Of a DNA stretch of 64,000 nt, positions 1 to 64,000 are shown one piece after another. The stretch is from Sisyra terminalis (lineage: Eukaryota; Arthropoda; Insecta; Neuroptera; Sisyridae). The position numbers and the translations under genes are program-made. Each line of letters opens with the position of its first letter. The first letter of the stretch is position 1. A model generated the notes under the pieces. It had not been told where the DNA came from. It made no database searches and was given only the letters and a program-made list of their open reading frames with translations. Where the stretch lies: assembly GCA_958496175.1 (NCBI GenBank), contig OY292275.1:2108001-2172000 (forward strand), read 5' to 3'.

Positions 1-235
1 TTTAAAATACCATAATTTGTACTTTCATACAGATGCATACTTGAATGCACTTTGGTGCATCGTCCGATCGTATTATATGCAAATTTCTATTAATCAATTT
101 CAACAAAAGTATGCAAGTGAAACTTGATGTTGTTTATCAAAATTTCTGTAAGAAACTTGAAACCGAAAATAAAACACTTAGGAAATGTTTTAGTGAAGAA
201 AATTTATAATTTCTTCTCTAAACTCAATTTTTGTA

Positions 236-882
236 CTGTGTATCCAATATATAAGGATATATTGCTGTCAAATTTATGTAGGATAATTTAATATAATAAT
301 ATATAAAAATTAAATTTGAACAGAAGTTCAAACAAAAATATTCGTGACGTTTTGTCCAGACACGTATTTCGATTGTCAAGCAATCTTCCTCAATGGTCAT
401 CAAGTAGTTTGGATCACTCCGTAACTGCTTTGAGTGAAGTTTGCTTGGCAATCGAAATACGTATCGGGGCAATACGTCATAAATATTTTTTCATAAAATT
501 TTATGTAGTATAATTTAATATAATAATTTATAAAAATCATACCATAAACATAAATTTGAACAGAAGTTCCAACAAAAATATTTTTTGACGTATTGCCCAG
601 ATACGTATTTTGATTGCCAAGCAATCTTCCTGTGAATCATCACAAAGCAGTTACGGAGTGATCCAAACTACTTGATGACCATTGAGGAAGATTGCTTGGC
701 AATCGAAATACGTATCTGGGCAATACGTCACGAATATTTTTGTTCAAACAAATTCTGTTCAAATGGTATGATTTTTATATATTATTATATCAGATTATAC
801 TACACAAATTAAACCTCAATATATTCTATATATTGTATACACAGTATAACTGTTCAAAGTCAGCGAAAAAAGCATATTTTGA
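236..882 (-). mobile_element. Element A copy 1: head-to-tail partial dimer with hammerhead-like arms
   Basis: This is a palindromic element of the family also found at 21.5, 38.1, 41.0, 42.2 and 58.4 kb. It is longer than its relatives because an incomplete unit (about 236-510) is joined head-to-tail to a complete one (about 510-882). The right end reads, on the minus strand, through TTTTTTCGCTGAC, which is the fixed end of the family. The left end stops near CTGTGTATCC. The 12-bp direct repeat TCAATTTTTGTA lies at 224-235 and 883-894, so the whole 1.5-mer appears to have inserted as one unit. Hammerhead-like cores sit on the minus strand near 355-397 and on the plus strand near 679-719. Both carry a C to T change in CTGAGGA, and the middle arm (598-636) has lost GAAA. 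Open frames here are by-products of the inverted repeat. The family assignment is firm; the transposition mechanism is inferred. Confidence 0.8.
679..719 (+). ncRNA. Hammerhead-like motif, A copy 1 right arm (mutated core)
   Basis: The order is TTGAGGA, A, stem II GATTGC/GCAATC with loop TTG, GAAA, palindromic TACGTA, TC and TGG. The first core base is T where the hammerhead consensus has C, so this copy is probably inactive. CCA before the core is reduced to CCAT-type sequence but still faces TGG after the predicted cleavage site. The motif is homologous to the better preserved copies at 38280-38320 and 42324-42364. Confidence 0.5.
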
Positions 883-1064
883 TCAATTTTTGTAGTTTAA
901 AAGTGTTTAAATTGATTAACAATCGTTAAAAATTGGATCTATTAACTTAGCAGTAAATATTTTCAATATGGAAAAATTTGGATACAATAGCGCAGCGTAC
1001 AGGGCTTAAGGATAACTAAGTTACGGTAAAATAACTAGTAGGCATTGGTTATTTCCACCAGGGA

Positions 1065-1285
1065 CCACATTATCTAGAACTTTTTTTCTTGGGGGAAAAC
1101 CCTTTTGAAAGTTCTTACGGATCCAGGGATCCCTTACCGTTAGTTTAATTTATTGGAAATGTACAAGTAATGCCTTACATTAATATTTTGTTGGATTTTT
1201 AGGAAAATATTGTAGTTTATCATATGAAACTCCAATTTTTTTATGAAACCCCAGGGTTCCATGAAACTCACTTTGAGAAATATTG
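1065..1285 (-). mobile_element. hAT-like non-autonomous element, degraded
   Basis: Left part CTAGAACTTTTTTTCTTG and right part CACTTTGAGAAATATTG are diverged inverted ends. They resemble the common hAT terminus that reads CAG-GGTTCTCAAACTTTTT. Its internal sequence (the GTTCCATGAAAC and ATGCCTTACATTAATA regions) matches the better preserved element at 41552-41814 in inverted orientation. I see no clear 8-bp target duplication here. No transposase remains. Confidence 0.55.
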
Positions 1286-2097
1286 CTCTATACTATAACT
1301 CAATGGTAGTGCATTAAGCGGGCATGGTAAAATAGATTTCTAGTAGTTCGATAAAATTTTCGGCGGGAATTTCAAAATTAAAATTTTTATAATAGTTTTT
1401 TGGACTTCAATTAATTACACATTATGATAGTCATTATGATAGTCAATTAGTGGGTTTTGGGCTCGTCACATTGTTGCACTGCAATTGTTATACGTTGTTA
1501 TTATTATTGTGCCCCCGATTTCGTGTAATGCAAAATTTCACAAACTCTACGTGACATATACATACAGTCTAAATAGCCAATTTAATCTTTTATTTGAAAA
1601 CTAGTAACTTTTCGTGAAATACTCACAGCTCAACACGGATAAAACTAACAAATGGCTAAAATTAGCAATTGAATCCAATCGAAATAACAGTTGAAACTAA
1701 TGACATGATAGTTCAAATTTGATTTTTGTATCGATAACGAGGGAACTCGATAAAAATTGACAAGGAAAAGTAAGTTCGATTACTCTGCAACGTAACAGTG
1801 CAATTTTACACTTTATAAACTTGATATAAGCGTTTTCTACAGACATTTTCATTCAATCGTTTATGGAAAATTTTTGCGTCAACTACATTTGCAAGTTTAA
1901 GATTTTTCTATGAAAATTTCATATCCATTCGCGGAATAAAATATGGAAATATAAATTCAACATAAATTTTATCAAAAGGAATATATTTTCGCAATGAAAT
2001 TTCGTTTTTGTCGAAAGTGTTAAAAAAAATCGATTTGAATCTGAAAGAAGTACGTGCGTTTTTATTCCAATGCGTAAATATTTTTTATGCCTATACT

Positions 2098-2297
2098 GTG
2101 TTGTTCGATGTTATTCCTTATATAATAAAAATATAATAATGACTATCCCCTGACAAAGAAATTTTTTTTACCAATAAAAATTATTTCGATTATTCTAAAA
2201 TAAATCGTTAATCTTTGTTTTATTTGAATGAAAACTTTGTTACGAATAAACAAATTGAAATCAGTTGTTGTTGAGGAATAACACAGAACATCACAAT
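2098..2297. repeat. Short inverted-repeat element P, copy 1
   Basis: The ends are TGTTGTTCGATGTTATTCCT and AGGAATAACACAGAACATCA, near-perfect reverse complements about 200 bp apart with an AT-rich centre. A second copy with the same ends lies at 18541-18805. It has no coding capacity, so it is best read as a MITE-like element of unknown superfamily. No target duplication is evident. Confidence 0.55.
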
Positions 2298-3200
2298 TAC
2301 TAAAAATAAGAATAATTTCGTAAAGAAATTAATATACATGTTAATTTCCAATTCCAACAATAAAAGTGAAAAACTGCTTATTAATTAATAATTATTATTG
2401 CAAAGTACAAGCTGGTACAAGCTTTAGTTACCTCTGTCAAGTTATAATTATAAATTTGGATAAATTTTTAGATTGACTTTTGCTTGAGTATAATAAATTT
2501 TCGGTTTAATTGTTGCAATGGTAGAGACTTGGGAAATCTTATCTAAAATATGCTGCGCATTAAACAAGCTTTCACAGATTTTCCTGATAGATAAAGTCTG
2601 GAATGATGAAGCACTGAGAAAACGTAAACGCCCGATAAATTACAGTCAATTTACGTTTATAAATTCCCACTAATTAACAACAATTTCTCGAGGGATAGAT
2701 TGCACTAAATCAATTATACCATTTGCCCGTCAACATTTCCAATTTCGTGTATCCAGCATCCAGGATGCTGGATTTATTTTATCCAAAGTGTTTCAAATAT
2801 TTATCATTGCAAAATGACGGGGAAATTAATTTGCTACGATGAAGAATTGAAAAAAAAAAATTGAAATGATTTTCATTTCAGTGGTTGTGCCAGCGTAAAT
2901 ATTTATATTTATATATACATTTTTTTTTCATTGTGCGATTTACATTTAGTGAACAGTGGAATGGAATGAATGTGACGCCGTGCGGGGCAGGGCGGGAGAG
3001 AGAGGTAAATCTTTCATTCCCGAAGGACTTGAGGCTGGAGGCTACTAAATGACTTCATAACGTGTATTACGACAACTATAGATTTTTCTATATAGCCACA
3101 TTTTTGCCATAGTACCTTCCACTCATTGAATTGTATAGATATACTTTTCTACTTCAACTTCTTTTTTTTTTCGTCACAATTCTGTGAGCTTTTCTTTGGA

Positions 3201-3222
3201 ATGTATGTATGTATGTATATGT
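3201..3222. repeat. Short (ATGT)n microsatellite
   Basis: There are several consecutive GTAT units (ATGTATGTATGTATATG). This is a simple repeat in otherwise unremarkable sequence. Confidence 0.8.
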
Positions 3223-3467
3223 GAAAGCCCAAGCTCTCGTGTCTTTTCCTTTTTGCCCCTCAAGTTCATTTCTGTGTGATTCATCATCTGAATGTTCCAC
3301 AAATTTATATTTTATCACACAAATGAAATGAAAAATTTACAATCCCATTTGTGAAATCACTTACACTTTGCATTTCATCTTCTTATTTGAATTATGCAAT
3401 ATATTTATGCAGATTGTTATTTTTTTTTTTTTTTAATCAAATATTTAACACTCTTACCATTTTTTTC

Positions 3468-3801
3468 TGAATCTATTATAAAAATAATATCAATATTAGG
3501 CAAACGTATGTATGTAATTTTTCTCAGAAACTTGTGAATCGATTTATTTGAATTTTAGAAATGTTTTAGAGTCTAGTAGTAGCTTCAAGGAAAAAAATTA
3601 CCAGCTATATCGGTCCATAAAATCCTTGAAAAAAAAGATTTTTCTTTAAATTTCTTTAAATAATTTTTAACCAGGATACAATTTTGGTACAATTATACTA
3701 AAACGATTTTTTGTCGAATTCCTCATCTAATTCTCTTTAAAGTTATAAGTTTTTAAATTTTAAAAACGATAAGCCTTATTATTTTTTACTTTCTTCCTCA
3801 A
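3468..3801 (+). repeat. Repeat S, copy 1 (left of HEL1)
   Basis: This block of about 330 bp begins TCTATTATAA and contains GTATGTATGTAAT, CTTGTGAATCGATTTATTT, GTAGCTTCAAGGAAAAAAA and CATAAAATCC. It is directly repeated at 6664-6990, on the other side of Helitron HEL1. HEL1 therefore sits at the joint of a tandem S pair. S has a shape reminiscent of other rolling-circle or LINE-tail repeats (TCTATTATAATAATAAT start), but I cannot classify it. Confidence 0.6.
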
Positions 3802-5505
3802 TCTATAGGAACTAATATATAAAATTCTTATGTCTGTCTGTAAATTTCAATTTTGAACCCAATTTTAGGGTAAATATTTGTTTCAAGAGGCCCTTATTCC
3901 AAATTTAATATTTTTAAAATTTTTGTCTGTCTGTCTGTGTATCCCGATTTAACTTAAGAACGGAACAATCGAATTTAATGAAATTTGGTATTAAGATACA
4001 ACACAATTTCTCACAGACTATAGGCTATTTATCGTTCCAAAAAAATAATAAGGGAAGGTATTCTCTAGGGATGAAAACAGAAATTTTTACACTATATAGG
4101 TGAGTTATATATCATTGGAAAGGTAATTAAAAGTTAGAAAATAATCTGTAACACTATTTTTTAGTTGAACTAATAAAAAGCACAGTAAATTCAATTTAAA
4201 GTTTAAAAAATTGCCTCTTCTAAACAAATATATAAATTTCTTATGTCTGTCTGTACATTTCGATTTTGAACCTAATTTTAGAGTAAATATTTGTTTCAAG
4301 AGGCCCTTATTCCAAAGTGAACATTTTTAAAATTTTTGTGTGTCTGTCTGTGTGTCCCGATTTAACTAAAGAACGTAACAACCGAATTTAATGAAATTTG
4401 GTATAAGATACAACACAAGTTCTCTCACATGTTAGGCTACTTATCATTCCTCAAAAAATAATAAGGGAAGGTATTCCCTAGGGATGAAAACAGAATTTTT
4501 TACTTTAGACAAGTGAGTTATATATCATTGGAAAGGTAATTAAAAGTTAGAAAATAATCTGTAAATATATTTTTAGTTGAAATGATAAAAAGCACAAAAT
4601 TTTTTTATAACTATTTTTTAATTGAACTAATAAAAAGCACAGTAAATTCAATTTAAAGTTTAAAAAATTGCCTCTTCTATACTAATATACAAATTTCTTA
4701 TGTCTGTCTGTACATTTCAATTTTGAACCCAATTTTAAGGTAAATATTTATTTCAAGAGGCCCTTATTCCGAATTTAACATTTTTAAAACTTTTGTCTGT
4801 CTGTCTGTCTGTGTGTCTCGATTTAACTAAAGAACGGAACAACCGAATTTAATTAAATTTGGTATTAAGATACAACATAATTTTCCACAGACTATAGGCT
4901 ACTTATTGTTCCAAAAAAATTTAAGGGAAGATATTCCCTAGAAATTAAACAAAACAAAAATTACTTTAGACCGGCGAGTTATATATCACTAGTTAAAAGT
5001 TAGAAAATAATCTGTAAAGCTATTTTTAGTTGAACTAATAAAAAGCACAGTAAATTCAATTTAAAGTTTAAAAAATTGCCTCTTCTATACAAATATATAA
5101 ATTTCTTATGTCTGTCTGTACATTTCGATTTTGAACCTAATTTTACAGTAAATATTTGTTTCAAGAGGCCCTTATTCTGAATTCAACATTTTTAAAACTT
5201 TTGTCTGTCTGTCTGTCTGTGTGTCTCGATTTAACTAAAGAACGGAACAACCGAATTTAATTAAATTTGGTATTAAGATACAACACAATTTCCCACACAT
5301 GTAAGGCTACTAATCTTTCCTTAAAAATAATAAGGGAAGGTATTCCCTGGGGATGAAAACAAAATTTTTTACACTAGACAGGGGAGTTATATATCATTGG
5401 AAAAGTAATTTAAAGTTATAAAATAATCTGTAAAAATATTTTTAGTTGAACTGACAAAAAGCACAGTAAATTCAATTTAAAGTTTAAAAAATTGCCTCTT
5501 TGAAA
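3802..5505 (+). repeat. Tandem repeat, four ~410-bp units inside HEL1
   Basis: The TGTCTGTCTG landmarks fall at 3831, 4244, 4701 and 5109, giving periods of 413, 457 and 408. Unit 2 is longer because it holds an extra partial copy of its own end (around 4590-4640). Each unit starts like the Helitron 5' end (CTAATATATAAA), carries a (TGTC)n run and the sequence GAACGGAACAACCGAATTTA, and ends GTTTAAAAAATTGCCTCTT. HEL2 carries three such units. Confidence 0.85.
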
Positions 5506-5536
5506 TATAAACCGTTATATATATATAAAACACATA

Positions 5537-5622
5537 GTTGATGTTAATAGCGTAATGGCTTACGTATCTAACATTCTGATGCTCCTAATTATAAAGACGT
5601 GGGTTCGAATCTTACAGTAAAC
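5537..5622 (+). pseudogene. tRNA-like relic inside HEL1
   Basis: An A-box-like stretch (TAGCGTAATGG) is followed about 40 nt later by the B-box GGTTCGAATCT. The T arm folds as GTGGG/CTTAC around TTCGAAT, followed by exactly seven bases (AGTAAAC) that pair imperfectly with GTTGATG at the 5' side. The D stem CGT/ACG is short and the anticodon arm does not fold well, so this is a relic or captured tRNA/SINE head rather than a working tRNA. The same block is present in HEL2 (37597-37684), and a shortened form lies in the inverted fragment near 17.6 kb, so it was in the element before amplification. Confidence 0.55.
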
Positions 5623-5701
5623 ATTTTTTTTAATTTTTTTTTTACAAAATTCTTGTAAATAGACCATAAGAGTTGCTCAATAAGGAAATATTAACGAAAA
5701 A

Positions 5702-5740
5702 AAGTAAAAGTAGTAGAAGTAGTAGTAATAATAGTAATAA
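5702..5740. repeat. (AGT)n/(AAT)n microsatellite in HEL1
   Basis: This is an interrupted run of AGT and AAT triplets. A matching (TTA)n run lies in the inverted fragment at 17504-17531, so the microsatellite is part of the element. Confidence 0.7.
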
Positions 5741-6663
5741 AACTTAAAGTAAATACGTTTTTAAAACCGTGCATCAATAAAATTCTGTATTTATATATCC
5801 CACCTGACTGATGAAATTTTAATATTCGATTTATTCTTTATAAGAAGTAGAAATCTGATAAGAATTTTTTTTTGAAAATTCCTACCCTACAAGAGTAAAA
5901 GGGTGACTAAGTGACTAAGTTTGTATGAGAAAATGTAGAGTTTATCAACAATCGAAATTTTGAATTTAATAAGTGTAATTCATAAATAAATAATTAATTA
6001 ATAATAAGTTTCTGTTTTTGGTGTATCATTTTAATAACAACGTTTTAAATAACGTCATTAATTAATTCATTTAGATATTCATTCATTCAGATATTTTAAT
6101 AATAAGTGCCTAGATACTCAATGGTTATACTTGATTATGGAGGAACTGGGTTTCGTGTTTTGAACAAATTTTAATTTCGCGGTAGTTTTGTACATTTCAG
6201 TAGTGTAAAAGTTGAGAGTTAATGAAATGGGATTTCTAATAATATTCTAAATATCTAGGCGAGTGTTTTGATAACTTTTGACTGTTTTAAGTCATAATTA
6301 TGATTGACTTTATTGAACTTTACGATACTTTTTTATGTATAGATATTGCTTGATTTATGGATTATTTGGTTCTTGGTAGACATACCTACCGTAGGTATAC
6401 GAAATTGAACATACTCTTTTTAGATATTTATAAATATTTTTTGAAAATTAATTGATCATTATATACAAATATTTTATTCTAAGTAACAGTATATCAAATG
6501 TGTCTTTTTAAAGTTGACAAATCAGTGTTTTCAGGTATGATTATGTTTTTCGTAAAAGAAATAAGAAAAATAATAATTTTCATATATCACTACAAATAGC
6601 AAATCTAAAAAGAAAATATCACTACACCTACGTTACACAGACGAAGTCGCGGGGATCAGCTAG

Positions 6664-6990
6664 TCTATTATAATAATAATATTAATAAGCAAACATATGT
6701 ATGTAATTTTGCTCAGAAACTTGTGAATCGATTTATTTAAATTTTGAATATACTTTAGGGGTTGATGGTAGCTTCAAGGAAAAAAATTACAAGCCATATC
6801 GGTCCATAAGATTTTTAAAAAAAAACAAATTCTTTTAATATAAGTTTTGAACCACAATACAATTTTGGTTCACTTATAAACCTATTTTTATCGAATTCCC
6901 CATTTAATTTCCTTTAAGTTTAAAAACGGTAGGCCTTATTGAAAAAAAAATTAAAAACCGATTTTTTACATTTTCTCGATTACTATACAA
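6664..6990 (+). repeat. Repeat S, copy 2 (right of HEL1)
   Basis: This is a direct repeat of 3468-3801, sharing CTTGTGAATCGATTTATTT, GTAGCTTCAAGGAAAAAAA, ATATCGGTCCATAA and the AGGCCTTATT end region. It is diverged from copy 1 by point changes and small indels. It starts exactly at the T that follows the Helitron CTAG. Confidence 0.6.
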
Positions 6991-7890
6991 ATTCAAATAA
7001 CAGAGAATATTTAAAACAATATAATGAAAACAGAACTTCAATCAGTTCCCGGACAAATTGGCAAATCAAGTTATACGAAAAAAATAGTACATAGAATTTT
7101 ATGGTTGGCATTCCCTCCAATTCCCTTTCAAGTTTCACTTGAAAGCTTCAAATAATTACACTCATTGAAGTCACTAATCTGATTTTAAATTGCCCAAGTT
7201 TTCAATGCAAAAGTTCCACCCGAAACTTTCGCTTTTAAAATTCACCACCCTCTGATAACCTCGACTCATTTAAATCATTTAATTAATATGGCACCCTTTA
7301 ATCCGGCACCTCGTCCGGATTTATCTTATTCACAAACTTGTTTTAAATATTCATCCAATTTATAACGTTTGCAAGTTTAATTGAAGTCAATTAATTGCAA
7401 CTTAAGTTTGCAGATTTCTTTTGCAGACTTTCCAAGTTGGGAGACTTGTCTGCAATTCCGGTCGACTGATATGTTAATTAACTCATTCCCAAAGTGGTTC
7501 TTCAAACAGGTCAAACGCAAATGTCTCGTAGATCAAAACAAATCGTACAGTAAGTGTATGGGAATTTGCTTTGTGTAAACTAAAATAAATGTTTGCGACA
7601 GTTTTCAACCCCAACATTGTCAAGCTTGACCCCCAGGACTCGCCTTTGGTTAACCATCTGTTTTTGTATAAGGGTTGAACATCGTTTGATTGGTCTTTAC
7701 ATAATTGTATATCCACTTGTGATTTCCCATATTTTACTTAAAAATACTTGCAGCATTTCGATTTCTTGGTGGATCATTTTAGATCTTTTTTTCTTTTCAC
7801 TAAAACAAATATGAATTAATTCATTTTGCTGGAGTTGGAATAAAAATGTAAATCTTTTACCTCTATTTGGATAAATAATTAAAAAATTTT

Positions 7891-8387
7891 GGTCAAAGTA
7901 TAGAATAGACAAGTACTAGAAATGGGTTGGTAGGAATGCATGGGGGAGATTTTTTTCAAGTTGGTATGATTTGCGCCTTATTTACTCGTTTACGAAATAT
8001 CGCTATTTTCACCACGTTTTGACATCTATTATATTTGAAATTGAGAGAAATAAACATTTACTGGAAATATTAAAAGAAATGGATATAATTCATGATTTTA
8101 TGTCTAAAAAATAAAATAAAAAGCCAAAATAAACTATTAATTACTTCGTGTTTTTCTTATTTATTGCTTATAACTTTATCATTTTTGCAGAAATTTCCAA
8201 AGTAATTCTCTTTAGATAAAACATATTTCCCGTCAAAGTACAAAGTACATATATTCAACTGAAGAATTGTCCCAAAGATGTGGTAGTCGAGGTGGAGGCC
8301 AGTGAATTTAAAATCACATATATAATAAGAAACGAACAAGATGGTTTTAGTTAAATATGTTTATTTGTGTTTTAGAACATATATATA
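7891..8387 (-). mobile_element. Element M copy 1, one terminal part
   Basis: It starts GGTCAAAGTATAGAATAGAC and runs through GTACTAGAAATGGGTTGG and GCATGGGGGA. The inverted partner ends at 11104 (CAACCCATTTCTAGTACTTTGACC). AAATTTT lies immediately outside both ends (7884-7890 and 11105-11111), a possible 7-bp target duplication in an AT-rich context. Similarity to M copy 2 (58651-59859) extends to about 8215. The interior is occupied by F elements. Confidence 0.7.
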
Positions 8388-8572
8388 AAACTGATTCAAA
8401 AAAATTATGATTTTTGTTTTAATTATATCGAAAATATTGTTGGGAATGACAAAAAAAAATCCTGTGAAAGTTTAAGCTCTTAAAACATTGCGGTAATATT
8501 CTTATATTTTCGGGATTATTCCTTCAAAGTAGCCTCAATTGTAAAATAAGGTTTATATTTTAAACGTCATGA
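8388..8572 (+). repeat. F terminal fragment followed by K fragment
   Basis: First comes about 95 bp of the F left end (CTGATTCAAAAAAAT ... GTTTAAGCTCTTAA). It is followed by about 90 bp of the K module (CATTGCGGTAATATTC ... TTTAAACGTCATG), then F begins again. The same three-part order recurs at 45077-45268, so this is an inherited composite and not a chance neighbourhood. Confidence 0.65.
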
Positions 8573-9134
8573 GTGATTCAAAAAAAAATTATTTTTTCTT
8601 AATTATATCGAAAATATTGTTGGGACTGACAACAAAAAAATCCTGTGAAAGTTTAAGCTCTTAATATTAATATCAAGAGGTTCCGCATCGCAAATTTCGA
8701 TTTTCCATTGAAATAACATGGGAACAATATTCTCTTGCACTTTGGAATTTTATAGCTCACGCTGGTGACAATATTTCGGAATGACCAAAGTATATTCTTG
8801 TAGAAAATTGAACGATCTACAAAAAAGGTCTTTGTACAAGTTTTTGATATATTTATTCCTTCAAAAGTTATTCGAGGTCAAAGTTGAACTAAAGAGAAAT
8901 ATTAATATTTTTTCTATTTTTTAACGCAACCATCAATTTTATGAGAAAATTTTATAGGACATTTTTTGTAGAGCACTTTTTTTCCTATAATTTATTTCTA
9001 TAAAAGTTTTTGATATTTTTCACAGGTCCGAAGTCATTTAATTAACAGAAACTTTCACAGGATTTTTTTTGTCATTCCCAACATTATTTTCGATATAATT
9101 AAGAAAAATCATCATTTTTTTTTGAATCAGTCTA
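8573..9134 (+). mobile_element. Foldback element F copy 1a (right arm mostly deleted)
   Basis: The left arm of F runs from TGATTCAAAAAAAA through TTAATATTAATATCAAGAGG, CTCTTGCACTTTGGAATTTT, GATCTACAAAAAAGG, CGAGGTCAAAGTTGAAC and ACGCAACCATCAATTTTATG to about 9045. It then jumps to the last 85 bp of the right arm, ending GAATCAGTCTA. The loss of most of the right arm removes the long hairpin. It lies inside M. Confidence 0.75.
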
Positions 9135-9383
9135 CTATATAAACATATTATTACCCATTATTACTTAATTTTAAAATAATAAAAAAAAATTGCACATATA
9201 TGGAACATGGCAGGTGCAGCGACGTTATGAGGATATTTAAACTATGAATCTTTCCCTAATTTATGAATTAATACTAAGTTTTTGTTACCACTGTAAAAAT
9301 ATCAATGGAAATCCTCTTTGAAATGGACCTAAGACCACTTTCAATCAAAATTACTCGACCAATTAATTGTTAGTCATTTAACT
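9135..9383. other. Spacer between two F copies
   Basis: This AT-rich stretch has one GC-richer patch (CATGGCAGGTGCAGCGACG, about 9207-9226). I recognise no gene or repeat in it. Confidence 0.4.
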
Positions 9384-10072
9384 TTCAAAAGTTATTCGAG
9401 GTCAAAGTTGAACTAAAGAGAAATTTTAATATTTTTTCAATTTTTTAACGCAACCATCAATTTTATGAAAAAATTTTATAGAACATTTTTTATAGAGCAC
9501 TTTTTTTCCTATAACTTATCTATTTAAAAGTTTTTGATATTTTTCACAGGTTCTAAGTTATTAGCAATAAACTGAAAATTCCCTGAATTATTAAATTTTA
9601 ATGATAAAAATTATTTTTTTTATTTTAATTAAATAACTTAGGTCCTGTGGAAAATATCAAAAACTTTTATAGAGATAAGTTATAGAAAAAAAGTGCTCTA
9701 CAAAAATGTCCTATCAAATTTTCTCATAAAATTGATGGTTGCGTCAAAAAATTGAAAAAATATTAAAATTTCTCTTTAGTTCAACTTTGACCTTGAATAA
9801 CTTTTGACCTTTTTTATAGATCGTTTAATTTTCTACAAGAATATACGTTGGTCATTCCGAAATATTGTCACCAACGTGAGCTATAAAATTCCAAAGTGCA
9901 AGAGAATCGAATTCCCATGTTATTTAAAGGGAAAATCGAAATTTGCGATGCGGCACCTCTTAATATTAATATTAAGAGCTTAAACTTTCACAGGATTTTT
10001 TTTTGTCATTCCCGACAATATTTTCCATATAATTAAGAAAAAAAAATTCATATTTTTTTTTGAATCAGTCTA
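9384..10072 (+). mobile_element. Foldback element F copy 1b (left end missing)
   Basis: It starts inside the left arm (CAAAAGTTATTCGAGG) and runs through the loop (about 9545-9640). The complete right arm in inverted form follows and ends GAATCAGTCTA. Arms on either side of the loop are near-complementary over more than 150 bp. No protein is encoded. Confidence 0.75.
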
Positions 10073-11104
10073 ATATAAATAAATACATAATTTTTTTTTT
10101 AAATCAAATATTCATAATATTCTACAAGTACTTTTTCTACAAGGCACTCTCTGGTAACATCTCACTCTCTACTTGGTTTTTTTAAAAATTCGCGAACCGT
10201 TTCATTCGCAAATTTATTAATAATTCAGTTTTCGTTAATAATTGATCTTTAGTCGCTGCCTATAATAATGGCTGATTTATTCGCGAATTGAATTAAAAAC
10301 AGAATAGAAAAAGAGAAGTTGAGTTAGTGGTATGTACAAAAGCTACTTGTACCCATGCTTTTATAAAATATTGTCTTATTTCTTCCCAATTTATACTTTA
10401 CATATTTAGACTTTGTATATATGGTCAATATTCAATTCATTAATGCGTAAATTTGATCATATTTTGGTAAATTTTTGTTAAAGAAGAGGACTGGTATACT
10501 TTTTTTTACTCCCGAAAGTTTGTGACCATCCATTTGAATAATTGTACTAAGATTTTTTAAATTTTATTATTTAGTACTTCAACTATAATTTGAAATATTT
10601 ATAAACACGTATTTAAATTTTAAAAACTATGAAATCTAAAAATATTAAATGGTTTCATTAAAATTTTCTCCAATTGCTAAGCTTTTCTCCAAGCATTACA
10701 TAAATGGCTTAACAATTTTTCACTGGTTGATTTCGCTTCGCCATAAAAACTCATCAATTATACGAAAAAAAAATTACCAGACCAGAACTTTTATGGAATT
10801 GTCTGCAAAAATTTTGAAGTTATTTGCAAAAATAAAAAAATATGAAGTAATTGCATCAATTTTAGTATACCTGTAATGTTTATTACTTTTCTTTGGCCTT
10901 TTATTTTATTTTTGGGTACAAAATCATGAATTATATTCTTTCCTTTTAATATGTCCACTTCATTTTTATTTCCACGTTGAATGTTTATTTCTGAATATTT
11001 TAAATATGGCGGTAGATATCAACACGTGATGAAAATAAAAACATACCAACTTGAACAAAATTTCCCCCATGCACTCCTACCAACCCATTTCTAGTACTTT
11101 GACC
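10073..11104 (-). mobile_element. Element M copy 1, remaining part
   Basis: In reverse orientation this matches M copy 2 at 58651-59715 almost throughout, including the pieces ATGCTTTTATAAAATATTGT, GTACAAAAGCTACTTGTACC and CAACACGTGATG. It ends in the inverted terminus at 11104. Together with 7891-8387 it frames the F elements, giving a 3.2-kb composite. Short open frames here have no recognisable homology. Confidence 0.7.
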
Positions 11105-11714
11105 AAATTTTCATCAAAAAAAAAAAAAAAATCTTATCACAGTGCCCTCACAATGTTAATAGTGGTTTGATTGTTCCAATAAGTTTTCAATATGACAACT
11201 ACAATATTTACGTTGGTGGATACACATGGGAAACGGGATGACGTTGTGGTTGATAATGCAAAAAGCGTTGCATTCTATTGAAAATATATGGGGACAGGAA
11301 TATTATGTGCAATGTGCATTTTGTTTGAAATATATGGCGGCCTGCACAATGTCGAGTTGCATATATTAAATAGATAGGACACATATGATTATTTCATATC
11401 AGATTAATACTGGCACTGATATAATTTCGTTCCGTTTGTGTTGTGAATACAAAGGCTCGTAATTTTATAATATGAAAATATAAATTTTCAATATTTTCAT
11501 TAAAATTATGTTTTTTTAACGTTGTTTTTTGAAAATCAACTTGAAATTTTTTCATTAATTCAAATGATTCTGGATTGAGCATTTATTGTTGCATTTATCT
11601 AAAAAAAACGACAATTGCTGAGTGAATTATGGCTACTATTAAGGTTTCTGACATTGTTACTATGGTATATTGTGTTTAAATGATACTCCCATAAGAAATA
11701 ACATTGATAATTTG
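11105..11714. other. No recognisable feature
   Basis: Apparently single-copy AT-rich sequence within the window. A poly-A run follows the M end at 11117-11131. Confidence 0.4.
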
Positions 11715-11879
11715 CAAGGTTTGTAAATTACACAGGTTGCTCCATTAGAAAAAAAAAATGACGTCATACGAAGAATTTTGAATTTGATCAGTCTGAAGAT
11801 ATGTACGAATTTCTTCTAGATACGTCACGTATCCATCACGTAGCCACCATGAGGCCACCTGTGTATTTTATAAACCTTG
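11715..11879 (+). mobile_element. MITE-like element C, copy 1
   Basis: The ends CAAGGTTTGTAAATTACACA and the inverse of GTGTATTTTATAAACCTTG form terminal inverted repeats of about 23 bp around a 165-bp body. The interior holds the palindrome ATGACGTCAT, TCAGTCTGAAGATATG and CGTCACGTA. Other copies are at 28973-29126 and 49842-49978. This copy has a small extra CGTATCCAT-like duplication near 11827-11840. No transposase is present. Confidence 0.75.
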
Positions 11880-12086
11880 GATATTTTGGAAGCCAAAATT
11901 CATGTTTTTCTCGTAAAGGAAGCGGAAACAAAACCATTTGTATTCTCCATTTTTGGTCTTTTTTTGGGTCAATTTATCGAAATTCATCATCAAAGATGAT
12001 CATAACATAAGATATACCGATTCAGATTACAATAATACAATTTATCCTGGCGGTTGGTTTCATAACAATTTGCTGTAATATATTTC

Positions 12087-12500
12087 CATGGAATTGGTAC
12101 TATCCTCTTAATATCAGTTTCTTGGTTAGAAATATTTGAAACTTTTAACTTCTCATACATTTATATACCCAATTTGGACCAAAATTAAATCGCAAAACGG
12201 AAGGAAACCATCTAAAAATGTTGAATGATAATAAACTTTGTTAGGTTAACTTTGGATAATATTACCTGCTTTACATTTTTCCAATTCACAATAATTTCCT
12301 TTCAATTTCATTTTGTGAAATACAAATTAATTATTTTTTTCCATTAAAATCAATAATTATTTAATTATATATTTTTCAATTTTAAAATGAACAAAAATTA
12401 GCACGAGGTTTAAGAAACTAACCTAATTTTGTAGTTAAGCCATAAGTGAGGAATATTCTCGAAAACAGGAATAACACCGCATTTAGAGGGCTATGTAACC
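12087..12500 (+). repeat. Interspersed repeat L, copy 1 (with K end)
   Basis: It begins near TTCCATGGAATTG and shares ACCCAATTTGGACCAAAATT, AATATTACCTG, an AT-rich middle and the K end (ACTAACCTAATTTTG ... GAATATTCTCGAAAACAGG ... ACCGCATTTAG). Related copies lie at 24768-25235, 44798-45075 and, inverted, 54200-54615. Class unknown: neither terminal inverted repeats nor a tail were seen. Confidence 0.6.
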
Positions 12501-12906
12501 AAATTCTTTAACTTAGAATAACGAAGGCCATATTTAATTTGGTACAAAATCTGTACTTTCGAGATTATTCATTACATTTTTTGAAAAACGATAATATTTA
12601 CTGAAAAATGCGGGACTTTTAAATAATAATTTCTTTCCAAATGATACCTCAAATATTAATCATAGTTTTGTATTAGGTTTGAAATATTTTATAGTTCGAA
12701 AATAGTTTTTGAATAATCTAATAGTTTTTGATATTTTTCACAGGTTTAATAGTTTAATAGTTTAGAGAATAAGTTCATACAAAGTGTATAATAGACTGAT
12801 TCAAAAAAAAATTATAATTTTTTTTTCTCAATTATATCGAAAATATTGTTGGGAATAACAAAAAAAATCCTGTGAGGGTACGATCAAGGCATAGTAATAG
12901 CAAAAC

Positions 12907-13174
12907 ATATGACTCGTTTATTTTGAAAGTGGCGTAAGTCCATTTCAAGGATGGCTTAAATGGCGATTCTTCTTCTTGTAACTAGAATAAAATATGTTAA
13001 TTATTTAACTGTTAAGTTTTGACAAATTTCTGACTTCATTTTAGTTGTTAACAAAAACGCCAATTATTCCCTCCTCCTCCTTAGTATCTTATGTTCCTAT
13101 GGTTAAAAAAGATAACACTATAGAGGTTGTTCTTGAAATAGATTTAACTCACTTTCAAAATAAACGGCGCATAT
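12907..13174 (+). mobile_element. Short inverted-repeat element R, copy 1
   Basis: The ends ATATGACTCGTTTATTTTGA and the inverse of TCAAAATAAACGGCGCATAT are near-perfect inverted repeats. The body contains TTCTTCTTGTAACTAGAA and CCTTAGTATCTTATGTTCC. The same element is inverted at 41887-42127. It is inserted in, or next to, the broken F left end. MITE-like, superfamily unknown. Confidence 0.7.
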
Positions 13175-13705
13175 AATTGCTTTACCAAATTCAAACACCT
13201 ATGAAAAAATTTGAAGATAACTAGTACAGTAAACTATTGTGCTTATGTATCGACTGTTATTTACTACTAATCACATACTCATTATAAAAAAATATTATAA
13301 AAACCACTGAAATATTGACCTCCATGGTATTGGCGATTAGTATAAGTACTACAGTTGAAGAAAAATCTAGCGATGGTTAAATGTGCAATACAAAAGGCTA
13401 TCTGTTATTAGTTTTAATAAAATGCATAAGTAATTCATTTAACTTTTACCTTATACTTTGATTTTTATTTTTTTAAACTATGATCCACCAATTCGATCAT
13501 TTGGTAACTTTAGCATGTGATAACTAATTAAAATATAAAATATATTTTTTTGGAAGGTGTCATTTTGGGGGTTGATATAAAAAACTACCCCCAAAAAAAT
13601 ATTTTACATTTAGTTTACTGATAGTCAAGTATAGTTTCAATTTCATGAAGATATCTTCAATACTGAGATAAAAAAATACCTTAAGGATTGTTATACCTTA
13701 AGGGT

Positions 13706-14660
13706 AAAAATGATGATTTTTTTTTTCTTAATTATATAGAAAATATTGTTGGGAATGACGAAAAAAAAATGCTGTGAAAGTTTAAGCTCTTAATATTAAT
13801 ATTAAGAGGTGCCGCATTGCGAATTTCGATTTTCCATTTAAATAACATGGGAACAATATTCTCTTGCACTTTGGAATTTTATAGCTCATGTTGGTGACAA
13901 TATTTCGGAATGACTAAAGTATATTCTTGTAGAAAATTGAACGATCTACAAAAAAGGTCTTGGACAAGTTTTTGATATATTTATTCCTTCAAAAGTTATT
14001 CGAGGTCAAAGTTGAACTAAAGAGAAATTTTAATATTTTTTCAATTTTTTGACGCAACCATCAATTGTATGAGACAATTTTATAGAGCATTTTTTGTAGA
14101 GCACTTTTTTTTTTCCATAACTTATCTCTATAAAAGTTTTTGATATTTTTCACAGGTCCGAAGATATTTACATTAAACTGAAAATTCCCTGAATTATTAT
14201 ATTTTTGACATAAAAATTATTTTTTTTATTTAAATTAAATAACTTAGGATCTGTGAAAAATATTAAAAACTTTTATAGAGATAAGTTATAGGAAAAAAAG
14301 TGCTCTACAAAAATTGTCCTATAAAATTTTCTCATAAAATTGATGGTTGCGTCAAAAAATTGAAAAAATATTAAAATTTCTCTTTAGTTCAACATTGACC
14401 TCGAATAACTTTCGAAGGAATAAATATATCAAAAATTTGTACTCGACCTTTTTTGTAGATCGTTTAATTTTCTACAAGAATATACTTTGTTCATTCCGAA
14501 ATATTGTCACCAACGTAAGTTATAAAATTCCAAAGTGCAAGAGAATATTGTTGCCATGTTATTTAAATGGAAAATCGAAATTTGCGATGCGGCACCTCTT
14601 AATATTAATATTAAGAGCTTAAATTTTCACAGGATTTTTTTTGTCATTCCCAACAATATT
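13706..14660 (+). mobile_element. F hairpin (central copy, about 955 bp)
   Basis: The left arm starts GATGATTTTTTTTTTCTTAA and carries the modules GTTTAAGCTCTTAATATTAA, GCACTTTGGAATTTTATAGC, GATCTACAAAAAAGG and CGAGGTCAAAGTTG. The loop lies near 14165-14230, after which the arm returns inverted. Arms are about 450 bp and close to identical by eye, so RNA from either strand would fold into a long duplex. Confidence 0.75.
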
Positions 14661-14963
14661 TTAAATGAATTGTTAAAACTTGTAAGAGACCTTTTTTGTA
14701 GATCGTTCAATTTTCTACAAGAATATAGCTTGGTCATTCCGATATATTGTCACCAACGTGAGCTATAAAATTCCAACGTGCAAGAGAATATTGTTCCCAT
14801 GTTATTTAAATGGAAAATCGAAATTTGCGATGCGGCACCTCTTAATATTAATATTAAGAGCTTAAATTTTCACAGGATTTTTTTTTGTCATTTCCAACAA
14901 TATTTTCGATATAATTATGAAAAAAAAATTACCATTTTTTTTTTGAATCAGTCTAGTGTATAG

Positions 14964-16370
14964 TATTCATTGGAGAGGTTTTTAATTAATTAGATACGGT
15001 TATAGTCTTGGATAAAGCACCGAAAAGGATTAGAAATCCACCAGACCAGTTTTTTTCCGACCTGGAAGTTGATTATCCTTGTTTTACTCTTCTAGGCTAA
15101 ATTTTAGTGTAATTATGATCTTAAAAATTGTTTTAAAAAATGCCATTACCTATTGGTCTTCATATCCTTATTTTCTTTTAATTTTTCAGGTAATATTTTA
15201 GCTGGAAAAACCCTTTTTTCACCCCTGAAATGTTGGACAATGATGCGATATCCCATATGCTAATCAAGCTTATCAATTCCACGGAAAAAAAACCGAAATC
15301 ATTGTTCACTTTTCTGGAAGACTCGTTTTAAATAATCAATTTAATATTTCGGTTAGCACTGAAGATTACAATCTCTCATTTCACATTATGCTTCTTGCAA
15401 ATTTCGCAAAAAATCTGCCACATGTTTCAATCGTGTCATCCCATTTTCGTTTTTCGTGTCAACCGGCATAACAATATTTTAAATGAGACAATTAAGGCAC
15501 GCATCGTTGAAACTATTTATTATAAATACGTATGAAAAGGGTTTCGCAATCTAGGGGCTTGTGAAATCCGCGATTTCAGCGAAAACAAAAGCCGACAAAA
15601 GCGGCTTACCCGAAATTGGGGTTGAACACATCTAGAAAACTTGATAACAAACACAATTCATATCTCCACACATCATATAAATTTGAAAAGCCACCGAAAA
15701 AGATTTCACCGCCACGACGCCGCTTTTCAGATTTTCACCCTCCCCCCCAACCAATTTAAATCTCGGTATTATTATTTAATTTCCTCGAAATTGTTAAGCT
15801 TGGCTTGGCAATATTTAATGTTACCTTTTTCTTTTTTTTTTTAATTAGTGTTGCACATCAATTATTTTATGCGATGCAAGTCATATTAAGGGTAACTACA
15901 TCATTAATATTGTTTCAAGGGAAGATTAATTGCCCTCTTGAAATAACAAGCACATCTTCTACATAAATTTCAGAAATTGCATCGCAAGAAATTTTATTTC
16001 ATATAACACAAATCGTATTTCTCAATAAGTTGGAATGAATTATTGATTGAGATTTGAGTTTATTTCATTGGTGAACGTTGTAATTCAGTTTTGAATTCGA
16101 TTCGTTTTTCTTTTCTCGTTGATAGATTACTGGCAGTAATAAATAAATTCGGTGAAAATAAAAATTTATGTTGGCACATTTTTCTTGGAAATGCTGATAC
16201 TGCAGTTTTGTTCATAATCCGGAGGTCTTGGAAATCAATACACGAATATTTGGGGAAAAGGTGAAATATTAAAAGCTCCTCTAAAGCTTCTATGGTTCTT
16301 TGTTGATATTAAGACTTTTTTATTTTATTTTACTTTCAGTAGGCATTCTACAGAGATGCAAAGCTTTATA
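14964..16370. other. No recognisable gene or repeat
   Basis: This is mixed AT-rich sequence with GC-richer patches near 15580-15615 (AAAGCCGACAAAAGCGGCTT) and 15690-15750. The open frame at 15641-15844 has no recognisable domain. It could be ordinary intronic or intergenic DNA. Confidence 0.4.
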
Positions 16371-16993
16371 CTAACGTGGGTCAAAAAAATCGATTATTTT
16401 TCTTTTACAAGTGACACAAAAAAATGGGTTGCTAAACACCTTAAAAAAATTCTCACCAAGTATGAGCTGTTAATTTTAATGGGAAGATCCTCCGCATCGC
16501 AGTTTTGTATTTTTTTCTCAGTCCAATAGAAAAAAATTCATACCTCATCATTTATCGATTGTACAGAAAAATGTTCTGAAAGAATTTTTTAGGAAATTTA
16601 ATGCTCTACAAAAAAGGTATCTTATATTTTTTCCGTAAGCCTCACCATTTGAAAAATATTAAGGTTTTAATTTTGATTATCTTAAGACAAATGTCATTTT
16701 TGTTTATGAATTTTATAACTCGACAATAAATGACTCTTATACAATGCGCAATACAAATTTTGGTTGGAAATTAACTGCTCTATAAAAATGGTTTCTTATG
16801 TTTTGGCGATTGAAGTAACCGTTCAAAAGATATTCATCATCAAACTTTCATGTGTACGGAATTGTAAAAGTTTTTGATGAGATATTCGAATAATTTCAAT
16901 TTAATTTATAATTTTTGAGAAAATTTACACGAATTTTAGTTTTTATCAACTGAAAAACTTCAAAATATTTTTCAAGTTTTTTTTTTATGCTTA
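16371..16993 (+). mobile_element. Foldback element H copy 1 (left half only)
   Basis: It matches the left arm of the complete H at 60979-63104: GGGTCAAAAAAATCGATTA, GGGTTGCTAAACACC, GATCCTCCGCATCGCAG, GCTCTACAAAAAAGG, CTCGACAATAAATGACTC and CATCAAACTTTCATGTGTAC. At 16908-16925 it keeps the uninterrupted TTTAATTTATAA that holds element I in the other copy. The right arm is absent. Confidence 0.75.
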
Positions 16994-17115
16994 AATTTAT
17001 GCGAAATTTAAATTTGTACAATTGCACGAAACCCAGTTCTTCCATAATCATGTATAACCATTATGTATCTATAAACTTATTATTTAAATATCTGAATTTC
17101 AACTATATAATTAAA
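16994..17115 (-). repeat. Inverted Helitron-family fragment (distal body)
   Basis: Reversed, it matches HEL2 near 39225-39330 and HEL1 near 6090-6170: ATAATGGTTATAC, GATTATGGA and GAACTGGGTTTCGTGCA. With 17340-17925 it suggests one inverted, rearranged Helitron copy interrupted by unrelated sequence at 17116-17339. Confidence 0.6.
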
Positions 17116-17339
17116 CCATATTGGATAGTCCAGAGTTCACCATACACGATTTGGCGTATGCCTTTTGCTCTGGAAGAGGATTTTAAATTTCTTTTATCAT
17201 TATGATGATATGATTGTTTATTATTTATCATTATGATGATTTCTGGCTGGAATTGCGAACTTTTTTCGTGATCCCTTTCACGCACTTGCAAATAAACAGT
17301 ATTGTGCCCCCCCCAAGAAAAAAATCCTGAATCTGCCCT

Positions 17340-17925
17340 TGTATGTCAGGGTAGGAATTTTAAAAAAAAATCTTATCACATGCCTACTTCCTATAAGGAA
17401 TACACCGAATATTAAAATTTCATCAGTCAGAGGGGATATATAAATTCAGGATTTTATATATGCACGGTTTTAAAAACGTATTTACTTTAAGCTTTATTAC
17501 TTTTATTGTTATTATTATTATTATTATTACAATTTTTTCGTTAATATTTCCTTACTGAGCAACCCTAAAGATCTATTTACAACAATTTTGTAAAAAAAAA
17601 AGTTTACTGTCAGATTATTATCTATAAAAACATTTATATTTCAAAAAGGCAATTTTTTGTACTTTAAATTAAATTACTGTGCTTTTTATTAGTTCAACTA
17701 AAAATATCAATACAGATGATTTTTTAACTTTTAAATACCTTTCCAATGATATATAACTCGTCTATCTAAAGTAAATTTTTTTATCCCTCAGTTTTTACGT
17801 AGGGGATGCATTCCCTTATTATTTTTAAGGAATTATAAGTAGCCTAACGTGTGTGGGTAATTGTGTTGTATCTCAGTATAAAGTTTCATTAAATTCAGTT
17901 GTTCCGTTCTTTAGTTAAATCATCA
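17340..17925 (-). repeat. Inverted Helitron-family fragment (tandem unit and body)
   Basis: In reverse it runs from GAACGGAACAACTGAATTTA through the end of a 410-bp unit (AAAAATTGCCTTTTTGAAA) and a shortened tRNA-like zone (box B deleted). The (TTA)n run (17504-17531), AAACGTATTTACTTTAAG and the TCATCAGTCAG segment follow. It stops abruptly at 17925, where an RTE-like tail begins. Confidence 0.65.
17504..17531. repeat. (TTA)n microsatellite
   Basis: Seven or more TTA triplets with one interruption, inside the inverted Helitron fragment. Confidence 0.8.
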
Positions 17926-17927
17926 GC

Positions 17928-18146
17928 GTACGCGATGTAAGAAAGTTTTTTAGTAATTTTTTCACACATTATTGGAGTTTTAGTATGGATCCCTAACTTT
18001 TTTGAAAATTTATTATAGCCTATGTTCACCGGAAATAGGGTAGCTTCTCAACAGTGAAAGAATTTTTCAAATCGGTCAAGTAGTTTCGGAGCCTATCCAA
18101 AACAAACAAACAATCAAATCTTTCCTCTTTATAATAATAGATAGAT
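17928..18146 (+). mobile_element. RTE-like LINE 3' tail fragment
   Basis: The stretch CAAATCGGTCAAGTAGTTTC, GGAGCCTATCC, AAACAAACAAAC and CTTTCCTCTTTATAATAATA ends in ATAGATAGATGA. From memory it resembles the 3' end of RTE-clade LINEs or dependent SINEs in insects, which finish in short GATA-type repeats. No reverse-transcriptase reading frame is present, as expected for a 5'-truncated copy. It abuts a truncated Helitron fragment. Confidence 0.5.
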
Positions 18147-18540
18147 GATTCCTTGATACCAACGGGTATATTAACAATACTGCGTGAAATAAAATAATTA
18201 ATAATCGTTTTTGGATAGTAGTCAATGGCCTAAGACTATTTTCATAAGCCCCCCCCCCATGATAAATAGTTTTTAATACCGAGGGGCTTAAGCATTTGCT
18301 CAGTTTAAAAGTACCTTATTTTTTTTGTCAATTCATAGACATGTAAGTTCCATTTCATGTGCGCATCGAAAATTAGTCCCAGATACTTACAATTAACTAC
18401 TCTTTTAAGATCAAAATTATTTATTTTAAGGTGGAAATTATCAGGAATGCTATCAATGTAACTACCAAATGTAATACGTAACAATTAATATATGCAGATA
18501 TTTTCTTTTGCGATAATTTTCCTATCTGGTTGTAATTTTG

Positions 18541-18805
18541 TCGTTCGATGTTATTCCTCGACCACGGTTAATATTAGTCAATACTAGTTTTCTGACATGT
18601 TCGTATATTTCGTCGATAAATAACAATGAGTGGATCCTAAAAAAGATTTTCCGTTAACAATGAAGCTTATATTGATAATTTAATTTACCTTTTGCTAATA
18701 TTTTTTTAGTATTTCAATGTTTATTTCATCACTCACTGATTAATTGAACGGATATGAATCCAAGCTTGCCGTTTTCGAGGAATAACATAGAACAACACAA
18801 TGTAG
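18541..18805. repeat. Short inverted-repeat element P, copy 2
   Basis: It starts TCGTTCGATGTTATTCCTCG and ends CGAGGAATAACATAGAACAA, as in 2098-2297. The interior is unrelated or strongly diverged AT-rich sequence. Confidence 0.5.
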
Positions 18806-19289
18806 AAATAATTAACATTGTCGTATAGGAATAAAGGTGTTAATTTCAAACTCATACCAACAATGTCTCCGATTTAAAATTCTTCAACAATAATCTTTTG
18901 AATTTATAATTCTAAAATGTGTGACAATATCCAATACGAAAGTTTTCGTTTCCAATAAGTTCAAGTGGCAAAGTTTGGTGATCAATTCCCCTTATTTCTT
19001 ACGGCTTAAACTTGGCGTTTTCCAATGAATTTTGTTGTCATACTGGCCGGGAATTTTTCAACTTTCTTTTGGTATTCTTGCGGAAATGGGGAGATAAGGC
19101 TAAATTAATAATTGGAGTTGTAAACATTATACAAAAGTTGGGCTATTTAATTTTATTTTTACCAAGCATAAAATTGGGGTAAGTTTTTCGGATATGATTG
19201 GTCGTTTTGATTGGGTAATTTACTTGGCAACCAATTAATCAATTTTTTCTCTGAAATTAGAATTGGGATCACTTGCCACGTTGTGATTA

Positions 19290-19478
19290 AATAAGAAGAC
19301 AATTCAGGTAGTTTAAGATCGGTTTTTTTATTTATTTTATTTAGTATTCAATTAGCTACGTTTCGTTACATATCGTAACTTCATCAGGCTTCTTGATTAT
19401 CAAATTTTTTTTTTCAATTTAAATTCAATAAATTAATAAAAATTGATCTTAAACAACCTGAATTGTCTTCTTATTTAA
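19290..19478. mobile_element. Palindromic element B, copy 1, with hammerhead-like motif
   Basis: The outer arms AATAAGAAGACAATTCAGG and CCTGAATTGTCTTCTTATT are inverted repeats of about 30 bp continuing into TTTAAGATC. The left interior holds the hammerhead-like motif on the minus strand. The right arm of this copy has lost its counterpart by deletion (about 19400-19440 is AT-rich filler). Copy 2 (43318-43572) keeps both arms. Small size, palindromy and the ribozyme motif are shared with family A. Confidence 0.65.
19354..19390 (-). ncRNA. Hammerhead-like ribozyme motif in element B copy 1
   Basis: Read on the minus strand: AGC (stem I), CTGATGA, A, stem II GTTACG with TGTAAC around loop ATA, GAAA, CG (stem III), TA (cleavage site), GCT (stem I). 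All invariant core bases of the hammerhead consensus are present. Stem II has one G-T wobble in this copy. Stem III is only the self-complementary CG, so activity would need two molecules pairing, as known for short-stem-III hammerheads. One extra A lies between the core and stem II, as in family A. Confidence 0.6.
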
Positions 19479-19830
19479 AAAAATTAAAAGCTGAAATCTG
19501 AATTTTATCATCTGTTATTATTAAACCTAAGTTTTTTATTCGTGGAAACCAATCCGTTGATCTTTCTTTACTGATTAGTAATCTAATAATTTAAACTTTG
19601 TAATTAATTAATTTTTAGACCTAATTTACTTGGCAACCAATTAATCAATTTTTTCTCCAAAATTACTGAAATTTGAAGGCTGGAACGTAAAGATTTGGGA
19701 CCACTTGCCATGTTATTATGAATCCAATTTTTTTTTCGTGGAATCCAATCCGTTAATCCTTTTTTACTGATTAGTAATCTAATAGTTTAAAGTAATATAA
19801 ACTTTGTAATTATTTTTTTTTTCGACCGGT

Positions 19831-21510
19831 GCATCCTTATTTCGTTAGCACTCGAGTCATCTTAATATGCAAAATGAAGAAAAATTCCATGCAATTTTTT
19901 CTCATTATGAAGAACCTAGAAAATAAATTAGTTTTTAAACTTATAGTAAGACTAGACCGAGGCAAAAGTAATTAAAAGAAAAAACCTGTACCAGCTTATG
20001 ATTATTAATTATTTCTGAAGGAAAATCCAGGATAAAACTTTTTTTTTAAGTTTTCCTTTTGATTATCAACTACTGATTAAAATGGATTCCATTGAATGAA
20101 CCTTTTTTTTGATAACTTCATTCCTAAAATGTTTCTTCATTTAATTTTTCAAGTCTCCAGTGTCAAGAATAACATTTTTGAAGGCTTTTCAATTGAAAAT
20201 AATGAATAAATTATTCATTTTACTGAGAAAAAAAAATGCTTTCATATTCAATTCAGTGACGAAAAATCAATGCCAAATTAAGATTAATCTTATCTTTAGC
20301 AGTTTTTCCTCCTCATGTTATTACAAATCGTAATTTAATTCGACAATGAATATCAAAACGTGAACACGTTGTTCCGACCTGTTAAGTATAAAATTTCAAT
20401 AAAGAAAATGAGAAAAGATTTTGCAATTTTGCGCGCGGCAAATTTGATTGTAATGAAAAACGATGAGAGGTGTAATTAATATGAAAAGTGCGTATTTTTT
20501 TTTTCCGCTCCATATTGTTTACGAGGAAAATGTATAGAACAGTGGTCGTCAACGTGAGCGGTTCTTGTGTTCGCGCAGAAGTTGCATCGCATGTCAAAGC
20601 TGTAGAATTTTCATTAAACGTAGAATGGTTGCATTGAAGCATAAAGCATATATACAGTGGCGTGCAGTACATATAGACAAAAAGACACTGCCTACCCTAC
20701 ATAATTCAGATAAATATTTATAATCTTGTTCTGATATCGGATTTAATTTTATCTTACGAGTACTATCAAATATTAATAAACAAAAAATCTTAACGGATAT
20801 CATCTATACAGTATACAAATTATGCCAGCTCGTTCGTTCGTTCAATTTCAAATAAGCGACTGGTAATATTTGCATTGCAATACACTAGCGCTACTGAGTC
20901 CAGCAGCGGGAAAGACACAAACTATTCGTGCCTAAATATTTATATGTGTGTACTAATAGCCATATGTGTGTCAGTGTGTGCGTTCATATAAAAACAATAA
21001 TACAAACATACAATTCTACACATACAATCTCATAAAAAGACACTGTCTTTTTACAACACGACAAATTACGATAGTTACCGAAGTAGCATCGTTTCTTATT
21101 CATTATCGCTGCAATTTCCAAGTATAAATTTTATTGATTTCAATAATCAATTTAACGATCAGTAATCTACGTACATTGTTATTATTTAATTCTAATAAAT
21201 TTTATTAATGTATTATCTATTATCTGTATTATTTAATCCTGACGATTATATTGTATTTCTTTAATAAAGTTGTCAAAATGAGTCAACCTATGGATATTTG
21301 TGGTTAAAAATAACAACATCATTATTTATCCTATATCGATTAACCAACAAAATTTTAAAGTGTGAATTTTCCGAAATTTTTTTTTTGTCATTCGATGGGA
21401 AATCGTTCGTAGACGTTTGTAAAAGAAACCGTTTTGTTTGTGACAAATTAGATAAGCGGTAATAAATTAATTAAGAAAAAGTAATTAATAAGTCATTGAT
21501 ACAGTAAAAT
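19831..21510. other. No recognisable gene; scattered GC-richer patches
   Basis: Patches at 20530-20600 and 20870-20935 are less AT-rich (TGAGCGGTTCTTGTGTTCGC; CTAGCGCTACTGAGTCCAGC), and a (TG)n-like run lies at 20943-20981. Open frames of 96 and 69 codons at 20382-20803 (minus) have no recognisable domain or splice context. CTCGAGTCATCTTAATATGC near 19850 was not matched to any repeat here. Confidence 0.35.
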
Positions 21511-21523
21511 ATTAAAAAATAAG

Positions 21524-21953
21524 CAAAATAAGATTTTTTCGCCGACTTCGAACAGTTATACTGTGTATACAATATAAAGAATATATTGCGGTCCAATTTA
21601 TGTAGTATAATTTAATATATTAATAATATATAAAAATCATACCATAAACATAAATTTGAACAGAAGTTTAAACAAAAATATTAGTGAGTGACGTATTGCC
21701 CCGATACGTATTTCGATTGCCAAGCAATCTTCCTCACTAGTCATCACAAAGCAGTTACGGAGTGATCCAAACTACTTGATGACCACTAAGGAAGATGGCT
21801 TGGCAATCGAAATACGTATCTGGGCAATACGTCACCAATATTTTTGTTTGAATTTTTGTTCAAATTTATGTTTATGGTATAATTTTTATATATTATTATA
21901 TTAAATTATAATACATAAATTGAACCGCACTATATGCTATATATTTTATACAC
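21524..21953 (+). mobile_element. Palindromic element A, copy 2
   Basis: The fixed end is CAAAATAAGATTTTTTCGCC and the other end is ATATTTTATACAC. It is flanked by ATTAAAAAATAAG (21511-21523) and ATTAGAAAATAAG (21954-21966), a 13-bp target duplication with one mismatch. The 430-bp element is a near-perfect palindrome apart from about 25 bp at the fixed end. Both hammerhead-like arms (21701-21741 minus, 21783-21824 plus) have core changes: GTGAGGA and CTAAGGA in place of CTGAGGA. Stem II and GAAATACGTATC are retained. Confidence 0.85.
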
Positions 21954-21966
21954 ATTAGAAAATAAG

Positions 21967-23106
21967 GTTTAAAGCAACATATAATAACAAAAATATGGGA
22001 AAATTTAGGACACGGTTGGTTAAAACTGAAACTAAAAAAAAAGTTGAAGAAAATTATCTTCCGAATTTAAAAAAACACTTAATGTTTTACATCGTATATA
22101 TTATTATATAATATATATATATTTTTAAAAAACATTTGTGTGAAAAGTTGATTTTCACAAACGATGAAAAAATTTAGGAGAAAAGTCTGTTTAATTATGT
22201 TTCGATTTTTGTTATTTTGGAAAATTTTGGGAAAATATAATTTGAGGGAAAAAATTAATTTCATAATTGCTTTTTTTTCGAAGCGGGCGGGGGAGGTTCT
22301 GTTTAGTTTTCCTTAATTTTTTTTTTAGTTTTACATTTAACCAACCGTTTACTAAATTTTCCCGCATTTTTGTTATTGTATGTTGCTTTGAATTATATTT
22401 TCTTAACATTTTACTATATCAATGACTTATTAATTAATTTTTCTTAATTAATTTATTACCTCTAAACAATTTTATCACAAACGAAACGGTTTCATTCACA
22501 TATCTCTACGAACGATTTCCCATCGATTAACAAAAAGAAAATTTCAGAAAATTCAAACTTTAAAATTTTGATTGGCTAATCGGTATAGGGTTCATTATTT
22601 ACTCATCATGACGATGAACTAAGCAGCATTTTTTATTACATTAAAGTACCTTTTAAAAATTTCTGCCTACCCTGCCTAAAATCTCTGTGCACGCCACTGC
22701 ATATATATGTATAATGTATATATGTGGTGGTATACGAGTGGCACGGAAAAAGTTGTGGAAATTGAAGAGCGCACGGCACTTTTCATGTTACAGGCAATAA
22801 TTTCAAGTTGATGAGACTTCCGAGTTGGCTACTTGCTTCCTTTATTAGTGGCTGTAAAAATAGCAGAAAAACGTTACGTTTTACGATGACGATGACGGCT
22901 TGAGTTCCTGCTAAATCTATCGCATGTGGATATCTACTTTTCAACTAGACATTAGAGAATGCTGCTCGTTTTATCGTTGTAAAATGCCAATATATGTTTG
23001 GAAAAAGTATATAAGGCCGTGATTTTTTTCTATCTATTCCGGTAGAAATGTTTCATATGCAGAATGTTCCAGATTTAAATGTTTTAAAAAGTTTTAGTTG
23101 AATTCC
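21967..23106. other. No recognisable gene
   Basis: AT-rich, with (TA)n near 22094-22125. The line TTTGAATTATATTTTCTTAA...ATGACTTATTAATTAATTTT (22385-22445) partly mirrors sequence just left of element A copy 2 (about 21450-21520). AACGAAACGGTTTC and TTCCCATCGATTAAC likewise mirror 21380-21440. The A insertion may therefore lie inside an older, larger inverted repeat of about 21350-22600. Confidence 0.4.
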
Positions 23107-23360
23107 TCCCAAAGATTATCTACAAAAAAGGGTCTAGCAGGATCCACGTGGCGAGTTGGCCTCCAAATAGGAACCTATGTCGAAACTTATGTTAAAATAT
23201 CGGCTTGATATACAAACACATTTTATACACTTTTCGCGGCCAAATTCCTCTTTGACCTGGAGATATGGGCAAAAATGTCCCCTCCCCGGATGGCTATTTT
23301 TCAAAGTTATATATCTCAAAAACTAATTAAGCTGGAGAAGTGAAACCAATGCGAGGTCCC
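23107..23360 (+). repeat. Dispersed repeat Q, copy 1
   Basis: It shares TCTAGCAGGATCCACGTGG, CGAAACTTATGTTAAAATAT, ACACATTTTATA, CCAAATTCCTCTTTG and CTATTTTTCAAAGTTATATA with 34578-34806 in inverted orientation. No ends or coding capacity were recognised; class unknown. Confidence 0.6.
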
Positions 23361-24767
23361 AATGTTAACCAATGTTAGGTCACATTCTAGCACTCCATAT
23401 TTGCTCATTATTTCCTGACATAATTGGTGAACTTCCAACTGAATTTCCAAAAGTTCGATTCAATCGAGACTTCTGGTAAGGATTCGAGGGCGCCCTGAGC
23501 TTGAGGGCCCCGGGATACTGTCTTGCCTAGTCTCTAGGTAGCTAAGCCACTGCTTGTACTAATTTTTTGGCTAAGCAATATCCAGGAGCAAATTTGATGA
23601 TTAGCATATTTATGTTTATGGATTTCGGGTTAACCATAAAGTATTGGAGCCTTACGAATCATTGAAAATTCGTTCTAAAAAATATAGTTACTTTCATTTA
23701 TGGTTTTATACTAAGTTTTGGTCTTGGATTTTACTTCATGAGAATTATATTACTTTTCTTTTATGAATTGTTTCGTTTTGTTTGTATATTCATCTTTGTT
23801 AATGATTACAATGATTTTTCCTTTACCGGCCCCCTTGTGATATAAACGTTAATTTTGTGTAAATTTTCATTTTTATTACTAATGTTCAATTGATCTTGAT
23901 GGAATGGAGAATTAAAGTAGTTTCGCTTAAATTTGATTTTTCAATTCTCGTAACTCCTTTTTGTGATGATCGTGCTTCGTTCTGGAGGTCTTGTTCTGAT
24001 GATTGATTCTGATTTGGGTATATCTTGTAATATAGAGTTATTTTTGAATTTCGGTAAATTGAACTCTGAAATTTTTTTTAGCCATTAGAGAACAACCAAA
24101 TTACAATTAAAAATTCATTGTGGTTTGACCTAACTGGTTGATCTTTCGGAATTATATATAAGGAACATATATCCATAAAACAGCATTGCAACGAAAATCA
24201 TCATTGCATAAATTTCAAATTCTTTCATTTTGAAAGGATCACATATGGAAACCCTAGAAGAATATGATATATATAAAGCCCATAAACGAGATTCAACTAA
24301 ATCCTTAACGAAAAATTATTCAAAACCAACATCATAAACGAAATTTGTTTACAATTGATACAATAAACATTACCCAAAGGATTTAAGTCATACTACATAC
24401 ATAATTATTCGTTAATTCATTAATTGTGACTCGGAAATAATAAATACCTACAATATTAATCAATAATTTGATTCCCTTTTTTTATGTTCTTCTTATGTAA
24501 GACTATAAATTATGTAGACTAACGTATTTATGCGTAATATTCATTGCACCTGAACATATTAACGCATTGAAAATTTATAGCGCAAATATTTTCAGCATTA
24601 CATTATTGGTTAGATCTTTCAAAAGTTGGACATTTGTGCATTGTAATGCTAGATTTAACTAAAAAATAGGACAAATATTAAGTGATTTAGGGTAAAATAC
24701 TATTTAAACCGATAAAAACAATGCATTTTGGAGATCATCCTCATGGCCAACCATCCACGTGCAGTAA
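23361..24767. other. No recognisable feature
   Basis: Apparently single-copy in this window. A GC-richer patch at 23480-23520 (AGGGCGCCCTGAGCTTGAGG) is too short to judge. Confidence 0.35.
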
Positions 24768-25235
24768 TTTCCATGGAATTCCATCACTTAGTACAATTTA
24801 GTATTTTGTATAAAATTACTATATTGCAGGTTGCTTGGATTAAAATATTTGCAATTTTCCACTTCTTAAGTACTTATTTACCAATTTGGACCAAAATTAT
24901 TAAGTAAAACGAAATAAAACACCTAAAAAAATTACCCCAAAATAAAATGTGAAATATTAGCATTGGATACATAAATATTACCTGTTTTATATGTTATTAA
25001 ACTACAATAACGTGTTGTAAACCTTCTTTTATTAAATATGCATTAAAAACTGCATTTTCCAATAATTTTTTTCGTGAAAAACGAAAATTATTTAGAGATT
25101 TCACCTTAACCTATTTCATTGCAAATATCCACGTGGCGTTTGAAAGTTAACTAACCCTACTTTTGAAATATCCCTAAAAACATGGGAACATTACTATTTA
25201 CTGGATTGAACTTAGGGTGCTATGGAATCGAATGT
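24768..25235 (+). repeat. Interspersed repeat L, copy 2
   Basis: TTTCCATGGAATTCC, ACCAATTTGGACCAAAATTA, AATATTACCTG and CTAACCCTACTTTTGAAAT align in order with 12087-12500. The K end is diverged (ATGGGAACATTACTATTTAC). Confidence 0.55.
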
Positions 25236-25855
25236 TTAAATTATAATACCAAAGGTGGCACTAAATTCGTAAATTCACAATGAATATTGTATATAACGCA
25301 TTTTTATATGGAATAATGGAGGCCGACAATAAAAATCGATAATTATCGTTTATTTCAAGTATTTTTGTAATAACGATCATTATTAAGAGATTGCAAAAAT
25401 CATATACTTTAAATCGACACCTCATTTATTGGTATTGGTTAATTATGAGGTAAAAAAAATTTAGTTTAAATTTTTTTTTTTGGAAATAGTAGATATATGA
25501 GATTTCGGTAAACCAGAGGTCGCCAATTTCAGTCATCTTTAAGTCATCTTGCAGATGCATTTAGGGATATGTTATTTGCATATTAAGAACTGTTTTTTTT
25601 TTCTTCGATACCTGAATAACCTTAAATCGTCCCCAAAAAGTCTATATCGGCCGTTTTGGCGATCCCTAGATCTAAATAATTAATGTTTCACAAAAATGGA
25701 GGATTAAACAATTAAAATAGGAGAAATCAAAGTTTAGTCCAGAATGGATCCTCGAAATTGGTTAAAGCTTCTTAACTTTAAGCTCTAGTCGATAGCTTTA
25801 CAGTTTAAGAGCGACTATTTGGAATCCTGATTTTGTACAGGGAACACCAATTTAA

Positions 25856-26531
25856 GGGTGGATCACCGTCAGAAAAAAAAAATTTCGATATTTTTTTTCC
25901 ATAAATGTATTTCCATATAAGGTCCTGGAATAGCTGACTAATGTATTTTCACTGATAAAAATTGAATAAATTGATAACAACATAAAAAAATATCTTAAAA
26001 TTAACTTTTTAAAACTGGGAGAAAAGATTTCTCAGAAACTATCCGACAGATTGACTTGAAACTGGAGAGTGTTATAGTTCAACACGTCTTCTTGGTACTG
26101 AACCTCTGAAATTGGCCAAACCTCCCCCACCCTCAAAGTGGGAGAGTGGGAAAGGTCCAAAAAAAGGTCGTTTTTTTAACTTTTTTTTCAAAGTCGCACC
26201 ATTTTGTGAATTTTCAATTTTTTTTCGGATTTTCGAGGTTCGATACCAAGAAGACGCATTACCAAAACTTACATTCTTTGGAAAATCATGATCCGACTTC
26301 CGGTTTCCGAGAAAAATTGTCTCTCGTTTGCCTCCTCATTTTTGGGGACCCTTTTTCAAAGCGCTGTAAAAGAGGGAGGGTGGAGGAGACATATCGGGGC
26401 AAATAAAAAAAAATAGTTCAAAACTTCAACTTTTACATGCTGAAGACCGTTTTTTAATATCTCTAAAAAAGAAAAAATGGCAGCAGTTTTAAAAAAGTCA
26501 TTTTTTTTTACGTTCTGACGGTGATCCACCC
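25856..26531 (+). mobile_element. TTAA-flanked element I, copy 1
   Basis: The ends GGGTGGATCACCGTCAGAA and TTCTGACGGTGATCCACCC are perfect 19-bp inverted repeats, each bordered outside by TTAA (25852-25855 and 26532-26535). TTAA target choice is the hallmark of piggyBac-type transposases, although the GGG start is not typical. The 676-bp interior has weaker internal inverted symmetry (CACGTCTTCTTGGTACTGAA against TTCGATACCAAGAAGACG). Copy 2 at 61506-62199 confirms the boundaries. Confidence 0.85.
26146..26406 (+). other. Reading frame conserved between the two copies of element I
   Basis: The 86-codon frame starts MGKVQKKVVFLTFF and includes KTHYQNLHS, ENHDPTSGFRE and CLLIFGDPFSKRCKRG. Element I copy 2 encodes the aligned frame at 61806-62132. 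Similarity follows from shared DNA and does not by itself show protein selection. No domain is recognised. The DNA under it is part of the imperfect inverted repeat, so this may be chance. Confidence 0.25.
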
Positions 26532-26535
26532 TTAA

Positions 26536-27068
26536 ATATAAAATTCGTCATTAAAACGCAACCTAAATGCTTGAGGTTCTAAAAATGTTATTATTAGATA
26601 ACTTAGAGGTGGTACCAATATTTATTTGAAGACACATGATATTTCCCTTGAAATTAGAAAGAAAAGGAAAATTTTATTTTCAAAGAAAACTTCTCATGAT
26701 TTTCTTTTCAACATTAACATATCTCAATTCCAATATAATACACAGTTTATATTTATATTTATTTTTTTCTATGAAATCCTCAAATCCTTTTTACAATCCA
26801 ATCATGTCGCGATTCAATTTCATTCTGTGTAAAACAATACAAAGCAAATATTTTTGTTTTCATGTTAAACAGCTGTTATAAAACCAATTCAAAATGATTG
26901 AGGAACTGCGTGATAAAACTTCCTATAAGAAATCACATCACAAACACTACTAAATCAATATTATGTTCCATCCATTATGAATGTGTCACCAAACAAATTA
27001 TCAAAAATACATTAATTATATTATCAAAAAAAAAAATTTCCAACTTGTTAAATATCTTCAACAATGAA
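26536..27068. other. No recognisable feature
   Basis: AT-rich sequence. Two overlapping open frames of 68 and 81 codons (26626-26881) show low-complexity composition only. Confidence 0.35.
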
Positions 27069-27990
27069 ATAATAGTGGTTCATCTAATTTAGCAAATCTT
27101 CAAACCTTTGTAAACTAGATTATTTAAAAAACTAATAGTAGAACTCTATCGAGTAACGCGATTTGGATTGAGTCATGTTGGAGTGAATAAGTCCGAAAAT
27201 GGCGGGAATTTTTTTGCACGGGTTTTTTTTGGCAAAAATCAGTTCAAAAGTAATCAGAATCAATAATGAACTCTTACAATGTCAAGAGTGGACATAAATA
27301 ATAATGGTTCATCTAATTTAGCAAATCTTCAAACCTTTGAAAACTAGATTATTTAAAAACTTAATTCTAAAACTCTATTGAGTAACGCGATATGGATTGA
27401 GTCATATTGGAGTGAATAAGTCCGAAAATGGCGGAAATTCTTATACACGTGTTTTTTTTTTGACAAAAATCAGTTCAAAAGTAAACAGAATCAATAATGA
27501 ACTCTTGTAATGTCAAGAGTGGACATAAATAATAATGGTTCATCTAATTTAGCAAATCTTCAAACCTTTGTAAACTAGATTATTTAAAAAACTAGTTGTA
27601 GAACTCTATCGAGCAACGCGATTTGGATTGAGTCATGTTGTAGTGAATAAGTCCGAAAATGGCGGAAATTCGTAAACACGTGTTTTTTTTTTTGGAAAAA
27701 ATCAGTTCAAAAGTAATCAGAATCAATAATGAACTCTTACAATGTCAAGAGTTGACATAAATAATGGTTCATCTAATTTAGCAAATCTTCAAACCTTTGT
27801 ACACTAGATTATTTAAAAACTTAATTCTAGAACTCTATTGAGTAACGCGATATGGATCGAGTCATGTTGGAGTGAATAACTCCGAAAATGGCGGAAATTC
27901 TTATACACGTGTTTTTTTTATTGGCAAAAATTAGTTCAAAAGTAATCAGAATCAATAATGAACTCTTACAATGTCAGTGGACATAAACGT
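27069..27990 (+). repeat. Satellite-like array: four ~230-bp units in ABAB order
   Basis: GGTTCATCTAATTTAGC starts at 27077, 27306, 27537 and 27766, giving periods of 229, 231 and 229. Units 1 and 3 share CTATCGAG and GCGATTTGGATTG. Units 2 and 4 share AAAACTTAATTCTA, CTATTGAG, GCGATATGGAT and TTCTTATACACG. The array is therefore a duplicated dimer of about 460 bp. The last unit has a 4-base loss (ATGTCAGTGGACATAAA). Each unit carries GTCCGAAAATGGCGG (CTCC in unit 4). No transcript or ribozyme motif was found. Confidence 0.9.
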
Positions 27991-28972
27991 AAGTTTCTTG
28001 ACCTTTTGCAATCATCGCCGTTCCATTCAGCCTTTCATTACTTATTGAAACCCTTTGCGACTATAAACATTTCCCAGCGACGTTTATAAATGGGAAAAAC
28101 ACACTCACACAAATTTCCCATGAAAACTTAGTGGAAAATAGTTTATAATTATTATTTTCTTATACAGTTTCATCGAAAACTTTCGTAATTTCGACATAAA
28201 TAATCGTTCGATCTTATGCAGCCGGAGTTTATTGAAGAAAATGAATAATTTAGTTGATCGTCAAAGTTAAACTCGAATGAAATACACAATTGCATATAGA
28301 GTTGCAGAGAGAAAAGGATTATTGCATAGAAACTGCAGCGATCTAAAGTTTAATCACATCCCATTTCATCATAATTAGACTTGGAGTATTTCAATTTAAA
28401 CAATTATCGTTAGATTTGTTTGTTGAAAGTTTAAATGAATTCCAGCTGTGGAAAGTCATTTAATAAAATGCAACAATTCGATGCAATTGGAAAAGTGATT
28501 TTTGCTAAACGATTGATTAGCGTTTTGTGGTTTGCATTGCTTTGGGGAAGCTTATGAAAGCTCCGCAGAGTATCATAATGTGTGTGTGTATGTTTGCATT
28601 GTTGACATGTGTGCAATGCATTGAATGACTTTGAGGTTGATGCATAGAGAGTTTTCTTACGAAAGAACTTTGTTTACACTTGAAATGTCGTCGTCTGTTG
28701 GTAAACTGTTCAAATAACTCATGACATACCTACGGAGTACAACTCTCGGCATTCCGTTTATTCATTGTACCATGTCGGTAAAGTCGAGCAGAAAAAATTA
28801 TTGTTATCGGCATAAAACAATTATTGTGATTTCGCGGGAATTTTCAAAGAAGGAAAATCCTCTTTTTTTTTTTTGAAACGTCCAATTGATGTTCCAAAGT
28901 TCAAAGTTCTCGAAACATTTCAACTTTAATTTGTAGACTTTTCATTATGTACAATCGGACGTCGGTTTTTCG
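27991..28972. other. No recognisable gene
   Basis: Mixed-composition single-copy sequence. The minus frame at 28431-28616 has no recognised domain and overlaps a short (TG)n run. Confidence 0.35.
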
Positions 28973-29126
28973 CAAGGTTTATAAATTACACAGGTCGCTC
29001 CATTAGAAAAAAACAATGACGTCATACGAAGAATTTTGAAATTTGAATCAGTCTGAAGATATGTACGAATTTCTTCTGGAAACGTCACGTAGCGCATGAG
29101 GTCACCTGTGTATTATATAAACCTTG
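28973..29126 (+). mobile_element. MITE-like element C, copy 2
   Basis: This is the cleanest copy. CAAGGTTTATAAATTACACA is matched by the inverse of GTGTATTATATAAACCTTG over 154 bp. It contains ATGACGTCAT, GAATCAGTCTGAAGATATG and GAAACGTCACGTAG. It lies immediately left of the tandem array at 29150-30035. No target duplication is visible. Confidence 0.8.
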
Positions 29127-29149
29127 GGTTTCTCGAAGATCTTTCCTCT

Positions 29150-30035
29150 TGTATTTCATTAGGATACATTTTGATGGTATTTGTGGTGGACTTCTTGTTT
29201 CCGGAAGATCGCTCGTATAAGAAATTTTGTTAGAGGTAAAAACACCAATGGAGTTTTAGAAGTCGTTTATCGCAAATATCAAGTTTACGAAGTTTCCCGA
29301 AATACTTGGAAATAAACGTGGACATCGTCTTCTAGAGTTTTTCTATTATTTTCATAAAATTTCGAGTATAACTTTCATAAGGTTCCCCGACGTATCTGGA
29401 GGTAGACGTGGACATCGTCTTCTGGAGTTTATTCCAAATTTCTTACAGATTAAGGTCATAAACACACCGATGGAGGTTTAATAGTCGCTACTTGCGAATA
29501 TCAAGTTTACGAGGTTCTCCAATGTATCTGAGGACGAACGTAGACGTCGTCTTCAAGAGTTTATAAAATATTTTCGTAAAATAACCAGTATAAAACCCAC
29601 AAGTTTCCCCGACGTACTTGGAGGCATGTGTGGACATTATCTTCTCGAGGTTATTTCAAATTTCGAACAAAAATTATTCGAAAAAGAAATGTTAGGTCTT
29701 TTAAAATTTTTTGAAATTGCACACATTTGATTGATGAGTTTTTCCGACGTACTTGGTGTTAGACGTGGACGTTGTCTTCTGGACTTTATACGATTTAATC
29801 AATAAGTTACAATTATAAGCACCCTGAAGTTTCCTGACGCACTTAGAGGTAGACGTGAACATCGTCTTCTAGAGCTTTTTCAATCTATTCGTAAAATAAG
29901 GATGAAAACCACACAAGGGTAGGAATTTTTAATCGCTGATTACAAGTACAATATTCATATGACTCTTCGACGTATCTTGTGGTTGGACGTGGACGTCATC
30001 TTCTGGAGTCTTATGAAGATTTTAAGCCAAATTAT
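29150..30035 (+). repeat. Degenerate tandem array with alternating 90/133-bp spacing
   Basis: The motif (ACGTGGACATCGTCTTCTGG and variants) begins at about 29184, 29317, 29407, 29539, 29629, 29764, 29853 and 29988. Spacings are 133, 90, 132, 90, 135, 89 and 135. The true period is therefore about 223 bp with two related halves. GTTTCCCCGACGTACTTGGA precedes most copies, and a second landmark (GCGAATATCAAGTTTACGA) marks alternate halves. It has no open frame through the array, so it reads as an old minisatellite. Confidence 0.8.
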
Positions 30036-32379
30036 TAAGCAATAATTATTTAGGGCTTTTCGGAGTTACTAATCACGAATATGATGATAGAGCCCTATTA
30101 AATATTACATTTCTATTTATGAATTTTTCAAAGTAATTTTCTTCAAATTAATTAAAAAAATCATAAGGATATCCACTGGGAAATGCTGTTCTTTGTGCAG
30201 CAACAACAAACAAAAGAATGATAAGAAATAATTCGTAAGATTTAGCTGCTGGATTACTAATTTTAAGTAGATGTCAAGCCAAATTGGTCACTAAATCCAT
30301 GAGAATACATTTTGAAACCATTGGAATATTTTGGATTCTCCCATATGCAGATATGGTTAGACAAAAGAATGAAATTTTTCCAAACATTCGATTGGAATGC
30401 AAAAGTCACCAGGATGGAGACCAAAAGATCTAGGAGTCTTCGATCATAGTACTGAACTATACAGATAGCCCCCCCCCCCTTGTTCGCTGATTACTGAAAT
30501 TTACACAATAGGTGAAGAAGGGGTTCAGGGAACTCAAAATCCCGAAATGTTTAGACTCTTGAGGGAGTCTCATAACTCTCATATAAGTTATTAGCAACCT
30601 CAGTAAATTAAATGATTTCAAGTCATGAAGATGGGATTCTTAAACTTAATGGGTCCAGTATTTCCCTTTCCAAAATTTGGCTCATTTTGTACATGAAGAC
30701 TTTATTCGTCACCTCTAACTTATACACTATAAGTATGCATTTTTGGGCTGCACAAATGCATCCATCTATTTGTATAGAATGAAAAGTTTGGCCAATTTTT
30801 TGGCTTTTTTTTGTACAAAAGAATAAAAATTGCAGGCAAAAGTTCAAAGTTTCCAAAATTTAAAGGGGCATAAAATCTTTTTCAATTGAAATCACTTTAA
30901 GACGCGAATTTTTCGGTGAATCTCACCGACACGCAAGGCATCATCAAATATTAACTTCTCTATTAGGCGTAAACACAAAACGCAGATTAATTATTCAACC
31001 CCCATCTTGGCCCCACAAAAGCACCACAACTATTAATTTCCGTGCGTCAAGTTTCCCCGCATGTGTTCTTCCTCCTCGACAAATTTGGTCATTTCACGTG
31101 CACCAAAGTGGCCCCATGCCGAAATATATTTCCCCCGCAATCATCCCCACATATCTAAATCTCAATTTTCGGTAGGTATATTGATTAAAAAAGAAAAATT
31201 CCTACCACTAATAACGTTATCTTTATCACACCGAACCCCACCACATTAAAGGGTCGTAAAAAAATCGTTGCTCGTTTCATCGCACAACGTTCACCGTAAA
31301 TTGTTAATATTTAAAGATCGTGTAGCGTTTAATTTTAAAAGTCCATTCCACCCCCGATTCAACCCCCGTTTTTTGTCCGCCTGACAAAAGTGATGACTGC
31401 GCAGAACTGTGTGATAAAATAAAATCACTCATCCCCATTTGCAATTAGGCGAGGCATGAGTCGACATTCACCCCCGTTCAATTTACAGTGGTTTTTTTAA
31501 GGGTTGAAAAACTATCGATTTAAACGCTTTGACTGATTGATTAGTTTTGCTTCGGTAGAATCAATTGCGAGTTAATTAACTGATTATTGCTAGCTTCAAG
31601 TCAATGGGGTGCCTAATAATTTTCATTAAACTTTCATATGTTCATTATGAATATAATGGAGGAATTCAAGGGTTAGTTACTTTTAATGAATCATTTAATG
31701 ATTGACTTTCGATTTAAAATCGTTTTTAATCGATAAAAACCAGGAAATTAAAGTTGGTAGTTTTCGAAAATTACATAATCAATCAAAATTCTGAACTTAA
31801 TTGCGATGTTATTCCATCGGACTATTTCTTGTACGGAGATAAGTATAAGCTCTAAATGAACAATCTAGAAAAATTTTCAAAAAAAAGCTATTACTCTGTA
31901 TCCTCTTCATTTATTATAAGCAAATTGTACTAGACTGTAACAAAATGGTGGCAATTACAAAATTTATAATTTAATTGAATTTAAAAAACGAAAACTTTTA
32001 AAGTTAAATGTTTGACTTTTTCATAGTCGTTTTTGCTTGCTCTTAAACATCCATTTATTAGCTCTTTTGTTAAAGTTAATAAGATGTTGTGCATAATATA
32101 TGCAACAATGTGCAACACTCGAAGGATTATACTATTAACGTAAGAATATATATATATATGTGAAAGTAAATCGCTTTACAACAGACGTTTAGGGAGCTTT
32201 ATACCACGAATCATTGTAGACTTGGATGCGGTGCATACAAGTGCAACTGCACTACTTACATTTATCGACTTGTCGATAGAAATTATCGCAAATATAGTAA
32301 TTTGGTACTCTTAACAATAAACTTCGTTTCCTTCTACTAAAATAATTTCTTTTTCGTTATAAACCTAACAAAAATTTAA
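30036..32379. other. No recognisable gene; relatively GC-rich patches
   Basis: The stretch 30990-31500 is less AT-rich (GTGCGTCAAGTTTCCCCGC; GTGATGACTGCGCAGAACTG) and holds an unrecognised 62-codon frame at 31061-31249. It could be conserved non-coding or regulatory DNA, but nothing in it identifies a function. Minor features: homopolymer C run at 30471-30479 and (TA)n at 32149-32160. Confidence 0.35.
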
Positions 32380-33390
32380 AACGAACCCAAAACTTTTTCC
32401 ATCATCTTTTCATAAAAACATTCTTTCAATTTTCTATCCTCCAAATTGAATTTGACATCATTTTCCAAGCATCTAATTTTCAATGTTGATGCAATAATGT
32501 AAAATGTAAACTTTTTAAAAGTTTCCTTCACGAAAAATTGTAAACTTTTATGAAAATATCATCTAAAATTGAATCATAAACCTATTTTTTTATCTCATTT
32601 ATTGTCAATTAATTTCGAAATTTTTTATCTTAGAATTAACGAAATGATGAATTTGTTGCATGTAATTGGAAATAAATTTAAATTCCTATCGAATTTTTCC
32701 GTTTTTCTTTTGGAGATGGAATTAACGAAAGTGGATATTAAAGGAAATTTTCACGTAGATATTTTCAAATAGAGCCGTAAGGTGTAATTAAGTGTTTCAA
32801 ATGTACTGCAATCTTCAAATATTTGAAGTGAAGAAATTGCAACAATTTCAACGAGAAATATCACGAAAATTCGAAAATAAAACAAGAATTGAAAGAATTT
32901 GAGTGCTTTATTGCTGGGGATTTTCTTTGAAAATCAGAAAGAATACAATTACTGGTGCAACAATGGCTTAGATATCTATAAATTAAAGTACTAGAAACTA
33001 GGAAACTAAATATAAATTCTTATTGAGTATTAACAATTTTTTAAAGTATTGTCCCTCATATATTAATTTTAAATGCATAATTGAAGTTTAAAACATTACT
33101 TTTGATGCCATTTCCAATGACATTATTCCTACTGGGTCTCAATATCTATTAAAACTATCAAATTTAAAGGAATTATCCGAAATTAAGGATTTTAATTTTC
33201 AGTCATTTTCTGTGTATATAAAACTACATATCATAGAACATTTAACTCCAAATTATGCATTTTATAATGACTTAAACATTATCTTTGATGATCTTGGATA
33301 TCCCAATGTATTAATGCAGACTTCATAGCGCCCTAAATCTTTTGCGGTAGTATTCCTATATTTTCTGGGATATTCCTCTAGTACGGGCAC
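32380..33390 (+). repeat. Segmental copy X1
   Basis: It aligns collinearly with 52370-54290: CATCTTTTCATAAAAACATT, TCTAATTTTCAATGTTGATG, GTAAACTTTTTAAAAGTTTC, GGGGATTTTCTTTGAAAATC, TAAAGTACTAGAAACT and an inverted L/K end (CTTTTGCGGTAGTATTCC ... CCTCTAGTACGGGCAC). Divergence is substantial, so the duplication is old. The 67-codon frame at 32569-32772 is not preserved in X2. Confidence 0.65.
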
Positions 33391-34414
33391 TAGGGTGATT
33401 TTTTTTTGTTTTTTTTTTTTTACTTTCTTTAGTCCCATCGTGAAATTTTGTTGGAAATATCAAAAAAAAAAAAATTCCCTGAAAGTTTGAACCCTTAATA
33501 TTAATTTTAAGTCCTCGACCAAGACGTGTAAAGATTTCCCATTGAAAATACACGGAAACTCTGATTTTTTATTTTTAAATTTCTATACCTCAGCGGCATT
33601 TCATGGGATCACTTTTACCGACGATGGTTTTTTCTCAGAATTAAACGCTCTACAAAAGTGCCCATTGCGACAAAGTCGTAATTCACACCGGTGAGGTATT
33701 GCGGGCCACTGAACCTGATTTTTCCATAAAATTCGCGTTTTTTTTTGCATTTATCTCGTAAATAACAAGAGCTACGGAAAAATTATAAATGAAAAACTTG
33801 TAGAAAATTTGATTTTCTACAAAAAAGTTTCTGTTGACCAAATCGCGAAGATTGATATTACACGAGATATTAAGCCTTGAATTGTTTTTTCTGTGAAATT
33901 TTTACCGATCATTGATTTAAACTTATTAAAATATTATTTAGAAAAATCAATTCAAGCCTTAATATCTCGTTTAATATTGATCTTCGCGATTTGGTCTACA
34001 GGACCTTTTTTGTAGGAAATCAAATTTTCTACAAGTTTTTTATTTATAATTTTTCCGTAGCTGTTATTTACGAGATAAATGCAAAAAAAAATGCGAATTT
34101 TATGGAAAAATCAGGTTCAGTGGCCCGTACTACCTCACCGGTGTGAGTTACGACTTTGTCGCAATGAGCACTTTTGTAGAGCGTTTAATTCTGAGAAAAA
34201 ATCATCTTCGGTAAAAGCGATCCCATGAAATGCCGCTAAGATATAGAAATTTAAAAATAAAAAAGCAGAGTTTCCATGTATTTTCAATGGGAAATCTTTA
34301 CACGTCTTGGTCGAGGACTTAAAATTAATATTAAGGGCTCAAACTTTTAGAGAATTTTTTTTTTGGTATTTCCAACAAAAATTCACGATGGGACCAAAAA
34401 AAAAAATCACCCTA
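33391..34414 (+). mobile_element. Foldback element G, copy 1 (1.02-kb hairpin)
   Basis: The ends TAGGGTGATTTTTTTT and AAAAAATCACCCTA enclose two inverted arms of about 490 bp around a loop near 33900-33940. Modules in order are CCTTAATATTAATTTTAAG, CGACCAAGACGTGTAAAG, CTCAGCGGCATTTCATGGG, GCGACAAAGTCGTAATTCAC, GGTTCAGTGGCC-type sequence, CGCGAAGATTGATATTA and GATATTAAGCCTTGAAT. It is inserted into the L end of X1. Only TA is a plausible target duplication (mariner-like). Confidence 0.85.
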
Positions 34415-34577
34415 GTGCTCATGTAGAAGCATAAATTATATTTTTTTCGTGATTGTCATTTTCAGAGAATACATGAAAAAAAAATATTTCATTTGTTTTT
34501 TGGATTTTTTTTTGTATAATTTTTTTTTTCTAAAAATTTCAAAAAAATATTTGGTATACTCGGTAAAATAATCTAAA

Positions 34578-34806
34578 GCCTCGCGTTGATTTCACTTGTC
34601 TAGCTTAATTAATTTTTGAGATATATAACTTTGAAAAATAGCCATGCGGGGTGGGGGCATTTTTACCCATATCTTAAGGGTAAAGAGGAATTTGGTCGCG
34701 AAAAGTATATAAAATGTGTTTGTATATGAAGCCGATATTTTAACATAAGTTTCGATATAAGTTCCTATTTAGGGGCCAACTAGCCATGTGGATCCTGCTA
34801 GACCCT
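34578..34806 (-). repeat. Dispersed repeat Q, copy 2
   Basis: Inverse of 23107-23360: TATATAACTTTGAAAAATAG, AAAATGTGTTTGTATAT, ATATTTTAACATAAGTTTCG and CATGTGGATCCTGCTAGACC. No ends were defined. Confidence 0.6.
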
Positions 34807-36323
34807 TTAATAGTTTTTTTTCCCTAAAAATCCCTCAAAAATTTTTTTTATCTACTTATAATTTACTTTTTTGATGGATTGATTTATTTATATTATAAGA
34901 ACAATTCATGTTCTATGATATTTTTAGGAAATTCCGGAAGAAAAAAATACAAGAGAATATCGTGCTTGCATCAAAAAGCTTTCAAAGGATTATGGATTGA
35001 ATTTTTAAGCTCACAGAGAAAATCCACTATTACCTATTCCACCAGAATAAAAAAAAAATAACTGATAAAAAAGCAGAAAATATTTGACAACCCCTAACCA
35101 AATGCAACTATAACGTTAATACTGTAAAGTGTGGCAAAGGGAGCTTTTTAATTTATTATGACACATGTAGTGAGCACATTTGATGCAACTTTATGCATTT
35201 ATATAAAAGTCAATGTTCACACAATTTACGTGTACCACTTCCGTATATGCATTATTCAAGTTGCATTTGAAAAAAAAAAAACATAATACAAGTATGTAAA
35301 CTAGTAAATAATTTATTTAAACACTTGAAAATGTGATTTGGTTGAATACTACAGAACGGAAATTCAAAATAACAATTTGTCGATTACGTGTAGGTATATG
35401 TTGATATATATATAAGAGAGAAAATATTGGTTTAAAATGACATTTTCAATATTTCAGTTAAAACTCAAGGGTGGAAAATCATGCAAAACGTTTCACATGA
35501 TTGAACTGGGTAAATCGATACAATGTCCTCAGGATACGAGGTGGGGGGGGGAAATATTTCAAGACGTGGAAACATTACAAGGAAATCATTTGAATGTTAT
35601 GAAAAATGAGGCTTGTGATAACACAATTTGAAATATGGATCGTATTTCAAATATGCGGGAATGTCTCCGATGAAATATCACTGTTTAATCTACTAAATAT
35701 ATATTATCCTATTGGAATTTATTGTTGGCAAATATTTAAACACAATTGCCAATGTGTGGCTTAAATTGTTACAAGAGAAATATGTTTGTTTTACCTGACC
35801 AATGGACCAAAGTTTTTTTTTATTTTTTCGCCGCACAAAGTGCGGTAATTGAATAGAGAAGACTATCATTCGACTAATGAATCACCAAGTTACTTGAGTT
35901 TAGTAAATAAATTGTTGAGGTGAAGATATAGAGTGCAACAATAAAACATTTGTGCAATAAAACGATAATTTTTCACTGCCTTGCTGAAAAACATGGAATC
36001 AAATTAAGATTTCTTCTTTTAAGGACTATTTTTTTGCTTAAAAGATAAATTTTATAAATGTTTAATTATTTTTTTTTTTTTGGAATCATAATGACTTGAA
36101 AACAACAAAATTTATATCCTTTTTTTTTCACCTACAAAAAATTCATGGATATTTGTCGAACAAAAGAGAGTATTAAAGCGTGAAAATAAAAGTTCTCTCG
36201 TATATAATTCCATGTCTGAACAGAAACCCATTGTTTGTAGGCCTTTTGTTATTTCATTTAAATTTTCACGATTGGTCATTTTCATATAAGATTTGAACGG
36301 TTGAAAACCATTTGGTGTCCTAA
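34807..36323. other. No recognisable gene
   Basis: AT-rich, largely single-copy in the window. The frames at 34879-35061 and 35437-35631 are short and without domain signals. A small hairpin (GCCGCACAAAGTGCGG) lies near 35831-35846. Confidence 0.35.
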
Positions 36324-37566
36324 TCTATAATAATATATAAAATTCTTACGACTGTCTATATTTCGATTTTGAATTCAATTTTAGTGGTAAAAATTTGTTT
36401 CAAGAGGTCCTTATTTCAAATTTAACATTTTTAAAATTTTTGTCTGTCTGTCTGTCTGTGTGTCTTGATTTAACTAAAGAACGGAACAACCGAATTTAAT
36501 GAAATTTGGTGTTAAGATATAACACAATTTTCCACAGACTATAGGCTACTTATTATTCCAAAAAAATAATAAGGGAAGGTACTTCCTAGGGATGAAAACA
36601 TAAATTTTTAAACTAGACAGGTGAGTTATATGTCATAGGAAAGTTAATTTAAAATTAGAAAATAATCTGTAAAAATATTTTAAGTTGAACTGACAGAAAG
36701 CACAGTTAATTCAATTTAAAGTTTAAAAAATTGCCTCTTTTATACTAATATACAAAATTCTTACGTCTGTCTGTACATTTCGATTTTGAACTCAATTTTA
36801 AGGGTAAATATTTGTTTCAAGAGGTCCTTATTCCGAATTTAACATTTTTAAAATTATTGCCTGTCTGTCTGTCTGTGTGTCCCGATTTGACTCAAGAACG
36901 GAACAACCGAATTTAATGAAATTTGATATTAAGATACAACATAATTTTCCCTAGACTATAGGCTACTTATCATTCCTTAAAAAAAATAAGGGAAGGTATT
37001 CCCTAGGGATGAAAACAGAAATTTTTACTTTAGACAGAAGAGTTATATATCATTTGAAAGGTAATTTAAAATTATAAAATAATCTGTAAAAATATTTTTA
37101 GTTGAACTGACAGAAAGCACAGTAAATTCAATTTAAAGTTTAAAAAATTGCCTCTTCTATACTGATATATAAAATGCTTACGTCTGTCTGTATATTTCGA
37201 TTTTGAACTCAATTTTAAGGGTAAATATTTGTTTCAAGAGGTCCTTATTCCGAATTTAACATTTTTAAAATTGTCTGTCTGTGTGTCCCGATTTAACTAA
37301 AGAACGGAACAACCGAATTTAATGAAATTTAATATTAAGATACTACACAATTTCCCACAGACTATAGGCTACTTATCATTCCAAAAAAATAATAAGGGAA
37401 GGTATTCTCTAGGGATGGAAACAGAAATTTTTACACTAGACGGGTGAGTTATAAATCATTGGAAAGGTAATTTAAAGTTAGAAAATAATCTGTACAAATA
37501 TTTTTAGTTGAACTGATAAAAAGCACAGTAAATTCAATTTAAAGTTTTAAAAATTGCCTCTTTGAA
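36324..37566 (+). repeat. Tandem repeat, three ~415-bp units in HEL2
   Basis: CTTACG(T/A)CTGTCT landmarks at about 36346, 36761 and 37178 give periods of 415 and 417. Units share the (TGTC)n run, GAACGGAACAACCGAATTTA and the end TTAAAAAATTGCCTCTT with HEL1. The difference in number (three against four) shows expansion or contraction within the family. Confidence 0.85.
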
Positions 37567-37596
37567 ATATAAACCTTTATATATATAAAACACATA

Positions 37597-37684
37597 GTTG
37601 ATGTTAATAACGTAATGGCTTACGTATTTGACATTCTGATACTCCCAATTAAAAAAAAACCTGGGTTCGAATCTTATAGTAAAC
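37597..37684 (+). pseudogene. tRNA-like relic inside HEL2
   Basis: This is the homologue of 5537-5622. The A-box-like TAACGTAATGG and B-box GGTTCGAATCT are retained, with the seven-base AGTAAAC after the T arm. An A-run in the variable region (AATTAAAAAAAAAC) and T-stem mismatches show further decay. Confidence 0.5.
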
Positions 37685-38147
37685 TTTTTTTTTATTTTTT
37701 TTTTACAAAATTGTTGTAAAAAGAACCTTAATCTGATAAGAATTTTTTTTAAATTCTTACCCTAAAAGAGTAAAAGGGGTGACTAAGTTTGTACGAGAAA
37801 ATGTAGAGTTAATCAGCAATTGAAATTTTGAATTTAGTAAGTCTAATTATTAAATAAATAATAAATTAATAATAAGTTTCTGTTTTTGTTATATCATTTT
37901 AATAACAATGTTTTAAATAACGTTATTTCACTAAATTAGTATGAAAGTTTATGTAGAACTTATTCTAAAAAAGCGATTTTTAATTTTTGTTTGTTTTTCA
38001 ACAATCAAACTTTTTGAAATCTAATTTTTATCAACCAAAATGATTGTGACCTGGAGCAATTATTTATTCTGCTGAAAAACATTAAGCGAGCAATTTTTTG
38101 TCATTTATTCTATTATCAATCAAAATATTAAATCTTCCAAACTAACT

Positions 38148-38566
38148 GTGTATACAATATTTAAAGAATATATGGCGATCCAATTTATGTAGTATAGTTT
38201 AATATAATCATATGTAAAAATTATACCGTAAACATAAATCTGAGCAGCAGTTCAAACAAAAATATTCGTGACGTATTGTCCAGATACGTATTTCGATTGC
38301 CAAGCAATCTTCCTCAGTGGTCATCAAGTAGTCTGTAGTCAAGTAGAAGAGTGATCCAAACTACTTAATGACCACGGAAGAAGGTTGCTTGGCAATCGAA
38401 ATACGTATCTGGGCAATACGTCACGAATATTTTTGTTTGAACTGCTGCTCAAATTTATTTTAATGGTATGATTTTTAATTATACCACATAAATTGGACCA
38501 CGATATATTCTTTATATTGTATACACAGTGTAACTGTTCAAAGTCAGCGAAAAAATCTAATTTTGA
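38148..38566 (-). mobile_element. Palindromic element A, copy 3, nested in HEL2
   Basis: The fixed end is on the right (GCGAAAAAATCTAATTTTGA) and the variable end on the left (GTGTATACAATATT). CTTCCAAACTAACT lies at 38134-38147 and 38567-38580, a perfect 14-bp target duplication. The third Helitron body is uninterrupted at the same point (55155-55185, AATCTTCGATACAAAC then TTCGGTATTTAG), so the host sequence without the insertion can be read directly. The left arm has an intact hammerhead-like core on the minus strand; the right arm has lost it (GGAAGA). Confidence 0.9.
38280..38320 (-). ncRNA. Hammerhead-like ribozyme motif, A copy 3 (intact core)
   Basis: Minus strand order: CCA (38318-38320), CTGAGGA (38311-38317), A, stem II GATTGC/GCAATC with loop TTG, GAAA (38291-38294), palindromic TACGTA (38285-38290), TC (38283-38284) and TGG (38280-38282). 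CCA and TGG form stem I. The predicted cleavage is after the C of GTATC. All bases invariant in the hammerhead core are present. Known short-stem-III hammerheads work as dimers. The extra A before stem II departs from the textbook fold but is shared with family B. Confidence 0.65.
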
Positions 38567-39817
38567 CTTCCAAACTAACTTGTCTTCGGTATTTAGAAAA
38601 ATTTGAAAATCAATTATTGTTATTGAAAATATTTATAATATTCTTATTTCCTTCCACGTTTTCTACCTATTTCCATCAATTTTGTATGTACAACGACCAA
38701 ATGTGCAAAATCGAATTGCTTTTTAGTCGTGATAATCAAAATAAAGGAGGACATAATTTTTTTCATTTTACATTGTATTTTTTTAAATATTAATGCAAAT
38801 TTGTGTCGATGAAATTTGGAAAATGTTTTTCTTATACGATGCAGATATATAATAAGAAAGGGTTTTTGATAATTCCTCCCCTAAAAGAGTGAAAAATGGT
38901 GGCGAAGTTTGTACGGCATAACATCTATTATACAATCGAAATTTCAAATTTAATTATCAAAGTATGTTCGTTATAGATGAAATATTTTATCGCTTAAAAT
39001 AAAACAATGTTGGTTTATTATTAAAAACAAAAACTTTGGGTCTGCTAAAAAATTTAAACTCTAATATATATATTTGAAAAAGGGTAAGTTCATAAGTGAG
39101 CATTTAGTTTTTTTGCTTTCACATATTGTAAACCCGAAAATCCGAAATACGTATTCACAAATACATTAGTGAGCGAATATCGAGTAGCGAGAAATTCGGC
39201 GAACTGAAAGAAAATGTTTTAATTATATAGTTGAAATTCAGATATTTTAATAATAAGTGCATAGGTACACAATGGTTATACTTGATTATGGAGGAACTGG
39301 GTTTCGTGCATTTGAACAAATTTTAATTTCGCCGTAGTTTTGTACATTTCAGTAGTGTAAAAGTTGAGACAATGAAATGGGATTTCTAGTAATATTCTAA
39401 ATATCTAGGCGAGTGTTTTGATAACTTTTGATTGTTTTAAGTCATAATTATGATTGACTTTATTGAACTTGGCGATATTTTTTATTTATGTATAGATCCT
39501 GATTGATTTACGGATTAATTGGTTTACGGTAGGTATACCTACCGTAGGTATACGCAATTGAAGATATTCTTTTTAGATATTTATAAATATTTTTTGAAAA
39601 TTAATTGATCATTATATACAACTATTTTATTTTAAGTAGCAGTTGATTTAATGTGTCTTTTTAAAGTTGATTAAATCGTGTTTTCAGGTATGATTATGTT
39701 TTCCGTAAAAGAAATAAGAAAAATAATAATTTTCATATACCACTTCAAATAGCAAATCTCAAAAGAAAATATAATCCACACCTACGTTACGCAGACGAAG
39801 TCGCGGGGATCAGCTAG

Positions 39818-40993
39818 TTCTACAATAAATTTCTTATATAATAATAAACTTACCACAAAAAATCTTCATTTTCACCGAAAAATTTCACCAACTATCTCAA
39901 GTTTCTAGAACATTTTTTCACTTTACACTGGTGAAATCACACTTTGAGTTGGTTCAAATTTTCGAGTCCAAAGTTTCACTCATTTTCCAGCGCAGAGAAC
40001 AAAACAGGAAACTGAAAGGAAAACCAATTATTTTTTGTGGAAAACAGCATAAAACACTTTTGATTTAAATAGAAATGACAAGGAAAAACAAGACCTCAAC
40101 CAAAACAAAACCATAATCTAAAGAAAAATGATCACTAAAAAAATAAAAAAAAAAAGATGAGAAAACATTTCCTTTTATTTAACTTGAAGAACAAATGTGG
40201 CTATTTTCTTGTCGTTTCATCAATCTTGTTAGTCGTGAAGAAAAAAAAATAAATAAAAAAAAAAAACCACCACCCTAGTGCCTCACCCAAACGAAAAACG
40301 AAAAAAAAACGCCGGAAATGTAAGGGAAAAATATTCTCGTTTTGATTAAAGCCATACACAATATCCAGCCGAGCTTTTCTTTTCCCCTCCCCCCATCTTG
40401 TCAGGCATGATTTTTCCGCACGTAGTTCCACGAATAAAGTCAAGTGACAACATAATTGGTTTGTGTAAACTTTTCATTCATTGCATAATTTATTTTGGCT
40501 TCAATCAGGTAATTTATTGTGGGTGCACAGAAATGCAGGTTGGGAGAGCAAGTACTTGGAATATTGCATTGACATGAAACGCAAATGCAGAAAAGTGGTA
40601 ATAAATTCCACTTTGACGCCAAGTACCCTTGTAATTGAATTAAAGGCCTCGAAAGCAGTTACGATAGATTGTTGGAATGCAAAAAAAAATAGTTACACTT
40701 GAAATTTCATTTCAATCAAAACTGACGAAAATTTAAAAAAAAAAATCATCTTTTTTCGAGGTGATAAAATTTATGGCGTTTTCGTAGAATCTGCAAAATC
40801 TTAGTTCTGTTAAGCCCAACATTGGCTTAGGGACAGAAATACCTAATAAATATGGCAGATGTTGTAAGATATGTCATTTAAAAATATATATAAGAAGGTA
40901 TTCCAATTTTGCAATGCATGATGGGAAATGTGTCGAGATGTTGCGCCGCCAAAAATGTGCCTAGAGTACTAACTTAGAAAATTAGCATAAAAG
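39818..40993. other. No recognisable gene
   Basis: AT-rich sequence with a less AT-rich part at 40490-40690 (GGTGCACAGAAATGCAGG; GACGCCAAGTACCCTTGTAA). The 80-, 60- and 73-codon frames here overlap on opposite strands and show no domain. Confidence 0.35.
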
Positions 40994-41005
40994 CACATGG
41001 TTTCG

Positions 41006-41474
41006 AAAAAGATTTTTTCGCTAACTTTGAACAGTTATACTGTCTATACAATATATAGAATATATTGTGCTCCAATTTATGAAGTATAATTTAATTTATT
41101 AATAATATATAAAAATCATACCATAAACATAAATTTGAACAGCAGTTCAAACAAAAATATTCGTGATGTATTACCCCCGATACGTATTTCGATTGCCAAG
41201 CAATCTTTCTCAGTGGTCATCAAGTAGTTTGGATCACTCCGTAACTGCTTTGTGATGATCCACAAAATAATCACGAATTGCTCCAAACTACTTGATGACC
41301 ACTGAGGAAGATTGCTTGGCAATCGAAATACGTACCGGGGCAATACGTCACGAATATTTTTGTTCAAATAAATTCTGTTCAAATTTATGTGTATGGTATG
41401 ACTTTTATATATAATTATTATAATAAATTATCCTACATAAATTGGACCGCAATATATTCTATATATTGTATACA
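41006..41474 (+). mobile_element. Palindromic element A, copy 4
   Basis: It starts AAAAAGATTTTTTCGC and ends TATATTGTATACA. CACATGGTTTCG at 40994-41005 and 41475-41486 is a perfect 12-bp target duplication. The minus-strand arm (about 41176-41216) reads CTGAGAA. The plus-strand arm has an intact core. Confidence 0.9.
41299..41339 (+). ncRNA. Hammerhead-like motif, A copy 4 right arm
   Basis: CCA (41299-41301), CTGAGGA (41302-41308), A, stem II GATTGC/GCAATC with loop TTG, GAAA (41325-41328) and TACGTA (41329-41334) are followed by CC in place of TC. The U of the NUH cleavage triplet is therefore changed to C here, which should prevent cleavage even though the core is intact. Confidence 0.55.
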
Positions 41475-41551
41475 CACATGGTTTCGGTTTAAATTAGTAT
41501 TCTTGACACACTTGTGGAGGCGCCACATTTACTGAAATTGTTTGACTAGAG

Positions 41552-41814
41552 CAGTTTTTCTCAAATTGGATTTCAAAGTGAAAAAAAATTAAGGTTCCAC
41601 GAAACCATTCGTATGATAAACTGCAATATTTTCTTAAAAATGCATCAAACTATTAATATAAGGCATTACTAGTACATTTCTAATAAATTTGTGGAATTTC
41701 TTTTCAATGGCATCACCTATCGGTTGTTTTTAACAGCTTTAGGTATGGCTAGGATTCCATGACCCGTACAACATTTTGTAAAATTTCCACAAGAAAAAAG
41801 TTTGGGAAATTCTG
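41552..41814 (+). mobile_element. hAT-like MITE with 8-bp target duplication
   Basis: The ends CAGTTTTTCTCAAA and TTTGGGAAATTCTG are inverted repeats matching the hAT pattern CAGNNNTTCTCAAA. The flanks GACTAGAG (41544-41551) and GACTAAAG (41815-41822) form an 8-bp duplication with one mismatch, the length made by hAT transposases. The interior matches 1065-1285 in reverse. No coding capacity. Confidence 0.85.
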
Positions 41815-41886
41815 GACTAAAGTGAACGCGCTCCATGAGCTCCATATTAAATATTTGGGGGACGGGAAAAAAATGTGGTTTTTTAA

Positions 41887-42127
41887 TATATGAACCGTTT
41901 ATTTTGAAAGTGAGTTGAGTCTATTTAAAGAACAATCCCTATAGTGTTATCATTTTTAACCAAAGGAACATAAGATACTAAGGAGGATGGAATAATTGGC
42001 GTTTTTGTTAAAATCAGTAATTTCTGAAAACTTAGCAGTTAAATAATTAACATACTTTGTTCTAGTTACAAGAAGAAGAATCACCTTGAAATGGACTTGC
42101 GTCACTTTCAAAATAAACGAGTCATAT
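41887..42127 (-). mobile_element. Short inverted-repeat element R, copy 2
   Basis: The ends ATATGAACCGTTTATTTTGA and the inverse of CAAAATAAACGAGTCATAT match R copy 1 (12907-13174). The internal CATAAGATACTAAGGAGG and CTAGTTACAAGAAGAAGAA are in reverse order to R1. It lies just left of element A copy 5. Confidence 0.7.
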
Positions 42128-42161
42128 TATGAAAACACAAAATTTAATTACAACTTATGAT

Positions 42162-42581
42162 CAAAATAAGAATTTTTCGCTGACAGATATACTGTGTATA
42201 CAATATATATAATATATTGCGGTCCAATTTATGTAGGATAATTTAAGATAATAATATATAAAAATCACACCATAAACATAAATTTGAACAGAAGTTCAAA
42301 CAAAAATATTCGTGACGTATTGCCCAGATACGTATTTCGATTGCCAAGCAATCTTCCTCAGTGGTCATCAATTAGTTTGGATCACTCCATAACTGCTTTG
42401 TGACGATTCACAGAAAGATTTCTTGGAAATCGAAATACGTATCTGGGCAATACGTCACGAATATTTTTGTTTGAACTTCTGTTCAAATTTATGTTTATGG
42501 TATGACTTTTATATATTATTATTAAATTAAATTATACTACATAAATTGGACCGCAATATATCCTATATATTGTATACACAG
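42162..42581 (+). mobile_element. Palindromic element A, copy 5
   Basis: It starts CAAAATAAGAATTTTTCGC and ends TATTGTATACACAG. TACAACTTATGAT at 42149-42161 and 42582-42594 is a perfect 13-bp target duplication. The minus-strand arm (42324-42364) has an intact core. The plus-strand arm (42411-42446) has lost CTGAGGA but keeps a paired stem II in altered form (GATTTC with GAAATC). Confidence 0.9.
42324..42364 (-). ncRNA. Hammerhead-like ribozyme motif, A copy 5 (intact core)
   Basis: Minus strand: CCA (42362-42364), CTGAGGA (42355-42361), A, GATTGC/GCAATC with loop TTG, GAAA (42335-42338), TACGTA (42329-42334), TC (42327-42328) and TGG (42324-42326). It has the same architecture as copy 3, with every core position matching the hammerhead consensus. 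Confidence 0.65.
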
Positions 42582-43378
42582 TACAACTTATGATTTTAAA
42601 TCAATGATAGATCCAGCCTCAATAATATCAACTTTTTGGAATCTAATGTGCAAATTTTCAATGCCAAATTCGTAAAAATCACTTTGCAGAATTATAATGG
42701 ATACGGCTATTTCTCCCCCCCCTCTTATTTTTCAGGTTTTTCCAGGGCATTTCTTCTGCAGAGGAGTCTTGCATTACCATTTTGCCACATAGAATTTTCT
42801 CTGTTGACAATTTTTGGGCACTTTTGGGACCAAAATTGAATAGGAATAATTGATACCACTTTAACTTTCTGGCCAAGATTTGGCATCATATCTTCTTTAA
42901 CTTCTTATTGGTCACATTTTTTGCCATTATTCGTTGGTACCAACTAGTACCAGGAGAAAATTATAGCTAATTACTCCGATCTGGTCTCACCAATTGTACA
43001 ATAATTAGTTCTTGCCAAAAATATTTTAAGGTTCAAAGGTGATGAATGACCAGGTTTACCACATAATTTTCTCTTTTTTTTTTGGATTATCAAATTGGAT
43101 GCACTTTTCATCCCTCATCTCTATTCTTTGCAAAAATTTTTCGGTTTTTGGTTCAATTTTAAGATTTCCACGAACTCCTTACGTTTAATATGAGCTTGAT
43201 TCAATAACTCCAATTAAAATGGTTAATTTATCAATCTTCCAACGTTAATTTTTTTCTGTAAAAGTTAAAAAAAAATCAAATTGAATTTTATGAAATTTGA
43301 ATAAATTTAACAGAAACTAGAAAACAATTCAAGTTGTGTAAGATCGGTTTTTTTATTTGAAATTTTTATTATTTAATT

Positions 43379-43415
43379 AGCTACGTTTCGTTACGTATCA
43401 TAACTTCATCAGGCT
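43379..43415 (-). ncRNA. Hammerhead-like motif, B copy 2 left arm
   Basis: Minus strand: AGC, CTGATGA (43406-43412), A, stem II GTTATG/CGTAAC (one wobble) with loop ATA, GAAA (43386-43389), CG, TA and GCT. Core bases are intact. Stem I is AGC/GCT. Confidence 0.6.
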
Positions 43416-43476
43416 TCTTGATTCACATTTTTTTTTTAAATTTTACTTGAAAATATTTTATTTTTGTGAATCAAGA

Positions 43477-43513
43477 AGCCTGAGGAAGTTACGATACGTC
43501 ACGAAACGTCGCT
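43477..43513 (+). ncRNA. Hammerhead-like motif, B copy 2 right arm
   Basis: AGC (43477-43479), CTGAGGA (43480-43486), A, GTTACG/CGTCAC with loop ATA (one mismatch in stem II), GAAA (43503-43506), CG, TC (43509-43510) and GCT (43511-43513). The cleavage triplet is GTC, the most common one in natural hammerheads. Confidence 0.6.
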
Positions 43514-44058
43514 AATTGAATAATAAAAATATTAAATAAAAAAACCAATCTTAAACAACCTGAATTTTCTTATTTAAAAAAAATAAAAGCTGAGATCTGA
43601 ATTTTATAATCTATTAACATAAACTTTTAATATGCATCATTTCTTCTTTAACTTCTTATTGGTTACATTTTTTACTATTTTTCGTTGGTACCAACAAATA
43701 TTGCTGGTCTGGTTCCTCAGTAACAGTCCCCAGGAGAAAATTATTAATAATTGCTCCGATTTGGTCTCACCAATTGTACAATAATTAGTTTTTGGCAAAA
43801 ATTTTAGGTTACAAAAGGTTTACCCTGCAATTTTCTATCTGTTTTTGGATTATCAAATTGGATACACTTTTCATCCCTCATCAAAATTCTATGCAAAAAT
43901 CTTTTCAGTTTTTGGCTCAATTTCAAGATTTCCACGAACTCCTTACGTTTAAAATGAATCTTGGTTCAGTAACTCCAATTAAAATTGTTAATTTATCAAT
44001 CTTCCAACGTTAATTTTTTTTTTTTTGTAAAAGTTAAAAAAAATCAAAATAAATTTTA

Positions 44059-44797
44059 GATCTTAAAATTAACAGAAACTTTTAATATCATTTCCCATTA
44101 AATGTTACACTTCCACTAACATTCATTATTATTAAAATCTTTCGAATAAACTTTGTCGATTCAAACCGAAACTGTGGCGGAAGTTGGAGAAAATAATCCG
44201 ATACGGAAAAATGAATCAAACTCTCATTAAACCCAACTTTAATATCAATTTATTTACGTAAAACTTTATGTATCTCGAATTAATTTCCGCAAAAGATTTG
44301 CCACAGAAACGAAATTTGATCAATTTAATGATTTTTCTTTTGGTTTCAATGAAAAGTTTAAAGCATTTCCAATGTATATATATCTCTAGATTGGGATGGA
44401 GGAATGAGGATTTGGATTGAAATTCTTACGCCAACCACACCACGAAAACTTGAATACGGATTTATGAATCCCGAGGTATACATAAGCGGTTTAATCCGAT
44501 AGATTTGTAAATGTTGGAACAAGTCATAAAGCTGCAGACGCCTCTTAATTCAAAGCTTTGTTTTGGCTTGTTAGTATAATCACAAATTTGGAGAAAAAAA
44601 AATTGCCAATGCAAATATATATTAAATTTAGCCAAAGACTTCAATCATTCATCAAATAAATCATTACGAATTAACTTTTAATTCCATTTATCTAAAAAAA
44701 TACAAGAAAATTACTAAGTTTAGTAATATAAAACATTTTTTGCCTATAAAAGCACAAAGGGTCGTGGACATCGGTTTCACGGGTAAATTTTACGTAT
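44059..44797. other. No recognisable feature
   Basis: AT-rich single-copy sequence. The 60-codon minus frame at 44462-44644 shows no domain. Confidence 0.35.
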
Positions 44798-45076
44798 AAC
44801 TTTTCCATGGAATTGAAACTTTTAATTTTTCATGTCCCTTATACCAAGAGGGGCCAAAATTAATTCGTAAATCGAAAAAAGCTCCTACAAATTTAGCCGA
44901 TTAATGAAGAGTATAATGTTAATATTAGATATATTAATATAACCGGTTTTATATTTTATCAGGTCACAAAAATTGTTGGGAATCTTTTTTTTATTAAATG
45001 CTAATACAAAATTGCTTTTTCAAATGATTTTTTCATTAAAAGTTAAAATTTTCGAGGAAATTATTTGCATGGGTAT
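44798..45076 (+). repeat. Interspersed repeat L, copy 3 (K end displaced)
   Basis: CTTTTCCATGGAATTGAAAC, GGGGCCAAAATTAATTCG, AATATAACCGGTTTTATAT and TTTATTAAATGCTAATACAA align with L1 and L2. It is cut at 45077 by an F end. Confidence 0.55.
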
Positions 45077-45267
45077 TAGACTAATTCAAAAAAAATGATA
45101 ATTTTTTTTTCTCAATTATATCGAAAATATTGTTGGGAATGACAAAAAAAACCTGTGAAAGTTTAAGCTCTTAATACATTGCGGTAATATTCTTATATTT
45201 TCGGGATTATTCCTTCAAAGTAGCCTCATTTGTAAAATAAGGTTTATATTTTAAACGTCATGCCCAT
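45077..45267 (+). repeat. F terminal fragment plus inverted K half
   Basis: F left end (TAGACTAATTCAAAAAAAA ... GTTTAAGCTCTTAA) to about 45172. The K module follows in reverse orientation (CATTGCGGTAATATTC ... AAACGTCATGCCCAT). Same composite as 8388-8572. Confidence 0.65.
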
Positions 45268-46284
45268 TAGACTGATTCAAAAAAAAATATGAATTTTTTT
45301 TCTTAATTATATCGAAAATATTGTTGGGAATAACCAAAAAAAAAAAATGCTGTGAAAGTTTAAGCTCTTAATATTAATATTAAAAGGTGCCGCATCGCAA
45401 ATTTCGATTTTCCATTTAAATAACATGGCAACAATATTCTCTTGCACTTTGAAATTTTATAGCTCACGTTGGTGATAATATTTCGGAATGACCAAGGTAT
45501 ATTCTTCTATAAAATTGAACGATCTACAAAAAAGGTCTCGACAAGTTTTGTATATATTTATTCCTTCAAAAGTTATTCGAGGTCAAAGTTGAACTAAAGA
45601 GAAATTTTAATATTTTTTCAATTTTTTGACGCAACCATCAATTTTATGAGAAAATTTTATTGGAAATTTTTAGTAGAGCACTTTTTTTCTATAACTTATC
45701 TCCATAAAAGTTTTTGATATTTTTCACAGATCCTTAGTTATTTAATTAAAATAAAATAAAAAAATTCATATGTTAAAAATATAATAATTCAGGGAATTTT
45801 TAGTTTAATGCAAATAACTTAGGACCTGTGAAAAATATCAAATAAATTTATAGAGATAAGTTATAGAAAAAAGTGCTCTACAAAAAATTTCCTATAAAAT
45901 TTTCTTATAAAATTGATGGTTGCGTCAAAAAATTGAAAAAATATTAAAATTTCTCTTTAGTTCAACTTTGACCTCGAATAACTTTTGAAGGAATAAATAT
46001 ATCAAAAACTTGTGCGGAGACCTTTTTTGTAGATCGTTCAATTTTCTACAAGAATATACTTTGATCATTCCGAAATATTGTCTCCAACGTGAGCTATAAA
46101 ATTCCAAAGTGCAAGAGAATATTGTTCCCATGTTACTTAAATGGAAAATCGAAATTTGCGATGCAGCACCTCTTAATATTAATATTAAAAGCTCAAACTT
46201 TCACACGATTTTTTTTGTCATTCCCAACAATATTTTCGATATAATTAAGAAAAAAAAATCATAATTTTTTTTAAATCAGTCTTA
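45268..46284 (+). mobile_element. Foldback element F, copy 3 (1.02-kb hairpin)
   Basis: This is the most complete F. It runs from TAGACTGATTCAAAAAAAA to AAATCAGTCTTA. Arms are about 480 bp with the conserved modules GCTCTTAATATTAATATTAA, GCCGCATCGCAAATTTCG, CTCTTGCACTTTGAAATTTT, GATCTACAAAAAAGG, CGAGGTCAAAGTTGAAC and ACGCAACCATCAATTTTATG. The loop is near 45735-45820. It sits at the exact centre of the K palindrome. The 68-codon minus frame at 45925-46131 lies inside the right arm. Confidence 0.85.
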
Positions 46285-46385
46285 TGGGCATGACGTTGAA
46301 AATACTAACCTTATTTTACAAATGAGGCTACTTTGAAGGAATAATCTCGAAAATATAAGAATAAGAATACTACCGCAATGTATTT
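46285..46385 (+). repeat. K half, forward orientation
   Basis: TGGGCATGACGTTGAAAAT, CCTTATTTTACAAATGAGG, CTACTTTGAAGGAATAATCT and ACTACCGCAATGTA are the mirror of 45173-45267. F therefore split a palindromic K pair at its dyad. Confidence 0.7.
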
Positions 46386-47289
46386 GAAATGATTAGGACA
46401 GCATTTAAAATGGAGGAATTTTATAAGTCTTGAAGAAGATTTGAACGATTGATTTTAATGTTATAATTCAAATTTTAATAATTGAGCCACAATGGAAATC
46501 ATTTCCTTTAAAATAACACTAAATTTATTAACGTTAGTAATGTATGAGATCTCAAAAGTCTCGACTCGTTTTTTTCCCAGTTTACATTGAAATAAGGAAA
46601 AATTATGAAGACCATGTGTAAAAGATATAAAAGCTCCGCTGGAAACTCAGCAGGTGCCATACATATAATTTATTCGCCAACCGGGCGAATAGGCACAAAT
46701 CGTAATCTTGATGTACATTTCCCGCTCTAGTTTTTCCCGTGTGCAAGGAATCGATTTTCGAATGGAAGATTCGCAGGTAACGCAATTTATTTATCGCATC
46801 GTTTTTCGTTAATAGAGTGCTTGGCTTTGTTAAAACTTCCGGTACAGGAAGATTCAATGAAAAACTTAAATCTAATTTCATCTCCGCATTTTCGTCACGA
46901 AAAGTTTCATCAACAGCGAGAAGAGAGCGGGGGTTACGAGTAAAAGTTTAATTAGAAAATTTAATCATTTTAATTTTCATTAGCTTAAAAAAGGTGGGAT
47001 TTAATGACGTTTAAAGTCGACCCCTAGTTAGCAGCTGGGTAGTTTATAAATTCATTTAGAAAAAAAAATGTTTTTATCAGAGAAAATTTTATTAAATCTT
47101 AACGTTTGAAAGATCAGAAAAATTTTATTTTAAAACTCGCGGTTGTTTTTAAATTTCAAATAAATGACTTTCAATTTTTAAAGGGAATCAAATCTCGTTA
47201 GGAATAAAATCACAAAAGATCAATCTCTACTCGATTTAAATCGATTAAATATTTAAACGATTGAGCTTTCTGGCCATTTTTATTTGAAA
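46386..47289. other. No recognisable gene
   Basis: Somewhat less AT-rich around 46620-46930 (GCCAACCGGGCGAATAGG). A 92-codon minus frame (46603-46881) begins MKLDLSFSLNLPVPEVL. It has no recognised domain and no second copy to test it. Confidence 0.35.
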
Positions 47290-47426
47290 ATTTTCTTGTG
47301 TAAATCTAATTCACCATATTTTCTAACAATGTTTCATTGTTGACCCACAACTGGTTGCTTCTAATTACTGAAATATTGGTGTCAAATTGTTTCAAAAAAT
47401 GGATTTAGATGCAATTTGCTGTACAT

Positions 47427-48157
47427 TAGATTGGGCCAAAAAATTAAACTTTTTTTTTTGAAAAGTATAATCGAAAATATTGTTCAAGGTGACAAAAAAA
47501 AATTATCGGGAAAGTTTGAGCCCTTACTATTAATATTAAGAGGTCTAAAAGTTATTCACAATTAAAGTTGAAGGAAAAATTAAATTATTGTTTTTTTCGT
47601 TGTTGAACCAATTTTAAAAGAGTGATTTTATGTTAAAACGTTAAGAGGCCTTTTTTTGTAGAGCATTAAATTCCCTTCAATAATCCATATTGTTCATTTC
47701 TATACATTTATTTATTCGTTACTGTATTAATATTAAGAGGTCTATCATCTTTAATTTCGATTTTTGATTTGTGCTTTCATTTTTGCGTCAATTCTGTCAA
47801 ACTATCAAGGTAAAAAAAATTATCTGCACATATTTTTATAGAAAATTAAATTCCCTACAAAAAAGGTCTTTTTGAATTTTTTTTCCAGACACGCCGTTTC
47901 CGAATAATCAAGCTTCAGACATTGATATAATTTTTAGATTTATCTTCTTTATTTTGGAAATTTGTAACTAACGAACAAATACATATATAGAAATGAACAA
48001 TATAGATTCTTGAAGGGAATTTAATGTTCTACAAAAAAGGTCTCTTAACGTATTCACATAAAATCACTTATTCAAAATTCTTTCAATATTGTTAGTTACA
48101 ATATTTTCGATATACTATTCAAAAAAAAAAAATAGTCGATTTTTTTGGTTCAGTCTC
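47427..48157 (+). mobile_element. Foldback-type element J
   Basis: The ends TAGATTGGGCCAAAAAA and TTTTTTGGTTCAGTCTC are related to F termini. Flanks CTGTACAT (47419-47426) and CTGCACAT (48158-48165) bracket it, while V unit 2 has a single CTGGACAT (49248-49255) at the empty site. Modules CCTTACTATTAATATTAAGA, GAGCATTAAATTCCC and CCTACAAAAAAGGTCT occur here as in F and H. Internal symmetry is partial. Confidence 0.75.
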
Positions 48158-49841
48158 CTGCACATATAAAATTAGTATCAGAATTTGTAACAGATGTCTT
48201 ATCTACCCCCGATCAAAATATCACTGAGGAAAAATGTCCCTGACAATTGATCCTTTGATTGTTAATTACTGAAAAAGCAGGTTATTGTTTACAACGATGG
48301 CTCCACCAAATTTTGTGTTGAAAAACTATAAGAAAGGAGTCCGGGAGTGAAAGGGTGGGCCCCTTGTGTATAGTTTTTTGCCCCAACAAATCGGAGAACT
48401 GCGGTTGTAAACATTAACCTCTTTTATTAAGTAATTAATAATCGAAGGATCAATTGTCGAGGATTTTTGTTCGGAGGATCAAAACGCCTGATACCAGCCT
48501 TAAGTTTTTGAAATTTTTGTGTACATACATTTTTGTGAAATTCTAATTTGGTATAATTTTCTTTTTTAATGATTCAATTTTTAGTATGGGCCGATTAGTT
48601 CACGAATTTCTTGAAAAAACAAAATAAAAAATCGTTGCAAGAAATTGAATTTGGCCGACATAAAAGGAACCTGAACTCATTAAGTTTATCGATAAGCCTT
48701 CAGAAACCATGTTTCGTATCTCCCGCATTTTTTTTTTCAAAATTTAAGAATTTAAGAAGATTAAGATCTTGGCTAAAACGATTAATTAGGCAAAACACTA
48801 CATTACCGACAATTTCAAATTGCTGGAGAGAATTAATGGATTTCATATAGGATTTCAACAGTGATTTATAAATCATGTTTTTTGGCAGTAAGATGCATAA
48901 AAGATCTTTTTAGATCAAAAAATCTTTTCCAAAAATGATAAATTTTCATTAAGATCAATTTATTTTTACTTTCGACTGCAAATTATACGGCATCTCCTTT
49001 CAATTTTCATCGAAAAAATTCCATCGAAAATCCAAAAAAAAAATTTTTTTTTACTGTCAACAATCAAATCTTTTAGATCCATACCATTTTTATTTGAAAA
49101 ATTTATTTGGCAACAAACGAAATTTAGTGAATCTAATTCACTATATTTTTAAACAATGTTTCATTGTTGAACTACAATTGGTTGCTTCTATTTGTTGAAA
49201 TATTGGCGTCGAAATTGTTTCAAAAATTAGGATTTAGATGCAATCTGCTGGACATATAAAATTTGTATCAGATGTCTTGATCCTTGGACAACAATTCCCG
49301 ATCAAAACATCATTAAGACAAAATATCCCCGACAATTGATCCTTTGATTGTTAATTACTGAAAAAAGTAGGTTATTGTTTACAACCGTGGCTCCATCTAA
49401 TTTTGTGTTAAAAAATTATTTACAAGGAGTCCAGAGGTGAAAGAGTGAACCTTTTGTGTATAATTGTGTATAATTTTAGCCCTAGAAATGAGGGAAGCTG
49501 GGGCTGTAAATTATCTGTTTTTTTAAGTAATTTATAATTGAAGGACCAATTGTCGGGGATATTTTGTTTGGAGGATCAAAACACCTGATACCAGTCTTAA
49601 ATTTTTCACCCTTAACGTGGCTTATGCCACTTTTCGATCGATCAATATTTAGCATCGTTACATTTACGTTACAATTCATTATTATGAAATTTCTATACAG
49701 TATAATTATCTCTTTTGTGGCTAAATTTTTATTATGGGCTAATTAATTCATGAATTGCATAAAAAACAAAATAGAAAATGCATCGTTGCAAGAAATTGGC
49801 CGACCTAAAAGGAACCTGAACCCATTAAATTTATCAATATA

Positions 49842-49978
49842 GTGGTCTCATACACTACGTGACGTATCCAGAAGAAATTCATATATGTATATCTTCAGAC
49901 TAATTCAAATTTCAAAATTCTTCGTATGACGTCATCTTTTCTTCCAAATGAGGCAACCTGTGTAATTTATAAACCTTG
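49842..49978 (-). mobile_element. MITE-like element C, copy 3 (one end truncated)
   Basis: In reverse it starts CAAGGTTTATAAATTACAC and runs through ATGACGTCATACGAAGAATT to GACGTATCCAG-type sequence, stopping at GAGACCAC without the second terminal repeat. V unit 1 lacks it (about 48695-48705, CGATAAGCCTTCAGAAACC). Confidence 0.7.
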
Positions 49979-50270
49979 CACAGAAACCATGTTGCACATA
50001 AAATCTTGGCTAAAACAATTAATTAGGCAAAACACTGCATTATCGACACTTTTAAATCAATGGAGGGAATTAATGGATTTCATATAACAGTGATTTATAA
50101 ATCATGTTTTCCTGGCTTTAAAATGCTTAGAAGATCTTTTTAGATCTAAAAATCATTTCCAAAAAAGATAAATTTCCATTAAGATCAGTTTATTTTTACT
50201 TTCTACTGCAATTAATAAGTAAATTCCTTCAAATTTTCTTAAAAAAAATTCCAACGAAAATCCCCAAAAA

Positions 50271-51375
50271 AAAATTTTTTTTGTTCTCAACAAATCAATT
50301 CTTTTACATCATAATTCAATATTTCAGCGTTAACAAGTGTTTCATTCAATCATTCTGTCTTAAACAAGAAAAATACCAACAAATCCACGAAAAAAAAAAT
50401 ATCAATTCAAATATTTGATTAGTTTACTATATTTTCCTCCCTATTCCAAAAAGCCTCCAGCATTGATTGAATTGAAATTCGCCTCATTTTTCATACACAA
50501 CAAAAACGAATTTCGAATTTCATTCGAAAACAACAGCGTCGTTATCAATTATGTTCGGCTGAATTTGGTCGCAAAACTTCTGGCACCAACTCTATTCGTC
50601 TTTCTCGACAATGAAAAGGTACTTTCGCATTTCACCAACGTTTGACCTACTTCAAAAGAACCCCAACTAAAAAGTCCAATCGGGGGGAGGAAAATTTAAG
50701 TTTTCATTGTTGAAAACTGGGATAAAGTTGTGGTTTTTTTTCTCAACAATTAAATCAATTGTGTCGAAAAATTAAATTTTTTGGGCAATGAGAAAAAGCT
50801 TGATTTTCTATGGATTTTTATGGGAAATCAAATGAGCTTTTTTACATAGATGTAGCACTTTTCTGTGACCTACAATTTGTGATAGTAGGTGAGCTTTCAT
50901 TCATGCGTATGAAAAACGTTCATGTAAAACTGCAAAATTGGCATTTTTTTTTCCCAGAGAAAAAAAGCTTGTTTTTCCTTGATTTTTTTGCGATAAATTG
51001 AAGCTTTTCTGACGTTAATCAAATGGAACTTGATTTACTTGGTAATTCAATTAGAAAAGTTTCAATGATCTACGACTTAATTTCGAATCAAACTTCTTAA
51101 AAATTAAAGAGATCTAATAGAAAGTTGAAACTTTCTCAATCAAATACTTCGAGTTGATAATTGGATTTTTAATGATCTAAATTAAAAGTATTGAGATCCA
51201 CATGCAAAAAATGATTGACTAGATGAATGATTTATATAGATCAAAAGGATTTTAATGGAATCTACTTGGAAAAAAACATGCTTTTTTGTCAAACTTTTGA
51301 CTATATAGAAAATTTAAAAAAAAAAATTCGAACCGTTATTCTTTTATTTATCAAACAACTTTTGTTTTTCTGTAG
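50271..51375. other. No recognisable gene; ends in an acceptor-like tract
   Basis: AT-rich. The final 40 bp are pyrimidine-rich and end CTTTTGTTTTTCTGTAG (51359-51375), a good match to a 3' splice acceptor in front of the GC-rich island. Confidence 0.4.
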
Positions 51376-51830
51376 GGGAAATATACGGAAAAGCACCCAC
51401 TATAACGGAACGCGCCAAATTCACGTCGTCGCATTGACATCAAGCAGTGGGAAAAACGGCTTATGGATTGGTCGGATATATCGAAAAGCGTCGTGAAAAG
51501 CTCGACGGAAAAGCACCCGGACTGGTCGCAGTCCGATGCCTGACTGCACCACCGACATTCGCATGGGCGTCCGGTAGCGGGCGCTCATCGCCACATGCCA
51601 ACATTCAATGCAGAATCCGCACACGAACGACAACAATGAACGAAGGTGGAAAATTCGGCGCTTTCCACGTGTGAAAATGAGATAAATATATCAACGGCAT
51701 AAATAATGCACGATAGGGAATCCTCAAACTCTTTTGCAAAGTCCGCGTCAAATCGATATGGGCCCAGTGCGCCGGCGTTTGTGTTCCAAATTTCAATTTT
51801 TCCAGATAGAGGCAAACGTATTTCCACTTG
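51376..51830. other. GC-rich exon-like island, coding status unresolved
   Basis: This is the only strong rise in GC in the window, placed directly after a pyrimidine tract and TAG. On the plus strand the frame from 51406 to 51543 reads 45 codons with coding-like third positions: RRRIDIKQWEKRLMDW, then SDISKSVVKSSTEKHPDW, then SQSDA and TGA. The same frame opens again to 51639 (PVAGAHRHMPTFNAE). But TAA at 51403 blocks it from the acceptor at 51375. The frame that follows the acceptor without a stop (EIYGKAPTITERAKF) shifts by one base near 51420. Minus frames (51585-51827) are also open. ACGGAAAAGCACCC occurs twice (about 51386 and 51505). It could be a terminal exon with an indel, a decayed exon, or non-coding. 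I do not recognise the protein. Confidence 0.35.
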
Positions 51831-52369
51831 CGGTTTTTAATGAACGATAAATGTACTTGTTTTTTTTTTTCAAAAAATGAAAAAAAAAAACGCGCTCCAA
51901 ATAGTAGGCAAATTGGATCTGAACTTTCAATGGTTTGAGTATTTGCTAAGATGAGGGACTAAGATTTCAAATTAATTTCTTCCATTTCCCAACGAAACAT
52001 GCTCACATCTCTAAAGCTCCATTCATAAAAGCTCGATTCACGCACACGCAACACCCCCCACCCCCGCCCGCTCCACGGAGTGGAGCCAACAATTAAAATT
52101 TAATCTCTTCGATTCGACCTTTAAAATTTTAATGTCAAACACGAATATTGCGGTGGGAAAATCAACCATTAAATTAAACTTTGATAAAATATCCTGATTC
52201 AATTACTAATAATAATCAAAGGAGTAAAGACTAACGACTTAGTATTAATTAAAAGCACAATAATCTGAAATATACACGAGTGCCCTCTAGTTATTTTTTT
52301 AAGAAGGAAAAAGCTCCAAAACAAAAAAGAGTTTTTCGCGGAATTTTCGAAATTATTTCACGCTAACAA
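51831..52369. other. No recognisable feature
   Basis: Mixed sequence with a C-rich patch near 52050-52085 (CCCCCCACCCCCGCCCGC). Possibly 3' flank of the island if that proves to be an exon. Confidence 0.35.
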
Positions 52370-52939
52370 AGTTTAAAATCAACCGAAAAGTTTTTCCATC
52401 AGCTTTTCATAAAAAAAACATTCTTCCAATTTGCGCTCCTTCAAATTGAATTTGCCGTCATTTTTCAAGCGTCTAATTTTCAATGTTGATGTACAATAAT
52501 ATAATATGTAAACTTTTTAAAAGTTTCCTACACGAAAAAATTTGTAAACTTTTATGAAAATATTTTCTTAAATTGTTTTATATATAAAAAAAATGAAACA
52601 CTATTTTTCTTGTTAAAAATTTGAAATTTTATCAATGGGAAATATGATGAATTATTAGTTTGAAATAAATTTTAATTCCTATAAAATTATTTTAAATTTA
52701 CGAAAATTCAGAAATTTTCACATAGATATTTACAAATGGAGCCTTTGAGTGTAATTAATTGTCTCAAATGTATTGCAATTTTCAAACATTTGTAGTGGGG
52801 AAATTGCAACAATGTCATCGGGAAATATTATGAAAATTACGACAGTAAAACCAAAATTAAAAGCATTGGGGATTTTCTTTGAAAATCAAAAAACACTATT
52901 TTTCTTGTTGAAATTTGAAATTTTATCAATGGGAAATAT
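52370..52939 (+). repeat. Segmental copy X2, first part
   Basis: Collinear with X1: CAGCTTTTCATAAAAAAAAC, TCTAATTTTCAATGTTGATG, GTAAACTTTTTAAAAGTTTC, GAAATTGCAACAATGTC and GGGGATTTTCTTTGAAAATC. Interrupted by G copy 2. Confidence 0.65.
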
Positions 52940-53953
52940 TAAGGTGATTTTTTTTTGACTTTTTTTGATCCCATCGTGAAATTTTGTTGGAAATACCAAA
53001 AAAAAAAAATTCTCTGAAAGTTTGAGCCCTTAATATTAATTTTAAATTCTCGACCAAGACGTGTAGAAATTTCTCATTGAAGATACACGGAAACTCTGAT
53101 TTTTTATTTTTAAATTTCTATATCTCAGCGGCATTTCATGGGATCGCATTTACCGCAGATGATTTTTTCTCAGAATTAAACGCTCTACAAAAGTGCCCAT
53201 TGCGACAAAGTCGTAACTCACACCGATGAGGTAGTACGGGCCACTGAACCTGATTTTTCCATAAAATTCGCGTTTTTTTTGTATTTATCTCGTAAACAAC
53301 AAGAGCTACGGAAAATTATAAATAAAAACCTTGTAGAGAATTTGATTTCTTACAAAAAAGTTCTTGTAGACCAAATCGCGAAGATCAATATTAAACGAGA
53401 TATTAAGCCTTGAACTGATTTTTCTGTGAAATTTTTGCCGATTAAACTTATTAAAATCTTTTTTTAGAAAAATCAATTCAAGGTTCAATATCTCGTTTAA
53501 TATTGACTTTCGCGATTTGGTCTACGAGAACTTTTTTGTAGGAAATCAAATTCTCTACAAGTTTTTTATTTATAATTTTTCCGTAGCTCTTGTTATTTAC
53601 GAGATAAATGCAAAAAAAAAGCGAATTTTATGGAAAAATCAGGTTCAGCGGCCCGTGCTACCTCACCGGTGTGAGTTACGACTTTGTCGCAATGGGCACT
53701 TTTGTAGAGCGTTTAATTCTGAGAAAAAACCATCTTCGGTAAAAGCGATCCCATGAAATGCCGCTGAGATATAGAAATTTAAAAATAAAAAATCAGAGTT
53801 TCCGTGTATTTTCAATGGGAAATCTTTACACGTCTTGGTCGAGGACTTAAAATTAATATTAAGGGCTCAAACTTTCAGAGAATTTTTTTTTGTATTTCCA
53901 ACAAAATTTCACGATGGAACCAAAAAAAAAAAAGTAAAAAAAAAATCACCCTA
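52940..53953 (+). mobile_element. Foldback element G, copy 2 (1.01-kb hairpin)
   Basis: It runs from TAAGGTGATTTTTTTT to AAAAAAATCACCCTA, with arms of about 490 bp and a loop near 53430-53470. All G1 modules are present in order. It sits at a different site in X2 from G1 in X1, so the two are separate insertions. Frames at 53306-53756 are arm sequence. Confidence 0.85.
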
Positions 53954-54199
53954 CATAAATATCTATAACTTAAAGTACTAGAAACTTGTACACTAAATAT
54001 AAATTCTCATTGATTCTAATCAATTTTCTATCATTAAATTCCTTACATTAATTTGAAAACGATATTTGAAGTTTACAACATTATAAATCGCATATAAACA
54101 TCCATTTTTTAGTTAAACTGTCCTTTCAAATGAAATTATTCTTATTTAAAAAATTTTAAAGCTGAGATCTGATTTTTATCATCTATTATCATTGGTATC
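53954..54199 (+). repeat. Segmental copy X2, second part
   Basis: CATAAATATCTATAACTTAA, AGTACTAGAAACTTG and AATATAAATTCTCATTGA resume the alignment with X1 (about 32975-33100). TTCTTATTTAAAAAATTTTA and AGCTGAGATCTG near 54140 match the sequence that flanks element B on its right, without B here. Confidence 0.6.
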
Positions 54200-54615
54200 C
54201 TAATGAATTAATGCAGATTTCATAGCGTTCTAAGTCTTTTGCGGGAATATTCCCATGTTTTCTGGGATATTCCTCTAGTACGGGCACGTGTTCTTAACTC
54301 AAATGCAAAATAAGGTTAGTTTTTTAAATGCCATGTTTATAATTTACTTAATAATTTTCATTTTTAATGGAAAAATTATTTGGAAAAAGCAGTGTTGCAC
54401 CTATTATTTACTATAATGAAACCCAAAACCAATTATTGTGAATTGATTCAATGTGAAACTGGTAATATTTTTATACCCAATGTTAATTGTATACACTTTA
54501 TTTTCTAGCCTAATTTTTAGGTGTTTTATTCCGTTTTATGAAGAAATTTTGATCCAATTTGGTATATCAGAACTTAAAAGGTGAAAAACTTAAAATATTT
54601 CTTTCCAAACTACCT
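54200..54615 (-). repeat. Interspersed repeat L, copy 4 (inverted)
   Basis: In reverse: CCAAATTGGATCAAAATTTC, AAAACGGAATAAAACACC, CTAACCTTATTTTGCATTT and the K end (GAATATCCCAGAAAACATGG, CCGCAAAAGACTTAGAACGC). Its K end matches the one in X1, confirming that the segmental duplication includes L. Confidence 0.6.
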
Positions 54616-54734
54616 GTTATGGTACATATCCACCTAATGTCATTCAACATAAGAAATTGAAGAAAAATAAATCCACTACGGCTTTATAACACGGTAATTG
54701 CCAATTGCTAATTCTTTTAATTCAAATATCTACT

Positions 54735-56530
54735 AACTAGTAGTTGCCCGTTGCATTCGCAACTAAAAGTTTTATCTCAATAAAATATTTAATACGAGAT
54801 AATGTATAGTTAATCAACAATCGAAATTTTAAATTTAATAATCAGTGTTAATATAAAAAAAAATATCTAAAATTATATTAAGAAATAAAATATAAGTGTT
54901 TTTTTATATCATTTTAATTACGTTTTATATAACGCCATTTCACTAAATTAGTATGCAAGTTTAATACTTATGTAGTACTTATACCAAATTGGCGATTTTA
55001 AATTTTGGTTCGTTTTTCAACAATCAAACTTTTTAAAATCTATTTAATTTTATGAACCAATGGTTGTGATCTGGAGTAATTATATATTTGGCTGAAAAGC
55101 ATTAAGATAGCAATTTTTTGCCATATATTCCACTGTCAATTCAAATATAAAATCTTCGATACAAACTTTTTTTCGGTATTTAGAACAATTTGAAAACCAA
55201 TTATTGATGTTGAAAATAAATAAAATATTCGAATTTACTTCCACGCTTTCCAGCTATTCCCAACAATTTTGTATGTTCAACGTCCAAATGTGCGAAATCG
55301 AATAGCTTTTTAGTCATGATAATCAAAATAAAGAAGGTCATTATTTTTTTTTCGTTTTACATTGTATTTTCAAATATAAGTGCACATTTGGTGTCGATGA
55401 AATTTGGAAAGTGTTTTCCTTATACGATGCAGATATATAATAAGAAAGGATTTTTGAAAATTTCTCCCCTTAAAGAGTGAAAAACGGTAGCAAAGTTTGT
55501 AAGGGATAACGTTTAATAATCAATCGAAATTTCAAATTTAATAATCAATCAAAGTCCGTTAAAAGCGAAAATTTATTACTGCTTAATATAAAACAAAGTT
55601 GATTTATTATTAGGAACAAAAACTTAGGGTGTGCTTAAAAATTTAAACTCTGATAAGTAGATATATCTGAAAAGTTTAAGTTAAGGGAGTATTCTAGTCT
55701 AGAGGCATAGATTTCAGGTAATTTTTGAAGTGTCATAAAAAATAGCCAATTAATATTTTTTTACTATACATTTTTTATCAGTTAATTATTAACATTTCAA
55801 GAATACAGAAAAAAATAAAAAAAGTTAAAAATTTCAAAAATTAGCAGCTGATGAAGTGGGGGGTCTCAAAAAATTGGCACGTAACCATACCCACGATTTC
55901 AACCCTCCTAGTAATCTGACTCCAAAAAAAAAAAAGATTATTAATCTAGAATAATGTCGCAATGTCTGGAACTACGGAAAAGTATGAAAAAAAAATTTTC
56001 ACGAAATGGCGACTGCCTGAAAAAAAAAACAATTTTTGTACCACTTTTTTTGACTGTTTCGAATTTTTTAAAAATAGTAAAAATCAAAATTAAGGGATGG
56101 GAATAGTTCGAACTATAGACAAGTCTATAAAGAAGACTCTGTAAAAATTTCAGGTAAATCGGTTGAGTAGAACCTGAGAAATCGTGGGTATCGTTTTGAA
56201 AAAGACAGTTTCGAGAAAAATGCGTTTAAAGTTTTACGTTAAGTTTCAGACAGCGTAATTGATAGAATAGTAAGTATTACTTACATTCTCTTAAACCGCT
56301 ATAACTTTGGAAATAATTTGAATTTTGAAAAATCCTTTTAGGAGGATATTTTTGAATATCTAAACTATTGGATTATGAAAAAAAAATTTTTTGATTTTTT
56401 CAAATTTCTAGAGTAAAATACCCCCTTAAGTTTATAAGTGAGCATTATGTTTTTTGGCTTTCATATATTGTAAACCTGAAAATCCGAAATACGTATTCAC
56501 AAATAAATACATTAGTGAGTGAGTACCCTT
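54735..56530 (+). repeat. Third Helitron-family body, interrupted by element E
   Basis: It begins with ACTAGTAGTTGCCCG, which looks like an inverted Helitron terminus (CTAGT on the other strand). From about 54795 it aligns with HEL2 37800-39170 in direct orientation (AATCAACAATCGAAATTTT, AGTAATTATATATTTGGCTG, GATGCAGATATATAATAAGA, CCGAAATACGTATTCACAAA). The 410-bp units and the CTAG 3' end are missing. It provides the empty site for A copy 3. Confidence 0.65.
55685..56425 (+). mobile_element. TTAA-flanked element E
   Basis: TTAA (55681-55684) then GGGAGTATTCTAGTCTAGA; at the other end TCTAGAGTAAAATACCCCC then TTAA (56426-56429). The 19-bp ends agree at 16 positions. HEL2 shows the uninterrupted site near 39080 (AAAAGGGTAAGTTCATAAG). 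The 741-bp interior has no significant reading frame and includes several purine-rich runs. piggyBac-type mobilisation is inferred from TTAA only. Confidence 0.8.
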
Positions 56531-56922
56531 ACCAACGTTTTGAATGCGTAAGTGGGGATAACAGAGCGCATGCGTAGTGCCTATTCTGGACGGACGCACG
56601 GCAAGATAGTCAATTTATCAATTTTGAAAAATCCTTTTAGGAGGATATTTTTGAATATCTAAACTATCGGATTATGAAAAAAAAAAAAATTTTTTTGATT
56701 TTTTCAAATTTCTAGAGTAGAATACCCCCTTAAGTTTATAAGTGAGCATTATGTTTTTTGGCTTTCACATATTGTAAACCTGAAAATCCGAAATACGTAT
56801 TCACAAATAAATACATTAGTGAGTGAGTACCCCTACTAACGTTTTGAATGCGTAAGTGGGAATAACAAAGCGCATGCGTATTGCCTATTCTGGACGGACG
56901 CACGGCAAGATAGTCAATTTAT
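56321..56922 (+). repeat. Tandem duplication of ~300 bp across the end of element E
   Basis: Units 56321-56619 and 56620-56922 are nearly identical. Each includes the last 105 bp of E, TTAAG, the Helitron body end and GCGCATGCGTA, CTATTCTGGACGGACGCACG and GCAAGATAGTCAATTTA. It arose after E inserted. Confidence 0.9.
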
Positions 56923-58409
56923 ATGTAAGAGTTTTTTTTCTTTTACGTATACCAATTAAAACTTTATTTTCAGTGCCATTTTCCGCGAAAAAACACACTT
57001 TTTACTGACGAAAAACCAATTGTCACATAAATGCCTCTTGGAATTAGTTTGTAGATGGATAAATCAAAAAATTTCAATCAAACTCCTGAAAACATTTCAT
57101 TCATTTCCGAATTTTCAATACTTCCTTAAAATTAGTCCAATTTCAAGCCGAAGAAGATTTGATGGTAAATAACATCCTTTCCTTTTAGCTTCCAATCGTT
57201 AAGATTTTCACATTGAAGATTATTGCATTTATTGGAGTTATCATCACTCGAATCTTGGATTGAAATTTCTCAACGAATTAGTTTTAAATTCGAGAAGCAA
57301 TCCAATTTGGATAATATGTACTACCATGTTTTCGTATCGATGGATTTATAAGAGACGGACTCAATGTTTTACTGATTCTTTGCGAAGCAAAATACGTAGT
57401 ACATGGTCGTACAAAAGCTCTTTTCTTAACGATACAACAAACGTGAAATATATTATTACACTGTAGAACGTTACATAAGGTCTTAGGGAAATGAATGGAT
57501 GTTGTGCATAGTGCCAAGAGGGTTTCTAATTAAATTACTCTAAGTGTAATTGGTAATGGAATTAATGTGGTTTTGTTTTGCGACAATCAGACTCCTTTGT
57601 TCCAATTCGGGGTTTCGATGTGTTCTTGGTCGTCAAAGAAGAGGAAGAAAATGCATAAATTCAAAGTAAAGTATGCAATATTAATATGAAAAATTCGTAT
57701 GTATTCACTAAAAATCAAACTCAATTAATTACACGTAACTGATAATTTTAATGGTACAACATTGATTCGTAATTTATAAATTGAAAGTTGCATAAATTTG
57801 CAAGGCATTGCTACTGTATAATGCTCTCTCTAACGAGAAATACATGGAGTTCCATAATTTTAATTGCTTTGCATTTATCAGCGTTTCTCGTGTTGGGTTC
57901 GATTTTTACTTTTGCGAATAATTCGGCTTTGTGGAGGGAAAATAAAATTACAAATCATCACATTTCTCTTATTTGCAGTTGTGATTGATTTTCCCGAAAC
58001 TATTTCAATTTTAAATTGATTAGATGACTGAAAATTGAATGTTTGAAAAGATGAAATATTAATGAGCAATTATTTTCGAATGCAACGATGATTTATGGTG
58101 GAAAATGATGTTTTTCTCGGTTTTGAAAAGTTTTCAACAAATCAAATTTAATGTTAAAACTGTCCAGAAGATGACAGTTGCAATTGTCTGGTGATTTTCG
58201 GTCAGGGGATGCTAGCTCAATGTTATTTTTGTGTTCCTCCAAATGGCTATCTTCCGGGCGTCATTTACTGACGGCGCTAGTGTAGCATAGCCGATAATAA
58301 CGATAACTACTTTTAACCAATTTTGGAATTTTATGCGCCAAATTCAAATTTAATTTATTCCTTCCAAATTTAATTTGTCCCTGAAATATTTAAAATGTAC
58401 TAACGAAAT
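56923..58409. other. No recognisable gene
   Basis: Single-copy in the window and somewhat less AT-rich at 57240-57480 and 58240-58320. Overlapping opposite-strand frames of 60-77 codons (57260-57517, 57788-58069) have no recognised domain. Confidence 0.35.
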
Positions 58410-58627
58410 CAAAATAAGATTTTTTTCGCTGACTTTGAACAGTTATACTGTGAATACAATATATAAAATATATTGCAGTCAAATTTATGTAGTATAATTT
58501 AATAAAATAATAATATATAAAAATCATACCACCAACATCAATTTGAACAGAAGTTCAAACAAAAATATTTGTGACGTATTGCCCAGATACGTATTTCGAT
58601 TGCCAAGCAATCTTCCTCAGTGGTCAT
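58410..58627 (+). mobile_element. Palindromic element A, copy 6 (left half)
   Basis: It starts CAAAATAAGATTTTTTTCGC, with the full left arm to CTCAGTGGTCAT, then breaks off 23 bp before element M. The right half and second target duplication are missing. The hammerhead-like arm on the minus strand is intact. Confidence 0.8.
58583..58623 (-). ncRNA. Hammerhead-like ribozyme motif, A copy 6 (intact core)
   Basis: Minus strand: CCA (58621-58623), CTGAGGA (58614-58620), A, GATTGC/GCAATC with loop TTG, GAAA, TACGTA, TC and TGG (58583-58585). Identical to copies 3 and 5. Confidence 0.65.
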
Positions 58628-58650
58628 GGTATAAGAGCTTGACCCCTTTG

Positions 58651-59859
58651 GGTCAAAGCATAGATAAGACAAGTACTAGAAATGGGTTGGTAGGAATGCA
58701 TGGGGGATTTTTTTTTCAAGTTGGTATGTTTTTGCGCCTTATATACTCGTTTGTGAAATATCGTTATTTTCATCACGTGTTGACATCTACCGCCATATTT
58801 AAAATATTCAGAAATAAACATTCAACGTGGGAAATAAAAATTAACTGGAATTATTAAAAGGAATGGATATAATTCATTATCTTGTATAAAAAAATAAAAT
58901 AAAAGGCCAAAGTATAATAATAAACAATACAGGTAATAGTGAAATTGATACAATTACTTCATATTTTTTAATTTTTGCGAATAATCTCAAAACTTTTGCA
59001 GGCATTTCCATAGAAGTTCTCGTCTGATAACAGTTTTTTTCTTATTATTGATCAGTTTTTTAATGGCAAAGCGAAATCAATCAGTGAAAAATTGTCAAGC
59101 CATTTATGTAATGCTGGAGAAATTGGAGAAAATTTTAATTTTTAGATTTCATAGTTTTTTTAAGTTTAAATACATGTTTATAAATATTTTAAGTTATAAT
59201 GGATGTACTAAATAATAAAATTTAATAAATCTTAGTACAATTATTCAAATAGTTGCTCCCAAACTTTCGAGGGTAAAAGCAAGTATACCAGTACTCTTTT
59301 TTAACAAAAATTAAGCAAAATTGGTTAAAATTAACGTATTAATGAATTGAATATTGACCATATGTACAAAGTCGAAATATGTAAAGCATAATTGGGAAGA
59401 AATAAGACAATATTTTATAAAAGCATGGGTACAAGTAGCTTTTGTACATACCACTAACTCAATTTCTTATTTTCTATTCTGTTTTTAATTCAATTCGCGA
59501 ATAAATCAGCCGTGATTAATATGTAGCGACAAAGGATCAATTGTAAATCAAAACTGAATTATTAACAAATTTGTGAATGGAAAAAGTTCGCGAATTTTTG
59601 AAAAAACCAAGTAGATAGTGAGATGTTACCAGAGAGGCCTTGTAGAAAAAGTACTTGTACCATATTATGAATATTTTACTTATAGAAAAATTATGTATTT
59701 ATTTATATATATATATTAGACTGATTCAAACAAAATTGAATCAAAATGTAGTGAAAATTACGTTATTTGTAAATGAGTAAATATACCAACTTGAAAAAAA
59801 TTTCCCCCATGCATTCCTACCAACCCATTTCTAGTACTTGTCTATTCTATACATTGACC
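58651..59859 (+). mobile_element. Element M, copy 2 with an F footprint
   Basis: It starts GGTCAAAGCATAGATAAGAC and ends GTCTATTCTATACATTGACC, with inverted ends about 100 bp long. The body matches 10073-11104 in reverse. At 59720-59748 it holds TAGACTGATTCAAACAAAAT followed by TGAATCA, the two F termini joined with the middle gone. M copy 1 has whole F elements at the same point. The 104-codon frame at 58543-58857 crosses from A into M and is not a gene. Confidence 0.75.
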
Positions 59860-60978
59860 CAACTTTTTTACCCAAAAAAAAAGCAATAACTCTTTTATAC
59901 GAAAGAGATGATGAATTTCTGCGTTTTTGTATAGAAGTTTATCTCGATTTTCTGGATGCAGTAAAACATCGAAAAGGTTTCAACTTGTAATTTGGAAGCA
60001 TATATAAATTTAAAGTTGGTGGAATTAAATTAACAAAAAAAAAAAAAAAAACATATTTTTTCCATCAGATGAAACATGATCTTCGAAAGGATTTAAAATT
60101 CTCTTCTGAACTGAAAATTTTCAACCTTTTTTTTAGTGTTTTTACTCAATAAATCATAAGTCAATTTTTGATGATTTACCTGACAAAATTATCGAGCCAC
60201 TTTTCAGTGAATTTGTGCGATCAAAAACCCAATTGTTCGGGAATCTACGTATCCGTGCCATATATTGATCAATTGTTCCAATTAAAATAATTATCGTACA
60301 TTGTGCATAATTCACTCGATTCACCCTTCAATGCACTTTCATCTATTAACGCGAGGCAATTAATCTTAGCCCATTTTTTTTTTTTTGGTGGCTCGTAAAT
60401 CATTGGACTATTTTCTTTTACAGTACATATTGTTGAAAATTATAAGAGAAAATGCTCAAATGTTCCCCTTTCAATTTGTCAATGTGATGTGAAAACGTTT
60501 TTGCCGTTTTTCAAGCTTTGAAAAACGTGGGGCAAGTAGTACAGGTTCTCTCTGTCTTTATCTTTAATGGCAGAGTTTTAATTAAAGGAGTAAGACGCTT
60601 GATGTGAGATGAATATTAATATTCGCTAGTTAATGTTATCCCTGTCAAAGCTAACAGTGCGAGCGCTTTTGTATTGAAAGCTTTCGTTGAAAGGATATTG
60701 AAATTGGGTTACTCGAAATTCTCACCATATTCGATTAAAAAATAAGTCACTGAGTGCTTAATGATATTCAATAGTATTCCAAAAATAATCACTTTATTTA
60801 TAATCTTGATTTAATATTTTCTCTAAAAAAAAAAAAAAAATTATTTAAATGGGTATAGCAACAAAATCTTTACCTTACCACAATTTATTTGGTTTTTCAT
60901 CAAACTTTTAATGAGCATGCCATACAATTCTTCTATTAATCTATCAAAAATCTTACAATCCATTTTCAACCATCCAAA
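59860..60978. other. No recognisable gene
   Basis: Single-copy AT-rich sequence with long A/T runs (60034-60051, 60366-60382, 60825-60840). Confidence 0.35.
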
Positions 60979-63104
60979 TTAATCAAAAAAGTCGATTATT
61001 TTTTTTTTTACAAGTAACGCGGAAAAATGGGTTGCTAGACACCTTAAAAAAATTCTCACCAAGTATGAGCTCTTAATTTTAATAGGAAGATCGTCCGCAT
61101 CGCAGTTTTGTATTTTTTTCTCAGTCCAATTGAAAAAATTTCATACCTCATCATTTATCGATTGTACAGAAAAATGTTCTGAAAGAATTTTTTAGGAAAT
61201 TTAATGCTCTACAAAAAAGGTATTCTATATTTTTTCCGTAAGCCTCACCATTGGAAAGATATTAAGGATTTAATTTTGATTATTTTAAGACTAATTTCAT
61301 TTTTGTTTATGCATTTTATAACTCGACAATAAATGACTCTTATACAATGTGCAATACAAATTTTTGTTGGAAATTAACTGCTCTATAAAAATGGTTTGTT
61401 ATGTTTTGGCGATTAAATTAACCCTTCATAAGATATTCATCATCAAACTTTCATGTGTACGGGTTTTAAAGTTTTTGATGAGATATTCGAAAAATTTCAA
61501 TTTAAGGATGGATCACCGTCAGAAAAAAAAAATTTCGATTTTTTTTTTCCAAAAAATGTCTTGTAACTTTCAAGAATAACGTGTTAAAAGGATTGGAATA
61601 GCTAACTAATGTATTTTCACTGATAAAAATTGAATAAATTGATAATAACATAAAAAAATATCTTAAAAAAACTTTAAATGCGTTTTTCTCGAAATCAACT
61701 TTTTAAAACTGGGAGACAAAATTTCTCAGAAACTATCCGACGGATTGACTTGAAACTGGAGAGTGTTATAGTTCAACACGTCTTCTTGGCACTGAACCTC
61801 TGAAATTGGCCAAACCTCCCCCCCCCCTCAAAGTGGGAGAGGGGGGAAAGGTCCAAAAAAAGGTCGTTTTTCTTAACTTTTTTTTCAAAGTCGTGCCATT
61901 TTGTGAATTTTCAACTTTTTTCGGATTTTCGAGATTCAGTATCAAGAAGACGCATTACCAAAACTTACATTCTTCGGAAAATCATGATTCGACTTCCGGT
62001 TTTCGAGAAAACTTGTCTCCCGTTTGCCTCCTCATTTTTGAGGACCCTTTTTCAAAGCGCTGTAAAAGAGGGAAGGGGGGACATATCGAGGCAAATAAAA
62101 AAAATAGTTCAAAATTTCTTACCGTTTTTTAATATCTTTAAAAAAATTGCAGCAGTCTTAAAAATGTCATTTTTTTTACGTTCTAACGGTGATCCACCCT
62201 TAATTTATAATATTTGAGAAAATTTACATGAATTTTAGTTTCTATCAACTGAGAAACTACAAAATATTTTTCAAGTTTTTTTTTTATGCTTAAGTATATT
62301 TGTCTCCTTTTAAAAAAAAATTAATTGTACATTATTTATCGCTTAGTTAAACATTTATTAATAAAAAAAGTAAATTTTTCATTTTACATATATTATGATA
62401 TATTTCAGTATTGAGAAAAACAATGTCCAATTAGTATTAAAAAAAAAATTATTTCCAATTTCAAACAAGTTTTCTAATGATTAAAAATGAAATGTTTAGA
62501 ATAATTGAAGAAAAATTTTCAAAATTTTGATATATTAATGGCAAAAAATGAAATTCATATGAAAATTATAAATTAAATTGAAATTATTCGAATATCTCAT
62601 CAAAAACTTTGAAAACCCGTACACATGAAAGTTTGATGATGAATATCTTTTGAACGGTTAATTTAATCGCCAAAACATAAGACACCATTTTTATAGAGCA
62701 GTTAATTTCCAACAAAAATTTGTATTGCGCATTGTATAAGAGTCATTTATTGTCGAGTTATAAAATTCATAAACAAAAATGAAATTTGTCTTAAAATAAT
62801 CAAAATTAAAATCTTAATATCTTTCAAATGGTGAGGTTTACGGAAAAAATATAAGTTACCTTTTTTGTAGAGCATTAAATTTCCTAAAAAATTCTTTCAA
62901 AACATTTTTCTGTACAATCGATAAATGATGAGGTATGAATTTTTTTCTATTGGACTGAGAAAAAAATACAAAACTGCGATGCGGAGGTTCTTTCTATTAA
63001 AATTAAAAGCTCATACTTGGTGAGAATTTTTTTAAGGTGTCTAGCTACTCATTTTTCCGTGTCACTTGTAAAAAAAAAATAATCGATTTTTTTGACCCAC
63101 CCTA
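60979..63104 (+). mobile_element. Foldback element H, copy 2 (complete, with element I inserted)
   Basis: Left arm 60979-61505, continuation 62204-62320, loop about 62320-62560, inverted right arm to TTTTGACCCACCCTA at 63104. Conserved pieces are GATCGTCCGCATCGCAG, GCTCTACAAAAAAGG, CTCGACAATAAATGACTC and CAAACTTTCATGTGTACGGG, each present in both arms. Arms are about 530 bp. Element I (61506-62199) interrupts the left arm. Confidence 0.8.
61506..62199 (+). mobile_element. TTAA-flanked element I, copy 2
   Basis: The ends GGATGGATCACCGTCAG and AACGGTGATCCACCC lie between TTAA (61502-61505) and TTAA (62200-62203). H copy 1 keeps the empty site at 16908-16925 (one TTTAATTTATAA), confirming the 4-bp duplication. 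It contains frames of 108 and 104 codons (61806-62132, 61903-62217), the first aligned with 26146-26406. No domain is recognised. Confidence 0.9.
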
Positions 63105-64000
63105 ATATGCAAGCAATTTAGTAGAGGTATATCTTTGGCGTTTGTTGTTCGTGGAATATTTCATTTTGCTGGAGCTTTGTCATCATTCATTCCACTGTGT
63201 GTGAATATTTAAAGTTTTGCCTCTCTCCAAAGATTACATTCGTTGGCTTTAATTGCCCTCCCAGGATCAGTTTGGTTGTTGTTGGGAACCTTTCTAAATA
63301 ACTCGAAAATGGTCCGGAAGGAGTTTAAATAGAAATGTGCGCCGTAATTCTTTGCTAAAAGCCATTCGAAATTGTAACAATGTAATCCTCCACTATTAAA
63401 CAATCATATGCTCCACGATAATTGTCTGGAAAATAATTACTGTTAATTGCATAAATTTTGATTAATTTAAGACTTCAAGTAAAGTGTTTAATTATTAGCG
63501 TTTTGTTTGAAAGTTAAATGGAAAAGTTTTTAATAAAGTTCAAAAAAAAAAACGTGAAAATTTGATAAAAATCAATTACTTTCAAGTTGAATTGAAAATT
63601 ATGATTTCAAAGCATTTCTTTTTCGAATTGAAGTTTTTCTACAATCACAACACCGGAGCTTTGGTCAATGTGAGGTGGAACGTCAACGTTCAAAGCTTGT
63701 TGATTTCCCAAGAGTTGTCCATATAACGATCGCCACTTCCTTTATTGGCAAAACTTGAAAAAAAAGGACTCGGAGACAATTTTTTTCTCGCAAATTAAAT
63801 TATATCTTGAAATTCAATCCTAAAATTGACCAAAAAAATTATTACTTGAAGATTTTTTTAAAAATAACTTAGAAAAATTGATGACCTGAAATTTTTTTGA
63901 AAATTTCTTCTTTAACAAAATCCTGTCCATTCAATGGTTTTTCTTTACTTTTCTTCAGTCTTTGGGTTTAAGATCTCTTCATTAGACTTGAGTGCAGTTT
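63105..64000. other. No recognisable gene
   Basis: Single-copy in the window. The 64-codon minus frame at 63209-63403 and the less AT-rich part near 63640-63740 show nothing diagnostic. Confidence 0.35.

Follow-up and report, generated by a model that had tools for sequence, protein, structure and literature searches.

Palindromic insertions with a hammerhead-like motif in Sisyra terminalis as the probable debris of a Penelope-like element

The family A palindromes found in the window, that is, the whole stretch of 64,000 nucleotides analysed, are very probably the debris of an endonuclease-bearing Penelope-like element (PLE), from which they would have arisen by truncation. The element is known from partial copies and is called PLE-A here; this name and that of another element, PLE-2, are working names given in this analysis. 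Because longer copies adjoin an end encoding reverse transcriptase (RT) and a GIY-YIG domain to the same arm that is seen in the short copies, the family A arm is identified as the 3' region, or pLTR, of a PLE. The observations are that short and coding copies share this arm, that the arms are arranged head-to-head, that duplications flank the insertions, that the tail is one-sided, and that the two arms of a copy resemble each other. Based on this record, the palindrome was most likely created at insertion, and priming from both sides of the target is the rather likely route.

Short copies and their coding relatives

The focal copy (38134-38580) is composed of a 14-bp repeat, two outward-reading arms of an inverted repeat, a 37-bp tail at the right end only, and the second copy of the repeat (Table 1). 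The tail and the flanking repeats were absent from an earlier sequence-only reading of this DNA. That reading described palindromic elements with a ribozyme in both arms. The focal copy is indeed an inverted repeat and its left arm is intact, but the core of its right arm reads CGGAAGA, and only one arm is seen in the copy at 58409-58627. Altogether, six or seven family A insertions lie within the window. In the 376.6-Mb genome, the 35-letter motif CTGANGA...GTATC occurs in 2754 exact copies (1383 + 1371), compared with 0 for the backward control. Among 38 copies with two arms, the core is intact in both arms of 15, in one arm of 17 and in neither arm of 6.

Table 1. Family A insertions of the window and the parts of the focal copy
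Feature	Position	Strand	Remarks
Two adjacent or nested insertions	234..882	arms 371-, 439+, 612-, 690+	tail at right outer end
Insertion (L039)	21524..21954		tail at left end only
Left flanking repeat of focal copy, 14 bp, CTTCCAAACTAACT	38134..38147		putative target-site duplication; its end overlaps the beginning of the arm
Left arm of focal copy, inverted 3' region/pLTR of PLE-A, tailless end	38145..38338	-	matched to ~19 nt upstream of GAAG
Intact hammerhead-like motif, left arm	38280..38320	-	CCA 38320-38318; CTGAGGA 38317-38311; extra A 38310; stem II 38309-38295, loop TTG; GAAA 38294-38291; TACGTA 38290-38285; TC 38284-38283; TGG 38282-38280
Right arm of focal copy, 3' region/pLTR of PLE-A	38357..38529	+	matched to ~31 nt upstream of GAAG
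Hammerhead-like motif, right arm	38372..38412	+	core broken (CGGAAGA at 38375-38381)
One-sided tail, between two inferred reverse-transcription start sites	38530..38566	+	
Right copy of flanking repeat, CTTCCAAACTAACT	38567..38580		
Insertion	41010..41476		tail at left end only; longer arm extends 72 nt upstream of motif
Insertion	42161..42582		tail at left end only; intact motif 42324-42364 (-)
Single arm with tail	58409..58627	-	intact motif 58583-58623 (-)

Coding copies were located elsewhere in the genome via the distances between exact motifs, and three palindromes with long centres were retrieved in this way. One locus, L085, contains a GIY-YIG stretch between its arms. In a DNA search with this stretch, 40 of 446 candidates were scored and yielded 77 matches; 36 places share one identical score, which indicates a young family. 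In L092 and L093, open frames for RT and GIY-YIG (250-336 aa) are followed by the family A arm, the motif and the tail. Specifically, the coding frame of L093 ends 20 nt before the motif core, the first end point lies ~135 nt beyond the motif, and a second lies 37-38 nt farther, with the tail between the two. Of 1378 candidates in a search with the L092 frame, 118 were homologues at E<=0.001. These are RT proteins whose sources include insects, ticks, corals and Anolis; nearly all are listed with PF26215, many with PF00078 and some with PF01541. The PLE-A frames themselves do not reach the curated Pfam cut-off for GIY-YIG (E 0.006-0.027), and the Pfam RT domain has no match in them. A search with the Pfam GIY-YIG domain led to two places, L041, which lacks a family A arm, and L042, which holds a broken piece of PLE-2; three pieces of L042 had no match in Pfam, and no match was obtained among solved structures.

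PLE-2 is represented by 150 of 150 scored places, of 1609 candidates, and shares 37% identity with PLE-A over 131 residues. Its layout is head-to-head like that of PLE-A, with one tail in L075, L076 and L077 as judged by eye. In the window itself, tblastn with protein pieces of PLE-A and PLE-2 found no PLE coding remains at E<=0.001.

The features expected of a PLE are thus found together: a coding frame for telomerase-type RT and GIY-YIG beside the arm (L092 and L093), inverted head-to-head pLTRs with an optional tail of 30-40 bp, and short target-site duplications of variable length (up to 14 bp, read from sequence only). The coding copies with a family A arm bear out the pointer to Penelope-like elements in the sequence-only reading. 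Its description of elements that lack coding sequence is true of the short copies but not of the longer ones, which hold the PLE coding end, and a separate foldback family is not supported, the short copies being truncated PLE insertions.

Several other properties of the coding copies were observed. In L092, PLE-A coding sequence forms a 99.2% palindrome (1387-3144). Several young PLE-A places come in inverted pairs with 1-4 kb between them, which gives the appearance of recent head-to-head insertion. In L093, a perfect 32-nt hairpin of coding sequence (1287-1318) lies at the junction of a short inverted arm and the coding half. Towards its end, the PLE-A coding frame has a C-run whose length varies among L085, L086, L094 and L096.

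Ends of the insertions and formation of the palindrome

Both ends of many short insertions can be read. Among the 40 top-scoring copies, which include the focal copy (L001) and L039, the tail of 37-38 nt is on exactly one end in 37; L007 and L033 have two tails and L035 has none. Nine further insertions with both ends readable, which comprise 41010-41476 and 42161-42582 of the window together with L082, L086, L087, L091, L093, L095 and, by eye, L094, all carry one tail. Overall, 46 of 49 examined insertions have exactly one tail in a sample that is non-random, given that a one-tailed query was used to choose the top 40 by similarity and that the other nine came up incidentally. The count leaves out the compound copy at 234-882 and the one-armed copy at 58409-58627 of the window, as well as L085, L089, L090, L092 and L096, in which one end or none is readable. 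In L094, a short tail stub at the left end is followed by coding sequence, the right end is tailless, and AAAGAGCTGTGG flanks both. Flanking duplications of at least 8 bp are present in 24 of 36 copies and absent in 12 (L033, L035, L037 and L038 of the 40 were dropped), compared with 7 of 1260 mismatched pairs.

The two arms of a copy are more alike than arms of different copies. Arm identity is 0.887 within and 0.861 between copies, a difference found in 0 of 10000 permutations (37 of the 40 copies; L035, L037 and L038 dropped). Similarly, the free core letter N7 is the same in both arms of 29 of 38 copies, a number as high in 1 of 20000 permutations. Later gene conversion between the arms could be an alternative source of this likeness.

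The inner ends were compared in 38 of the 40 loci, those with two motifs (L035 and L038 dropped). The longer arm ends 19-58 nt upstream of GAAG in these copies, and in 21 of them at 50-58 nt. The longer arms of the window copies extend 38, 56, 50, 31, 72 and 56 nt upstream of the motif. Because one of these arms reaches 72 nt and coding copies go further, 58 nt is no absolute limit. The 50-58-nt zone of L093 is preceded, 27-35 nt away, by a TATAAA, and relatives of L093 have a similar sequence; that transcripts start at this zone is a guess. That the longer arm might be the product of the leading polymerase was considered and rejected, as the tail arm is the longer one in just 17 of 37 copies (L033, L035 and L038 dropped; L007, with two tails, kept).

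Two-sided priming would account for the palindromes as follows. The PLE endonuclease would make a staggered cut in the target, and each exposed target end would serve as a primer for cDNA on PLE RNA; one of the two syntheses would begin at the tail site, the other at an inner site. Both cDNAs would run inward past the motif, and many would terminate in the ~60 nt upstream of it, possibly where the RNA has its 5' end. Joining of the two cDNAs in the middle would yield the palindrome. Longer synthesis would bring in coding sequence. An extended form of this scheme, in which three propositions are combined, is an evenly balanced matter. The starts would be anti-correlated, with one at the tail site and one 37-38 nt farther in, perhaps owing to a protein dimer or to a single RNA that offers each site once. 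The thousands of tiny palindromes would be the frozen products of abortive insertion. Finally, the shared inner limit, ~50-58 nt upstream of the motif and 27-35 nt after TATAAA, would mark the 5' end of the transcript.

Poseidon of Anolis carolinensis offers the closest view of such a reaction in vitro (PMC11167929; the papers cited by PMC number are represented here by excerpts). The PLE protein cuts and extends both target strands, two start sites bracket the tail, the targets are AT-rich, and a hammerhead lies in the pLTR/ORF region, much as is seen or proposed here. The excerpt concerns one element in vitro, with optional tails, whereas the genomic record here suggests one start site per end. 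As it describes no start-site difference between top and bottom strands (PMC11167929), one tail per insertion is not by itself predicted.

Other origins of the palindrome were weighed against two-sided priming. The PLE origin may be correct and the palindrome be the product of self-priming, either by foldback of the cDNA, for example at the near-palindrome GTGAATCATCAC, or on an antisense template, as was proposed for the PLEs of Adineta (PMC3846280). This is rather unlikely, although it has the standing of a published proposal for PLE palindromes (PMC3846280), and GTGAATCATCAC, which is upstream of the motif, sits where many longer arms end. The asymmetric palindrome centres and the short hairpin at the L093 junction would also suit it. 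An arm that was copied back should, however, share the first end, yet one end is tailed and the other starts 37-38 nt farther in, and in L094 the other end is a tail stub only. An animal retrozyme, which as a non-autonomous element would spread via hammerhead-cut circular RNA, is a very improbable identity for family A. The small size, low G+C content, type-I-like motif and presence of PLE machinery in the genome would fit (PMC7229834, PMC7761336), and animal non-LTR retrozymes are likewise small and AT-rich, carry type I hammerheads and occur in genomes with PLEs. In contrast to family A, they are described as tandem repeats of ~150-450 bp with canonical helices and circular RNA (PMC7229834); tandem repeats were not found in the family A copies read, in which the arms are inverted. 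Moreover, the arm belongs to a coding PLE, and most copies continue through the predicted cut site. The idea of an independent foldback or MITE-like DNA transposon is extremely improbable. It draws on inverted repeats of 420-470 bp that are mostly non-coding and abundant (2754 exact motifs), but symmetrical terminal inverted repeats with a duplication of fixed length were not found; the tail is asymmetric, the duplications vary in length, the centres are variable, and coding PLE copies bear the same arm.

The hammerhead-like motif

The motif of the sequence-only reading, with the order CCA/CTGAGGA/A/GATTGC-TTG-GCAATC/GAAA/TACGTA/TC/TGG, is present letter for letter at three sites of the window (38320-38280, 42364-42324 and 58623-58583), all on the minus strand, and its sequence upholds the proposed order, that of a minimal hammerhead resembling type I in which stem III is self-complementary. 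In family A, stem II comprises 6 bp and stem I 3 bp, and stem III consists only of a self-complementary stretch, for whose pairing a second copy would be required. The window was scanned for this structure, defined as the core CTGANGA with no more than 1 extra nt, stem II, GAAA, a self-complementary stem III and UH; the scan returned these three motif sites, compared with 1 match altogether in 30 Markov resamplings. When stem I of at least 3 bp was included, the window and 12 PLE-containing loci (172,012 bases) gave 16 matches, which represent three families and not independent cases, and 40 resamplings gave 0.

These families differ in their stems and have the same core. The PLE-2 motif reads TATTAC CTGATGA T GACAGT..ACTGTC GAAA CGCG TC GTAATA and was seen in 7 of 11 PLE-2 loci taken at length, and also in the stretch of L043. 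In a third palindrome family, the motif reads AGC CTGATGA A GTTACG ATA CGTAAC GAAA CG TA GCT. This family occurs in the window at 43383-43509 and at 19387 (-), with the motif intact at 43412 (-) and 19387 (-), and also in L077 at 6305 (-)/6444 (+). The single extra A between core and stem II that had been noted for family A is present, and PLE-2 and the third family have one extra nucleotide as well. With 0-2 extra nucleotides allowed, exactly one was found in 16 of 16 matches with stem I of at least 3 bp, so that an extra nucleotide between A9 and stem II is common to three families of this genome. Within family A, an alignment of 82 arms from 40 loci, 167 columns long, has its lowest conservation at N7, the free letter of CUGANGA (G 52, A 15, T 13, C 2). 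The remaining core columns average 0.95 conservation, and the whole core is kept in 51 of the 82 arms.

A position of this kind is not without parallel. In the chrysanthemum viroid hammerhead studied by De la Pena and Flores in 2001, the extra nucleotide is reportedly an A between A9 and stem II, and small PLE hammerhead variants, from work by Lunse in 2017, are said to cleave as dimers. A viroid hammerhead with an extra core nucleotide is described as weaker in activity (De la Pena and Flores 2001, via PMC11014351), and family A shares with it the one additional nucleotide in the catalytic core. Family A also resembles the known PLE hammerheads of Cervera and de la Pena 2014, as described in PMC7761336 and PMC6155905, which are minimal type-I-like motifs in pLTRs with a stem III that is nearly absent or self-complementary.

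Predictions of matching and folding are less favourable to the motif. A match to the Rfam hammerhead models, the check that the sequence-only reading had proposed, was not obtained at E up to 10 for the window or for the young PLE-A motif of L093. The PLE-2 motif of L076, which is better paired than that of PLE-A, had no Rfam hammerhead match either, and because the same models also miss this motif, the missing score is not decisive. A search of the genome with RF00163 gave 0 matches, as did the control genomes, and is hence uninformative. In single-strand folding, the motif fold is not favoured. The PLE-A double-hammerhead dimer (-20.9 kcal/mol) is about equal in stability to two monomers (2 x -10.3), and that of PLE-2 (-28.9) is somewhat more stable than its monomers (2 x -12.7), but both are less stable than the free dimer folds (-29.6 and -33.0 kcal/mol, respectively). 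Rfam microRNA families (MIR7996, MIR4372, MIR6445 and others) were reported below their gathering scores at 439-624 and 43383-43509 of the window; at these PLE-derived palindromes they look like chance matches to the fold only. A further long hairpin at 53379-53512 was matched to MIR7504, again below the gathering score.

Copy ends did not pile up at the predicted cut site in genome counts of the sequence up to and across the site. The count is 2733 for TGGGCAATACGTCACGAATA, 2505 with ATC in front and 2287 with TACGTATC in front, a drop of 8.3% over three letters and then 8.7% over five, and any excess of copy ends at the predicted site is slight at most. Accordingly, most copies derive from RNA that was uncut there; in one copy, L093, an arm ends at, or within ~2 nt of, TC/TGG. 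This agrees with insertion in vitro, which ribozyme mutants left unaffected (PMC11167929). A palindromic copy should itself be a poor ribozyme, because its transcript holds both the motif and its own complement. We infer that the putative ribozyme, if functional, works in the PLE's own RNA and not in the palindromes, and any active form would be a weak ribozyme or one dependent on a dimer or on protein.

It is unlikely that the hammerhead order is a chance or decayed resemblance that never cleaves RNA. The absence of Rfam hammerhead matches (window, L093 and L076), the stem I of just 3 bp, the unfavourable single-strand and dimer energies, and the lack of any pile-up of copy ends at the cut site are what such a resemblance would lead one to expect. 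It would, however, leave unexplained why variability among the 167 columns is highest at N7, next to core columns at 0.95, and why one core, each time with a single extra nucleotide, is retained in three families whose stems differ. Additionally, PLE pLTRs are described as keeping hammerheads (PMC7761336, PMC6155905), and the Poseidon hammerhead cleaves RNA once its protein is added (PMC11167929).

Relation to known PLEs and significance

The nearest genomic parallel is the Penelope of Adineta vaga (PMC3846280), in which head-to-head inverted pLTRs, a frame for RT and GIY-YIG and palindromes at the junctions are described. Its 31-bp tail at one inverted pLTR and its 8-10-bp duplications have counterparts in family A. 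The Adineta elements are coding copies in low number (PMC3846280), whereas short two-armed palindromes dominate the copies seen here. Another difference is that each arm here has a hammerhead-like motif, while the available text of PMC3846280 makes no mention of hammerheads.

Hammerheads of PLEs have thus been published, and a tail on one inverted pLTR is already described in PMC3846280. A count of one-tailed insertions was not found in the literature searched, and no claim is made that the one-tail rule is unpublished. The useful part of the present analysis is the large record of one-tailed, two-sided insertions. In PLE integration, further steps are yet to be validated according to the 2024 in vitro study (PMC11167929, in excerpt), and the many short insertions of this genome, with both ends readable, are a natural record of starts, stops and junctions. 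Inverted PLE debris can also be mistaken for foldback elements, MITEs or microRNA precursors. Overall, if the one-tail rule is true, it constrains the integration complex to two priming ends and two start sites, each of which would be used once.
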